Assembly (NCBI GenBank): GCA_029432815.1
Contig: JAROBA010000037.1
Location: 1-51,819, forward strand
DNA from: Pontiellaceae bacterium B1224
GTDB lineage: Bacteria; Verrucomicrobiota; Kiritimatiellia; Kiritimatiellales; Pontiellaceae
DNA length: 51,819 nucleotides
Reading direction: 5' to 3'
Shown: positions 1 to 51,819 of the stretch, piece by piece
Numbering within the stretch: the stretch's first letter is position 1
How the letters are laid out: each line of letters opens with the position of its first letter
Notes under the pieces: model-generated
The model's input: the letters and a program-made list of their open reading frames with translations, nothing else
Told to the model about the DNA's origin: nothing
The model's database searches: none
Program-made: the position numbers and the translations under genes

Positions 1-139
1 GCGAATCAGCCCGAAAAAGGAGACGCCCCCTCCCAAAAAAAGTCAGCAGGATCTACTGCCGGGGTTTAGCTGAAAAAAAATGGGGAATGTCCTGTAAACA
101 GTCGGGTTGTACAGCGAAAGCGAAATAGGGTAGAAGTTT

Positions 140-193
140 GTAGTTCCGCCTTTTGGCGGCCAGTCCGCATAGACCGCCTGAAGGCGGAACTAC
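140..193. repeat. Inverted repeat, interspersed type
   Basis: Arms GTAGTTCCGCC (140-150) and GGCGGAACTAC (183-193) pair perfectly, with further partly paired GGCGG/CCGCC blocks inside. A related arm (CCGCCTGAAGGCGGAACTAC) occurs at 20479-20498, so this is a dispersed element and not a simple local terminator. It lies just past the 3' end of uvrA. Bases 1-139 hold no gene I can support. Confidence 0.7.
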
Positions 194-224
194 ATACCTC
201 TCTCACACACCTTTCACACCCATC

Positions 225-3041
225 TTATAACAATTCCTTCAAATACTGCCCGGTGAACGATTCCTTGCACTTCGCCACTTTTTCGGGTGTGCCGGTGGCG
301 ACGATGGTTCCGCCGTTGATGCCGCCGCCGGGGCCGAGATCGATAATGTGGTCGGCGCGCTTGATCATGTCGAGGTTGTGCTCAATCACGATGACGGTGT
401 TGCCTTCATCGCGCAGACGTTCCAGCACTTCCAGCAGCTTATGCACGTCGGCGAAATGCAGACCGGTCGTCGGCTCGTCTAGAATGTAGACGGTCTGTCC
501 GGTCGACCGTTTGCTGAGCTCGGTGGAAAGTTTCACGCGCTGCGCTTCGCCACCGGAAAGCGTGGTGGCCGGCTGACCGAGTTTCAGATAGCCCAGTCCG
601 ACCTCGCACAGGGTTTTCATTTTGCGCTGAATCTTCGGCACCGCTTCAAAAAAGTCGAGTGCTTCGCTGATCGTCATATCGAGCACATCGGCAATATTCT
701 TGCCCTTATAATGCACTTCAAGTGTTTCCCGATTGTAGCGCTTTTCATTGCACTGTTCGCAGGGCACATACACATCCGGCAGAAAGTGCATTTCGATTTT
801 CAAGATGCCGTCGCCTTTGCACTTTTCGCAGCGGCCGCCCTTTACATTAAAGCTGTAACGTCCCGGTTTGTAGCCGCGCATTTTCGAAGCCGGCAGTGTG
901 GCAAACAAGGTGCGGATATCCGTAAAGGCTCCGGTGTAGGTTGCCGGGTTCGACCGCGGTGTGCGGCCAATCGGCGACTGGTCGATCACGATCATTTTAT
1001 CGCATTGGTCCAGCCCTTTGATTTCCTTGTATTTTCCGGGCGCATCCTTTGACCCATTGAAATGCCGGCCCAACGCTCGCTTCAACGTGAAGTCGGTCAG
1101 CGTACTTTTTCCACTACCCGAAACACCGGTCACACACGTAAAGAGCCCGAGCGGAAATTTGGCATTCACCTTTTTCAGGTTGTTAGCTTCCGCGCCCTTC
1201 AGCTCAATCCAGCCTTTATCCGGCTTGGTGCGCTTTTCAGGAATTTCCACCGTCAACTCTTCCCGCAAATATTTCGCCGTCAGCGTATCTGCCTTCATCA
1301 GCTTATCCGTGCGCCCGGCAAACACCACCTCGCCGCCATAGCGCCCCGCCGCGGGGCCCATATCGATGACATAATCGGCGGTACGAATCGTCTGTTCGTC
1401 GTGCTCCACGACAATCACGGTATTGCCCAGATCGCGGAGTCCGCGCAGCGTATGAATCAGCCGGTCGTTATCGCGCTGATGCAGCCCGATGCTCGGTTCG
1501 TCCAAAACATAAACTACGCCCACCAGTCCCGCTCCAATCTGCGTGGCCAGTCGAATACGCTGCGCCTCGCCGCCGGATAGCGTTCCGCTTTCGCGGTCGA
1601 GCGTCAGATAGTCGAGCCCGACGTTCACCATAAAACTGAGCCTCGCACGGATCTCTTTCAGGATCTCTTTGGTGATCAACTCTTCCTGCTTCGACAGTTC
1701 CAAGGTTTGGAAAAAATTTTGCGAGTCGATGACCGAGTCGGTGATAATTTCGCGAATATTCCGTCCGTTCATGGTGCAGGCCAAAACCGCGGGACGCAGG
1801 CGAGAACCGTTGCATTCCGGACAGACGCGTTTGTTCATGTAGCCACGCAGCCAATGGCTCATCGCTTCATTTTCGTTCACTTCAAGCCGTTCATTGAGCA
1901 TCGGGAATACGCCCTTAAACGGCTTTTTGATCAGACGACGGCGCATATAATATTCGATGTTTTCGTCGCCGGTGCCATGGAAAATTTCGTGCTGCACTTT
2001 TTTCGGCAAATCCTTAAACGGCGTTTTCGGGTCGATGCCATGGCGTGCCGCAACGGCCTGCAATAATTTCTTGTGATAAATGATCATCCGCTGGCCGCCG
2101 TAGCGCCACGGGTGAATGCAGGATTCAATCGCCTTCGTATGATCGGGCGCCACCTGCTCTTCGTCGAAAACCATCTGCGTTCCCAAACCATGACAGGTCG
2201 GGCACGCGCCGTACGGGCTGTTAAACGAGAAGTGACGGGCTTCCAATTTATCGAAGCTGATCCCGCAATCGAGACACGCGTTGGATTCCGAGAACATACG
2301 CTCTTCCCAACCGCCGTCGTCGGTGGTAATCAGCGCCGTCACCAGTCCATCCGCTTCGCCGAGGGCGAGCTCCACGGAATCGGTCATGCGGGTGCGAATG
2401 TCGTCCGCAATGGCCAGCCGGTCCACCACCGCTTCGATAGTGTGTTTGAATGTTTTCTTCAGCTTCGGGACGTTTTCCAGTTCGTAGATTTCGCCATCGA
2501 CCCGCACGCGCACAAAGCCCTGCTTACGGATGTTTTCAAAAACTTCGACGTGCTCGCCCTTTCGCCCGCGAACATACGGTGCCAAAATCATCAGCTTGGT
2601 TTTCGCGGGGAGCGCCATCAGCTGCTCCACCATTTCTTCCGCGCTCTGATTGGTGACCGGCTTGCCGCATTTGTAGCAATGCGCCTTGCCGATGCTGGCA
2701 AAAAGGAGGCGGAGGTAGTCGTAGATTTCGGTGGTCGTCGCGACGATGGAACGCGGGTTCGATCCCGCCGTGCGCTGCTCAATGGAAACGGCCGGCGAAA
2801 GGCCTTCGATGTAATCCACGTCCGGTTTCTGCATCTGGCCAAGGAACTGGCGCGCGTAGGCCGAAAGGCTCTCCACATATTTGCGCTGCCCTTCCGCATA
2901 AATCGTATCAAACGCCAGCGATGATTTTCCAGAGCCACTCAGCCCCGTCACCACCGTCAGTTCATCACGCGGAATTTTGACGTGCACATCCTTGAGATTA
3001 TGCTCCCGCGCACCCGCTACATTGATCCATTGCTTCGCCAT
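225..3041 (-). CDS. uvrA: UvrA, excinuclease ABC subunit A
   Basis: This is the damage-sensing ATPase of nucleotide excision repair; it forms UvrA2 or UvrA2B and loads UvrB on damaged DNA. At 938 residues it has the normal family length. Two ABC modules are visible: Walker [10 protein letters not shown] near residue 35 and GVSGSGKST near 640, with two LSGGEAQR signatures. There are also CxxC zinc motifs (CYKCG, CLDCG, and CEKCKGDG in the second half). I chose the ATG at 3041, which follows a GGAG sequence; a TTG lies directly before it in frame. The coding sequence carries an exact copy of the window's iterated palindrome at 1698-1712, translated as FQTLE. It looks monocistronic. The identification is secure. 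Confidence 0.97.
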
Positions 3042-3081
3042 CAAATAACTCCATTAAACGAAAAAAGACTAACTGAATTTG

Positions 3082-3150
3082 AGCAACGAATGTATGGAAA
3101 GCAACGAATAATAAGCAGATCGAATTCGCTGCTTTCCATCCATTCGCTGC
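3082..3150. repeat. Long imperfect hairpin between uvrA and a small gene
   Basis: Two 27-base arms (3082-3108 and 3124-3150) are reverse complements at 24 positions and enclose a 15-base loop. Each arm itself contains GCAACGAAT or GCAGCGAAT twice, so the element is self-similar. It lies upstream of uvrA and downstream of the 3158-3418 gene. No T-run follows, so a terminator role is not clear. Confidence 0.75.
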
Positions 3151-3157
3151 GATTTTC

Positions 3158-3418
3158 TTAGAGGGACTTTTTACCGCGATAAGTGAACAGCTCTTCCCAT
3201 TCGTAGGATTCGGGTTTGCTGTAGATATTCAGCGCATCCATTACCTTCTGCTGCATGTGCATCGTCAGGCGGCGGCCTTTGCGACCTTTCTGGATCTGTT
3301 TGTGCGTAATAAAACCGGGCGGAGCAATGGCCACCAGGTCGGTATTCTTAATATTGTTCTTCGTCATAATGGCATCCAAAGGCTGGGTGCCTACATTCAT
3401 TTCAAGTTCTTCAGTCAT
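3158..3418 (-). CDS. Small putative helix-turn-helix protein
   Basis: This 86-residue basic protein has no signal peptide or membrane segment. Residues about 12-65 (DAIMTKNNIKNTDLVAI, then THKQIQKGRKGRRLT, then QKVMDALN) have the spacing of a Cro-like helix-turn-helix, with a basic GRKGRR turn. This is a pattern judgement. I recall similar short conserved proteins of unknown function in other Gram-negative phyla but cannot name a family. Upstream AGGAACC is a plausible ribosome site. It lies between dus and uvrA on the same strand, separated from both by hairpin repeats. DNA-binding is an inference only. Confidence 0.7.
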   Translation of the reverse strand: MTEELEMNVGTQPLDAIMTKNNIKNTDLVAIAPPGFITHKQIQKGRKGRRLTMHMQQKVMDALNIYSKPESYEWEELFTYRGKKSL

Positions 3419-3440
3419 AGGTTCCTTTTAGTGAAAAGGG

Positions 3441-3520
3441 ACGATTGAGGCGTGAGCCGTGAGCCGTGAGCCGTGAGCCGTGAGCCGTGAGCCGAAAATC
3501 ACGCCTCAAACGTCAATCGT
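3441..3520. repeat. Hairpin with six GTGAGCC tandem units
   Basis: Six tandem copies of the 7-mer GTGAGCC (3452-3493) are enclosed by complementary flanks, ACGATTGAGGCGTGA at 3441-3455 and TCACGCCTCAAACGTCAATCGT-like sequence at 3499-3520. The right flank includes the last codons and stop of dus (3513-3515). The 7-bp unit without spacers rules out CRISPR. Confidence 0.8.
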
Positions 3521-4559
3521 CACATTTATTTTTTTCTATCAAAATATCCACTTCCTCGAGAATCGAATCTACGCTCATCAACGTGGCCAATTTCATGAGC
3601 AACTGCTTCTTATCAAACAACCCCTTCACATAATAGGGAATATGGGTGCGGAATTGGATGCAGGCGGCCTCTTCGGCGGTATATTTTTTGGCGCGGGCAG
3701 ATGAATGCTGCTTCGATTCGTTTAATTCAACCAGCCGGCGAAGGTGCTCGGCCATCAGATCACGGCGTGCGAGCAGGCGGGCCGCCTGCGGTACAATGTC
3801 CGTATCGCAGGCGGCTCGCCTGCCCCACCGAAGGGTTTCAAAAATCCAGGGATTCCCAATGGCGCCGCGGCCGATCATGACACCGTCGACGCCGGCGACT
3901 TCGACCATGCGCTCGGCATCTTCCAAGCCTTGGACGCCGCCGTTTCCAATGATTGGAATGTTCAGGGCCTGCTTCATTTCACCGAGCTTTTCAAAATCGG
4001 GCTCGCCGCCATGAAAGTTTTTGGCGAGGCGGGCGTGGACGGCAATCATATCCGCCCCGCTCTCTTCCACCACACGGGCGATTTCGAGATGGTCGGCGGA
4101 ATCGTTGTTAAATCCGATACGGGTTTTGACGGAAACCGGCAGCGACACGGCGTTCCGAACCTTGGAAATGATGGTTCCAAGCATTGGAAGGTCTTTCAGC
4201 AGCGCCGCACCGGCACCGCGGGAAACCACTTTCTTTACGGGACATCCGCAGTTGATATCAAGCCAATCGAAGCGCCCGGTTAGCTCAACATATTTTGCGG
4301 CTTCGGCCATGGCTTCGGGATCGCGCCCGAAGATATGCCCGGCGATGGGGTGTTCGTTTTTCGCGGCGGCCAATACTGCAAAGGTGTTTTCGGAATCGCG
4401 CCGAATGCCTTCGGCGCTGGTGAGCTCGGTGTAGACGGCGCCAGCCCCGTGTTCCAGGCACAATGTACGCATCGCCGCGTCCGTATAGCCCGCCATCGGG
4501 GCAAGCACAACGGGATGATTGATCGTAACGGTTCCAAACTGTAGGGGCTTTAAATTCAT
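3513..4559 (-). CDS. dusB: tRNA-dihydrouridine synthase (DusB-like)
   Basis: This flavoenzyme of about 348 residues reduces uridine to dihydrouridine in the tRNA D-loop using NAD(P)H. The FMN-barrel start VVLAPMAGYTD, the catalytic loop LDINCGCPVKKV with its active cysteine, VKTRIGF, HARLAKNFHGG and IIGNGGV, and MIGRGAIGNPW are all present in family order. I chose the ATG at 4559 because the barrel begins right after it and upstream in-frame sequence is not Dus-like. An inverted repeat (3773-3823) is translated in frame as RRAACDTDIVPQAARLLA at a surface-type position between the barrel and the C-terminal helical domain. The window's palindrome occurs at 3944 and 4175 (PIIG, PMLG). Assignment to DusB rather than another Dus subfamily is less certain. 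Confidence 0.93.
   Translation of the reverse strand: MNLKPLQFGTVTINHPVVLAPMAGYTDAAMRTLCLEHGAGAVYTELTSAEGIRRDSENTFAVLAAAKNEHPIAGHIFGRDPEAMAEAAKYVELTGRFDWLDINCGCPVKKVVSRGAGAALLKDLPMLGTIISKVRNAVSLPVSVKTRIGFNNDSADHLEIARVVEESGADMIAVHARLAKNFHGGEPDFEKLGEMKQALNIPIIGNGGVQGLEDAERMVEVAGVDGVMIGRGAIGNPWIFETLRWGRRAACDTDIVPQAARLLARRDLMAEHLRRLVELNESKQHSSARAKKYTAEEAACIQFRTHIPYYVKGLFDKKQLLMKLATLMSVDSILEEVDILIEKNKCDD
3773..3823. repeat. Palindromic element embedded in dus coding sequence
   Basis: Arms of 22 bases (3773-3794 and 3802-3823) are reverse complements apart from 2 positions, around a 7-base loop. Both carry GCAGGCGGGCCGCCTGCG or GCAGGCGGCTCGCC. The element keeps the dus frame open and adds roughly 18 residues that I do not expect in Dus proteins. 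Confidence 0.8.
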
Positions 4560-4846
4560 CGGGCAGGGAATATTTCGCAGCGGAAGGTAGATGTAAACCC
4601 CGTTTTGAGCCGATCGGGAAATTTGTTTCCGCCCGTGAAATGGCGATGGAAAAAAATGTCGTCCTTTTGCGTAATCACCTCTTTTTACAAGGGTTGGAAC
4701 TTTTTGACTTTCTGCCCGTGGAACGAGCGGAAATTTTTTTCCGTATCGCCGCACCCTGCTTTCCAACCACCGGAACTCATCTGTATTTTTTCTTCTCGTT
4801 CACCTGCGGTCACTTACAACTTACGCAAGGTCCCGAACCCCGGCGA

Positions 4847-4862
4847 TGGCACACCTGTTGCA
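4847..4862 (+). promoter_or_regulatory. Sigma-54 (-24/-12) promoter of the nif operon
   Basis: TGGCACACCTGTTGCA matches the sigma-54 consensus TGGCAC-N5-TTGCA with the invariant GG and GC at the correct spacing. It stands 81 bases before the nifH ATG in the only gene-free gap upstream of the operon. This implies control by an enhancer-binding activator such as NifA; no activator gene is in the window, and I could not confirm a TGT-N10-ACA site. Confidence 0.88.
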
Positions 4863-4918
4863 ATAGGGGTGTCACAATTTGGGAAGAATAGAAACTGAAC
4901 TGAAATTGGAACAACTAA

Positions 4919-5767
<849 letters not shown>

Positions 5768-5781
5768 GGCAGCATAACTGC

Positions 5782-5857
5782 CGGTCGAAGGTCGAAAAGT
5801 CAACGGTCGCAAGTCGGCCCGGACTTTAAGACCTTCGACCTTCAGACCTTTGACTTA
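5782..5857. repeat. Self-similar inverted repeat between nifH and nifI1
   Basis: GGTCGAAGGTCGAAAAGTC on the left is mirrored by GACCTTCGACCTTCAGACC and TTTGACTT on the right. The GGTCGAA unit recurs within each arm. The element fills nearly the whole gap before the nifI1 ribosome site. Confidence 0.75.
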
Positions 5858-5879
5858 AACAACCTACCAGGAGAAAAAA

Positions 5880-6212
5880 ATGTCTAAATTACTCGTACGT
5901 TCCATCGTTCGTCCTGAAAAAGCGGATGAAGTTATGAAATGCCTGCTCGAAGCCGGATACCCCGCCGTTACTAAAGTTCCGGTCTTCGGACGCGGCAAAC
6001 AACGCGGCCTGAAAGTCGGCGACATCACCTACGACGAACTGCCGAAGGAAATGCTGATGACGGTCGTTCCGGAAGCCGAAAAGGACTTTGTAGTCAAAAC
6101 GGTACTCGGTGCCGCCAAGTCCAGCGAAACCGGCAACTATGGCGATGGAAAGATTTTCATCTCACCGGTCGACGAAATCTACACGATCAGTTCCGGCGTT
6201 AAGGAAGACTAA
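5880..6212 (+). CDS. nifI1: NifI1, nitrogenase-specific PII-like regulator
   Basis: This 110-residue GlnB-family protein in methanogens and clostridia forms NifI1-NifI2 hetero-oligomers that bind NifDK and switch it off when ammonium is present, with 2-oxoglutarate relieving inhibition. PII landmarks are LLVRSIVRPEKADEV at the N-terminus, a T-loop region GRGKQRGLKVGD, and the nucleotide-binding GDGKIFISPVDEIYTI near the C-terminus. AGGAG lies 8 bases before the ATG. The position between nifH and nifD is diagnostic for NifI as opposed to GlnB. Confidence 0.95.
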   Translation: MSKLLVRSIVRPEKADEVMKCLLEAGYPAVTKVPVFGRGKQRGLKVGDITYDELPKEMLMTVVPEAEKDFVVKTVLGAAKSSETGNYGDGKIFISPVDEIYTISSGVKED

Positions 6213-6216
6213 TCCA

Positions 6217-6322
6217 TTGCCGATTTTTGATTGCTGATTGCCGAATTAAAAAACAAGAGCCCAACGGCGACTGAGTTCGACAAATCGACAATCTAAAATC
6301 ATCAATCGCAAATCAATTATCC
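6217..6322. repeat. Self-similar inverted repeat between nifI1 and nifI2
   Basis: The left part repeats GATTTTTGATTGCTGATTGCC and the right part carries its complement as AATCGACAATC, AATCATCAATCGCAAATCAAT. Both halves are built from ATTGCNGATT-like words. The GAAGGGAG ribosome site of nifI2 follows directly. Confidence 0.7.
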
Positions 6323-6335
6323 CGAAGGGAGAATC

Positions 6336-6746
6336 ATGAAAGAAGTAATGGCAGTCATACGAATGAATAAAATCAACGACACCAAGCGTGCGTTGAACGA
6401 AGCGGGCATCAGCTCCTTCACCGCCACCGGGCGGGTCCAGGGTCGTGGCAAAGGGCTGGTTGATTATCGCATCCTGCACGGCGCCGAAGAAGGTGCCCCG
6501 GAAGCGATCGAGCAACTGGGCCAAGGTCCCCGCCTCGTTCCCAAGCGTCTGATCACCGTTGTGGTGTCGGACGACTGGGTGGAAAAAACAGTTGAAACCA
6601 TCATCATGACCAACCGGACCGGCAGCGCAGGCGATGGAAAGATTTTTGTCCTGCCGATTCTGGAAGCAACCCGTGTTAGAACTGGAGAAACCGTCACCGG
6701 CCCTTGCGGCGCCGACGTGCTCGACTCCTCAGGAGGTTTGAAATGA
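6336..6746 (+). CDS. nifI2: NifI2, nitrogenase-specific PII-like regulator
   Basis: This 136-residue partner of NifI1 takes part in post-translational control of dinitrogenase. The PII core is clear: MKEVMAVIRMNKINDTKRAL at the start, GRVQGRGKG in the T-loop region, and GSAGDGKIFVLPILEATRVRTGE near the C-terminus. The stop overlaps the nifD start (ATGA), so translational coupling is likely. GGGAG precedes the ATG. Confidence 0.95.
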   Translation: MKEVMAVIRMNKINDTKRALNEAGISSFTATGRVQGRGKGLVDYRILHGAEEGAPEAIEQLGQGPRLVPKRLITVVVSDDWVEKTVETIIMTNRTGSAGDGKIFVLPILEATRVRTGETVTGPCGADVLDSSGGLK

Positions 6747-8380
6747 GTGAAAAAAGAAAACTACCCGATCCTTCCATTGTGAAGGAAGAAATTCTTGCAA
6801 AATATCCCCCGAAAATTGCGCGTAAACGTGCAAAATCCATGGTAGTCGTGGACCAGACGGTCGACCAGGAGATTCAGTCCAACGTCCGCACCATTCCGGG
6901 CATCATCACCCAGCGCGGCTGCTGTTATGCGGGTTGCAAAGGGGTGGTACTCGGACCGACCCGCGATATCGTCAACCTGGTACACGGCCCGATCGGCTGT
7001 AGCTTCTATGCTTGGCTGACCCGCCGTAACCAGACCGATGCCGGCGAAGAAGGCCCGGACGGCGAAAACTTCATCAACTACTGTTTCTCAACCGATATGC
7101 AGGATGAAAACATCGTATTCGGTGGTGAAAAGAAGCTGAAACAGGCGATTCAGGAAATTTACGAAATCTTCAAACCGAAGGCCATCGGCGTATTCTCCAC
7201 CTGCCCGGTCGGTCTGATCGGTGACGACGTTCACGCCGTTTCCCGTGAGATGAAAGAAAAGCTCGGCGACTGCAACGTCTTCGGATTCAGCTGTGAAGGG
7301 TATAAGGGTGTATCCCAGTCGGCCGGCCATCACATTGCAAACAACGCGCTGTTCAAGCACGTGATTGGTAATGATGACACGGCACCGAAAGGGAAATACA
7401 ACATTAACCTGCTGGGTGAGTATAACATTGGCGGTGACGCCTTTGAGCTCGACCGCATCTTCGACTTGTGCGGAATCAACCTGATCAGCACTTTCTCCGG
7501 TAACTCCACCGTCTCAGGATTCGAACGTTCGCATACAGCGGACCTCAACCTGGTGATGTGTCACCGGTCGATCAACTATGTGGCCGAAATGATGGAAACC
7601 AAATATGGTATTCCGTGGTTCAAGGTCAACTTCATCGGGGCTGAAGCCACCGCGAAAAGCCTGCGTCGTCTTGGTGAATACTACGGTGATGCGGATTTGA
7701 TCGCCAGGATCGAAGAAGTGATCGCCGCAGAACTGCCGGGTGTTAAAGCCGCAGCCAAAGCGGTTCTCCCGACAACGGATGGCAAACTGGCCATGATGTT
7801 CGTGGGTGGATCCCGTGCGCATCACTACCAGGAACTCTTCGCTGAAATGGGTATGACCACCGTTTCCGCCGGTTATGAGTTTGCTCACCGCGATGACTAT
7901 GAAGGCCGCAAAGTCCTTCCGAGCATCAAAGTGGACGCAGACAGCCGGAACATCGAAGAACTCAAGATTGAACCAGATGAAACCCGCTACAATCCGCGTA
8001 AAACGGAAGAAGAGCTGGCCGAACTCGAAAAGAACGGTCTTGAATTCAGCGAATACAAAGGTATGTACACCGAAATGGCCGACCAGTCCCTCATCGTGGA
8101 CGACATCAGCCATTGGGAGTCTGACAAACTGATCGAATACTACAAACCCGATATCTTCTGCGCCGGCATCAAGGAAAAATATGTCGTTCAGAAAATGGGT
8201 ATTCCGTTGAAACAGCTTCACAGCTATGACTACGGCGGACCGTATGCCGGCTTCGAAGGAGCCAAGAACTTCTACACCGATATTGAGCGCATGCTCAGCA
8301 CCACCATCTGGAAGAAGCTCAAAGCCCCGTGGCTCAGTAAAGAAACCGACCCCTGCATCTGCGCGGAGTTTGTTGCCTAA
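6743..8380 (+). CDS. nifD: Nitrogenase MoFe protein alpha chain NifD
   Basis: This chain carries the FeMo-cofactor and shares the P-cluster with NifK. From the ATG at 6743 (after AGGAGG, overlapping the nifI2 stop) it has 545 residues. P-cluster cysteines are Cys60 (RGC), Cys86 (GPIGC) and Cys154 (FSTC); cofactor ligands are Cys273 (LVMC) and His493 (LHSYDY). The substrate-site pair Gln192 and His196 (VSQSAGHH) is intact. A stretch near residues 385-450, longer than in aerobic NifD, is typical of the anaerobe type. No vnfG/anfG-like gene follows, so this is the molybdenum enzyme, with every catalytic residue in place. Confidence 0.98.
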   Translation: MSEKRKLPDPSIVKEEILAKYPPKIARKRAKSMVVVDQTVDQEIQSNVRTIPGIITQRGCCYAGCKGVVLGPTRDIVNLVHGPIGCSFYAWLTRRNQTDAGEEGPDGENFINYCFSTDMQDENIVFGGEKKLKQAIQEIYEIFKPKAIGVFSTCPVGLIGDDVHAVSREMKEKLGDCNVFGFSCEGYKGVSQSAGHHIANNALFKHVIGNDDTAPKGKYNINLLGEYNIGGDAFELDRIFDLCGINLISTFSGNSTVSGFERSHTADLNLVMCHRSINYVAEMMETKYGIPWFKVNFIGAEATAKSLRRLGEYYGDADLIARIEEVIAAELPGVKAAAKAVLPTTDGKLAMMFVGGSRAHHYQELFAEMGMTTVSAGYEFAHRDDYEGRKVLPSIKVDADSRNIEELKIEPDETRYNPRKTEEELAELEKNGLEFSEYKGMYTEMADQSLIVDDISHWESDKLIEYYKPDIFCAGIKEKYVVQKMGIPLKQLHSYDYGGPYAGFEGAKNFYTDIERMLSTTIWKKLKAPWLSKETDPCICAEFVA

Positions 8381-8391
8381 AGAAAGTTAAA

Positions 8392-8457
8392 GGTTCAAGG
8401 GTTGCAGAGTTTAACGTCTCGCACTCTGAAACCCTGCAACCCTTTCACTCTTGAACC
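8392..8457. repeat. Inverted repeat between nifD and nifK
   Basis: GGTTCAAGGGTTGCAGAGT (8392-8410) is mirrored with two bulges by ACTCTGAAACCCTGCAACCC and CTTGAACC (8423-8457). It occupies most of the 99-base gap. It could set the mRNA stoichiometry of nifD and nifK, but that is speculative. Confidence 0.75.
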
Positions 8458-8479
8458 CTATATAACTGGAGAAAATAAA

Positions 8480-9862
8480 ATGCTCTTACGACACACACCT
8501 AAAGAAATCACGGAACGCAAAGGGGTTACTATTAACCCGGCAAAAACCTGTCAGCCCGTTGGCGCAATGTACGCGGCGCTCGGCGTACACGGCTGCCTGC
8601 CGCACTCGCATGGCTCCCAGGGCTGCTGCTCGTATCACCGCAGTGTCCTGACCCGCCATTACAAAGATCCGATCATGGCCGGAACCAGCTCCTTCACAGA
8701 AGGTTCCTCGGTATTCGGAGGCCAGGCCAACCTGCTGGCAGCCCTGACCAACATGTTCACCATCTATAATCCGGATCTGGTGGCCGTTCACACGACCTGC
8801 CTGTCGGAAACCATCGGGGATGACATTCCGCAGATCGTCCATAAGGCGACTGAAGACGGAAAGATTCCGGAAGGAAAACACGTGATCCACTGTAACACGC
8901 CGTCCTATGTGGGTTCGCACGTCACCGGGTTTTCCAACATGTGCACCGGCATCGTCAAAGGTCTGGCGAAACATACCGGCAATGCCATCGATCAGGTCAA
9001 CATCCTGCCGGGCTGGGTTGAACCCTCCGATATGCGCGAAATCAAGCGTATCGCCAAGGAAATGGAAGCCAAGATTGTGATGTATCCTGATACCTCCGAT
9101 GTAGTTGACGCTCCGCAGACCGGTGAGTTCAAGATGTATCCTGCCGGCGGTACCACCGTGGAAGCCATTGCTTCATCCGGTGACAGCATCAAGACACTGG
9201 CTTGCGGATCCTGGGCTTCCGAAGATGCCGCCAAGCAGCTCGACAGCAGCTTCAAGGTACCGTACGAAGTACTCGACATTCCGGTCGGACTTTCCGCCAC
9301 AGACCGCTTCATTGAAGCACTCGCCAATGCAGCCAAGGTTCCGGTTCCGGATTCCTTCATTGCTGAACGCGGTCGTCTGGTTGATGTGATTGCCGACATG
9401 ACTCAGTACCTGCACGGTAAGAAAGTCGCCATCTTCGGTGACCCCGATCAGCTGATCCCAATGGTTGAGTTCCTGCTGGACCTCGACATGATCCCGACTC
9501 ACGTGATCTCCGGAACCCCGGGCAAAAAGTTCACCGCCAAGATCAAGGAACTGTGTGCTGAAAAAGCACCGAACGTCCAGGTTCAGAACGGTGCGCAGTC
9601 CGACATGTTCCTGCTGCATCAGTGGATCAAGAACGAGCCGGTCGACCTGTTGCTGGGCAATACCTACGGAAAGTACATCGCTCGCGATGAAGAAATTCCG
9701 TTCGTACGCTACGGATTCCCGATTCTTGACCGTATCGGCCACAGCTACTTCTCGACCGTGGGTTACACCGGCGGTATCCGCCTGCTCGAAATGATGCTCG
9801 GCGCGATCATGGACCGTCAGGAACGTGAGTGCTCCGACATCAAAATGGAACTCGTAATGTAA
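8480..9862 (+). CDS. nifK: Nitrogenase MoFe protein beta chain NifK
   Basis: This is the beta chain of dinitrogenase, supplying half of the P-cluster ligands. Cys24 (TCQPVG), Cys49 (GSQGC, followed by CSYHR) and Cys107 (VHTTC) match the canonical ligands, and SSVFGGQANL plus LSETIGDD follow as expected. At 460 residues with a short N-terminus it fits the anaerobe-type NifK. I start at the ATG at 8480, behind GGAG; an in-frame extension to 8402 would run into the inverted repeat. No nifE, nifN, nifB or nifV is present in the window, so cofactor synthesis genes must be elsewhere. Confidence 0.98.
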   Translation: MLLRHTPKEITERKGVTINPAKTCQPVGAMYAALGVHGCLPHSHGSQGCCSYHRSVLTRHYKDPIMAGTSSFTEGSSVFGGQANLLAALTNMFTIYNPDLVAVHTTCLSETIGDDIPQIVHKATEDGKIPEGKHVIHCNTPSYVGSHVTGFSNMCTGIVKGLAKHTGNAIDQVNILPGWVEPSDMREIKRIAKEMEAKIVMYPDTSDVVDAPQTGEFKMYPAGGTTVEAIASSGDSIKTLACGSWASEDAAKQLDSSFKVPYEVLDIPVGLSATDRFIEALANAAKVPVPDSFIAERGRLVDVIADMTQYLHGKKVAIFGDPDQLIPMVEFLLDLDMIPTHVISGTPGKKFTAKIKELCAEKAPNVQVQNGAQSDMFLLHQWIKNEPVDLLLGNTYGKYIARDEEIPFVRYGFPILDRIGHSYFSTVGYTGGIRLLEMMLGAIMDRQERECSDIKMELVM

Positions 9863-9873
9863 AATGCCACACC

Positions 9874-9993
9874 CGTTCCCGCCTGTTCCGGAGGCGGGAA
9901 CGAAAACCTTTGGAACCGGAGTGCGGGTATACTTACTTGCTGAATAACAGGAATCTCTCTCCTCCTCTGTTTGCACCCCGCACTCCGGTTCCA
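9874..9993. repeat. Two adjacent perfect hairpins after nifK
   Basis: First hairpin: CGTTCCCGCCT (9874-9884) pairs perfectly with AGGCGGGAACG (9892-9902). Second: 17-base arms at 9911-9927 (TGGAACCGGAGTGCGGG) and 9977-9993 pair perfectly around a 49-base loop. Neither ends in a T-run. They probably protect or attenuate the transcript between nifK and the next gene. A third, smaller GCAGGC/GCCTGC hairpin lies near 10011-10030. Confidence 0.8.
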
Positions 9994-10086
9994 TTTTCCA
10001 GCATTCATACCGCAGGCTTCCGGCCTGCTCCGGTTGAAGAGAACGCTACGCAGTACGTAATACACAATGCACCAGGAGTACGAAGC

Positions 10087-11019
10087 ATGAAGGAAGTTAA
10101 AACGAAGTACGGCCTTATAACGGATTATCTGAATCTGAAAATGCATGATTCAGACCAGCCGGCATCTATTCTTCTCACCGGACACACGGAATTGGAGACG
10201 CCTTACGGGACTCTGATCCCACAGTATGAGGTTGAAGATCTGGGCAGGAAGGAACACAAATACGTCCTCTTTCATCCAAATGGAACCGTGCGGAAAGTTC
10301 CGCTGCAGGATCCTCAGAATATTGAAACCAATTATGGAACCATCGTTTCCGAAATGCTGCTGTTTTATAACGATGGAGCCCTGAAAAAGCTCTTCCCGCT
10401 CACCGGGAAATTAAGTGGTTACTGGAGCGAGGAAAATGAAGTTGCCCTCGCTGAAGACCTCAGTCTGGCACTTCCCTCCGGGAACATCACAGCAAAAGTA
10501 ATCAGTCTCGGATTTTTTAAATCAGGCAGCATACGAAGCATCACACTTTGGCCGGGAGAAATTGTTTCGGTCAATACACCTGCTGGAAATATCGAAGCCA
10601 GAACCGGCATTTCCTTCTACGAAGACGGCAGCATCAAAAGCCTGGAACCGGCACTTCCAACCACCGTTGAAACATTGATCGGAACATTAGAGGCCTTCGA
10701 CAACGATCCCGATGGTGTCTCCGGAGATATCAACTCCCTCAACTTTGATCCGGAAGGAAACGTCACCTCGCTGTCCACCACCTCAAGCAAAGTGATCGTA
10801 ACCATTGATTCCGATACCGAGAAAACCTACCGGCCTACAGAACAAGAGAGTTTGTGTTCGGCAGCGGTTAAAGTGGCCGTGCCGTTAATTATCGAATTTA
10901 TCGGCGACAAGGTGCGGTTCAATCAAAGCAATACCGACGTGTATGACATTGCTGACTGTTCATTTAAAACCGAAGAGTACGTAGCGGACCTAAGCATGCC
11001 CTGTTACGAATGTGCTTAA
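10087..11019 (+). CDS. Unrecognised beta-repeat protein downstream of nifK
   Basis: I do not recognise a named family. The 310-residue protein has no signal peptide. It consists of repeated blocks of the form 'TxYGT(I/L)-x-E-x-x-x-FYxDGxxKxLxP', for example ETPYGTLIPQYE, ETNYGTIVSEM, NTPAGNIEARTGISFYEDG and ETLIGTLEAF, spaced by about 35-45 residues, which suggests MORN-like or beta-solenoid hairpins. The C-terminus ends with Cys-rich MPCYECA and there is another Cys in IADCSF. I start at the ATG at 10087 behind AGGAG; in-frame sequence upstream is hairpin repeat. Its place in the nif transcription unit suggests a role in nitrogen fixation or its regulation, which is inference. Confidence 0.8.
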   Translation: MKEVKTKYGLITDYLNLKMHDSDQPASILLTGHTELETPYGTLIPQYEVEDLGRKEHKYVLFHPNGTVRKVPLQDPQNIETNYGTIVSEMLLFYNDGALKKLFPLTGKLSGYWSEENEVALAEDLSLALPSGNITAKVISLGFFKSGSIRSITLWPGEIVSVNTPAGNIEARTGISFYEDGSIKSLEPALPTTVETLIGTLEAFDNDPDGVSGDINSLNFDPEGNVTSLSTTSSKVIVTIDSDTEKTYRPTEQESLCSAAVKVAVPLIIEFIGDKVRFNQSNTDVYDIADCSFKTEEYVADLSMPCYECA

Positions 11020-11052
11020 GCTCTTTTACGGAAAAAAAGGAATAAAAAAACA

Positions 11053-11358
11053 ATGCCCGAAACAATTGTAAAACCCCTCGGAAAAATTACCGCTATTCTG
11101 GCTGATCTCGGACTGGAAGTCACCTATGCCTACGACGATCTCGTCTTTGTGCAGCACTCCGCTTTCCTGCTCCAATTCACCGATGAACCGACTACATTGA
11201 AGCTGTTCATCAACACCGAATGCGAACCGGATGTGGCAACAGAAGTCCAGAGCAACATGCTCGAAGCCCACGCCAAGGCAGGCTACAGCCTCATCCCCTC
11301 CGGGCAATTCACCATCTCTGAGAATGAAGGCGAGACGCTTGACCTGACATTTTCCTGA
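11053..11358 (+). CDS. Small acidic protein, end of nif operon
   Basis: This 101-residue acidic cytosolic-type protein has no transmembrane segment. The pattern (short N-terminal helix KPLGKITAILADLGLEVTYAYDD, then alternating strands VFVQHSAFLLQF, LKLFINTE, and a helix MLEAHAKAGYS) suggests a compact alpha/beta fold. It starts 33 bases after the previous gene with AAGGAA upstream, so the two are probably cotranscribed and may work together. I recognise no family. Confidence 0.72.
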   Translation: MPETIVKPLGKITAILADLGLEVTYAYDDLVFVQHSAFLLQFTDEPTTLKLFINTECEPDVATEVQSNMLEAHAKAGYSLIPSGQFTISENEGETLDLTFS

Positions 11359-11400
11359 TAAACGCAATTGCTCCACGAGCCAAACACCTGCGCAGCATAT

Positions 11401-11622
11401 TCAGCGCACTTTAAAAGGAACGGTGATCTCTTTGGGATTCCTGTCCATGCAGGTTTCCGGTGTTATTTTCGGATTACTTTTTAGGCAGAAATCACAAAAT
11501 CGAAGATATTCCTCCGGCGTCAGATAAAGACGCCGCGTTCCGTAATATTCGTTGTCTTGTTTATCATCACGCAGTTCAACACAAAACCTGATCAGGCTGG
11601 TTGGAATATCGCTTCTAAAAGA
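11401..11622 (-). pseudogene. 3' remnant of an unknown gene
   Basis: Minus-strand reading ends at TGA (11403-11401) and stays open for about 70 codons back to an in-frame stop at 11625-11623. It has normal coding composition but no ATG, GTG or TTG start with a ribosome site. The predicted segment includes IRFCVELRDDKQDNEYYGTRR, LTPEEYLRFCDFC and PETCMDRNPKEITVPFKVR, a coherent Cys-containing C-terminus. I take it as the tail of a deleted gene. A 63-codon plus-strand frame over 11557-11748 is not convincing. The rest of 11359-11868 shows nothing else. Confidence 0.45.
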
Positions 11623-11868
11623 TTATCGAGTGGACTTGGAATCACGAGTCTCCGAGCAATCCTCGCGATGATTTCTGCTACAGAAAAGTACTTAATGCGT
11701 GCGATCCTTTGGGCTTACGGATATCCAAAGTTAGGTAAGTCAAATTAGATAAACTCACAGCTCTTCTACGCGTTATTTCCTCTGCTCATATTTTAAGCCT
11801 CTGTAAACCCGGAAACGGAGTTGGCGCAACGGAATACCCAAGAAAACTTCGGTTTGCTGGAGCGGCCG

Positions 11869-13821
11869 CTATTCATAGCGCAGGGCGTCGATCGGGTTTA
11901 GGCGGGCGGCTTTTCGTGCGGGCCAGATTCCGAAGACGATGCCGATGATGGCGGAGAAGCCGAAGGCCATGTAAATGGATTCCTGCGTGAAGAGGACGGT
12001 CATTCCGCCAAACCGTTCGGCGAGATAGCCGACGCCGGCGCCTACCGCAATGCCCATGCACCCGCCAAAGAAACTGATGATCAGGGCCTCAATCAGGAAT
12101 TGCATCATGATGTCGTTGCGCCGGGCTCCCAGCGCCTTGCGCAGCCCGATCTCGCGCGTGCGTTCGGTGACGGAAACCAGCATAATGTTCATGATGCCGA
12201 TACCGCCCACCACCAGCGCAATGGAAGCAATACTGGAGAGCAGCAGCGACATAATCTTTCCGGTCGAAGAAACCGCATCCTGAATTTCGGCCAGATTGCG
12301 AATCTCAAAGGTGCCGCTTTCCACCCTGTGGCGTCGCTCAATGAGCGCCAGAATATCTTCCTGTGCGCGCTCCATCTGATGTGCCTCACCAATCTGAATT
12401 TCGAATCGTTCCACATAGTCCCGCCCGAACAGCCGGCGCATGGCGGTGGTGACCGGGACAAAAGCAGCATCGTCATAGTCGCGGAAGCCCCCGCTGCCCT
12501 TTTCCGGCAGCACACCGATGACGGTATAGGTGCGGCGGTTAATTTTAATCTTCTGGCCGATCGGATTCTGTCCGTCAAAAAGTTCCCGAACCGGCGTCAC
12601 GCCCAGCACACAGACCATTGCCCTGGATTCCACTTCTGCTTCGGTGAAGAATCTTCCGATCTGAGGGTGGTAGAAGCGCATATCTTCATAATCGGGATCC
12701 ACTCCCGTGACCCGACAGCTCCAGTTTTTATTACCGACTTTGAGCTGAACGGTTCCATCGATGGTCGCGCTGACCGCCACCACATTCTGAACCTCGTCAC
12801 GCACCGCCTTTCCATCGGCCAGCGACAGTCTTGAAGTTGTGCCCTGCGCCTGGGAAACACCCCCGCGGGACCGACGCTGGGGATAGAGCATCAACAGGTT
12901 GGAGCCCAGCTGGCTCATCTGCTCTTCGATAGCCGCCTTTGCACCATTGCCGACGGCTACCGTGGCAATCACTGCCGATACCCCGATCATGATTCCCAAA
13001 GCTGACAGGGCGGTACGGACCTTGTTTGCATTGAGCGAACGAAGGGACTGCTTAACCAGCGTCCATCCCTCAAGCAGGGAATGCAGACCAAACCCTTTCG
13101 GGGTTTGTTTTTCAATGTCTGCTTTTCCAACCTTTGGAACTTCCGGAGCATTCGGATTCGGCGCATCGGACAGGATTTTACCGTCGCGGATTTCGATGAT
13201 GCGCTGTGCATGGTTGGCGACATCGGAATCGTGTGTCACCAGAATGATGGTTAAGCCGCGCGCATGCAGCTCGCTCATGACCTGCATGATTTCTTCGGCA
13301 CTTTTTGAATCGAGGTTTCCGGTCGGTTCGTCGGCAAAAATGATGGCCGGGTTATTCACCAGCGACCGGGCAATCGCGACACGCTGCTGCTGACCGCCGG
13401 AGAGTTCGTTGGTGTGATGCGACTTACGGTCGCCCAGCCCGACCAGATCGAGCATTTCATTTGCAATATCAGATTTCTTCCCGTTGCGTGCATAGATCAG
13501 CGGCAGGCCGACATTCTCCAGTGCACTGGTCCGCTTGAGCAGATTAAACTGCTGAAAGACAAAACCCATGATGCGGTTTCTAAACTCCGCCAGCTGATTT
13601 TCGGAAAAGTTGGTCACATCGGTTCCGTCGATTTCAAATGTTCCATCGTCTGGAACATCCAATAATCCGAGAATATGCATGAGCGTGGATTTACCGGAGC
13701 CGGACGTGCCGATGATCGCGACATATTCACCCTGCTCTACCGTCAGGGACACCCCATCGAGCGCCTTTACCTCGATTTCGCCCATCTGATAGGTCTTACG
13801 TAGATTTTCAACCCGAATCAT
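11869..13821 (-). CDS. macB: MacB-type ABC transporter, ATPase-permease fusion
   Basis: At 650 residues this matches MacB (about 648). The N-terminal ATPase has Walker A GTSGSGKST, signature LSGGQQQR, Walker B IIFADEPTGNLD and H-loop VTHD. The C-terminal half has one membrane helix (residues about 270-290), a large periplasmic domain, then three helices after residue 520 (MSLLLSSIASIALVVGGIGIMNI onward), ending PARKAARLNPIDALRYE, the standard FtsX/MacB end. Type VII (mechanotransmission) transporters of this kind drive periplasmic export of drugs, peptides or lipids with MacA and TolC. The ATG overlaps the stop of the upstream fusion-protein gene by one base. The palindrome at 13125 lies in the linker (VPKVGK). 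Confidence 0.93.
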   Translation of the reverse strand: MIRVENLRKTYQMGEIEVKALDGVSLTVEQGEYVAIIGTSGSGKSTLMHILGLLDVPDDGTFEIDGTDVTNFSENQLAEFRNRIMGFVFQQFNLLKRTSALENVGLPLIYARNGKKSDIANEMLDLVGLGDRKSHHTNELSGGQQQRVAIARSLVNNPAIIFADEPTGNLDSKSAEEIMQVMSELHARGLTIILVTHDSDVANHAQRIIEIRDGKILSDAPNPNAPEVPKVGKADIEKQTPKGFGLHSLLEGWTLVKQSLRSLNANKVRTALSALGIMIGVSAVIATVAVGNGAKAAIEEQMSQLGSNLLMLYPQRRSRGGVSQAQGTTSRLSLADGKAVRDEVQNVVAVSATIDGTVQLKVGNKNWSCRVTGVDPDYEDMRFYHPQIGRFFTEAEVESRAMVCVLGVTPVRELFDGQNPIGQKIKINRRTYTVIGVLPEKGSGGFRDYDDAAFVPVTTAMRRLFGRDYVERFEIQIGEAHQMERAQEDILALIERRHRVESGTFEIRNLAEIQDAVSSTGKIMSLLLSSIASIALVVGGIGIMNIMLVSVTERTREIGLRKALGARRNDIMMQFLIEALIISFFGGCMGIAVGAGVGYLAERFGGMTVLFTQESIYMAFGFSAIIGIVFGIWPARKAARLNPIDALRYE

Positions 13822-14981
13822 TAACGCACTCTCCGGCTTACTGTTGGGGAGAACAGTCCCCCGCCGCCTTCCTTGCGAGCGCCGAGGTTCATGCGCTGAA
13901 TTAAAACCTCATCGCCTTCTGCGAGGCCTTCCAGGATTTCAGTATAGAACCCGTCGCTTACACCGACCTTAACGCTTTTCATCTCGGGGTTTTCCGGATC
14001 GTCCGAAGTAACGAGAACAAAGCTTTCAACCGGTGCACTGCCTGGACGTCCAGCACTTTTCTGCCCGCTCCCTTCTCCGCCCCCTGCGCCTCCCGGCCCA
14101 CCGCCCTGGGCGACCTGCTGCAGGCGCTCCTGGATTTCCGCATCGGAAAGGCCGCGTTCCTTCATCCGGTCAATCATCATTGATTTACGCTCATCTCCCG
14201 ACATGCTGGATGTGTCCGGCCGCGAGCCGACCTTCTGCTGGATGGCCGAAACCGGCAGCGTTAAAACGCCCATCTTTTCTTCCGCGATAAATTCAAGATT
14301 AGCCGTCATGCCGCTGCGCGCGAAACGCGGAAGCCGGTTGGCACGGACATCCACTTCATACATGGTGACATTACTTTCAACCTTGGCATCGTAGGCAATT
14401 TTTTCAACCACGCAGCCAAACTCCTCGTCCGGATAGGCTTCAAGGGAAACAAGAACCTGCTGATCGTTTTCAATCTGGCCGATGTCGGTTTCGTCGAGGT
14501 TGGCGACAATAATCAGGTCATCCGCAATCACCACCACCGAATCGGAAGAAGCAATGGACTGCCCCGGCTCAAAGTTGCGGGCGATAATGGTTCCTTCCAA
14601 TGGCGAAATCAGCGGTGAAGGTTTGTAGAGATCCGCCCAGTATTCATACTCATCTTTACTCGTGGCCAACGCGGCATCGAGCAGCGTGGCGCGTTCGGTT
14701 GAGCTGATCCAGCCGAGGATCTGGCCTTTTTTTACTGAGTTGCCTTCATCCACCATCAATTCTTCCAGGCGCCCGGCAATCGGCGGTTTTACATCGAGCC
14801 GGTTCCGCGGCTGCACCTCGCCGGTCGTTTCCACGGTGATGCGGATATCGCGCAGCTCAACTTTTTGAACGTCATACGACGGACCGGAGGCTTCGGCTCC
14901 TTTTGATTTGGATTTCTGCGTCCAGAAATAAATGCCGCCGCCGATTACGGCTAAAATGATAATCCACTTAATTTTCTTCAT
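13821..14981 (-). CDS. macA: MacA/HlyD-type periplasmic adaptor
   Basis: This 386-residue membrane-fusion protein is anchored by one N-terminal helix (residues about 5-20). The split lipoyl domain is visible as KPPIAGRLEELMVDEGNSVKKGQILG and SPLEGTIIARNFEPGQSI, followed by beta-barrel segments. Two features are unusual. The alpha-hairpin between the lipoyl halves is only about 30 residues, much shorter than in E. coli MacA. The membrane-proximal region contains an insertion (about 251-318) with a helical part and a glycine-rich tract. The start at 14981 has GGAG upstream. It is coupled to macB and lies one base after tolC's stop, so the three form an operon. Confidence 0.9.
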   Translation of the reverse strand: MKKIKWIIILAVIGGGIYFWTQKSKSKGAEASGPSYDVQKVELRDIRITVETTGEVQPRNRLDVKPPIAGRLEELMVDEGNSVKKGQILGWISSTERATLLDAALATSKDEYEYWADLYKPSPLISPLEGTIIARNFEPGQSIASSDSVVVIADDLIIVANLDETDIGQIENDQQVLVSLEAYPDEEFGCVVEKIAYDAKVESNVTMYEVDVRANRLPRFARSGMTANLEFIAEEKMGVLTLPVSAIQQKVGSRPDTSSMSGDERKSMMIDRMKERGLSDAEIQERLQQVAQGGGPGGAGGGEGSGQKSAGRPGSAPVESFVLVTSDDPENPEMKSVKVGVSDGFYTEILEGLAEGDEVLIQRMNLGARKEGGGGLFSPTVSRRVR

Positions 14982-14982
14982 G

Positions 14983-16254
14983 TTACTCACCCTTCTCCGT
15001 CGTCTGCCAAACACTCCAACCCAATGCATTTTTCCAGCGAGCCTGTTCCGTTTCCGAAGACCGCCGGCGCGTCAAATAGGTTTTCTCCAATGAAATCAGG
15101 TTACTTTCAATCAGATCCCAGTCCTCATACGAGAGCAGGCCCTGCTTGTATTTTGCCGTGGAAATTTCCGCACGCAACTGCTCCGCTTTCATCAGCTCAA
15201 GCTGAACCGCTTCGCTTTCAACCGCATCGATGTATGAATTCCATTGTTGCTGCAGCGTTGCCAGCAGTGTATTTGCCGTATTCAACAGGGCCATTTCCGA
15301 CTGAATAATGCCCTCCTTCGCTGCGGCCACATCGCTTTTAATCCGGTTACCGGTATAAATTGGAATACTGGCATTCAGCCCCACGTTCCAGCTGCTGTTA
15401 TAAACATCGTAATTACCGCTGTTGAGCCCGGTTGAAGCGCTAAACGAAATTTGCGGGAAGCGAGCGCTGCGCGTGATTTTCATACCTTCCTTCGAAGATT
15501 CAATCTGCGTGGTCGCAATGAGATAATCCGGGGTCTGCTTCATCAATGACGAAAGGTCCGCCAGTTTTTCCGGCGGCAAGGCCAGCAATTTACCCGATGC
15601 CCCTTGAGTCGGTTCCGGCACGCCCAATGCGGCGGCCAGGTTGCGCAAGGCATAGTTCAGCGACCGCTTGGCTTCGCGCACATCGTATTGAGCCTGCGAA
15701 AGCTGCGCCTTACTGCGCGCCAGGGAACCGGCATTTTCACGGCCGCCGTCGAAACGAAGCTGAATCAGGCGCAGGTTATTCGCTCTGCGCTCCTCGATTT
15801 TTTCGGTGAGCTTAATCGAATCCTGCGCATAGAGCACATCGATGTAGGCCAGACGGGTTCGCAATTCCACATCTGAAAGCGTCTGCCGATACTGCTCATT
15901 CCCCACGTCCAGCTTTGCAATGGCCTGTTTGCGTTTGGCCACGTTTCCGCCGCCACTGAACAGGTCCTGACTCAACGACAGACGCCCGCTTGCATTCTTC
16001 GTGTCACTAAAACTGTTCTGCGATTCAACCTGGCCGAACGAAGCCCCCGCCGAAGCACTCACCTGCGGCAGGAAAACCGAGGTGGCCGAAGACACGCCGT
16101 ACTCCAATGCGCGCACTGCAGCCCGTGCCGCTACCAGATCGGGATTATGCAGATGCGTCTGCTGGAGACACTGTTCCCAGGTAAGAAATTCGTTGGTTTG
16201 TGCCAGCACCGCCGATGCTGACAACAGGGCAATCATCAATAATCTGTTCTTCAT
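14983..16254 (-). CDS. TolC-family outer-membrane efflux channel
   Basis: This 423-residue protein has a signal peptide (MKNRLLMIALLSASAVLA) and the TolC duplicated helical architecture: LTWEQCLQQTHLHNPDLVAARAAVRALE at the start, later ERRANNLRLIQLRFDGGRENAGSLARSKAQL, and the second half PIYTGNRIKSDVAAAKEGI with KYKQGLLSYEDWDLIE. It is the outer-membrane partner for the adjacent MacA/MacB. GGAG is placed before the ATG at 16254. First gene of the operon; a one-mismatch palindrome lies upstream at 16334-16348. Confidence 0.92.
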   Translation of the reverse strand: MKNRLLMIALLSASAVLAQTNEFLTWEQCLQQTHLHNPDLVAARAAVRALEYGVSSATSVFLPQVSASAGASFGQVESQNSFSDTKNASGRLSLSQDLFSGGGNVAKRKQAIAKLDVGNEQYRQTLSDVELRTRLAYIDVLYAQDSIKLTEKIEERRANNLRLIQLRFDGGRENAGSLARSKAQLSQAQYDVREAKRSLNYALRNLAAALGVPEPTQGASGKLLALPPEKLADLSSLMKQTPDYLIATTQIESSKEGMKITRSARFPQISFSASTGLNSGNYDVYNSSWNVGLNASIPIYTGNRIKSDVAAAKEGIIQSEMALLNTANTLLATLQQQWNSYIDAVESEAVQLELMKAEQLRAEISTAKYKQGLLSYEDWDLIESNLISLEKTYLTRRRSSETEQARWKNALGWSVWQTTEKGE

Positions 16255-16333
16255 GAACTCTCCGTGCAAAACAACCAAACCTTAAAAGGGAAGGATTATT
16301 GCACGGATTTCAAATAAAAGTCCGTCACTTTTT

Positions 16334-16348
16334 TTCCAGAGATTGGAA
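16334..16348. repeat. Iterated palindrome, near-exact copy
   Basis: TTCCAGAGATTGGAA, one base off the TTCCAANNNTTGGAA consensus. It lies between the 3' end of the protease gene and the start of the efflux operon. Confidence 0.8.
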
Positions 16349-16349
16349 A

Positions 16350-17477
16350 TTAATGGAGTCGGGCGCGAATGCGGTAAAACCGATTGGAATCGGTATTCGA
16401 AACGGACTGAGTGGTTTGCGAAACGGAACCATCAAACCAGTCTACCTCAACCGCCCAGTTCTGATTCGTCAGTGCATCGCAGAATTCAACGCAATATTTC
16501 CGATCTTCGGAACTCTCAAAAGTCAGCTTAACCGCATTGGTATAGGCCGAAACCGCCAAATAGGACGTTCCAAGGTTTGGATCTGTATTCGCAATCCATT
16601 CTTCATAATTCGTAAAGCCGTCCGCATCCGGATCATCCTCGGCATCCGAAACCGAATGCTCCGCCTCCCACCAGTCCGGCAGCCCGTTCATGCTCGTGTC
16701 GTAGTCCACAATCACCGATTTGATCCAATCAATATAGTCATGGATCATCGCGGCGCGGTTTTCAAAAAACATCGTATCGCTGGATCCATAGCGATACAGA
16801 TTGATGCCCGTCAGTTTCCATTCAGATTCGTCTTCAATAAAAACCGGGCCGCCGGAATCATAAATATTCCCGCCGGCTTCATAGTCGGTATCATTCAGAT
16901 TAAACGGCATTTCAAAACATTTGGTTGTAACCGTTCCTGACGTACCGCCGACATCAACACTATCAGTTGTTTCGCCGTTTCCCCGGTTCGTACCCCATCG
17001 TTTCACCCACTGCTCATCGGTTTGCGTGAATGAAGAGGATGACACCGCTCCTTTATAGCCATAGCCGGCCAAAAGGAGCTCTTTGTAGGAGCGGGATCTC
17101 CCGGAACCGGTATAAATTTCACCGCTATGCAGGGCATAATACCCGGGCAACGGTTTGTCGTATCGGACCAACGCTAAATCTGCCGAGGCATGGAACACGA
17201 TCTCCTGCTGGATATACACGTCTCCGTTAATCGTCAGGTTCGTTTTACCGCTGTCATCATCGGCAACATGCGCCGCCGTCAAAATCCAATAATGATCCAC
17301 CGCAACTGCGGAAGATCCTTTGTAGTTGTAGATTGAATCCCAATTCAATGAGTAGCCAGCAAGCGCCGGATTGGTTTCCGCCACCGTATAGTCATCAACC
17401 GCAATGGCCGAGGCTCGCCCGGCCATCCCAGTCAGCAACAGGGCTGCAACACTCAACTTTACCAACCAACAACCCAT
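16350..17477 (-). CDS. Secreted trypsin-like serine protease
   Basis: This 375-residue secreted protein has a signal peptide at residues 1-25. The chymotrypsin-fold triad is His70 (TAAHV), Asp100 (ADLALV) and Ser208 (YDSGGPV; the usual GDSGGP has Tyr in place of Gly). Behind the protease domain comes a calcium-type acidic repeat (DPDADGFTNYEEW, about 310-325). A C-terminal beta-sandwich ends NRFYRIRARLH, a tail common in secreted proteins of Verrucomicrobiota and relatives. I chose the ATG at 17477, which starts a good signal peptide; upstream in-frame codons include the palindrome at 17569. Palindrome 16568 encodes PNLG. The substrate is unknown. Confidence 0.87.
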   Translation of the reverse strand: MGCWLVKLSVAALLLTGMAGRASAIAVDDYTVAETNPALAGYSLNWDSIYNYKGSSAVAVDHYWILTAAHVADDDSGKTNLTINGDVYIQQEIVFHASADLALVRYDKPLPGYYALHSGEIYTGSGRSRSYKELLLAGYGYKGAVSSSSFTQTDEQWVKRWGTNRGNGETTDSVDVGGTSGTVTTKCFEMPFNLNDTDYEAGGNIYDSGGPVFIEDESEWKLTGINLYRYGSSDTMFFENRAAMIHDYIDWIKSVIVDYDTSMNGLPDWWEAEHSVSDAEDDPDADGFTNYEEWIANTDPNLGTSYLAVSAYTNAVKLTFESSEDRKYCVEFCDALTNQNWAVEVDWFDGSVSQTTQSVSNTDSNRFYRIRARLH

Positions 17478-17568
17478 CGTATGCTCCAAACTCAAAATCA
17501 CCTCATGTTGACCACATAACCGGACAAGGCACCAAGAAAAAATATGCAGGTTTAACAAGCAGGATTCC

Positions 17569-17583
17569 TTCCAATGATTGGAA
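17569..17583. repeat. Iterated palindrome between divergent genes
   Basis: Exact TTCCAATGATTGGAA in the 147-base gap between the protease (minus) and cmoA (plus), where both promoters must lie. A position of interest if the palindrome is a protein-binding site. Confidence 0.85.
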
Positions 17584-17624
17584 GTTTCTCGCCCTTCCAA
17601 TCCGATCTGCTACATTTCGCCGTT

Positions 17625-18350
17625 ATGGACAAAGATCAGATATATACCGATTCGATGGCAAACATTGCCAACTTCAGTTTCGATGCGCGGGTCGCCGATG
17701 TTTTCACCGACATGATCGAGCGCTCCGTTCCCGGTTACCGTTCCATTATCACCATGATTGAAACGCTGACCGAGCACTATGCCCAACCCGGCAGCAGGCT
17801 TTACGATCTCGGCAGTTCCCTCGGCGCCTCCACCCTTTCGATGCGTCGCGGCATCACAGCCAAAGACTGCACCATCATTTCCGTCGATAATTCAGAAGCT
17901 ATGGTTAAACGGTGTCGAAAAGTGATGGATCGGGATCTTCACGATACTCCGGTTGAGGTGATCTGTTCCGATATTCGGAATGTTGAAATTACCGATGCCT
18001 CCGTAGTCGTCCTCAATTTTACCCTCCAGTTTATCCCGCCCGAAGAACGGTTCCAACTCTTGGAAAAAATCTCCGCCGGCATGCGCCCCGGCGGCGTGCT
18101 GATTCTTTCAGAAAAGGTGATTTTCGAAGACCAACATCTGGATGAACTGCTCTTCGATATTCACCACGACTTCAAACGGGCGCACGGGTATTCCGATCTC
18201 GAAATCAGCCAGAAACGGTCCGCGCTCGAAAATGTACTCATCCCGGAAACGATCCCGACCCATCGAAACCGCCTGCTCAAAGCCGGCTTCACCTCGGTCG
18301 ATGTCTGGTTCCAATGCTTCAACTTCATGTCCATGCTCGCCATTAAATAA
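17625..18350 (+). CDS. cmoA: CmoA, carboxy-SAM synthase
   Basis: CmoA converts SAM and prephenate to carboxy-SAM, used by CmoB to make cmo5U34 at the wobble position of tRNAs. The 241-residue protein starts MDKDQIYTDSMANIANFSFDA, contains the SAM motif LYDLGSSLGASTLSM, and has the family's LNFTLQFIPPEER and SEKVIFED. I start at 17625 since the family begins there. The palindrome at 18051 codes FQLLE. It abuts cmoB with no gap. Confidence 0.96.
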   Translation: MDKDQIYTDSMANIANFSFDARVADVFTDMIERSVPGYRSIITMIETLTEHYAQPGSRLYDLGSSLGASTLSMRRGITAKDCTIISVDNSEAMVKRCRKVMDRDLHDTPVEVICSDIRNVEITDASVVVLNFTLQFIPPEERFQLLEKISAGMRPGGVLILSEKVIFEDQHLDELLFDIHHDFKRAHGYSDLEISQKRSALENVLIPETIPTHRNRLLKAGFTSVDVWFQCFNFMSMLAIK

Positions 18351-19307
18351 ATGAAAATTGATTACTCCGAATTGTACGAACGGCTGAAGGGCTCCGAACT
18401 GGAATCATGGATTCCCTTACTGCCCGATCTCATTGCCCACGGCCTGCGCCCCGAACGCCATGGCCTCATGCCGCAGTGGGAAGATGCGCTGGAAAAACTT
18501 CCAATGATTGGAAACAATTCGGTTGAACTGAAATCCGAAGTCCGGGCCGAAGGCGAAACGTTCCAGGGATTGGAAGAAATGCTCCGCACCTTCCACCCCT
18601 GGCGTAAAGGGCCGTACCACATTCACGGCATCGACATCGATACCGAATGGAGGTCCGACTGGAAGTGGGACCGCGTGGTCCCGCATATCCAATCCTTGGA
18701 AGGCCGTACGATTCTCGACGTCGGCTGCGGCAACGGATATCATTGCTGGCGCATGGCCGGCGAAGGCGCAAAACTGGTTATCGGCGTTGACCCCTCCGCC
18801 ATGTTTGTCTGCCAGTTTTTTGCCATGAAAAACTTTCTGCATGATCCGCGGGCCTGGGTGCTTCCACTCGGTATAGAAGATGTCCCCGCCTCACCCGGAG
18901 CATTCGACACCGTCTTTTCCATGGGCGTTCTGTATCACCGAAAATCGCCGATTGAACATATCGAGCATCTAAAGTCTTTCCTCAACCCCGGCGGCGAGCT
19001 GGTGCTGGAAACACTGGTCGCCGACGGCGCGGAGGGCTATTCCCTCATCCCGCACGGTCGCTACGCCAAAATGCGCAACGTCTGGTTTATTCCAAGTGTC
19101 CAGACCCTGGAACTATGGCTCAAACGCTGCGGCCTGAAAAACATCCGCACCGTCGATGAAAACGTAACCTCTCTTGAAGAACAGCGCACCACCGACTGGA
19201 TGACCTTCGAATCGCTCCCCGATTACCTCGATCCCAACGACCGCACCAAAACGGTCGAAGGCCACCCCGCCCCCAAGCGGGCAGTACTGCTTGCCACGGC
19301 AAAGTAG
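18351..19307 (+). CDS. cmoB: CmoB, tRNA U34 carboxymethyltransferase
   Basis: The 318-residue enzyme transfers the carboxymethyl group from carboxy-SAM to 5-hydroxyuridine-34 of tRNA. Family landmarks are HPWRKGPYHIHGIDIDTEWRSDWKWDR, SAM motif ILDVGCGNGYHCWRM, VFSMGVLYHRKSPIEHI and TTDWMTFESLPDYLDPND. The ATG follows the cmoA stop directly, so translation is coupled. It contains palindrome copies at 18499 (PMIG), 18561 (FQGLE) and 18687 (IQSLE), the highest density in any gene here. Confidence 0.96.
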   Translation: MKIDYSELYERLKGSELESWIPLLPDLIAHGLRPERHGLMPQWEDALEKLPMIGNNSVELKSEVRAEGETFQGLEEMLRTFHPWRKGPYHIHGIDIDTEWRSDWKWDRVVPHIQSLEGRTILDVGCGNGYHCWRMAGEGAKLVIGVDPSAMFVCQFFAMKNFLHDPRAWVLPLGIEDVPASPGAFDTVFSMGVLYHRKSPIEHIEHLKSFLNPGGELVLETLVADGAEGYSLIPHGRYAKMRNVWFIPSVQTLELWLKRCGLKNIRTVDENVTSLEEQRTTDWMTFESLPDYLDPNDRTKTVEGHPAPKRAVLLATAK

Positions 19308-19377
19308 ACCAGCCCATCGCCATTAGATGCAACTGCTCTAAACGAGCAGCGAACCCCTTTATGGGCCGTCATTGGAT

Positions 19378-19394
19378 CTAGTATAATATACTAG
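19378..19394. promoter_or_regulatory. Perfect 17-bp palindrome with TATAAT core
   Basis: CTAGTATAATATACTAG is a perfect palindrome around one central base and contains TATAAT. It lies 69 bases before the PEP-CTERM gene start and downstream of cmoB. It could be a -10 element overlapped by an operator for the following gene; there is no good -35 at standard spacing, which makes a dedicated regulator plausible. A CTGCTC/GAGCAG hairpin is found just upstream (19332-19350). Confidence 0.5.
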
Positions 19395-19462
19395 TTTTTC
19401 GTCTCTTGGCTTGTGAACGCCATATTGAAATGGTCTATTCCCGCCTTTTCAGAACTCAACCC

Positions 19463-20272
19463 ATGAATAAACTTATGAACAAAACAATCAAAATAACACT
19501 TCGAATTTTAATTATAACCCTTCTTGCAGGAGGAACTTCAGCTGACGTCATCAGCAATGGTGGCTCGTTAAACCTCTCCGGCAAAGGCGAATCCCTTGAC
19601 TACATCGACCAAAGCTTCTCTACTGCAAATGGCCTCGTCATCGAATTCGACTTTTCCACATGGAAAACCGGCTTTATGTCCGATGGATTCACCTTGGCAC
19701 TATTTGATGCAGACACGACATCCCCCACCGTCGGAGCATTCGGAGGCTCTCTGGGCTATGCCAATCGCAGTACTACAATAGCAGGTCTCTCCGGCGGCGT
19801 ACTTGGAATCGGCTTCGATGCCCATGGAAATTTCTCGTCGGACATCGACGGAAAAACAGGAGGAAACGAAAGCTCCACTCCCAATTCAGTTTCTCTTCGT
19901 GGATCTGAAAGCTCCGCATATGCATACATCGCCGGAACCAGCAGCCTGTCCGATTTCATGAATAACAGCGATGCAGCGACTGAAGCCGAAGCCCTTACCC
20001 GCAACGTGCGCATCACAGTCAGTGCCGCCGAGCAGGTTACCGTCGAATGGAAAACCGACGGAACTGAAAGCTGGGAAACCCTTCTCGATGTCGATGCTTC
20101 TGCCCAAATGGATCTAACCGACGCGGTCAAGGTGGGCATCACCAAAAGCTTTAACGACAATATCAACGCGCAAATCAGTAACCTGACCGTTATTCCGGAA
20201 CCGGCCATAATTTCCCTTTGCCTGGTGTTTGGCGGTGGCCTGCTCATTGCACGCCGTATATTCGGCAACTGA
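19463..20272 (+). CDS. PEP-CTERM surface protein, lectin-like
   Basis: This 269-residue exported protein has a signal peptide (NKTIKITLRILIITLLAGGTSA) and a C-terminal PEP-CTERM tail: IPEPAIISLCLVFGGGLLIARRIFGN, i.e. the PEP motif, a hydrophobic helix and a basic end. Such tails are processed by exosortase. The central part (SFSTANGLVIEFDFSTWKT, SDGFTLALFDAD, GIGFDAHGNF, and later RNVRITVSAAEQVTVEWKTDG) resembles L-type lectin or concanavalin-like beta sandwiches. The first ATG at 19463 or that at 19475 is possible; no strong Shine-Dalgarno sequence is visible. Confidence 0.82.
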   Translation: MNKLMNKTIKITLRILIITLLAGGTSADVISNGGSLNLSGKGESLDYIDQSFSTANGLVIEFDFSTWKTGFMSDGFTLALFDADTTSPTVGAFGGSLGYANRSTTIAGLSGGVLGIGFDAHGNFSSDIDGKTGGNESSTPNSVSLRGSESSAYAYIAGTSSLSDFMNNSDAATEAEALTRNVRITVSAAEQVTVEWKTDGTESWETLLDVDASAQMDLTDAVKVGITKSFNDNINAQISNLTVIPEPAIISLCLVFGGGLLIARRIFGN

Positions 20273-20274
20273 TT

Positions 20275-20289
20275 TTCCAATCCTTGGAA
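20275..20289. repeat. Iterated palindrome just after the PEP-CTERM stop
   Basis: Exact TTCCAATCCTTGGAA starting 3 bases after the stop codon and 10 bases before the terminator stem. The same arrangement, with the same TCC spacer, follows the second PEP-CTERM gene at 21483. Confidence 0.85.
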
Positions 20290-20299
20290 ATCGTATATA

Positions 20300-20329
20300 G
20301 CGAGTGGAACAAATCCACTCGCTTTTTTT
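20300..20329 (+). terminator. Rho-independent terminator
   Basis: Perfect 8-bp stem GCGAGTGG/CCACTCGC, 7-base loop, followed by seven T. It terminates the first PEP-CTERM gene. Confidence 0.92.
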
Positions 20330-20363
20330 ATTTCCACGAACCATTCCCCCAATGCGACAACGC

Positions 20364-20499
20364 AGCGCGAAATTCTGTTTCGCGTTCCCGATCCTGTAGC
20401 GCGAAATTCCGTTTCGCGTTTCCAGCAGAGCAGTGCACCCGAAAACTCGAAACTGAATTTCGAGCTACAACCGATCTGCCGCCTGAAGGCGGAACTACA
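20364..20499. repeat. Cluster of interspersed repeats
   Basis: GCGCGAAATTCTGTTTCGCGTT (20364 onward) recurs almost unchanged at 20399 onward; each is itself palindromic (CGCGAAAT/TTTCGCG). CCGCCTGAAGGCGGAACTAC at 20479-20498 is the same family as 183-193. No gene lies in 20330-20539. Confidence 0.7.
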
Positions 20500-20539
20500 T
20501 GCTTTCATTCTGCGCCTTCCGTGGTTTACCTTTATCGCT

Positions 20540-20734
20540 ATGAATCTCTCTAAGTTTGGTGAAAAGTTTACGCGCAAGGCCGGGATTACCCAGTTGATGG
20601 ATGATCTGGGTGCGGCGATGGCGGGCGGCGATATGCTGATGCTCGGCGGTGGCAACCCCGCGCATATTCCGGAAGGTCAGGATTTCTCCGATGATATGGA
20701 CTCTTCCTCAGTATCGGGAGTCCCTTTGAAATAA
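20540..20734 (+). pseudogene. Truncated duplicate of the avtA 5' end
   Basis: The first 146 bases match the start of avtA (21571-21716) at 143 positions, including the ATG and 5' flank GTTTACCTT. After IPEGQD the sequence departs from avtA, and a new 3' part ([15 protein letters not shown]) reaches a stop, giving 64 codons. It lacks the PLP domain and cannot be an aminotransferase. It marks a duplication whose unit includes the PEP-CTERM gene between the copies. Whether the peptide is made is unknown. 20735-20886 contains no gene; a GTTCATCAAC/GTTGAAC imperfect stem is visible near 20779-20803. Confidence 0.85.
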
Positions 20735-20886
20735 TTTTCATCCCCACAAAAGGGATTTCGTCCCCCTAAATCCACCGGTTCATCAACTAAGCCTCGTTGA
20801 ACAGCTCCTCCAATTGCTAGAAGCCACCCGTTAAGACGGGGTATGACGCCCCAGATAAATGACGAAAAACAAGTAAGGAGCATAAA

Positions 20887-21480
20887 ATGAAAACAGGAAT
20901 AATTGCCATTACGGCAACAATATTACTTTGTGGAATTGCGCAAGCGGATCTACTTACTGCAAACGACTCCGGGGTCACAGGCTGGAGCACCTGGAGTGCA
21001 TTGGGAGGAGGATATACGGAAGGAGATTATACCGTGAACGAAGGGCCCTATGGAGCTGCGTCCAACGGAGGAATTCGGACGGGTTTAGGCGACATTGATG
21101 GAACGGCTCATTTTTATATGACCGATTCATCTCCGATTGCGTTTCAGCGAACCGACGGAGGAACCTTTGATCTCACAAGCCTGAGCATTGCGAATGCTTC
21201 AGCATCCGCCAACACCCTTTATATTTATAAGAATCGAGTCTCCGGCTCTCTTGGAGAGCTAGTCGATGAGATCAGTTTTTCAGGGAACGAAGTCAAAACA
21301 GACCTTGTCGTGTCTGGTTTAACCGGCGTCGAAAATGTGACCTTCTGGACCAGTACCAATAATGGATATCTGTTTGGCATCGATAACGTAAGTGTCGCTG
21401 TGCCCGAACCGGCTACACTGGGATTGGCTGTAGTGTTCGGCGGCGGGATCCTCTTTGTCCGCCGCATCTTCATGATCTAG
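20887..21480 (+). CDS. PEP-CTERM surface protein
   Basis: This 197-residue exported protein has a signal peptide (MKTGIIAITATILLCGIAQA), a single beta-sandwich-like domain (FDLTSLSIANASASANTLYIYK, LVDEISFSG, ENVTFWTSTNNGYLFGIDNVSV), and a PEP-CTERM tail (VPEPATLGLAVVFGGGILFVRRIFMI). The AFQRxDGGTFDL...GIDNV layout is that of PEP-CTERM proteins with one jelly-roll domain. AAGGAG lies before the ATG. It sits between the two direct repeats formed by the avtA start. The function is presumably on the cell surface; substrate or partner unknown. Confidence 0.85.
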   Translation: MKTGIIAITATILLCGIAQADLLTANDSGVTGWSTWSALGGGYTEGDYTVNEGPYGAASNGGIRTGLGDIDGTAHFYMTDSSPIAFQRTDGGTFDLTSLSIANASASANTLYIYKNRVSGSLGELVDEISFSGNEVKTDLVVSGLTGVENVTFWTSTNNGYLFGIDNVSVAVPEPATLGLAVVFGGGILFVRRIFMI

Positions 21481-21482
21481 TC

Positions 21483-21497
21483 TTCCAATCCTTGGAA
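21483..21497. repeat. Iterated palindrome after the second PEP-CTERM stop
   Basis: Exact TTCCAATCCTTGGAA starting 3 bases after the TAG and just before the terminator, mirroring 20275-20289. Confidence 0.85.
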
Positions 21498-21502
21498 TCG
21501 GC

Positions 21503-21534
21503 AAAGGCGGGCGGAGCAATCCCCCGCCTTTTTT
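21503..21534 (+). terminator. Rho-independent terminator
   Basis: AAAGGCGGG pairs with CCCCGCCTT around a short loop and is followed by a run of six T in all. It ends the PEP-CTERM gene 36 bases before avtA. Confidence 0.88.
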
Positions 21535-21570
21535 CGTGTATTTCGCCCATTTCGTGTTTACCTTCTCCAA

Positions 21571-22842
21571 ATGAATCTCTCTAAGTTTGGTGAAAAGTTT
21601 ACGCGCAAGGCCGGGATTACCCAGTTGATGGATGATCTGGGTGCTGCGATGGCGGGCGGCGATATGCTGATGCTCGGCGGTGGCAACCCCGCGCATATTC
21701 CGGAAGTGCAGGATTTGTTTCGCGAACGCATGGAGGCCATTCTGGCCGAACCGCGCGGTTTCGAAACCATGATCGGAAATTACGACGGTTCGCGTGGGAA
21801 CCAGGCCTTTGTCGAAGCCCTGGCGAAATTACTCCGCGAAACCTTCGGCTGGGAGATCGGCCCGCAGAATATTGCCCTGACCAACGGAGCCCAGAGCGGA
21901 TTGTTTTATTTGTTCAACCTGTTTGCCGGCGAGATGCCCGACGGATCGAAAAAGAAAATCCTGTTTCCGCTGACCCCGGAATACATCGGCTATGCCGACG
22001 CGGGTCTCTCAGACGATTTTTTCGAAGCTCGGCGCCCCAGCATTGAACTGCTCGAAGACGGCCAGTTTAAATACCACGTAGATTTCCAGGCCTTGGAAGT
22101 CGGCGACAATATCGGCGCCATGTGCGTTTCGCGACCGACCAATCCCACCGGCAATGTATTGACCGGCGATGAAATTATGCATCTCGATGCCATTGCCCGG
22201 GAAAAGGATATTCCATTCATCATCGATGGCGCCTATGGCACGCCCTTCCCCGACATCATCTACACCGACGCCACGCCCATCTGGAGTTCCAACACCGTTT
22301 TAACGATGAGCCTTTCCAAGTTCGGGCTGCCCAACCTGCGCACCGGCATTGTGATTGCCCGCGAGGAAATTGCATCGGCCATTGCCGACATCAACGGCGT
22401 GATGAACCTGGCTCCGGGCGGCATCGGCTCGCGGATGGCGATGGAAATGGTGCGCACCGGTGAAATCATCCGGATCAGCCACGAAATCATTAAACCGTTT
22501 TACAAACGAAAAGCCTTCCAAACCCTGGAACTTTTCCGGCAGGAGCTCGGCCCTTCGACAGGCTCAGGACCGGCTGTGCCCTATCGGATTCATAAACCGG
22601 AGGGAGCGCTTTTTCTCTGGATCTGGTTTCAGGATCTGCCGATCACTTCCGCCGAACTCTATGAACGGTTGAAAAAGCGGAGCTGTCTGGTTGTGCCGGG
22701 CTCCTATTTTTTCCCGGGGTTGGAAAACGAGGACTGGCAGCATAAACACGAGTGCATCCGCGTGACCTATGCGCAGGATGATGCGGTGGTGGCAGAAGGT
22801 GTGAAGATCATTGCGGATGAAGTGCGCAGGCTTTTTGCGTAA
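21571..22842 (+). CDS. avtA: AvtA, valine-pyruvate aminotransferase
   Basis: This PLP-dependent enzyme interconverts valine plus pyruvate with 2-ketoisovalerate plus alanine. Its 423 residues closely follow E. coli Avt[71 protein letters not shown], the lysine motif MSLSKFGLP, NLAPGGIGSRM and IHKPEGALFLWIWFQDLPIT. One oddity is a stretch GPSTGSGPAVP (from base 22549) where the E. coli protein has nothing equivalent; it is encoded by an interspersed repeat. Palindromes at 22084 (FQALE), 22516 (FQTLE) and, weaker, 22711 (FPGLE). Its 5' end is duplicated at 20540. Confidence 0.95.
   Translation: MNLSKFGEKFTRKAGITQLMDDLGAAMAGGDMLMLGGGNPAHIPEVQDLFRERMEAILAEPRGFETMIGNYDGSRGNQAFVEALAKLLRETFGWEIGPQNIALTNGAQSGLFYLFNLFAGEMPDGSKKKILFPLTPEYIGYADAGLSDDFFEARRPSIELLEDGQFKYHVDFQALEVGDNIGAMCVSRPTNPTGNVLTGDEIMHLDAIAREKDIPFIIDGAYGTPFPDIIYTDATPIWSSNTVLTMSLSKFGLPNLRTGIVIAREEIASAIADINGVMNLAPGGIGSRMAMEMVRTGEIIRISHEIIKPFYKRKAFQTLELFRQELGPSTGSGPAVPYRIHKPEGALFLWIWFQDLPITSAELYERLKKRSCLVVPGSYFFPGLENEDWQHKHECIRVTYAQDDAVVAEGVKIIADEVRRLFA
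22552..22571. repeat. Interspersed repeat inside avtA
   Basis: CCTTCGACAGGCTCAGGACC matches a sequence I recall as a widespread dispersed repeat in genomes of several phyla, usually intergenic. Here it is read as PSTGSGP in AvtA. Confidence 0.6.
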
Positions 22843-22852
22843 CGTGTATTGA

Positions 22853-22928
22853 TTATTACGTATTGCGTATTACACTGAACATCCATTAGTCAGATGCTCT
22901 GTAAAAAGCAATACGCAGCAGGTAATAA
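22853..22928. repeat. Imperfect inverted repeat before the protease operon
   Basis: TTATTACGTATTGCGTATTAC (22853 onward) is mirrored by AAGCAATACGCAGCAGGTAATAA ending at 22928, which overlaps the ribosome site of the next gene. Structure in the mRNA could mask that site. Confidence 0.65.
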
Positions 22929-22938
22929 GGAACAATAT

Positions 22939-23889
22939 ATGAGAACCCATTTCACTTTTTTCATACTGATCACCGTTGCACTCTCTACGCGGGCAGGTGA
23001 TGTCGTCCTAAAGGGCGGCACCAAGATACAGGCACCGATTCTCAAGCAATCCGACGATGCCACCGTGCTCGATCTGGGCTTTACCGTACTTCGTGTTCCG
23101 AATGATGAAATCCTGGAAACCTATGAGGACGAAGCTGTTGAAGGCACTGTTCCAAACGATAGTGATGGGCTCTATTCCATGCAGATACCGAACCGCATCT
23201 CCACAGCTGAAGCCGCCAAACTGTATGCCCCCGCCGTGGTGCTGGTGAAGACGGCCGCCGGACTCGGCTCGGGATTCTTCATTAATAAAGAAGGCTATCT
23301 GATTACCAATTTTCATGTGATTGCCGGCGAAAAGAAAATCTCCGTCACCCAGTTTCTGCAGGAAAACCAGATTATGCGCCGGGTCGTGCATAAAGATGTT
23401 GAGATCGTTGCCACTGCTCCGTTCCATGATTTAGTCGTGCTGAAAGTGAATAATTTCGACACCGAAATTACCCCTGTCATTTTTGCTCCGGAAGAAAACC
23501 TGGGCATTGGCGAAGCGGTCTTTGCCATTGGCAATCCGCTTGGACTGGAACGAACCGTGACCGAAGGCGTACTCAGCCAAACCCATCGGAATTTCGGCGG
23601 CATTCTCTACCTGCAGGTCGATGCCGCCGTTAACCCGGGCAACTCCGGCGGCCCTCTTTTCAATACACGCGGGCAGGTGATCGGCGTCATTAATATGGGG
23701 GTATCTTCCATGGAGGGGCTTAACTTTGCCATACCGGCGCGCCACTCGAAATATATTCTCGATCACATTGATGCATTTGCCTACGACGCCACCAACCCGG
23801 AATCCGGCTTTGTCTATCCCGATGCACCGCGCCGCCCCGGAAAATTTTCAACTGAACAGAAGGAAAAAAACGATGTCACTACTCCGTAA
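22939..23889 (+). CDS. HtrA-like S1C serine protease without PDZ
   Basis: The 316-residue exported protein has a signal peptide (residues 1-19). A short N-terminal segment, VLKGGTKIQAPILKQSDDATVLDLGF, looks like a small beta domain found before some bacterial proteases. The trypsin-like domain carries His126 (TNFHV), Asp164 (HDLVVLKV) and Ser236 (NPGNSGGPL), in the HtrA/DegP order. There is no PDZ domain, unlike DegP, so it should be a minimal protease. AAGG precedes the ATG at 22939. Its 3' end overlaps the next gene by 17 bases, so the two are coexpressed. Confidence 0.9.
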   Translation: MRTHFTFFILITVALSTRAGDVVLKGGTKIQAPILKQSDDATVLDLGFTVLRVPNDEILETYEDEAVEGTVPNDSDGLYSMQIPNRISTAEAAKLYAPAVVLVKTAAGLGSGFFINKEGYLITNFHVIAGEKKISVTQFLQENQIMRRVVHKDVEIVATAPFHDLVVLKVNNFDTEITPVIFAPEENLGIGEAVFAIGNPLGLERTVTEGVLSQTHRNFGGILYLQVDAAVNPGNSGGPLFNTRGQVIGVINMGVSSMEGLNFAIPARHSKYILDHIDAFAYDATNPESGFVYPDAPRRPGKFSTEQKEKNDVTTP

Positions 23890-25510
23890 ATACTCCGCCC
23901 TCTCGCTGCTTCTTGCACTTCCCTTTGCGGCATCCGCACTGCAACGGACCGATCTGCTGCCACCGCAGGGGCAGGCGTATGTTCAAGTATCCAATACCAC
24001 CAGCTTCTGGGCCGCCCTCCAAAAATCCTCGATCGGCAAACTCTGGGTGGACCAGCAGTTTCAGGACTTTCTGGGCAATCCCGACAAAGAGACCTGGAAT
24101 GCCTTCTTTTTCAACGGCGAAAGTAAAGCTGAGGACGATGTTTTTGTGGAGCAGTTGAAAATGCTCACCGGCGAAGTGGTGCTCGCTTTCGATATTGAAA
24201 CCGACAATATCTACATTATCGCCGATATGAGTGCGAAAGATTTCGAGCGCGGACTGGAGCTGGACGATCAGTTGCGCAAGGTTGTTGAAAACCCGTTCGA
24301 AGTGATGAAGAGCACCTTCCAGGATGTGGAAATTATTCAGCATATCGACGCCCCCGGAACCGCAGAAGAATCCATCTCCTGGCAGGCGCATGTGGGGCGC
24401 ACTTTTATTATGGGCTACACGCTCGAATGGGTGGAGCAATGCATTGTCCGCCTGAAAAAGGAGGAGATACAGGAGCCCAAGGGAAACCCGACTCTCAATC
24501 TGAATCTGCCAGTGAAAACACTGTTTCTCGATTCTGCTGATGGCGAAGAAGACCAGGCTCTCTTCGATGCACTCGGCCTTCTGGGCATTGAAACATTCCG
24601 CTCACGCATTGAACTGCTCGACACCGAAATGGTCGTTGACAATAACCTGGTCATCGATGACCTCGAACGCGGCCTTTTCACCCTGCTCGACACCGAACCC
24701 TCGGAACTGCCCACGGTGACCTTCATTCCTGAAAACCCGGCCTCACTCGAAGTGGGACGCTTCGATCTGTACGGTCTATGGCAGGAAATTCCGCTCATGC
24801 TGCTGCAGGCCTATCCGGAATCGAAAGCGGAGTACGACATGATACTCACCATGCTGCAACAGCAGACCGGCATCGATATTGAACAGGACCTACTGGCCCA
24901 TCTTGGCACAAAATATCTTGCATTCGCATCAGAAGGTAAAAGCCAGTCATCCATCATTGCACTTGAACTCGAAGACGGCATGGCGTTTAAACAGGGCCTC
25001 GAGTCTGCCCTCTCCGCACCGGCCATGCAGCCGTATGTGGCCGCCGGCCTGGAGATTTCCGATTTCCTCGATCATACCATCTACACCATAAAGGATGCCG
25101 ATCAAACCGAAGCAATGGGCGTTGCTCTCACCGACAACTATCTGCTGTACGGCGACCCCGAAGGACTGCGCCAGGTGATCCGCAGCATCACCAGCGAAGC
25201 AGCAGCCAATATGGCTTTTGAACAGACGGAACTGGTGAAAGGGCTCCGCAAAAATATTTCCCCGCGGGCCTTTGGATTCAGTGGCATTGATTGGAAACGA
25301 AATATGGATGCCATTCTGCACGAGCTGGCGAAACCAGGCTATTTTTCACTGATTGAGCAAAACTGGGCCACCAGCGGCTCTGCGCTGCCGCCGCCGGATT
25401 TCAGCAAACTGCCGCCGGCCGAGCACATTGCCTCGTTCTTCAATACGTCCTATCAGTATATCGAAGCCGATAACAACGGGCTGCATCAGAAAATCATTCT
25501 TAAATACTAA
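23873..25510 (+). CDS. Exported protein of unknown function
   Basis: This 545-residue protein has a clear signal peptide (MSLLRKYSALSLLLALPFAASA), no other membrane segment and an acidic composition. It resembles long exported proteins, DUF3352-like in style, with repeated pattern of amphipathic helices and strands (e.g. GQAYVQVSNTTSFWAALQKSSIGKLW, MLTGEVVLAFDIETDNIYIIADM, FRSRIELLDTEMVVDNNLVI). I cannot name a family with certainty. The ATG at 23873 follows AAGGAAA and overlaps the protease gene's end. It is probably a partner or client of the upstream protease; this is inference from coupling. Confidence 0.82.
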   Translation: MSLLRKYSALSLLLALPFAASALQRTDLLPPQGQAYVQVSNTTSFWAALQKSSIGKLWVDQQFQDFLGNPDKETWNAFFFNGESKAEDDVFVEQLKMLTGEVVLAFDIETDNIYIIADMSAKDFERGLELDDQLRKVVENPFEVMKSTFQDVEIIQHIDAPGTAEESISWQAHVGRTFIMGYTLEWVEQCIVRLKKEEIQEPKGNPTLNLNLPVKTLFLDSADGEEDQALFDALGLLGIETFRSRIELLDTEMVVDNNLVIDDLERGLFTLLDTEPSELPTVTFIPENPASLEVGRFDLYGLWQEIPLMLLQAYPESKAEYDMILTMLQQQTGIDIEQDLLAHLGTKYLAFASEGKSQSSIIALELEDGMAFKQGLESALSAPAMQPYVAAGLEISDFLDHTIYTIKDADQTEAMGVALTDNYLLYGDPEGLRQVIRSITSEAAANMAFEQTELVKGLRKNISPRAFGFSGIDWKRNMDAILHELAKPGYFSLIEQNWATSGSALPPPDFSKLPPAEHIASFFNTSYQYIEADNNGLHQKIILKY

Positions 25511-25557
25511 CGGCGGCCCTGCCGCCTGAATATCGAATAAAGAACAAGGAATATCGA

Positions 25558-27741
25558 ATGTCGAAATTTGCCACGTTCACGCTCTCCGCACTTTTAGCCA
25601 GCCTGTCGATTGCCGAAGAAAAAGTCAGAGACTTCGGTTTCCAACCACTGGAAATCTATAAGTTCAAAATGGGAACCTCGCGGTTGGTCGTCACCGACAT
25701 CAATGGCGACGGACTCGACGATATTCTCTTTGCCAACAACCATATTTCCCGTCTGGAAATTCTGATTCGAAAGCCCAACGAAGAAAAGCTGGACGATCTG
25801 CCGGAGCTTGAAGACCGCTTTGAAGATCGGGGCATGATTGTTGACCAGGGCATTAAAGCGGTCCGCGTGGCAGATCTGAATAACGACGGCCTTCCGGACA
25901 TTGCCACCTTCGGCACCGCCCTCGGCACGCAGGTTCGCTATCAAAAGGAAGACGGCTCCTTCCAGACCCCGGAACGGATTTTTATTAAAAATCCCGCCAC
26001 GGTCACCACCATTCAGATTGGCGACCTGAACCAGGATGGTCTGAAAGATATTCTTGTCTGCCACCGCGATGAAGCGGAGCTGCTGTGGAACAGCGAAAGC
26101 AAACCGTTCCTCGACAAGAAAACGCTGACCTTTTCCGGCGATAAAAGCTTCTTCGGAGATATTGCCGATGTGAATAAAGACGGCATCCCCGACCTCGCCT
26201 TTCATTTCAACACCTCGCGGAATCCTCTCAAAATTCGGTATGGCAAGGGCGAGGGCCTGTTCGGCACCGAACAGCCGATCGATCTTCCACAGCGCCAATA
26301 TATGGACATCCTGCAGGCCGAGGGATCTGATCCGCAGATCGGCATGGTGTTGCGAAACCGGTTGGCCTTCCGCCTGTACGATTTCATTGAAAAAGAACAG
26401 CCGCAACTGATGGAAGCCCAGGAGGTTTCCCCGGGCCGCATCGGCCTCGAAGGCACGAATAAGAAAGCGTCCCCGGCCTGGATCTCAGCCGACTTCAATG
26501 CCGACGGATTCGACGACCTGCTGGTGGCCGCTCCGGAACTGAGCCGCCTGCACCTCTATTCCGGTACCGAAGCCGGACTCGACCCTGAACCGGAACGCAT
26601 CGATACCCTCTCCGATGTGGTCCGCATGTCGCGCTCCGCCAACGGCGATATCCTGCTCCTCAGCAATAAAGAAAAGATTGCCGCCGTGCATGCTGCCGAC
26701 GATCTCAAACGTTTCCCCGCCATTCAGAGCCTGCCCGGCGATACGCTGGCCGCCTGCGCTGTTGAATCCGGCAACGACAACTGGTTTGTCTGCAAGAACA
26801 CCGACAAGGAACTGCTGCTTGTTAAACAGACTCGCGACAGTGATGAGCATGAGGTCTTCTATCTCGATATGCAGAACGATCCGAACGATCTTCTGGCCTT
26901 CAGCCTGCCCGACGGAAAAACCGGCCTCATTTTCTTTATGGCCTACGATACGCCGAAAATGTACCTGTTCGACGGAGAAAGCATTGAAGAGCTGACCAGC
27001 GAATCCTTCCGGGCTCTCACCCAGCGACTCACACTTTCCAACCTTCAGATGCCGACCCCCGGCGATGGTTCCGTGCTGACGGTTTCGCAGGGCGCCATTG
27101 CCCGCCGGTTTGAATGGAAAGGCGACCGCTACGAAGTGACCCGCCAGTTTAACCCAGAGAATCCCCGCGGCGAAATGGTTGCCTCCACTCCCTATTCCCT
27201 GCTCGACGGCTCATCCGGCACCTTCTTCTACGACCGGAACTCCGGCGATCTCATCCGCTTCGCAGCAGAAGGCAGCGAATGGGGCAAAATCCATATTCCC
27301 GATGCAGATCAAACCATCTTTGATCTCGTTCAGCTCAAGCATCCGAAGCGCGATATTATCGTCATGCTCGACCGCACCGGCATCAATGAAGTGGTCGGCA
27401 ACGGAACCAAGCTCGACATCGAAGTGGCCGCGGAATATGTCAGTCCTTCCGAAAACACCCTGCTCGCCTATGCCAAATTAGTGAAACTCGGCACCCCGCC
27501 CCGACCAATGGTCGCTCTGATTGATCCGTCCAACCGGGCTGTAGAACTCGTCAGCTATCAGGATGAAGAACTCGTGAACGACCTCGTTTTTGAAGTCTTC
27601 CTCACCTCCGACTTTGCAGACACCGGGAAATCCCGTGGCACCGAACCGCACGACCTCGAAACCGGCGACCTCAACGGCGACAGCATCGGCGACCTCGTCG
27701 TCCTCGCGCACGATAAAGTCCTGATCTATTTGGGGGAATAA
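25558..27741 (+). CDS. Exported FG-GAP/VCBS beta-propeller protein
   Basis: The 727-residue protein starts with a signal peptide (residues 1-18). Repeated calcium-type motifs identify FG-GAP/VCBS blades: DINGDGLDDILFANN, DLNNDGLPDIATFG, DLNQDGLKDILVCH, DVNKDGIPDLAFHF, DFNADGFDDLLVAA and finally DLNGDSIGDLVVLAHDK. The middle third lacks the motif and is degenerate. It probably forms an extracellular or periplasmic propeller for protein or glycan contacts. AAGGA precedes the ATG, which lies in an ATATCGAAT-type repeat shared by the 47-base gap. Palindrome 25639 codes FQPLE. Third gene of the protease operon. Confidence 0.88.
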   Translation: MSKFATFTLSALLASLSIAEEKVRDFGFQPLEIYKFKMGTSRLVVTDINGDGLDDILFANNHISRLEILIRKPNEEKLDDLPELEDRFEDRGMIVDQGIKAVRVADLNNDGLPDIATFGTALGTQVRYQKEDGSFQTPERIFIKNPATVTTIQIGDLNQDGLKDILVCHRDEAELLWNSESKPFLDKKTLTFSGDKSFFGDIADVNKDGIPDLAFHFNTSRNPLKIRYGKGEGLFGTEQPIDLPQRQYMDILQAEGSDPQIGMVLRNRLAFRLYDFIEKEQPQLMEAQEVSPGRIGLEGTNKKASPAWISADFNADGFDDLLVAAPELSRLHLYSGTEAGLDPEPERIDTLSDVVRMSRSANGDILLLSNKEKIAAVHAADDLKRFPAIQSLPGDTLAACAVESGNDNWFVCKNTDKELLLVKQTRDSDEHEVFYLDMQNDPNDLLAFSLPDGKTGLIFFMAYDTPKMYLFDGESIEELTSESFRALTQRLTLSNLQMPTPGDGSVLTVSQGAIARRFEWKGDRYEVTRQFNPENPRGEMVASTPYSLLDGSSGTFFYDRNSGDLIRFAAEGSEWGKIHIPDADQTIFDLVQLKHPKRDIIVMLDRTGINEVVGNGTKLDIEVAAEYVSPSENTLLAYAKLVKLGTPPRPMVALIDPSNRAVELVSYQDEELVNDLVFEVFLTSDFADTGKSRGTEPHDLETGDLNGDSIGDLVVLAHDKVLIYLGE

Positions 27742-27941
27742 AGTTTCCTGACGCGTTTTTCTCTTGGTGAGAGTTATAAGAAGCATCGCTCTTCATCACA
27801 GCCCTGCCTCTTTCGGGTTGTGCTCGTTCAAGGGATCGCCTTTTAATAAAGTTTAAAAACCACCGGAGTGGAATCAACTTCAGTCGTAAGGTCCAAATGG
27901 GATAAATGTAACTTTGACACTCAATATAGGAAATAATGCAA

Positions 27942-28106
27942 ATGATTAAATACCTATTGATCCCCCTGCTGTTTGCCTCATCAAGCTACGGTAAACAGGT
28001 CAACGAATGGAGTCGTGAAGCAGTTATTTGTGCGCATAAAATAGTGAACGAGTATTTAAAGCCCGAAATCGTTTCTTTACTCGACCGGACGACACTGTTG
28101 TCGTGA
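27942..28106 (+). CDS. Small exported peptide, possibly a gene remnant
   Basis: A 54-codon frame opens with AGGAAA at 8 bases before the ATG and encodes a signal peptide (MIKYLLIPLLFASSSYG) and the segment VNEWSREAVICAHKIVNEYLKPEIVSLLD. The WSREA..AHKIVNEYLKPEIVSLL pattern faintly recalls the N-terminus of S1/P1-type nucleases. Past the stop, another frame reads CGHTIRYRRIPMKE, which could be the next piece, so a frameshifted remnant is possible. 27742-27941 contains nothing else I can support. Confidence 0.45.
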   Translation: MIKYLLIPLLFASSSYGKQVNEWSREAVICAHKIVNEYLKPEIVSLLDRTTLLS

Positions 28107-28256
28107 GATGCGAGGTTTTTTTAAGGTCTGCGGACATACCATAAGATATAGACGGATTCCCATGAAAGAAATGACGACTTACTGAGCTACGCACAAGTGA
28201 CTTCACCTTATTTAACCTCCTGCCGTACCGTAGCCCCGTGGAGCAGGGTTTTACAT

Positions 28257-28271
28257 TTCCAAGGGTTGGAA
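28257..28271. repeat. Iterated palindrome, intergenic
   Basis: Exact TTCCAAGGGTTGGAA in the gene-poor stretch 28107-28403. Confidence 0.8.
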
Positions 28272-28324
28272 ACAGAATAATCTCCCACGACTATCGAAGG
28301 TGCCGACGCAACGCATCCAGAACT

Positions 28325-28343
28325 CATGGGCGGGACGCCCATG
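28325..28343. repeat. Interspersed palindrome CATGGGC-GGGAC-GCCCATG
   Basis: Perfect 7-bp arms around GGGAC. I recall this word as a dispersed repeat of many PVC and related genomes. Confidence 0.6.
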
Positions 28344-28403
28344 CCACGAGGAACACCCTTCTGATCCCAATTGTACTTGCCATAAATACCCCCGCTTTCC
28401 AAC

Positions 28404-28580
28404 ATGTGCCCCCCGTATCGAATATTGGAGACAACCATTAAAACTATCTTTGCAGTCATATTCGGAATCGGCATTTACACCGTCCTCAGCATTTTCCCAT
28501 GGATCGATATGCTCGCGTTGCCTATTGCAATCCTGGGAGGACTCGCTGCGGGAACATATTTGTTTTCCCGAACTGATTAA
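28404..28580 (+). CDS. Small membrane protein
   Basis: A 58-codon frame from ATG 28404 ends at TAA 28580. It has two hydrophobic segments separated by PWIDM: FAVIFGIGIYTVLSIF and LALPIAILGGLAAGTYLF. A ribosome-like GGAG lies not before that ATG but 8 bases before an ATT (28437), and translation from ATT would give the normal-looking IKTIFAVIFGI start. So the true start may be a rare ATT, or an ATG lost by mutation. Unknown function. Confidence 0.5.
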   Translation: MCPPYRILETTIKTIFAVIFGIGIYTVLSIFPWIDMLALPIAILGGLAAGTYLFSRTD

Positions 28581-28671
28581 AAAAATCGAACCAGTCATCT
28601 GAGGTGGTCCGCCGATCCGGCTTATCCTTCATACCAAAAAAAAATGACTCATTTTTCCGTATGTTGGAAAT

Positions 28672-28686
28672 TTCCAAGGTTTGGAA
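28672..28686. repeat. Iterated palindrome after the MFS gene
   Basis: Exact TTCCAAGGTTTGGAA just beyond and touching the 3' side of the MFS gene (stop near 28689). Confidence 0.8.
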
Positions 28687-28688
28687 GT

Positions 28689-29990
28689 TTAAATTCTCGG
28701 GTATCCGCTGCCGGGCAGGAGCTGGACTTTTTTAACGACCTTGGGAACCAGCCCGAGGGTGGCCAGCAGAACAATCAGCATGGTGGCGAAACCGAGCAGC
28801 AGCGAATCGTAGGCCGAAAACGTCTTCCCCAGCAGCGTCCATTCGGGGGCCAGCAGCTTCCAGCTGATCGACCGGGAAATAAACAGCTGCGAGGCCGCAA
28901 TCCCGGTGCTGAACAACGTCATGCAAACGGCGGTGGAGAGTGCTTTATTACGGGCGGGTATCAGCTCCAGCATCTCTGATGTGATGGCAATCCCTTTGGT
29001 TGCATCGAGAACGCTGAACAGGAAGGTACAGATCCCGACCTGCAAAATCAGGGGAAGCGGAATCCACTGGCGCGCCAGCATCGTCAGAATCAGGATGGCA
29101 AACGAAACGTGCGACAGCAGAAAAACCACCCGTGTTCCCCAACGATCGACCAGCCGCCCGCCTACCAGATTACCGGCCACGCTGCCGACCAGAAACAGGG
29201 TGCCCATCAGCTGAATCTGCGCCGGAGAAAATCCGAACACGTCTTTCTGCATCAATCCATATACCAGCGGAATGGCTGCGGTGAACAGCGTGATCAGCAG
29301 CACATAGCCGTTGAAGGCCCCGAACCCCTGAATTTTAAAAACCGATGACAACGCTTCTTTAAACGAGGGTCGGGGATGCTGGTCTTTATGCTCTTTCTCC
29401 AGCTCCGGAATCCGCGCAAAACTGAAATAGCGCCCAATCTGCGCGACACATACGATCCCTACAATAATCTGAAAAGTTCCCATGGTTTCCGAAAGCCCCA
29501 GCATTCGGGTGATCAGGAGCGAAAACAGAATTGAGACGGTCATGAACGTGACTCGCAGCCGACCGAAAAAACGCCCGCGGATTTCCTTGGGGATGATGGG
29601 GTTCAGCAAGGCAAACCAGCCCGCTCCCTGCAACGTACCGCCCAGCGAAAAGATCAGCACCGATCCCGCCACGATCGGCAAAGCCCAGCGAGGATTGAAC
29701 CAACCGGTCCCCATGGTCAAAATAAGACCGGTCACTACCAACACCTGACCGATCAGAGCCAGACGGAGCTTCCCGGTCCGGTCGGCAAGAAACGCGCAGG
29801 GCAGCAGCAGCAATGCACTGACCAGCGGAGGCAGCGCAAACATAAAGGCCACCGCAGCACTGCTGAGTCCGAGCTTTGTGAAATAGTTGAGGAAAAATCC
29901 ATTTTGAAAAAAGGACGCACTCAACATTCCGAGGCACTGTGTCAGAATGATGGTATTGAAGGCCCTTTTTCTCTGTTGATCGGAAAGCAT
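28689..29990 (-). CDS. MFS transporter
   Basis: The 433-residue protein has about twelve hydrophobic segments. The first half includes AFMFALPPLVSALLLLPCAFLADRTGKLR, the MFS loop 2-3 motif in a variant form, and the loop IPKEIRGRFFGRLR. The second half repeats it as LVGGRLVDRWGTR. The substrate cannot be told. I start at 29990; upstream in-frame sequence is not protein-like, and the ribosome site is weak. It stands alone between unrelated genes. Confidence 0.86.
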   Translation of the reverse strand: MLSDQQRKRAFNTIILTQCLGMLSASFFQNGFFLNYFTKLGLSSAAVAFMFALPPLVSALLLLPCAFLADRTGKLRLALIGQVLVVTGLILTMGTGWFNPRWALPIVAGSVLIFSLGGTLQGAGWFALLNPIIPKEIRGRFFGRLRVTFMTVSILFSLLITRMLGLSETMGTFQIIVGIVCVAQIGRYFSFARIPELEKEHKDQHPRPSFKEALSSVFKIQGFGAFNGYVLLITLFTAAIPLVYGLMQKDVFGFSPAQIQLMGTLFLVGSVAGNLVGGRLVDRWGTRVVFLLSHVSFAILILTMLARQWIPLPLILQVGICTFLFSVLDATKGIAITSEMLELIPARNKALSTAVCMTLFSTGIAASQLFISRSISWKLLAPEWTLLGKTFSAYDSLLLGFATMLIVLLATLGLVPKVVKKVQLLPGSGYPRI

Positions 29991-30137
29991 ATAAAATCCG
30001 TATGGGTAAGTGCAGGAATAAAGGATTATTCGATTCGTGGAATATTGTAAACCACGCGTGTCCGTGAATGCATCGGAACGGTTCAAATTTCAAGTTTCCA
30101 ATTTCAAGTTTCATCCCATTCCCCTACTCTGCGCTCC

Positions 30138-30815
30138 ATGGAATCAGGACTTTATATTGTTGGTACGCCGATCGGTAATCTGGGTGATATTTCTTTCCGG
30201 GCATTGGAAACCTTGAAGGAGGTCGATCTGATTGTTGCGGAGGATACGCGGCACACCCGGCGGCTGACGGATCGCTACGAAATTTCAACGCGCATGATGA
30301 GCTGCCACAAATTCAACGAAATGCAGCGAGCTGAACAGATTATTGAGCGGATTCAGGAAGGACAGTCCGTTGCCATGGTGACCGACTCCGGCATGCCGTG
30401 TATTTCCGATCCCGGCTCGCGGGTGGTTCTGCTGTGCCGCGAATCCGGCATTCCAATCACCTCCGTTCCCGGCCCGGCCGCCGTCTCAACCGCCGTGGCT
30501 CTGAGCGGGTTCGGCGAAAAAGGTTTCATATTTGCCGGATTCCTGCCGCACAAAAGCGGCGGACGCAAGCGCGACCTGCTGAAATGGGCTGACGCGGATC
30601 TGCCGGTAGTCCTCTATGAATCGCCTTATCGGCTCATCAAGGTGCTGGATGAGATTGAAGCGCACCTCGGCGCGGACCGTACGGTTTTTGTGGCCCGCGA
30701 GATGACCAAAAAATTTGAAGAACTGACGACCGGAACGCCCTCAGCAATTAAAGCGACCTATGAAAACCGCACCGTAAAAGGCGAATGCGTTGTGATCATT
30801 CAGCCTTCTAAATAA
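30138..30815 (+). CDS. rsmI: RsmI, 16S rRNA C1402 ribose methyltransferase
   Basis: This 225-residue SAM-dependent enzyme makes 2'-O-methyl-C1402 in the decoding centre. Family motifs are IVGTPIGNLGDISFRALETL, LIVAEDTRHTRRL, VTDSGMPCISDPGSRVV, TSVPGPAAVSTAVALSGF, GFLPHKSGGRKRDL, YESPYRLIKVL, REMTKKFEE and KGECVVII. It is shorter than E. coli RsmI (286) because the C-terminal extension is missing, as in some other phyla. Confidence 0.95.
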   Translation: MESGLYIVGTPIGNLGDISFRALETLKEVDLIVAEDTRHTRRLTDRYEISTRMMSCHKFNEMQRAEQIIERIQEGQSVAMVTDSGMPCISDPGSRVVLLCRESGIPITSVPGPAAVSTAVALSGFGEKGFIFAGFLPHKSGGRKRDLLKWADADLPVVLYESPYRLIKVLDEIEAHLGADRTVFVAREMTKKFEELTTGTPSAIKATYENRTVKGECVVIIQPSK

Positions 30816-30959
30816 CCCAAAAGAAACCCACTCTTTTAATGGCTTCGCAGTATCTTCTGCGAGGAGATTCGGCGATTTTCTAACTATTCGCGTTGAACTA
30901 CCAACGGTCGGTGCTACTATCTCCGGCGGTTCGGATTATTTTTCAAGGGGTTACAAAAT

Positions 30960-31496
30960 ATGGGTTTGGGTACCAATAGCGACAACCTAACAGCGGCGTA
31001 TATTGACGATATCGCGGTGATCCGTGTTGAAGGACGGGGCTCTTTTAAGGTCAGTCCGTCCATGAAGCAGTTTATTCATCAGGTCATCGAAAAAAAATCA
31101 GCAAACCGCATTTTAATCGACATGTCCGATTGTTCGGGCATGGACAGCACATTCATGGGCGTGATTGCAGGCCTCGCCTGTCTGGTCAAAAGCAAACCCG
31201 GATTTAATTTTAAGCTCATCAATCTGTCCGACAAAAACAAGAAGCTGCTCGTCACACTGGGCGTTGACCGCGTGGTGGACTATTCTCTGGCCTCTGAAAA
31301 GGATGCTGATGCAGATGCCTGCGCCATTTGCGGCGGGAAAAGCCTTGATGCTGATTTGAGCAATAAGCTGGATGCCGCAAAAACGACCCTCGAAGCACAC
31401 GAAACCCTCGTAGACATTAATCCGGAAAATTACAGCAAATTTAAATCGGTCCTCGAATTTCTCGAAGACGATGTTCGCTCCCTGAGCAACGAATAG
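30960..31496 (+). CDS. STAS-domain anti-sigma factor antagonist
   Basis: This 178-residue cytosolic protein begins with a STAS domain: IDDIAVIRVEGRGSFKVSPSMKQFIHQ, then the phosphorylation-type motif ILIDMSDCSGMDSTFMGVIAGLA with candidate Ser/Thr residues, and LLVTLGVDRVVDY. After the STAS part comes a CAICGG pair of cysteines and a helical tail of about 50 residues ending LEFLEDDVRSLSNE. AAGGGG precedes the ATG. It lies four bases before the phosphatase gene, so the phosphatase is likely to dephosphorylate this protein. A matching kinase is not in the window. Confidence 0.9.
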   Translation: MGLGTNSDNLTAAYIDDIAVIRVEGRGSFKVSPSMKQFIHQVIEKKSANRILIDMSDCSGMDSTFMGVIAGLACLVKSKPGFNFKLINLSDKNKKLLVTLGVDRVVDYSLASEKDADADACAICGGKSLDADLSNKLDAAKTTLEAHETLVDINPENYSKFKSVLEFLEDDVRSLSNE

Positions 31497-31500
31497 TCTG

Positions 31501-32955
31501 ATGATGAATGGTTTTCTTCTTGGGTTAACCATCTTTCTCGACCTGTTCATTCCGTCGATATTCGGCATCATCCTTTTCATCAACCACCGCCGGAAGGCCC
31601 AATTGTGCAGAGAACGCGATACGCTGCTGCAGGAAAAAGAGGCCGCACTTGGTTTTGTGCACAATGTCGGTGAAGTCTTTGCGAAGTCTGAAACCATCGA
31701 TATGGATCATCTGCTGGAGCGTGTCCTGCATTATGCCGTACGCACCTGCAAGGCCAGTGCCGGAGCCATCCATCTGACTAATGCCAAAACCACCACACTT
31801 GAGGCCCGGTCTATTTCCGGTGTTTTCCCCCCTCCTTTTGAAGTGAACACAGAGCTGCTTCAGTTTGAGCAGAATGCCTCAGAAGAACTTGAGCAGCTGA
31901 TTAAAGGACATCCCATTCCCTTTGGGAAAGGGCTGATTGGCGAAGCGGCTGTTTTGGGAAACTCCATACTGGTGGAAGATGCTGAAATGGATTCGCGGGT
32001 ACCGCAAATCCCCATGGACTTCCTGAAAATCCGAACTCTGCTGATTATTCCCATGCGGTTCGGCAATCATACCGTCGGGGTCATGACGCTCGTAAACCGC
32101 ACAAACGGCGGGCAGTTTTCTCTGCCGGATCTGAACCTCGCACAGGCACTCGCTGCCCAGGCTTCGGTGCCGATCCATTATGCCGGCCTGCAGGAAACGC
32201 TGGAAGAAAAACGCGAACTCGACCGCGGCATGCAGATTGCCCAGCAGATTCAGCATTCCCTGCTGCCCCAGAAACTTCCAACCTTTGGAAACATCGAAGT
32301 CGCGGCATTCAACCACCCGGCCATGGACATCGGTGGCGATTATTACGATCTGATTCACATTGACGAAAAACATATCGGGCTGGCGATTGCCGATGTCAGC
32401 GGAAAAGGTATTGGCGGCGCCCTCATGATGTCGGTCTGCCGCAGCGTCCTGCGGGCGAATGCTGAAAATGTATACAACCCGTCAACCATGCTGACCTCCA
32501 TGAATAAAACGCTCAGCAGCAATCTGGCGGAAGACATGTTCATTACCATGCTGTATATGGTGCTCAATCTCGACACGCATCAACTTAGCTATGCCCGCGC
32601 AGGGCACGAAGCCCCCATCATTATCCGCAAAAATGAATCCGAAGCCGAAGTGGTTGAAACAGCTGGAATTGCCATCGGGCTGGTCGACAACGATACGTTT
32701 GCGGCCGTGATAGAAACCTGCAACACCAACCTGCATACCGGCGACCTGCTCGTTGCCTACACAGACGGTATCTCCGAAGCCATGAACAGCGCACACGAGG
32801 AATGGGGAATCGACAATCTCATCGAATGCGTAGAACGCATGGCCGATGCTTCCGCACCAGACTTACTCGACAACATTCGGGAACATGTGCTGAGCTTCAC
32901 CGGCAGCGCACGACAGTACGACGATATGACCATGCTCGCCCTGAAGATTAAGTAG
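31501..32955 (+). CDS. GAF-SpoIIE (PP2C-type) phosphatase, RsbU-like
   Basis: This 484-residue protein has one N-terminal membrane helix (residues about 4-26), a coiled-coil (30-55), a GAF domain (about 55-220, with LLIIPMRFGNHTVGVMTLVNR), and a linker helix MQIAQQIQHSLLPQ. The SpoIIE/RsbU phosphatase domain (about 250-484) has metal-site aspartates in DIGGDYYD, VSGKGIGGALMMS and LVAYTDGISEAMN, and DDMTML at the end. It probably senses a signal at the membrane and activates the STAS partner by dephosphorylation. The palindrome at 32276 codes PTFG. Two ATG codons are adjacent at 31501 and 31504. Confidence 0.93.
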   Translation: MMNGFLLGLTIFLDLFIPSIFGIILFINHRRKAQLCRERDTLLQEKEAALGFVHNVGEVFAKSETIDMDHLLERVLHYAVRTCKASAGAIHLTNAKTTTLEARSISGVFPPPFEVNTELLQFEQNASEELEQLIKGHPIPFGKGLIGEAAVLGNSILVEDAEMDSRVPQIPMDFLKIRTLLIIPMRFGNHTVGVMTLVNRTNGGQFSLPDLNLAQALAAQASVPIHYAGLQETLEEKRELDRGMQIAQQIQHSLLPQKLPTFGNIEVAAFNHPAMDIGGDYYDLIHIDEKHIGLAIADVSGKGIGGALMMSVCRSVLRANAENVYNPSTMLTSMNKTLSSNLAEDMFITMLYMVLNLDTHQLSYARAGHEAPIIIRKNESEAEVVETAGIAIGLVDNDTFAAVIETCNTNLHTGDLLVAYTDGISEAMNSAHEEWGIDNLIECVERMADASAPDLLDNIREHVLSFTGSARQYDDMTMLALKIK

Positions 32956-33996
32956 TTAAGGCACGTTGAACAACAGGCGATAAAAACAATTGGAGTCTCC
33001 GGTCGCGGTATGAACTGTATGAAAAATTTCGGTCCCATTGGTGGTCGCCTCTAACTGCTCAATGGCGGCATTCGTCCAGGAAAGCAGATCGGAAGAGCGC
33101 TGCAGCTGAGCAGACATCAGTTCATTGGTATCAAAGCGGTAGGTTAAAACAAATTCCGATCCGACGGAGACAATGGAGACCGCCGGTTGATCAGGGGTTG
33201 CCGAATGGATGACCCCGATGGCCTCCAGATCGAACCCAACCGAACTGGTGGTCGGATACGGGTCGTAAATAATTTCTCCGCGCGCATCAAACGAGGTCAG
33301 TCCATCACCCGATACATCCCGAATGCGGACATGCGTGACTCGGTCGAAATCGAGCGAGGAAAAAGCCCCATTGAATTGGTTAATAAAGTCCGAGGAAAAA
33401 TCATTCTGTCCGGAAAGAATGGCATCCCGCGCTTTTTGAAGTTCATTCAGATCAAAGGGCGTTCCATACCCTTGCCGATACTTTCCTGCCAACCCGGCCA
33501 GCAATCGGGTTTCAACATTTCCAAACCCTGGAACAGGGCTTTCGGTGTACGAATAATTCGGGAAACGCACAAAGTTGGTTCCATCCGAAGAGACTTCAAC
33601 ATACGCTAGTTCAAGAAAGGAATCACTGAAGCCGTTTTCAAAAACAACAAAGTCCGCCCCCGGGCGATCTTGAATCCCCCCCGAAAAAGTAAGAACCAGA
33701 CTGCCGTCCCGCCCCAGCGAAACCACATCATCAAAAACGCCTGTTGCGGGCCCCAGCGCCTTTTCCGGCGTTCTCCATTCCACGGAAACATCCGTCCCGA
33801 GGTTCACATCCAGAAATCCGTCGGCCCAGGCAACGATGGCATTGGTGCTCATATGAACCGCCGTGGTGCCCGCAGATCCGGGAGCGGGTGCGGACAGCAC
33901 ATAGTTCGTTCCGTAATAGCTTTGAGCAGATACCGATGTTCCAATCATTGGAAACAGCATCAATACAAAAGCCCTGTATTTAATTAACTTTTTCAT
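32956..33996 (-). CDS. Surface protein of a B12-uptake operon
   Basis: The 346-residue exported protein has a signal peptide (KYRAFVLMLFPMIGTSVSAQ). It carries the conserved block VAWADGFLDVNLGTDVSVEWRTPEKALGP, VSLGRDGSLVLTF, GADFVVFENGF and LELAYVEVSSDGTNFVRFP. I recall this block from surface proteins encoded with cobalamin receptors. The C-terminus ends in a beta sandwich with LQRSSDLLSWTNA and NCFYRLLFNVP and has no PEP-CTERM tail. It is last in the riboswitch-led operon, 1 base after the receptor gene. Palindromes at 33519 (PGFG) and 33939 (PMIG in the signal peptide). Direct B12 binding is an inference. Confidence 0.8.
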   Translation of the reverse strand: MKKLIKYRAFVLMLFPMIGTSVSAQSYYGTNYVLSAPAPGSAGTTAVHMSTNAIVAWADGFLDVNLGTDVSVEWRTPEKALGPATGVFDDVVSLGRDGSLVLTFSGGIQDRPGADFVVFENGFSDSFLELAYVEVSSDGTNFVRFPNYSYTESPVPGFGNVETRLLAGLAGKYRQGYGTPFDLNELQKARDAILSGQNDFSSDFINQFNGAFSSLDFDRVTHVRIRDVSGDGLTSFDARGEIIYDPYPTTSSVGFDLEAIGVIHSATPDQPAVSIVSVGSEFVLTYRFDTNELMSAQLQRSSDLLSWTNAAIEQLEATTNGTEIFHTVHTATGDSNCFYRLLFNVP

Positions 33997-33997
33997 A

Positions 33998-36007
33998 TTA
34001 AAACTTCACTCGCATGCCGACCCGGAAACTCCGCCCGGAACCGGGATAAAAACCGCCGCTGTAGGCAGAAGTTGCATAGGTTTCGTCCAGCAGGTTTTGC
34101 ATAGAAACGATGATCTGAACATTTTTATTGATCATCATATCCGCCTGAAATCCAAGCAGTCCATAGGCATCCATTTTCCGCCAGACATTGTCAAAATCAT
34201 TGCCCTGATACTGCTCCGACACATAACTCCAAACCATTCCCAGCCGAAGCAGTTCAACCGGAGCCACCCAAACCTTGAAATTTCCATGCGCCCAGGGAAC
34301 CAGGGGAACTGTGTTTCCTTTGTAAGCCCCATCAGCAAACTCCGCCTGAACAAAATTCCAAACAGTTCCTGCGCCATACCAGCCGCGGTCCCATTGGAGC
34401 ATCGTTTCAAGTCCCAGCCGCTGCGTTTCACCCAAATTATAATTCAGCTTCTGAACATCGTCATAGGTAATTTCATTTTCCAGCATCAGATAAAAAGCGG
34501 TCAGCGAAGCATTCCAGTTTTTATGAGAATATTTTGCCCCGATCTCAAAGTTATTCCCCTGTTCCGGATCCAGATTTTCATTCAGCGGATCACTCAGAGG
34601 ATACCCCTGATACGCTGCGGCTTCATCCAGCGTCGGGTAGCGATACACCCGGTCGTAACCGGCAAAAACATTAAGGGGTTCCGAAAGCTGCCGGGCAATC
34701 GACAGTTCAGCCGCCCAGCCATACTTTTCCACCAGGCCGTCAAAAGAGGCATCCGGATCAATGTCCGGCGGTTGTTTATAGTCCGGATTCGGGAAGGACC
34801 CGATGAACGGCGGCAGCTGAGAAGCTTCATATTCCGTATACAGATTATCGGTCCCGGCATATTCGAACCGCGCCCCGCCGTTCAGAATCGTTTTATCAGA
34901 GAAGGCGTGTTGCGCAAAGAGATACGGGGCGGCCGTGATCCGGTTCAGCTCGGCCCAGGATTCAACGATCGTTCTGGCTTCATCATAATAGTTGTCCACA
35001 TCGAGCTGATCATAGAAGAAATCAAAGCCAGCCATGAAGAACCGGGATTCAGAACCGTAGCGCACCCGCGGTGCAAAGGAGAATCCAAGCTGATCGTTTT
35101 GTGCATATTGACCGCTGATGCTCGACTCCAGCCCCCGCATGTTTATGCCGGATAAAAACCGAGCGGCTCCCCACTCCCGCTCGGTCTCATAGAGCAGCGT
35201 GGCCAGACCGGCCGTACTATCTGATAACTGATCCCCGGGATTGCTGGATTGCGTCGGATCTTCCTGCATTTGGTCATACGAAATCGCGCCGGGAAACTGA
35301 TCCGAAGAATCACTGCCGGAAAGCCGGAAAGTGAGCACATCCGTATCGTTTAGAAACCATCCCGCACTCGTGTTGAAAGAGAGCGCACTGGATGATGAAT
35401 TCATTCGATACCCGTCATAGTCGGTGCCGCTGATTCCCAACGAAAAGTCAACATCGCCCAATGCATCCCCATAATTCAGCGACCCGTTCAAATATCCGAA
35501 ACTGCCGATGGCCCCCTCGAGTTGAAGGCCGGAATCGCCACCGCGCGTGGTGGTAATCTTCACCACGCCCGAAAGCGCATGGTTTCCGTAAAGGACATTC
35601 TGCCCGCCGCGAATCACTTCGATTTTATCAATGCTGCCCACAGGCAGACTCTGCCAGGCGATGGCCCCCATATCCGGACGATTCACCTTATGCCCATCCA
35701 CCAGCACCAGCACACGAACCTGGCTGTTTTCGCCGAACCCGCGCATCGACAACTGCCCGTCCGATGCATTGCCCCCCTGCCCGCGGACCAGCACGTTCGC
35801 TTCCGATTCCAAAAGTTCCGGGACCGATACAGCCCCCGATGATTCAATCGCGGCCCGATCAATCACCGTTACATCGGCAGCAATATCGACCTGCATGAGA
35901 TCCAGATTATCCAGCCGTGGCGCCGAAACAATGATGGCGCTGTTGCTTCCTGCAAACGCAGAAAGCACCCCCATCAAACATCCGGCCGTCCACCACTGAA
36001 TCCGCAT
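33998..36007 (-). CDS. btuB: TonB-dependent receptor, BtuB-like
   Basis: This outer-membrane receptor of 669 residues has a signal peptide (residues 1-19), then a plug domain: DVTVIDRAAIESSGAVSVPELLESEANVLVRGQ, MRGFGENSQVRVLVLVDGHKVNRPDMG, IDKIEVIRGGQNVLYGNHALSGVVKI. The beta-barrel follows, ending GRSFRVGMRVKF with a C-terminal Phe. AAGGAG lies before the ATG at 36007. The cobalamin riboswitch upstream of the operon identifies the substrate as a cobamide. No TonB box was confirmed, and TonB/ExbBD and the BtuCDF transporter are not in the window. Confidence 0.9.
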   Translation of the reverse strand: MRIQWWTAGCLMGVLSAFAGSNSAIIVSAPRLDNLDLMQVDIAADVTVIDRAAIESSGAVSVPELLESEANVLVRGQGGNASDGQLSMRGFGENSQVRVLVLVDGHKVNRPDMGAIAWQSLPVGSIDKIEVIRGGQNVLYGNHALSGVVKITTTRGGDSGLQLEGAIGSFGYLNGSLNYGDALGDVDFSLGISGTDYDGYRMNSSSSALSFNTSAGWFLNDTDVLTFRLSGSDSSDQFPGAISYDQMQEDPTQSSNPGDQLSDSTAGLATLLYETEREWGAARFLSGINMRGLESSISGQYAQNDQLGFSFAPRVRYGSESRFFMAGFDFFYDQLDVDNYYDEARTIVESWAELNRITAAPYLFAQHAFSDKTILNGGARFEYAGTDNLYTEYEASQLPPFIGSFPNPDYKQPPDIDPDASFDGLVEKYGWAAELSIARQLSEPLNVFAGYDRVYRYPTLDEAAAYQGYPLSDPLNENLDPEQGNNFEIGAKYSHKNWNASLTAFYLMLENEITYDDVQKLNYNLGETQRLGLETMLQWDRGWYGAGTVWNFVQAEFADGAYKGNTVPLVPWAHGNFKVWVAPVELLRLGMVWSYVSEQYQGNDFDNVWRKMDAYGLLGFQADMMINKNVQIIVSMQNLLDETYATSAYSGGFYPGSGRSFRVGMRVKF

Positions 36008-36019
36008 CGAACCGGCTCC

Positions 36020-36799
36020 TTACCCTCGGAAAAAATAGCTGCGCCGACGGCGGAACCACAACACTCCGGCAAAACCACCCGCCGCAAGAATCGCCGTTGA
36101 CGGCTCGGGAACGGCAGCCACGGTCAGCTCATCCATCGCAAAATAGGTCGGTTTATAGGCCGCAGTTGACGAAAAATTAAATTCCAGCGATTTCACCGTT
36201 GAACCCAGCGATTCCAGTTCAACATAGGTCCACTCATCAACAATCTTACCCGTTTCTCCTGTGTAATCGGCCAGGTCCAGGGTTTGAGTCCCCAGTAAAT
36301 TATCACTGCTGTCATACGCATGCACGGACAGCGTAAAAACATCATTACTGGCCGTATTGAATGCGCGGCTGAAGCCATCGCCGTCCCTGATCGACAGAGC
36401 TCCATAGGTTGTATTGTTCGCATAAAAACCGCGGACCGTGGTCGCAACCGGAAGTATGACTGACCGGCTCGCGGTGTAGGGCTGATAGAAAACCCCATAC
36501 GAACCGTTTCCGCTTACATCCGTACCGGAACCGTCAGCATATACTGCATACTGATTCCCATATCCCGGCGTGGTCGTATCATCCACACTGGAATAAACCA
36601 TCCCGTCCCAGGATGTAGAGCCGCCGCCCCAGTCGGTGAAAGAATGAGTAAACGTGATTCCCGATTGCTCCCAGTTCACCTGAGGCACCACATAGGTGTT
36701 ATTGCCGCTTGTACTCAATCCATCAAAATCGACCGTGACATCAGCCATTGTCGTCGCAGCAACGGCCGCACAGCCGGTAATCATCCATAGTTTCTTCAT
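36020..36799 (-). CDS. DUF4465 PEP-CTERM protein, BtuH-like
   Basis: The 259-residue exported protein has a signal peptide (residues 1-19). The core reads TVDFDGLSTSGNN, WEQSGITFTHSFTDWGGGSTSWDGMVYSSVDDTTTPGYGNQYAVYADGSG, then ADYTGE, WTYVELESLG and KSLEFNFSST. This is the DUF4465 pattern; from memory the family includes the Bacteroides surface proteins BtuH that bind B12. In place of a lipobox it ends with a PEP-CTERM anchor (VPEPSTAILAAGGFAGVLWFRRRRSYFFRG). AAGGAAA precedes the ATG. First gene behind the riboswitch, so a role in capturing cobamides is likely. Confidence 0.83.
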   Translation of the reverse strand: MKKLWMITGCAAVAATTMADVTVDFDGLSTSGNNTYVVPQVNWEQSGITFTHSFTDWGGGSTSWDGMVYSSVDDTTTPGYGNQYAVYADGSGTDVSGNGSYGVFYQPYTASRSVILPVATTVRGFYANNTTYGALSIRDGDGFSRAFNTASNDVFTLSVHAYDSSDNLLGTQTLDLADYTGETGKIVDEWTYVELESLGSTVKSLEFNFSSTAAYKPTYFAMDELTVAAVPEPSTAILAAGGFAGVLWFRRRRSYFFRG

Positions 36800-36865
36800 T
36801 ATTTTTCCTTTTGCCCGTAAATCGCAGGCGGTTCATTTATTTAATAGTCCCCCTCTCGCAGGCAC

Positions 36866-36894
36866 AAAAAAACGCCCGGAAAGCCGCCGGACGT
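36866..36894 (-). terminator. Riboswitch-controlled terminator
   Basis: On the minus strand ACGTCCGG pairs with CCGGGCGT (one G-U), followed by a run of T. It stands between the cobalamin aptamer and the DUF4465 gene, so ligand binding can end transcription of the operon. Confidence 0.85.
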
Positions 36895-36929
36895 TGATCC
36901 TTTGGGCCTCCTTGATTGCGAAAGAGTCC

Positions 36930-37100
36930 AACATTTCGAAGAGCTGAAAGTTCTGGCTTGGGGCGAGCCCCTTACAGTTGCGCTACAGCGCCGGATTTTC
37001 ACCGGACTTCCATCAGGTTCTTCAGAAGCACGCAAACTAAGCGGCCCGACCGTTCGAGTCAAAGACAATCGCCCCGATTTCCCGTGAAGGGCCGGAAACC
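36930..37100 (-). promoter_or_regulatory. Cobalamin (B12) riboswitch
   Basis: The minus strand has the B12-box and neighbours: GGAAGTCCGGTGAAAATCC, CGCTGTAGCGCAACTGTAAG and AAGCCAGAAC (plus-strand 37011 down to 36950). These match the conserved core of cobalamin riboswitches. The 5' limit is approximate. With the terminator at 36866-36894 it should repress the three genes below when adenosyl- or methylcobalamin is plentiful. Confidence 0.9.
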
Positions 37101-37145
37101 GGCAGGATGGTCCTGCTTTTTAACGTTAGGAGAGCGAAAACAACT

Positions 37146-37234
37146 GAAATACCATTTTCACCACCCGCTTCGCTGGAGTCGCGGAGACACCGAGTTTTCT
37201 ATTGCTCCCTATCTCTGTGCCTCCGTGGTGAAGA
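37146..37234. repeat. Long inverted repeat, TTCACCAC type
   Basis: TTTTCACCAC and GCGGAGACACCGAG on the left are mirrored by CTCTGTGCCTCCGTGGTGAA and GAAAA on the right. It belongs to a word family that I recall as dispersed in PVC and delta-proteobacterial genomes. The 37101-37773 gap contains no gene I can support. Confidence 0.75.
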
Positions 37235-37287
37235 AAATGGATGCATCAAAGCGGTATACCAAACATACCACCACTCAGGAAACAAAG

Positions 37288-37392
37288 ATGGGAAACCGCG
37301 AATGAACGCAAATGGACACGAATATCCAATGGATGTAGCCGTTTAGCTGGCGGGAGATTTGATCTAATGCCCTCCAGCACTAAATCAAAACA
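37288..37392. repeat. Dispersed repeat, copy 1 of 2
   Basis: GGGAAACCGCGAATGAACGC, ACACGAATATCCAATGGATG and CTAATGCCCTCCAGCACTAA occur here in order. They are matched in the same order, with substitutions, at 44258-44345. Confidence 0.6.
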
Positions 37393-37773
37393 CTCCCCTG
37401 CGCGGTAATGGGTCAACATTTACGACCCGTTCATGATTAGCGGTTATTGGTATCCATTAGTGGTTTTATTTTTCCCATTGAGCCCCTCTCTATCCAAATT
37501 CCTTCATGGTGAACCGAGCCTTTGGCTCTATTTCTTTTAGAAATTATGCTTCGCGGCGGCGGATTTATTCGCACAGCGGGCTGGGAGATAGGGCAGGTAA
37601 AAAATTTGGGGTCGATAATAAATAGAAAGCACGTTGAATATTTTTTACCCATCATTTTTTACCTTAGAAAAAATAGTACGGCTTTGCCGAGTTGAGTGAA
37701 TAGAGTCCCATTTTCCCCAAACAAGCCATGCTTCGGGTTGCGGTTTCTGCCCGAATTAGGACATAGTCCCGGC

Positions 37774-38349
37774 ATGCAACCCTTCAACAACATCTATTAT
37801 GCGTTCCGGCACGGGCAGAGCCGCGCAAACACGGAAGGCATCATTATCAGCGATCCAACCATTGGAACCGTTGATTACGGCCTGACCGAAGTCGGCCGGC
37901 AACAGGTGTTCGACAGCCTGTCGAAGGCCGATGCTTTTGATGCAAATACCCTGCTCTATTCTTCCGACTTCCTGCGTACCCGCGAGACCGCCGCCATCAT
38001 CTCAGAAACATTAGGTATTGAGACCGTGCTGGATGAACGGCTGCGCGAGCGCTTTTTCGGCGACTGGGACGGCAAGCCCCATGCAAATTATTCCAAAGCC
38101 TGGAAAAACGACCTCTTCGATCCGACGCAGGAATTTCATGGAGCGGAGAGCTCCAGCTCTGTTCAAAAACGAATGTGGTCAGTTATCCAATCTATGGAAA
38201 AACTCCACCACGGAAAAACCATCGTGCTGGTTTCGCACGGCGATCCGCTGATGCTGCTGCAAACCGCCTTTAATAACCTCGGCCCCGAACGCCACCGCAG
38301 CCTGCCTTATATCGAAACCGCTGCCTGGCGAAAACTCAACCCGCTTTAA
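37774..38349 (+). CDS. Histidine phosphatase superfamily protein
   Basis: The 191-residue protein has the RHG motif (YAFRHGQSRAN) with the catalytic His near residue 13, a GLTEVGRQQV helix, the SDFLRTRETA segment, ERLRERFFGDWDGK, and the second catalytic His in VLVSHGDPLMLL. It is a cofactor-independent phosphoglycerate mutase-like enzyme; the substrate could be a phosphosugar, a nucleotide or a phosphohistidine and cannot be told. ATG at 37774 is placed before the domain. Palindromes near 37853 (PTIG) and 38184 (IQSME, weak). Confidence 0.88.
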   Translation: MQPFNNIYYAFRHGQSRANTEGIIISDPTIGTVDYGLTEVGRQQVFDSLSKADAFDANTLLYSSDFLRTRETAAIISETLGIETVLDERLRERFFGDWDGKPHANYSKAWKNDLFDPTQEFHGAESSSSVQKRMWSVIQSMEKLHHGKTIVLVSHGDPLMLLQTAFNNLGPERHRSLPYIETAAWRKLNPL

Positions 38350-38365
38350 CTACGTGGGTATATGA

Positions 38366-38428
38366 CCGCGAAGACGCAAAGGCGCGAAGAAAAAGGAACC
38401 TTTACTTCTTAGCGTCTTTGCGGTCAAT
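38366..38428. repeat. Inverted repeat ACCGCAAAGACGC type
   Basis: ACCGCGAAGACGCAAAGGCGCGAAG is mirrored by CTTCTTAGCGTCTTTGCGGTC. It directly follows the phosphatase gene and has a short T-poor loop. Confidence 0.75.
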
Positions 38429-38590
38429 AAACGCGGCAGGGCGGACAACTTTTTGCCAAAAATCTAAATTCCACCATCGGACCCCTTATAAACAAATAAT
38501 CTTTTTTGCACTTTCGCGCGAAATGCGGGACGGGTCAGATCTACTTCTTCGATGAATCATTTTACTGTGCGTCGCATGAATGGAGAAAAG

Positions 38591-39652
38591 ATGAAAAGGA
38601 AACCGATGGGAAACCGAATGCTTTTAACCTGCGCGGCCCTCTGCCTCGCGACCTCGTTTTCGGCCAACGCCGGAACATGGGGAGATTTGACCTATGAAAT
38701 CTTAAACAACCAAATTATGATCACCGCCTGCGACACCGCGGCTACCGGCGAGATGGTGATACCGAGTACGATAGAAGGATTCCCCGTCGCAGCCATCGGT
38801 TATGCCGCCTTCCTTAGCTGCGGGAGCCTGACGAACGCGACGCTTGGCGAAAGCGTCACCACCATCGGCGCAAACGCTTTTCTTTTTTGCAACAGTCTGG
38901 AGACCGTGACGATTCCTGACAGCGTCACGGACATCGGAGGCGGGGCCTACCAGGGGTGCACCAGTTTAACCACCCTCACGCTTGGCGAAAGCGTCTCCTC
39001 CATGGGCGGAGGGGCCTTCGCCGAATGTCCTGGCCTAACGCGCGTAACCATTCCCGACAGCGTCACGCACATCGGAAGCCTAGCCTTCTTCTCCTGCTCC
39101 GGCCTAGACGCTGCCCTCTTTGAAGGGGGCGCTCCTGAAACATTTGGAGCGATTGTCTTTGACGACACGGCTGCGGATTTCACGGTTCAGTTTTATGAAG
39201 GCGCCAGCGGCTTCACCACGCCGACCTGGCAAGGCTATCCCTGCGAAATGCTTCCAAGCTTTGGAACCTGGGCCATGGCGTTCCCTGAAGGACAACGTGA
39301 TCCCTCCGACGCACCGGACGGCGATGGCATTCCCAACCTGATGAAATACGCGGCTGGACTGACACCGGGGACTCCGCACGCCTCGGCTGACTTGTTTACC
39401 TGTTCGGCGGAGGAAACACCGAGCAACTCCGTCTTTACCGTAACCTACTACCAAGACCACGGGGCCTTCGGCGTATCGCTCTATCCCATCGCCGCCAGCA
39501 CCCTTACCAACAACAACAACGCATGGTCGGCGGACGGGATCACAACCATGGACACCGGAACCAACGATGTTAACGGGCGAAATATTTGGAAGGCGACTCT
39601 GGCGACCGAAGCCGAGAGCGGCTACCTCCGGCTAACGGCCGAGGCCGATTAG
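38591..39652 (+). CDS. Exported leucine-rich-repeat protein (BspA/LRR_5 type)
   Basis: The 353-residue protein has a signal peptide (residues 1-25), then about five LRR_5 units: FPVAAIGYAAFLSCGSLTNATLGESVTTIG, and repeats with IGxxAFxxCxxLxxVTIPDSVTxIG. The C-terminal part (DAPDGDGIPNLMKYAAGL) is a domain recurrent in secreted proteins of this phylum group. GGAG precedes the ATG at 38591. The palindrome at 39252 codes PSFG. Likely surface-exposed or secreted; ligand unknown. Confidence 0.86.
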   Translation: MKRKPMGNRMLLTCAALCLATSFSANAGTWGDLTYEILNNQIMITACDTAATGEMVIPSTIEGFPVAAIGYAAFLSCGSLTNATLGESVTTIGANAFLFCNSLETVTIPDSVTDIGGGAYQGCTSLTTLTLGESVSSMGGGAFAECPGLTRVTIPDSVTHIGSLAFFSCSGLDAALFEGGAPETFGAIVFDDTAADFTVQFYEGASGFTTPTWQGYPCEMLPSFGTWAMAFPEGQRDPSDAPDGDGIPNLMKYAAGLTPGTPHASADLFTCSAEETPSNSVFTVTYYQDHGAFGVSLYPIAASTLTNNNNAWSADGITTMDTGTNDVNGRNIWKATLATEAESGYLRLTAEAD

Positions 39653-39715
39653 CCAGTAGCCAGATATCATTCTCAAAATATTATCGGCATAAACTCACCT
39701 GCTACTGCAGAACAT

Positions 39716-39783
39716 TTAAACACAAAGACACCAAGTACACTAAAACTGAAGAATAGACTACTTGGTGTTCTTCGTGCCTTCGT
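39716..39783. repeat. Inverted repeat CACCAAGTAC type
   Basis: AACACAAAGACACCAAGTAC is mirrored by TACTTGGTGTTCTTCGTGCC and TTCGTGTTT. The same word class as the repeats at 37146 and 38366. Confidence 0.75.
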
Positions 39784-39844
39784 GTTTGAACATATACAGC
39801 TCGACCTGACATGGCAGTATAGCGTTCTCGGAGCCAGGCATAAT

Positions 39845-39859
39845 TTCCAAGGATTGGAA
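39845..39859. repeat. Iterated palindrome, intergenic
   Basis: Exact TTCCAAGGATTGGAA in the 39653-40060 gap. A further hairpin, AAGCGAC/GTCGCTT, lies near 39909-39928. Confidence 0.8.
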
Positions 39860-40060
39860 ACAAGGTTAAGATTCATGTCCTGATTGCCGCGGAATCGGCA
39901 ACGTAGAAGCGACGCCTCCGTCGCTTTTCTGATGTTCAGCACTTTGCTAACGGAATGCGACGAGGGCAGATTGCTGTCTGCTGGCGCAATCACATCTACG
40001 CTCTATTCCTCTACCCCGTTCTACTTACAAACCGAGTGCGTCCAAATGAACCGATCTGCT

Positions 40061-41272
40061 CTATTGCGCCAAGGTGCCGATCTCTTCGGCGAGGTCGACG
40101 GCAATCTGCTCTTTGTTGCAAAGCGAGCGGGTCGTCTGCAGCGAGACATCGAGAATGCGTTCCCGTACCAGAAGCAGATCGCGCAGCTCTTCAAGCCGAC
40201 CGGTATCCATGGTTTTAAGATCCGCATCCAGTTTCAGAAGCAAGGGTTTGATCCGTTCCGAACGTTCGGAAGCCTGCGTATAGTATGCATCCGCCGAGTT
40301 TAACAGCACCCGGAGGCGGTCGGCAATCAGACGGCGCTGCAGGTCCATCACCGACAACGAGAGGGCCTGCTGCTGTTGATAGACCGCGATGTCCGGATTG
40401 CGCGTTCCCCACGGCAAAACAAATGAGGCAGAAAGGCCAAACGACGTTTCACCGTTGTCGTAGTCCACTTCAACATCGGGTTGTATATATTTCAGGCGGA
40501 ACCCATCTTCGGAACGGGCTACGGCTTCAGCGGCAGAGGTTGAACGGGCCTGAGCGCTGTAGAGCTGATAGTCGGACCGATTTTGCAGGGCCTGCTGAAA
40601 CAGCAGTTCAAAATCCGTTTTTTGCGGCATGGGAATCAGCGCCGTCTTGGCCATGTCCTCAAGATTGGCCGTGGGGCCCACCAGCAAATGAAGCTCCTGC
40701 CGGATTTCCAGCAGATCGCTGCTCACTTTTTCCTGGCTGTTCACCAGATCCAGATAGACGCTGTAGAGTTTGGCACGGTCCGTTACGGACAGCTGATTAA
40801 GCTCCACCTCAAGGTTTGCTTTTTCCAGATAGGGTTCCAGTGCATTCAATTCATTCTGATAAATTTCAAGCTGACTGTTGAGCATACGATATTCACAGAA
40901 GCCCCGATAGACATCCATCAGGTCCAGCCATTCCAGCGCGGAAACCCGAAGCTGCTCCTCTTGAGCAACCAGAGCCAACTGTTCGCGCAGCTTGGATTTA
41001 TTCCAACTGGACGGCAGGTAGATGCGGAGCGCCGCTCCCACTTCACTGTCGGTGACGCGTGGGCGCAGTTCCAACCCATATTCCGAACGGCTTTGCGCAG
41101 ATGCACGTGCCTGCTCGACCGCAATGGAGTCCTCAATCAGCACCCCTTCGGACCGGCCTTTAACGGCGGCGCTCAAATCGCCTTTCCGCATGAGCTCATC
41201 TAAATCTTCGGACGCAAGGGCGCCCGCAGCAAACACCATCGGAAACAATACGACTTTCCAACAGCCACGCAT
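40061..41272 (-). CDS. TolC-family outer-membrane channel of the VTC operon
   Basis: The 403-residue protein has a signal peptide (residues 1-20) and long helical segments typical of outer-membrane efflux proteins: SIAVEQARASAQSRSEYGLELRPRV at the start, LNALEPYLEKANLEVELNQLSVTDRAKLYSVYLDLVNSQEKV, then the second repeat FQQALQNRSDYQLYSAQARSTSAAEAVARS and SFVLPWGTRNPDIAVYQQQQ. It starts one base into the stop of the HlyD-like gene (TAATG), so the two are coupled. Probable exit channel of a trans-envelope machine. Confidence 0.88.
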   Translation of the reverse strand: MRGCWKVVLFPMVFAAGALASEDLDELMRKGDLSAAVKGRSEGVLIEDSIAVEQARASAQSRSEYGLELRPRVTDSEVGAALRIYLPSSWNKSKLREQLALVAQEEQLRVSALEWLDLMDVYRGFCEYRMLNSQLEIYQNELNALEPYLEKANLEVELNQLSVTDRAKLYSVYLDLVNSQEKVSSDLLEIRQELHLLVGPTANLEDMAKTALIPMPQKTDFELLFQQALQNRSDYQLYSAQARSTSAAEAVARSEDGFRLKYIQPDVEVDYDNGETSFGLSASFVLPWGTRNPDIAVYQQQQALSLSVMDLQRRLIADRLRVLLNSADAYYTQASERSERIKPLLLKLDADLKTMDTGRLEELRDLLLVRERILDVSLQTTRSLCNKEQIAVDLAEEIGTLAQ

Positions 41273-42288
41273 TATCGTTTCCCCATCCATTGATCCAGAA
41301 TTGAAATATCCGGCACGACCACGACCTGTTCACCGGGAACCAGTTCGATGCCCTCATCCAGCTCGATCACGATGCGGCGGCCACGCAGAATCTGGTCGCC
41401 GAATCCCGTAAAGACCGGCAGCTTCCGGATATCGGCAGTAACCGTTTTAACAACCCCGTGATACACTTCGCGGCTGGCGGATGCGATGACGCGGCAGCGT
41501 TCACCTTCGGCGATATCCATGCGCTTTTCCTCCGGCATGAATGCAATAATGCGGGAGGTGGAAACATTGCTGATGCGAATGACCGGATCTCCGGTTTCCA
41601 CCACATCGCCGGGCTGGTGCAGCACTTCAGCCACCACCCCCGCCGTTTGCACCACGAGCCGGCACTGCGCCACCTGCAGCTCTTTAAGCTCATTCGAATT
41701 AAACAACTGTGTTTCCTCTTCCAGAATACTGAGTCGTTCCTCCAGCTGGGCAATGAGCCTGGGGTAGTGAGACAGCACATCTTTGGTGGCTTCAATCTGC
41801 GGTCGAATGTCCTCCACATCCTGTTCGAGGATCAGATTCTTTGCGCGCAGCTCTTCGGTACGCGCCCACTGCCCTTCGAGCGCCCGCAGCTCGGCCGCCG
41901 TTTTGGCCTCTTCCAGCCGTAGATTTTCAACATCGTACCGGATGGATTGCACCTTATCTCTGGTCTTCATGAGCGATGCCTGGTCCATCAGCAGTTCCGT
42001 GGCCAAGGACTGGTTATCCAGCTCGCCGATCAGCTGCCCGGCATATACCGCATCGCCCAGATTCACGTTAAGCGAAATCAGACGTCCGCTTTCCAGCGGC
42101 GAGACATATTCATAGGTGCGTTCGGCCACCCCGTAGAAACGGATACGGTTCATTCCGCCCGGCAGCAAGAGCAGTACAGCAAGGGCCGCACAGATCCAGA
42201 TGATCCAGGGCCAGCCGTTAAACATTTGGCGAATCAGGTGCCGCCGGCGATGACGCAGCGCAGGACGTTTAAAAGTTTTGTCAGTCAT
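41272..42288 (-). CDS. HlyD-type adaptor of the VTC operon
   Basis: This 338-residue membrane-fusion protein has one N-terminal membrane helix (about 27-45) after a very basic cytosolic tail (RHRRRHLIR). It carries the lipoyl half SPLESGRLISLNVNLGDAVYAGQLIGEL, a long coiled-coil (about 95-205), then VQTAGVVAEVLHQPGDVVETGDPVI and a beta-barrel end. It is coupled to the TolC-like gene, and follows DUF4956. There is no ABC, RND or MFS gene in the operon, so its inner-membrane partner would have to be DUF4956 or a separately encoded protein. Confidence 0.9.
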   Translation of the reverse strand: MTDKTFKRPALRHRRRHLIRQMFNGWPWIIWICAALAVLLLLPGGMNRIRFYGVAERTYEYVSPLESGRLISLNVNLGDAVYAGQLIGELDNQSLATELLMDQASLMKTRDKVQSIRYDVENLRLEEAKTAAELRALEGQWARTEELRAKNLILEQDVEDIRPQIEATKDVLSHYPRLIAQLEERLSILEEETQLFNSNELKELQVAQCRLVVQTAGVVAEVLHQPGDVVETGDPVIRISNVSTSRIIAFMPEEKRMDIAEGERCRVIASASREVYHGVVKTVTADIRKLPVFTGFGDQILRGRRIVIELDEGIELVPGEQVVVVPDISILDQWMGKR

Positions 42289-42301
42289 TGGAAACGTCCT
42301 C

Positions 42302-43000
42302 TTAAAGTTCAACCGTTGTACGCTGCATCACCAGATTCACTTCAGAAATGGGGTCGAGCGCTTCGAGTTTTTTCACGAGATCTACCTGATAGGACGGATC
42401 AACCAGACGGACCTGATAGGAATATTCCAGCAGATCGCCCTGCACCGCTTCTCGCATGGCGAGCAGCATATAGGAGGAGCAGCATTCTGCCATGATCGCA
42501 TCAACGTCTCCGCGGGCGCTGTCGTTGTCGGCCTCAACCAGAAAACGCAGCATGGCTTCGTAGCGGCGATGCGTGGCAAACGGAGCCCAGTGCAGCAGTA
42601 CGATTACGGAACTCAGCAGGGCACATCCTGTGATCGCAACGGCAAACATGCCGGCTCCGCAGGCGATCCCCAAACCGAGGGCCGCAAACAGAAACATCAT
42701 ATCGCGCGGATCACGAACCACCGTTCTGAAACGAATCAGCGACAGAGCGCCCAGCACCCCGATGCCGCGTGCCAGACTGTCGCCCATCGACATCATCACC
42801 ATGCACGTGATCATACCGCCGAGAATCAGCGTGTGCACGAACGAGCGTGAATAGGAGAGCGACTGAAACGTCACCTGATAAAGCTTCGCTACTACAGAAC
42901 ACAAAACAAAACTAAGCAACATGGCCGAAATCACATGCTGCAGGCTCATACTCTGCGAACTTCCTGCCGCAGAAATTAAGTCAACCCAACCACCATTCAT
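42302..43000 (-). CDS. DUF4956 membrane protein
   Basis: The 232-residue protein has four or five membrane helices in the first 140 residues and the family signature GALSLIRFRTVVRDPRDMMFLFAALGLGIACG. The C-terminal 100 residues are soluble (FLVEADNDSARGDVDAIMAECC, SYQVRLVDPSYQVDLVKKLEALDPISEVNL). DUF4956 genes often sit beside VTC-domain genes. AGGAG precedes the ATG. The role is not known; a membrane scaffold or conduit for the VTC enzyme's product is a fair guess. Confidence 0.88.
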   Translation of the reverse strand: MNGGWVDLISAAGSSQSMSLQHVISAMLLSFVLCSVVAKLYQVTFQSLSYSRSFVHTLILGGMITCMVMMSMGDSLARGIGVLGALSLIRFRTVVRDPRDMMFLFAALGLGIACGAGMFAVAITGCALLSSVIVLLHWAPFATHRRYEAMLRFLVEADNDSARGDVDAIMAECCSSYMLLAMREAVQGDLLEYSYQVRLVDPSYQVDLVKKLEALDPISEVNLVMQRTTVEL

Positions 43001-43011
43001 ATCTATCTCCT

Positions 43012-43836
43012 CTAAAATTGTATAAATTCATCGGCAAACGGAGCTTCCCCTTTGCCGGTTAAGCAGTTTTCCATCCAGATCGCGGTGGAATATTTACAGT
43101 TTCCGCAACGCACCAGGCTGAATGTCTGCACAAGCTCGATCATCCAGGTGGGCACCTGTTCCGTACACTTGATCTCCAGCACCAATGAAGACTCGCGGCG
43201 GTTGCGTACTAATCCGCTGTCCATCGAAATAAACCGACCGCCTTCGCCCCAGCCATACATATCGGTAACCGGTTGATAGCAAAGTTTCGAATCAAACGTT
43301 ACCCGGGCATAGTGATCAAAGATTCCGGTATACGCTTCGCGTGAATAGCGAATATAGACCAACGGCCGCGCGTCGATCTCCTCGGACAATCGTACAAACT
43401 CCCGAAAGGCCTCGCGCTCTTTCACCGATTTGAGATTCAGTTCATCAACATGCTTTTTCAGCACGCCCGGCTTCCACTGATCAAATGAAATACAGGCGCG
43501 CGATTTGATCACCCGTTCAAAATATTTCCGCTTAATCTCCATGAAAACCGGAGCTTTCCCCGGCTGAAGACCGTACGTCCGGACCCGAAGTTTAAAACGA
43601 TGCGACGCCTCCCACTCCTTGGCATAGTGGAGGGATAGCGTAGGGGAATCCATCTGAAGCGTGTTAATGGTATAGTGACCTCCCGCTGCCTCACAATGCT
43701 TATCCATGACGCAATACGGACGAATGAAAGCCTTGATCGGTTCCACCAGTTCGCGCGGGATGATGTACTTTGCCTCGAAGCGGTCCAGCTCCGTTGTAAA
43801 GTCGCCCCCCATAGGTTGCTTTTGCTTGGTCGTCAT
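43012..43836 (-). CDS. VTC-domain protein (polyphosphate polymerase fold)
   Basis: The 274-residue cytosolic protein shows the VTC tunnel strands: LDRFEAKYIIP (18-27), HYTINTLQMDSP (54-65), RFKLRVRTYG (80-89), PVFMEIKRKYFERVIKSR (97-113), PLVYIRYSREAY, ARVTFDSKL and SLVLEIKCTEQVPTWMIELVQ. The basic tunnel residues and the acidic metal ligands (E in MEIK, E in LEIK) are conserved, so it may polymerise ATP gamma-phosphate into polyphosphate. Bacterial VTC proteins are mostly not characterised. First gene of a four-gene operon. No strong ribosome site is seen. Confidence 0.88.
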   Translation of the reverse strand: MTTKQKQPMGGDFTTELDRFEAKYIIPRELVEPIKAFIRPYCVMDKHCEAAGGHYTINTLQMDSPTLSLHYAKEWEASHRFKLRVRTYGLQPGKAPVFMEIKRKYFERVIKSRACISFDQWKPGVLKKHVDELNLKSVKEREAFREFVRLSEEIDARPLVYIRYSREAYTGIFDHYARVTFDSKLCYQPVTDMYGWGEGGRFISMDSGLVRNRRESSLVLEIKCTEQVPTWMIELVQTFSLVRCGNCKYSTAIWMENCLTGKGEAPFADEFIQF

Positions 43837-44467
43837 AGTTTGGTCGTAATTTATCTAACTGCCTTTGTTATTTCGATTTATATTTAGCACCTTTTAATGC
43901 CGAGGCTGATTCAAAACCCGTCTTTGAGGCACAAGCCTGAAAAACGGAACAGACCATCTACCGCATAAAACAGACCAATTTCGATCTCCCGATCCGTATA
44001 CCCTACTTGCCATGACCACTTTTCAGTAAGCTTTTGGCGCTAAAACAAGACCTATATAACAAAGACGATCTAACTAAAAACCTCATTTTTCATTACAATC
44101 GGTTCATATATTGAGCATTTCACCCGAGTGCCTTTAATTCGCCCTGCTATTTTAACTATTCACGCGCAGCAGGTTTTTTAGGCTGAATATATCTCATAAT
44201 ATTTTAGTCCCATCCTCATTTGTTCCAAATGAATACCACTATGCCCATACAGAGAATAAGAGCAGGAAACCACGAACGAACCCTAACTGACACATATATT
44301 CAACGGATGCAGTACTAATTACCCTCCGGCACCAAGTTAAAAATATCCGTTCAGGATGAATCCCGGGAACCTGCCGAAAGCGAAGCCTTCAATTAAATCT
44401 TCCAGAGACTGGAATAGCGAACGGGTTTGCCTAAAATGGTGCCGAATTCACCGGGAGCTTATTTATT
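43837..44467. other. Gene-free stretch upstream of two divergent genes
   Basis: The 630 bases contain no frame I trust. They should hold the promoters of the VTC operon (minus) and the lactonase gene (plus). A second copy of the 37288 dispersed repeat lies at 44258-44345, and a weak palindrome TTCCAGAGACTGGAA at 44400-44414, 54 bases before the lactonase start. Base composition is AT-richer than in the flanking genes. Confidence 0.6.
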
Positions 44468-45553
44468 ATGACATCATTCAAAATCATCACCGCCGCCACC
44501 CTGCTCTGCTCAGGCGCACAGGCAGAATTCGAACGGGTTTACATCGGCACCAAACAGAGCAAAGGCATCTATTTCGCCGATCTTGATACAGCAACCGGAA
44601 AACTCTCCACGCCCACCCTGGCCGCTGAAACCAAGGATTGCGGATTCATTGCCATTCACCCCGATAAAGAAATGCTCTACTCCACGGGAGTTTCCGCCTT
44701 TCAAATCAACGAAGACGGAACGCTCACTCATCTCAACACACAAACCACCGAAGGAAAAAATGCCTGCCATATAAGCCTCGATGCATCCGGAAAATGCGCC
44801 ATGGTCGCCTACTACAACAGCGGTTCCGCCGCATCTTTCCAACTATTGGAAGACGGCTCGCTCTCCGGCGCGAAATCCTTTTACAACCACGAAGGTTCCG
44901 GCGAGCACCCGACCCGGCAGGATACACCCCATGCGCATTCCATTTTCACAAATCCGGACAACACCTATGCCTACGCGTCCGACCTCGGCATTGATAAAAT
45001 CATGATCTACAAACTCGATCCGGCATCCGGCACCCTCACCCCCGCCGGCGAAACGGTCATCCCCGGCGGCTCCATGGGTCCCCGCCACCTGAAATGGAAT
45101 GCCGATGGAACGTTGGTATATCTGCTCAACGAACTCGATCTCAGCATCACGGTGCTCAAGCCGCTTGCAGACGGACAGCTCGAAGTGATTGAAACCGTCT
45201 CGACCCTTCCCGATGATGCCGGTAAATCCGAAATAACCTGCGCCGAAATCCGCATTCACCCCAGTGGAAAATTTATCTATGCCTCCAACCGCGACCTCAC
45301 CGAACAGGGCCGCGATTCCATCAGCGTTTTCGCCCGATTTGAAGATGGCTTCCAACATTTGGAAACCGTAGCGGCCGAAGTCTGGATTCCCCGCAACTTC
45401 AATATGGATCCCTCCGGGAAATGGATGCTGGTTGGCGGCCGGAAATCAAACGACATTGCCATTTTCAGCATCGACCCCGAAACCGGAATACCCAGTTTCA
45501 CCGGCACCAAAGTCCCCTTCGAAGGCGCCCCTATCTGCTTTGAGTTTTTGTAA
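44468..45553 (+). CDS. Exported lactonase-family beta-propeller
   Basis: The 361-residue protein has a signal peptide (residues 1-19) and the repeated pattern of the lactonase/6-phosphogluconolactonase-type seven-bladed propeller: RVYIGTKQSKGIYFADLDTATGKLS, FIAIHPDKEMLYSTG, SLDASGKCAMVAYYNSGS, PHAHSIFTNPDNTYAYASDLGIDKIMIY, GPRHLKWNADGTLVYLLNELD and EIRIHPSGKFIYASNR. A periplasmic location argues against the classical pentose-phosphate role. GGGAG precedes the ATG. Palindromes at 44837 (FQLLE) and 45350 (FQHLE). Confidence 0.9.
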   Translation: MTSFKIITAATLLCSGAQAEFERVYIGTKQSKGIYFADLDTATGKLSTPTLAAETKDCGFIAIHPDKEMLYSTGVSAFQINEDGTLTHLNTQTTEGKNACHISLDASGKCAMVAYYNSGSAASFQLLEDGSLSGAKSFYNHEGSGEHPTRQDTPHAHSIFTNPDNTYAYASDLGIDKIMIYKLDPASGTLTPAGETVIPGGSMGPRHLKWNADGTLVYLLNELDLSITVLKPLADGQLEVIETVSTLPDDAGKSEITCAEIRIHPSGKFIYASNRDLTEQGRDSISVFARFEDGFQHLETVAAEVWIPRNFNMDPSGKWMLVGGRKSNDIAIFSIDPETGIPSFTGTKVPFEGAPICFEFL

Positions 45554-45568
45554 TACCCCCCACTCCGT

Positions 45569-45583
45569 TTCCAGGGATTGGAA
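45569..45583. repeat. Iterated palindrome between convergent genes
   Basis: TTCCAGGGATTGGAA, one mismatch, in the 50-base space between the lactonase and ankyrin genes. Confidence 0.75.
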
Positions 45584-45603
45584 ACAAGAAGGCTGCGGAA
45601 GCT

Positions 45604-47457
45604 CTACCGGGCTCCGGCCTTTTGGAGGAGGTCGATGATGTCCTGGTTTTTACCCGCCTGAGCACGATTCATTACCGTGGATAGCTGGGTATACGACAAC
45701 CGACCGTCTGAGATGTAATCCTTGTCGGATTCATCCATCCGGGCATTCACATCCGCCCCGAGTGCAATCAGCGTTCGGGTGGCTTCCAGCTGACCGCTGC
45801 TGACCGCATACATCAGGGGTGTGGCCCCGAAGTTGGAACGCGCATTCACATCAGCCCCGCGCGATTCCAGATATTTAATCAGATCGCTGTTGCCGCTCTG
45901 CGCGGCAAAGAAGATGGGGCTGAGCTTGCCCTCAGAAGCGGAGGAGCTTCCGAACAGGGTGGTCTGCTGCTGCGAAAAGCGAGTTTCTTCCTTCGGATCT
46001 TCCCGCCGCCGTTCAATCAGATGGCGAGCGGCCGCAAGATTGCCGGCTCGGCAGACATCCATGAGCAGAGTCCGCTCATCCGTTGCGTTGAGCCATTCTT
46101 CAGCCAGGTCATAATTCTTAACGATGTAGAGGCCGGCATCCTGATTTTCGTTCTGAAAGATTTCATAGATCTGTCCGAGGGTGATGCCGCCATCAACGGG
46201 TTCATCATCCATCGTGTATTGAATATTTTCCAGCAGGTCCGCGGCATAGCGTTCGAATATGCGCTGGTTGTAAGCAAGGACATTCAAGTCGAGGTCCTGC
46301 AGGCCCACGCCGTCGCCATGTTGTTTCACAAGTTGGAAGAGCGCCTGATCGTTATAACGAACTGCCCAGCTGAGCAGCTCGACATAGTCGGCCCGCTCGA
46401 ACGGCTTGCGGGTGGCCCGCAGCTTTATGAATTCCTGCGCCTGAGACGATCCGCCTGATGCCAGACACATCTGCGCGGCTTCATCAACATACTGCTCGTT
46501 CAGATTACTGAGTTCGCTGATCGGCAGGTTAATCAGAAAGCGGGCCTGCGATCTGGAAAGCGGAGGCCCCTTCCGATCCAGACTCAACGCACGTACGGCG
46601 ACTTCGGGATTAGCGCGCAGAGTTTGTGCAAACGCGTTGCTGAACTGGAGCCGGTCCAGATCGAGATTATTGAATTCATAGCCCATTTCGATGAGCTTGC
46701 AGGCGAAGGCTTCATCGCGCAGGTCATACAGCACATAATCGCTGAACGTTTGCATCTGCTGCTTGGTTTGGGCTCCGGAATAACGAATGCTCTCCAGGCT
46801 CGCAGTATGGTCGATGAGAAAATCAATCCGGTCCCGATCCTTTTCCCCGACGGCCTTTTCGAGCTCTTTTGCAATCAGGCTGTTGTAGCGCACCATGAAT
46901 TCATCCTGCTGAAGCGGAGGAGTCAGTGCATAGCCGCCGGCCTTAAATTCGGCGGCATGCTCGTTGAAAAATGAAACCAGACGATCATCAACCGCAGCGC
47001 TCATAAACACCGAGAGCGTTTCAGGATAGTTCGCCAGCGTAGGCGTTACCCATTTGAGGCCCCTTTTCCAGATTGTAAGCAATTCGGGATATTGAGGTGC
47101 GGTGGCAGGTTTTAGATCCAGCGCCCATTGAAACGCATCCGCATTCCCGGTCTGGATCGAGATCGACATTACCTGCTGCGGGATGCCCGCCAGCTGACTC
47201 TGACGATCTTCAATAAAGGTGATAACCTCCGGCGTATTCGTGTGATCCGCCTTGAGGAGTTCCGCGTGCTCGCGCACCTGCTGCAATTGACTGATCGTGG
47301 CGTTGTTTTGCGGAGCAGCAGCCGATTTCTCCAATACGGAATCAATCCATTTAATCGAAACCGCAGGGTCGCTGGTATCCACCGGTTTTTTCACACCGCA
47401 CCCGGCAAACAGGAGAATCAGGGCAATCAAACACCCATTTCGAAATATGCTTCTCAT
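45604..47457 (-). CDS. Ankyrin-repeat lipoprotein
   Basis: The 617-residue protein has a lipoprotein signal (ALILLFAGC, Cys about residue 20). Most of it is a helical region of unknown fold with no ankyrin motif. The C-terminal 130 residues contain ankyrin repeats: GKLSPIFFAAQSGNSDLIKYLESRGADVNARSNFGATPLMYAVSSGQLEATRTLIALGADVNA, and a more divergent pair earlier (DERTLLMDVCRAGNLAAARHLIERR). Envelope-attached and likely to bind another protein. An exact palindrome at 47514 is upstream. Confidence 0.85.
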   Translation of the reverse strand: MRSIFRNGCLIALILLFAGCGVKKPVDTSDPAVSIKWIDSVLEKSAAAPQNNATISQLQQVREHAELLKADHTNTPEVITFIEDRQSQLAGIPQQVMSISIQTGNADAFQWALDLKPATAPQYPELLTIWKRGLKWVTPTLANYPETLSVFMSAAVDDRLVSFFNEHAAEFKAGGYALTPPLQQDEFMVRYNSLIAKELEKAVGEKDRDRIDFLIDHTASLESIRYSGAQTKQQMQTFSDYVLYDLRDEAFACKLIEMGYEFNNLDLDRLQFSNAFAQTLRANPEVAVRALSLDRKGPPLSRSQARFLINLPISELSNLNEQYVDEAAQMCLASGGSSQAQEFIKLRATRKPFERADYVELLSWAVRYNDQALFQLVKQHGDGVGLQDLDLNVLAYNQRIFERYAADLLENIQYTMDDEPVDGGITLGQIYEIFQNENQDAGLYIVKNYDLAEEWLNATDERTLLMDVCRAGNLAAARHLIERRREDPKEETRFSQQQTTLFGSSSASEGKLSPIFFAAQSGNSDLIKYLESRGADVNARSNFGATPLMYAVSSGQLEATRTLIALGADVNARMDESDKDYISDGRLSYTQLSTVMNRAQAGKNQDIIDLLQKAGAR

Positions 47458-47513
47458 AGATAACGCCTCACAAATTAAAGTCGAACGGGTGGTATATCAG
47501 ATTGATTCAGCCG

Positions 47514-47528
47514 TTCCAATCATTGGAA
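47514..47528. repeat. Iterated palindrome upstream of the ankyrin gene
   Basis: Exact TTCCAATCATTGGAA, 57 bases before the ankyrin gene start on the minus strand and past the 3' end of the beta-lactamase-family gene. Confidence 0.85.
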
Positions 47529-47573
47529 TTCCAGTTTGTTTATAAATGCAAAAACAGTGGTTCGGCTTCAACC

Positions 47574-48641
47574 CTACCGGATCCCCTCAGACGACGAGCC
47601 GGATTTATATTGCCTGCGTAAAATCCGAACAATGCGGCTATAAACCAGTTCCGTCATCGCCCAGGAGTCACCGCCGCTGGTATTCACAAATTGAACAACA
47701 ACCGCATCCAGATCTTTATGATACCGCGCGATGCTCGAATAGCCCGGTAACGAACCCGTGTGTTCATACTCATACATGGCGGAATAGATGGCCTGTTCAT
47801 CTTCGGTCAACAATGAGCCATCGTTTAACGCCCGCAGGAAGATACCCACATCCTCTGCTGAAGCGATCATGGAACCCATATGATTCATCTTCAGATCGGG
47901 CTCCCAACCGATATAATAGCCGCTCACCACATCATCAAGATCTACATCCTGAAGAGACCCGAACGTATGGGTCAGTCCGAGCGGGGTCAGAATTTCTCTC
48001 TTGATATACTGGTGATGGCTCTCACCCATCACTTGACCAATAACTTCGGACAGCAACAGATAATTTGTGTTTGAGTACGAATATTTTTTATCCGGCTCAA
48101 AGTCAGCCGGTAGATCCAGCGCATATTCAAGCGCTTCCCGACTGCTTTGCGGTGGGTTGCCCCATGGAAAATCAGGGTGGTCGGTTAAGTTGGGAATACC
48201 GCTCCGATGCCGCACCATCATCCGCAAGGTGATGCGGTCCGCGTGCTCAATTCTTCCCACCAGTTCCGGAAAGTAATCCGCCAGCGTATCATCCAGCGAC
48301 ACCGTCTGATTATTGGCCAGCTTGGCAATCGCCGTCGCGACATACAGTTTGTCGATACTGGCAATTTTGAACAACGCATTGGGATCGGCCGGCACTTTAT
48401 TTTCTCTGTTTTTCCAACCTGCGGAAAACGCGGTCGGCTGCGTGCCGGATTGATCAACATACACAATGATTCCATCCAGCCCATGATCCATCGCGTCATC
48501 GACCTGCTGCTGAACGGTATCTGGCAAGGGTGCCAGCCATACCCCAAAATAATCCCAGGGAACGAAAGCCAGAGAGACGATACTAATGACGGCAACAACC
48601 AACATGATGATCCTGAGAGGTCCAAATTTTTTACCTTTCAT
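47574..48641 (-). CDS. Beta-lactamase-family serine hydrolase
   Basis: The 355-residue protein has one N-terminal membrane helix (about 10-28). It carries the SxxK nucleophile motif as Ser95 to Lys98 (IASIDKL), the YxN motif at Tyr189 (YSNTNY), GSMIASAEDVGIFLRALNDG and PGYSSI. This is the class C/Pfam Beta-lactamase fold seen in penicillin-binding proteins, esterases and D-peptidases; resistance should not be assumed. The ATG at 48641 has GGAG upstream. Confidence 0.9.
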   Translation of the reverse strand: MKGKKFGPLRIIMLVVAVISIVSLAFVPWDYFGVWLAPLPDTVQQQVDDAMDHGLDGIIVYVDQSGTQPTAFSAGWKNRENKVPADPNALFKIASIDKLYVATAIAKLANNQTVSLDDTLADYFPELVGRIEHADRITLRMMVRHRSGIPNLTDHPDFPWGNPPQSSREALEYALDLPADFEPDKKYSYSNTNYLLLSEVIGQVMGESHHQYIKREILTPLGLTHTFGSLQDVDLDDVVSGYYIGWEPDLKMNHMGSMIASAEDVGIFLRALNDGSLLTEDEQAIYSAMYEYEHTGSLPGYSSIARYHKDLDAVVVQFVNTSGGDSWAMTELVYSRIVRILRRQYKSGSSSEGIR

Positions 48642-48723
48642 TTCGCATCTCCTTCCGCGCCGCCCGACCTTAAACATAAGCCGCCACCGGAAATAAACGC
48701 TGTACTCAAATCCGGGCGTTACA

Positions 48724-48810
48724 TCGCGCTTGCTTTTTACGATATAAAGCCTGCCTCCCTGCATCTTGACTTAGTTTGAGACACCATCGCCCCGCCAAAA
48801 ACGCGCCCTC
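48724..48810. repeat. 87-bp direct repeat, copy 1
   Basis: Starts TCGCGCTTGCTTTTTACGAT and ends AAACGCGCCCTC. Copy 2 lies at 49410-49496, same length with about 8 substitutions, on the other side of the 48812-49303 gene. Confidence 0.9.
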
Positions 48811-48811
48811 T

Positions 48812-49303
48812 TTATTTTTCGGTACTGTTGCCCGCTCCTTCAAGCTTCAGCACCACAGATCGTTTCGGGTCTTTCAGTATTTCAAGCTGATCCCCAATCT
48901 TCATGTTGACCGTTCCTGATGCACCTAAATCTTTATATTCATATCTGGATGACTTTTTTCCATCCTTACCCACTACAGTTCCTATAACGATCGGCATCTG
49001 AAAACCATAAGAATACTCGATGGAATAGAGCGTCTCTTCTTGCGGTCGGAGTGTGATATCGAACGATAAAATAGTGGGCACCTCGCCACCATTAATTTGA
49101 ACTAGATTGGCGATATTATTTAATCGCAACCGCCCCTGAGACCCGACGATGGCAAACGTGACCGGCGGTTTTTCACCCTCTGTAATCTCCAGCAGAACAC
49201 GAACGTTTCGATGATTCTCGACCTTGGTATTTCCTTCAGCATGCGCATCGATGACGAATGCAGTTGCACACAGAAGACCGACAGCCAGTAGCATATTTTT
49301 CAT
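48812..49303 (-). CDS. Small exported protein between direct repeats
   Basis: This 163-residue protein has a signal peptide (MKNMLLAVGLLCATAFVIDAHA) and beta-rich mature part (VRVLLEITEGEKPPVTFAIVGSQGRLRL, LSFDITLRPQEETLYSIEYSYGFQMPIVIG, RSVVLKLEG). The fold suggests a small periplasmic sandwich; I recognise no family. GGAGAA precedes the ATG. The two flanking 87-bp repeats make it look like a duplicated or inserted unit. Confidence 0.78.
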   Translation of the reverse strand: MKNMLLAVGLLCATAFVIDAHAEGNTKVENHRNVRVLLEITEGEKPPVTFAIVGSQGRLRLNNIANLVQINGGEVPTILSFDITLRPQEETLYSIEYSYGFQMPIVIGTVVGKDGKKSSRYEYKDLGASGTVNMKIGDQLEILKDPKRSVVLKLEGAGNSTEK

Positions 49304-49409
49304 ATTTCTCCTTCGTTATGAACTATGTTGATGAACGTTAAGTTTGAGCCATAAGGAATACGCTATGAATGTATCGTAGTGATTAATTCACATAAAGAGT
49401 CAAATGTAC

Positions 49410-49496
49410 TCGCGCTTGCTTTTTACGATATAAAGCCTTCGACCCTGCATCTTGACTTAGATTGAGAAACCATCGCCTCGTCAAAAACGCGCCCTC
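49410..49496. repeat. 87-bp direct repeat, copy 2
   Basis: Partner of 48724-48810 in the same orientation, about 91 percent identical by eye. Bases 49497-49619 show no gene. Confidence 0.9.
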
Positions 49497-49619
49497 CGCT
49501 GCGCGGAGAAGCACGTCCTACAACGTTTACTTATTCACCCTCGTCCTTTCGTTCCAGCGTAGGACACGGTTCTTTACGAAGTAAAGGCCGCGTTGCCTCC
49601 CGGTATCTTAATAATCCCC

Positions 49620-49656
49620 CCCCCTTATCCTTGGGCAACTCCCAAGGATAAGGGGG
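49620..49656. repeat. Perfect 16-bp stem hairpin
   Basis: CCCCCTTATCCTTGGG (49620-49635) pairs with CCCAAGGATAAGGGGG (49641-49656) over all 16 bases, loop CAACT. It is 13 bases past the 3' end of the lipoprotein gene but has no T-run on either strand, so it may be an mRNA-stabilising or repeat element. Confidence 0.85.
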
Positions 49657-49669
49657 AAAGAGCGATTTT

Positions 49670-50242
49670 CTACTCCGTGAAATACCGATCTTCGTGCTTT
49701 ACCGTTCCAAAAAGATTGATGCAGCTGTCGCGGGACATACGTAGATTTTCCCACGGTGAAGCGTTGACACTTATCTCGATGATCGCTTCACAGGAGGAAG
49801 AGAAGTCAGCCACGTTAAGTGCGCAAACCTCACCCTCCTGAATAAGAAGCTCGATAGACTGTCGATCTGAATTATATATTCTCACAATTTCCGATCCTGC
49901 CCCCCATGTCTTCGTCGATCGTAAACGACGCGGGGTCGGGTGCTCTCCCATACTTCTTAAATGAGAAGCTGGGCGCTTCGGATAGTTTTCCAAATACGCG
50001 GCAATAGTTTCCGGGCTGGTGCTGCTGCTATCAAAAAGGAGAGAGTCTGCTACTCTCAACCGGATCTCTTGCGTTCCTTCATATGGCGAATCAGGACTGC
50101 CGATGCCCAGTACACAGACTTCTTGGCTGCCCCAGAAAACGGCAGAGACATTCTCCGCTTCTGTGAAGTTGAGTTCCGTAGTATTTGCGCAACCGGTCAG
50201 GGCCACTGCAATCAACAAGATGGGTATGATATTCAGAGTCAA
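49670..50242 (-). CDS. Small lipoprotein of unknown function
   Basis: The 190-residue protein has a lipobox (LIAVALTGC, Cys18) and a polar mature part with three or four Cys (EVCVLGIG, EVCALNVADFSSSC, RDSCINLFG). I take the TTG at 50242 as the start because GGGAGA lies 6 bases upstream and no nearer ATG fits. There is no recognisable family. It sits just upstream of the perfect hairpin. Confidence 0.75.
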   Translation of the reverse strand: MTLNIIPILLIAVALTGCANTTELNFTEAENVSAVFWGSQEVCVLGIGSPDSPYEGTQEIRLRVADSLLFDSSSTSPETIAAYLENYPKRPASHLRSMGEHPTPRRLRSTKTWGAGSEIVRIYNSDRQSIELLIQEGEVCALNVADFSSSCEAIIEISVNASPWENLRMSRDSCINLFGTVKHEDRYFTE

Positions 50243-50298
50243 TACGTTCTCCCTAATTCAACTATTGGACCTTTGGGTCCATTTGGTTTCTGCGCTCG

Positions 50299-51609
50299 CT
50301 AAGCTTTTCGCGACCAGCCATAGAAGGCGATATAGATGTAGGCGAGAATCGGAACGATGAAGGCCATTGCAAAACCGCCGACATCGGAAATCAGCCCGAA
50401 CAGCGGAGGTAAAATGGCGCCGCCGACAATGGCGGCACACAGAATCCCCGATCCCTGGGAGCGATTGTGCGGCAGACTGTTGATGGCCAGACTGAAGATG
50501 GTTGGAAACATGATCGAATTCCAGAGGCCGATCGCCAGTACGGCCCAGACGGCAACAAACCCGCCGGAAAGCGCCGTGGTGGCACAGAGCAGAACTGCCA
50601 GCAGCGCATAGCCCGCCAGCATGCGGCCGGGCGCAATAATACGCGACAGCCCGGCCCCGATGAAGCGGCCAATCATGGCCCCGCTCCAGTAGAACATAAC
50701 GAACGTACCGGCAATGCGCGACGGATTCAGCTCGGTCACCGGCTTCCCGGCAATACGCTCAATGAGTCCGGAGATGGCGGCAGATTCGCGCACCAGATCC
50801 GGCACGCCCATGCTCAGGAAATAGTTGACGATATAGCTGCCGATCGTAACCTCTGCTCCGACGTAGAGAAAGATACCCAGCGCTCCCAGCATTAGGCCGC
50901 GATGGGTCAGGCAAAATTTCCAGGCCTTTACGCCCGACTCAGGACTCTCCGGCTCCTGGATCTTCGGCAAATGAACAAACAGAAAAAAGAGCGCAAGGCC
51001 AATCAGCGCAAGGCCGATGATCCCGAACGGCAGACGAACCGCTTCCGCCTCCGTTGCCAGATAGGCCATGCGCGCTGCATCGCTGAGCGCCGCCTGCGCC
51101 TCCGAACCCAGCACCTCGCTGCCGAGAATCAGCGCCGCCGCAAAAAGCGGGGCGATCGCCGTTCCAAGGGAATTGAAGGCCTGCGACAGATTGAGCCGGC
51201 TCGCACCGGTCCGCTCGGGCCCCAGCGCAACCACATAAGGATTGGCTGCCACCTGCAGCATGGTCATGCCGCCCGCCAACACAAAGAGCGCACCCAGAAA
51301 GAGCGGATACACCCGCAGACTGGCGGCCGGTATGAAGAGAAAGCACCCGACCGCCATGGCGGTCAGCCCCGTCACGATCCCCCGTTTGTATCCGATCCGA
51401 GAAAGAATCGCCCCGCTTGGCAGCGATACCACAAAGTATGCCCCGAAAAATGCCACCTGCACCAACCCCGCCTGAAAATAGGTCAGCTCAAAAACCGCAC
51501 GCAGACGCGGAATCAGGGCATCCACAAAAACGGTAATAAAGCCCCAGGTAAAGAACAGGGCCGTAACGATGGCGAACGGGATGAGATAGGCATTCTTCTT
51601 ATCAGTCAT
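50299..51609 (-). CDS. FucP/GluP-family sugar transporter (MFS)
   Basis: This 436-residue protein has twelve predicted membrane segments. Family features are IPFAIVTALFFTWGFITVFVDALIPRLRAVFEL at the N-terminus, YFVVSLPSGAILSRIGYKRG, LQVAANPYVVALGP, SRLNLSQAFNSLGTAIAP and FYWSGAMIGRF in the second half. The family imports L-fucose, glucose, galactose or related sugars with protons. GGAGA precedes the ATG. The sugar is not known; no catabolic gene is next to it in the window. Confidence 0.93.
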   Translation of the reverse strand: MTDKKNAYLIPFAIVTALFFTWGFITVFVDALIPRLRAVFELTYFQAGLVQVAFFGAYFVVSLPSGAILSRIGYKRGIVTGLTAMAVGCFLFIPAASLRVYPLFLGALFVLAGGMTMLQVAANPYVVALGPERTGASRLNLSQAFNSLGTAIAPLFAAALILGSEVLGSEAQAALSDAARMAYLATEAEAVRLPFGIIGLALIGLALFFLFVHLPKIQEPESPESGVKAWKFCLTHRGLMLGALGIFLYVGAEVTIGSYIVNYFLSMGVPDLVRESAAISGLIERIAGKPVTELNPSRIAGTFVMFYWSGAMIGRFIGAGLSRIIAPGRMLAGYALLAVLLCATTALSGGFVAVWAVLAIGLWNSIMFPTIFSLAINSLPHNRSQGSGILCAAIVGGAILPPLFGLISDVGGFAMAFIVPILAYIYIAFYGWSRKA

Positions 51610-51757
51610 ACGTGTACATCTCCGGTTAAAAGCAATCTCGATTTATAACAGACGATACACGCAATGACAAACCAGATCACCCCCGCGAATGGCTTGCTCA
51701 ATTCTCCCGAAACTGAAGGCATCGGCGCTTTAATAGAGGCCCTATGCGGCAACGTTT

Positions 51758-51772
51758 TTCCAAGGCCTGGAA
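51758..51772. repeat. Iterated palindrome at the window end
   Basis: TTCCAAGGCCTGGAA, one mismatch. Bases 51610-51819 contain no gene I can support. Confidence 0.75.
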
Positions 51773-51819
51773 ATGGCCCTGCAGCGGTCGGTCGGCCACG
51801 ATTCCCACTTAGAGTGGTG

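Follow-up and report, generated by a model that had tools for sequence, protein, structure and literature searches.

Four open reading frames follow one another on the minus strand of the window, that is, the whole stretch of 51,819 nucleotides that was analysed (Table 1). The earlier note had read them as a possible machine for polyphosphate export. As it claimed, all genes of the VTC-DUF4956-HlyD-TolC set are present at 43836-40061. In the case of HlyD, the proposed TTG start at 42312 was not upheld; an ATG at 42288 has the motif GAGGA just upstream and yields a protein of 338 residues, as in the orthologues. Overlapping stops and starts had been invoked for the operon in general. This was correct for the HlyD/OEP junction only, where the OEP start codon overlaps the HlyD stop (TAATG, 41274-41270), and the other two junctions have gaps of 11 nt (VTC/DUF4956) and 13 nt (DUF4956 stop to the HlyD ATG) when read from the sequence. 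Nevertheless, a single transcript is still likely because the annotated neighbours on both sides are encoded on the opposite strand and the gaps in orthologues are short, with medians of 14 nt for VTC/DUF4956, 5 nt for DUF4956/HlyD and -4 nt for HlyD/OEP. A promoter and terminator scan remained at chance level. With its four genes only, the operon holds no ABC, RND or MFS transporter gene, again as had been noted.

Table 1. Genes of the operon and their predicted roles.
Feature	Position	Strand	Length	Remarks
VTC / triphosphate-tunnel protein	43012..43836	minus	274 aa	predicted cytosolic polyphosphate polymerase
DUF4956 protein	42302..43000	minus	232 aa	predicted inner-membrane translocation part, ACT-like C-terminal domain
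HlyD/EmrA-type membrane fusion protein	41272..42288	minus	338 aa	
divergent TolC-like outer-membrane efflux protein (OEP)	40061..41272	minus	403 aa	signal-peptide-like N-terminus

The VTC protein was recognized by Pfam (1.8e-31, 110 bits against a cut-off of 23). A direct phmmer search of the PDB found no match, so that a family profile was required. The profile, built from 47 bacterial homologues, retrieved yeast Vtc4 first (6e-24) and matched no CYTH enzyme in the PDB. The AlphaFold model (pLDDT 89) consists of an 8-strand tunnel and a C-terminal helix. It aligns with Vtc4 (3g3r) with a Z score of 21.7 over 238 residues, and Z scores were 18-22 for Vtc2/3/4, whereas CYTH phosphatases and cyclases did not exceed 13.6.

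At the residue level, all 47 bacterial homologues share the Vtc4 residues K200, R264, R266, K281, K294, R361, E426, K428 and K458, and 46 of them keep R373. R253 is replaced by Lys in the window protein. Two further positions count against an exporter of polyphosphate: K455 is Gly in the bacterial homologues, and T198 is an invariant Glu (Glu21), which in our own alignment coincides with Glu-4 in the TTM phosphatase acidic patch. Polymerases and phosphatases have been told apart by whether the residues around the substrate are basic or acidic, and by what K458 does: it is described as catalytic in the polymerase, whereas a mutation at the corresponding position of the AtTTM3 phosphatase has little effect (PMC4641920). 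In the window protein, K458 corresponds to K248 and K428 to K223, both of them invariant. Comparison of the acidic patch, with one position that could not be mapped, showed that K223 is basic like in Vtc4, that R19 equals Vtc4 R196 and that Glu21 is retained. Judging from model and alignment, the VTC domain appears catalytically competent and Vtc4-like instead of phosphatase-like. It looks polymerase-like at most of the distinguishing residues and, with one acidic-patch-like Glu kept, may possess hydrolase activity. No activity of a bacterial VTC was reported in the literature searched, which also counts against the export reading.

The DUF4956 protein (Pfam 5.8e-12, 46.1 bits against a cut-off of 30.6) is the best conserved part of the operon; 71 homologues share 34-93% identity with the window copy. 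Its earlier description as a membrane protein is in line with the predicted model (pLDDT 83, pTM 0.63), in which five membrane-length helices are followed by a ferredoxin/ACT-like domain. Arginines R52, R78, R90, R92, R96 and R99 are invariant in 72 sequences; they sit in predicted helices and the motifs read YSR and RFRTxxRDPRD. In the model, all of them except R78 would be located at the cytosolic mouth, provided that the ACT-like domain is cytosolic, as we infer. These conserved arginines would suit a polyanion. Foldseek and VIA-align matches cover the ACT-like domain only (NikR, S6 and ACT proteins), with C-terminal domains of MgtC at Foldseek ranks 18 and 24. By sequence, DUF4956 had no relative in the PDB and its sole weak kin is MgtC; both observations count against an exporter. 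To our knowledge, MgtC is not a known polyanion channel. Like MgtC / SapB, to which it has weak sequence similarity, DUF4956 combines a helical membrane part with a subsequent ACT-like domain, but it differs in its conserved motifs, its pairing with VTC and its scores below the MgtC cut-off. Membership in MgtC was thus rejected (Pfam 20.2 against 31.4 bits, NCBIfam 15.6 against 255). A search for MgtC genes in the relatives gave sub-threshold matches only, at least two of which are DUF4956 genes.

In the case of the third protein, Pfam matches were obtained to HlyD_3 (1.4e-9) and HlyD_D23 (5.6e-8), and the family profile showed EmrA as the closest PDB entry (2.3e-28). Its architecture comprises a basic N-terminal tail, one TM helix and barrel-sandwich halves around a helical hairpin. 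The basic tail, already remarked upon in the earlier note, carries a net charge of +7 in about 26 residues and is conserved (median +6, range -1 to +9 across 36 orthologues). It fits an anionic cargo, but ordinary positive-inside topology could also be its cause. The fourth ORF matched no Pfam or NCBIfam family, and an OEP profile found no relative by sequence in the PDB. Since hhalign aligned it at a probability of 99.3% (E 2.9e-20, 325 columns) with Pfam-OEP proteins that occupy the equivalent place in sister operons, we consider it a divergent OEP-family protein. The name TolC given to it therefore holds at the level of this family and by profile comparison, instead of by a direct Pfam match. 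The position of the OEP within the operon is conserved among the relatives.

The EmrA-like adaptor belongs to a drug-efflux class. Together with the invariant Glu21 at the phosphatase acidic-patch position and the loss of K455, this would be compatible with a VTC protein that is a triphosphatase or a regulator, acting as energiser or sensor, while DUF4956-HlyD-OEP exports another substrate such as a small molecule or a protein. We regard this as unlikely given the clearly Vtc4-like fold, the invariant K248 and K223, and the fact that DUF4956 pairs with phosphate-type porins too (see below).

Co-occurrence of the four families had been suggested as a check. The order VTC-DUF4956-HlyD-OEP recurs across Kiritimatiellia, Verrucomicrobiia and Opitutae, and because order and spacing are repeated in dozens of genomes, the arrangement is not a matter of chance. 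Close-relative loci (80) were found with an alignment from HlyD-type operons. VTC precedes DUF4956 in 79 of 79, HlyD follows in 76 of 79, a rate that is biased by this query, and an OEP follows in at least 57 of 79. Three of the missing OEPs correspond to contig ends; the others may be due to shadow ORFs in GC-rich genomes or to OEPs too divergent for the profiles. Apparent VTC-DUF4956 fusions (ORFs of 435-683 aa) were rejected as they merely include an upstream open frame. Among 75 proteins flanking HlyD-type operons, no Pfam family occurred more than twice and no pump family recurred, which argues that no pump belongs to the unit. CotH forms an exception among the neighbours (see below).

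Of 289 genomes from the phylum, 56 carried DUF4956 in an unbiased Pfam survey, with 62 loci usable for a tree. Here, HlyD was located directly after DUF4956 in 30/62, the unbiased rate, and CotH was near in 21/62. Porin_O_P (‘phosphate-selective porin O and P’) came directly after DUF4956 in 6/62, and 5/62 had none of these partners. Partner type tracks the DUF4956 tree, with 8 changes against a mean of 27 in shuffled data over the 62 loci. Outside the phylum, a Planococcus plasmid carries polymerase-DUF4956-CotH in a locus that runs on into a glycosyltransferase, and a Hymenobacter replicon shows DUF4956 followed by TolC. In Bacteroides thetaiotaomicron, BT3498-99 are DUF4956 and DUF2490, both in one iron-responsive set. 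HlyD-OEP, the phosphate-type porin and CotH are all partners that act beyond the inner membrane. CotH-type operons retain VTC-DUF4956 without any duct; this counts against the exporter and indicates that the core does not depend on one.

OEPs are often shared, and the host has other pumps such as MacAB. HlyD and OEP might then work with an unrelated pump from another locus and have no link to VTC-DUF4956 beyond the common operon. MacA, MacB and TolC are indeed encoded as a full set at 11869-16278 of the window, yet this MacB already comes with an adaptor and an OEP. Additionally, the genes are co-linear with near-zero spacing across classes, and the type of partner goes with the DUF4956 tree (8 changes, compared to 27 after shuffling). 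Because of this co-linearity and lineage-stable partner type, we keep a separate pump only at low confidence, as a very improbable explanation.

The association with CotH deserves separate consideration. VTC-DUF4956-CotH is a published Gram-positive gene cluster with no function assigned (PMC7112168, PMC2879425). A CotH gene lies immediately beside the operon in 25/79 of the HlyD-type query loci, about a third, and 29 CotH genes were counted in 0.93 Mb near such loci, compared to densities of about 2.6 per Mb in the host genome and, by our own sum, roughly 1 per Mb in those related genomes that carry CotH. The host genome encodes two VTC, two DUF4956 and 14 CotH genes, and its second DUF4956-VTC pair is directly followed by a CotH kinase gene. 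These data raise the question of phosphate-donor supply: VTC-DUF4956 would export polyphosphate so that extracytoplasmic CotH kinases, working where ATP is scarce, phosphorylate surface proteins, and in diderms HlyD-OEP would carry the donor to the cell surface. In favor of this are the main alternative arrangement in the survey (21/62), which is also the published Gram-positive one (PMC7112168, PMC2879425), the CotH genes adjoining HlyD-type operons at far more than genome density, and the host gene right after the second VTC-DUF4956 pair. However, no CotH gene adjoins the window operon itself, porin-type operons come without CotH, and CotH has been described as a protein kinase, with polyphosphate as its donor not found in the literature searched. 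Altogether, we judge donor supply to be improbable as the explanation of the window operon. The specific proposal that exported polyphosphate, leaving via HlyD-OEP in diderms, is the CotH kinase donor and allows extracellular protein phosphorylation without ATP is more doubtful still.

The Gram-positive VTC-DUF4956-CotH cluster also adjoins pel clusters (PMC7112168). This location, and the Planococcus locus continuing into a glycosyltransferase, would fit a role in envelope or matrix glycans, with the phosphate chain either linked to an exopolysaccharide or regulating it. As no recurrent glycan synthesis genes were found beside the HlyD-type operon, we view such a role as quite unlikely.

The best explanation is, in our view, that polyphosphate is exported through inner and outer membrane in a manner coupled to its synthesis, to which we assign a probability of roughly one in two; polymerase activity, chain product, pore, topology, complex formation and direction are what we infer. 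The export machine of the earlier note is thus sustained in part, by the conserved unit, the Vtc4-like enzyme, the DUF4956 arginines, the lack of a pump and the outward-acting partners. Since the core is constant and its partners are interchangeable and all beyond the inner membrane, VTC-DUF4956 would be a synthase-translocase delivering outward, and because of the enzyme, VTC, the polymer is most likely polyphosphate. In this mechanism, the chain would leave the VTC tunnel along basic residues and enter a DUF4956 pore, the cytosolic mouth of which would be lined by the invariant arginines, while the ACT-like domain may dock or regulate the enzyme. From there, the duct through periplasm and outer membrane would consist of the HlyD-type adaptor and the TolC-like protein. 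Polymerisation itself would push the chain outward, making an ABC, RND or MFS pump unnecessary. The outlet in diderms of the phylum would be HlyD-OEP or a phosphate-type porin; elsewhere, the recorded partner is a CotH kinase.

A direct precedent is the yeast VTC complex, in which synthesis on the cytosolic side is coupled to transit of the product through a channel lined by Arg and Lys (PMC9911596). The operon resembles this complex (Vtc1/Vtc3/Vtc4) in the catalytic tunnel fold, a nearly identical active site and the placement of the enzyme beside a membrane protein whose basic residues are conserved. Unlike in yeast, the enzyme lacks SPX, DUF4956 replaces the three-helix VTC1-type channel, and a periplasmic adaptor and an outer-membrane duct are added, with the extracellular space instead of the vacuole as presumed target. 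With EmrAB-TolC and MacAB-TolC the operon shares adaptor and outer-membrane duct, but the place at the inner membrane is taken by DUF4956 and a polymerase-like enzyme instead of an MFS, ABC or RND protein. The core is common to the Gram-positive VTC(PPP)-DUF4956-CotH clusters (pel accessory; C. perfringens NELoc-2), in which CotH is present and HlyD/OEP absent, the reverse of the window operon. In the literature searched, DUF4956 was named in three papers only, no paper named both DUF4956 and VTC and none dealt with the HlyD-OEP version. Thus, VTC-DUF4956-CotH is already known and the VTC-DUF4956-HlyD-OEP version appears new to the literature.

We know of no dedicated bacterial polyphosphate export machine. 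Some bacteria do carry polyphosphate on their exterior, e.g. as the gonococcal pseudo-capsule (PMC10237660). If true, the export reading would give polyphosphate a way through both membranes, assign a function to two families widespread in bacteria, VTC and DUF4956, and offer a means of asking about the role of the associated CotH kinases. The operon would then also encode a tripartite envelope duct powered by polymer synthesis instead of by a pump.

The host genome (5.4 Mb, 97% complete) has its nearest named relatives in Pontiellaceae and Pontiella sulfatireligans, Kiritimatiellales; the operon is present in P. sulfatireligans as well. It also encodes an ordinary PPK1, therefore VTC is not the sole polyphosphate enzyme there, which counts against the exporter. 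PPK1 had been overlooked in the earlier note, as had the second host copy with its CotH and the fact that the known VTC-DUF4956 pair usually occurs with CotH.

The pump-dependent exporter encoded in the window has its own adaptor and duct, as its MacAB-TolC set is complete. Also on the minus strand, the DUF4465 and TonB-dependent receptor genes are likely a surface-protein and uptake pair.

The window's own genome holds a second DUF4956-VTC pair, which is the same module as the window operon but of a different lineage. Its gene order is reversed relative to that operon, and it is followed by a CotH kinase gene (580 aa). Very large CotH proteins (1585-1767 aa) were found in close relatives, with lamin-tail domains in the L049 protein; the VTC of the window operon has no such large CotH neighbour.

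Elsewhere in the phylum, HlyD-OEP is replaced by a phosphate-selective-type porin in VTC-DUF4956-Porin_O_P operons (loci L076, L078, L080, L081, L082 and L083), the genes of which are joined by 4-nt overlaps or short gaps. In the Hymenobacter locus, the gene preceding DUF4956 encodes a 359-aa protein without a Pfam match, possibly an enzyme that has diverged.

In one genome (loci L058/L118), DUF4956 is split into two ORFs (90 and 132 aa) by a frameshift or assembly error, with all neighbours intact. HlyD is also split, in L050/L132 and L091/L130.

Coordinates of the features described
Feature	Location	Strand	Source
MacB (ABC), MacA-type HlyD and TolC/OEP, complete set	11869-16278	minus	window
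DUF4465 protein with PEP-CTERM tag, then TonB-dependent receptor	33998-36799	minus	window
Second DUF4956-VTC pair and CotH	C136:46509-49612 (L069)		own genome (G000), another contig
Very large CotH proteins, directly upstream of VTC	L049:4195-8952; also L108, L112, L118		close relatives
DUF4956, then TolC-family gene	L188:4766-8006		Hymenobacter volaticus replicon (Bacteroidota)
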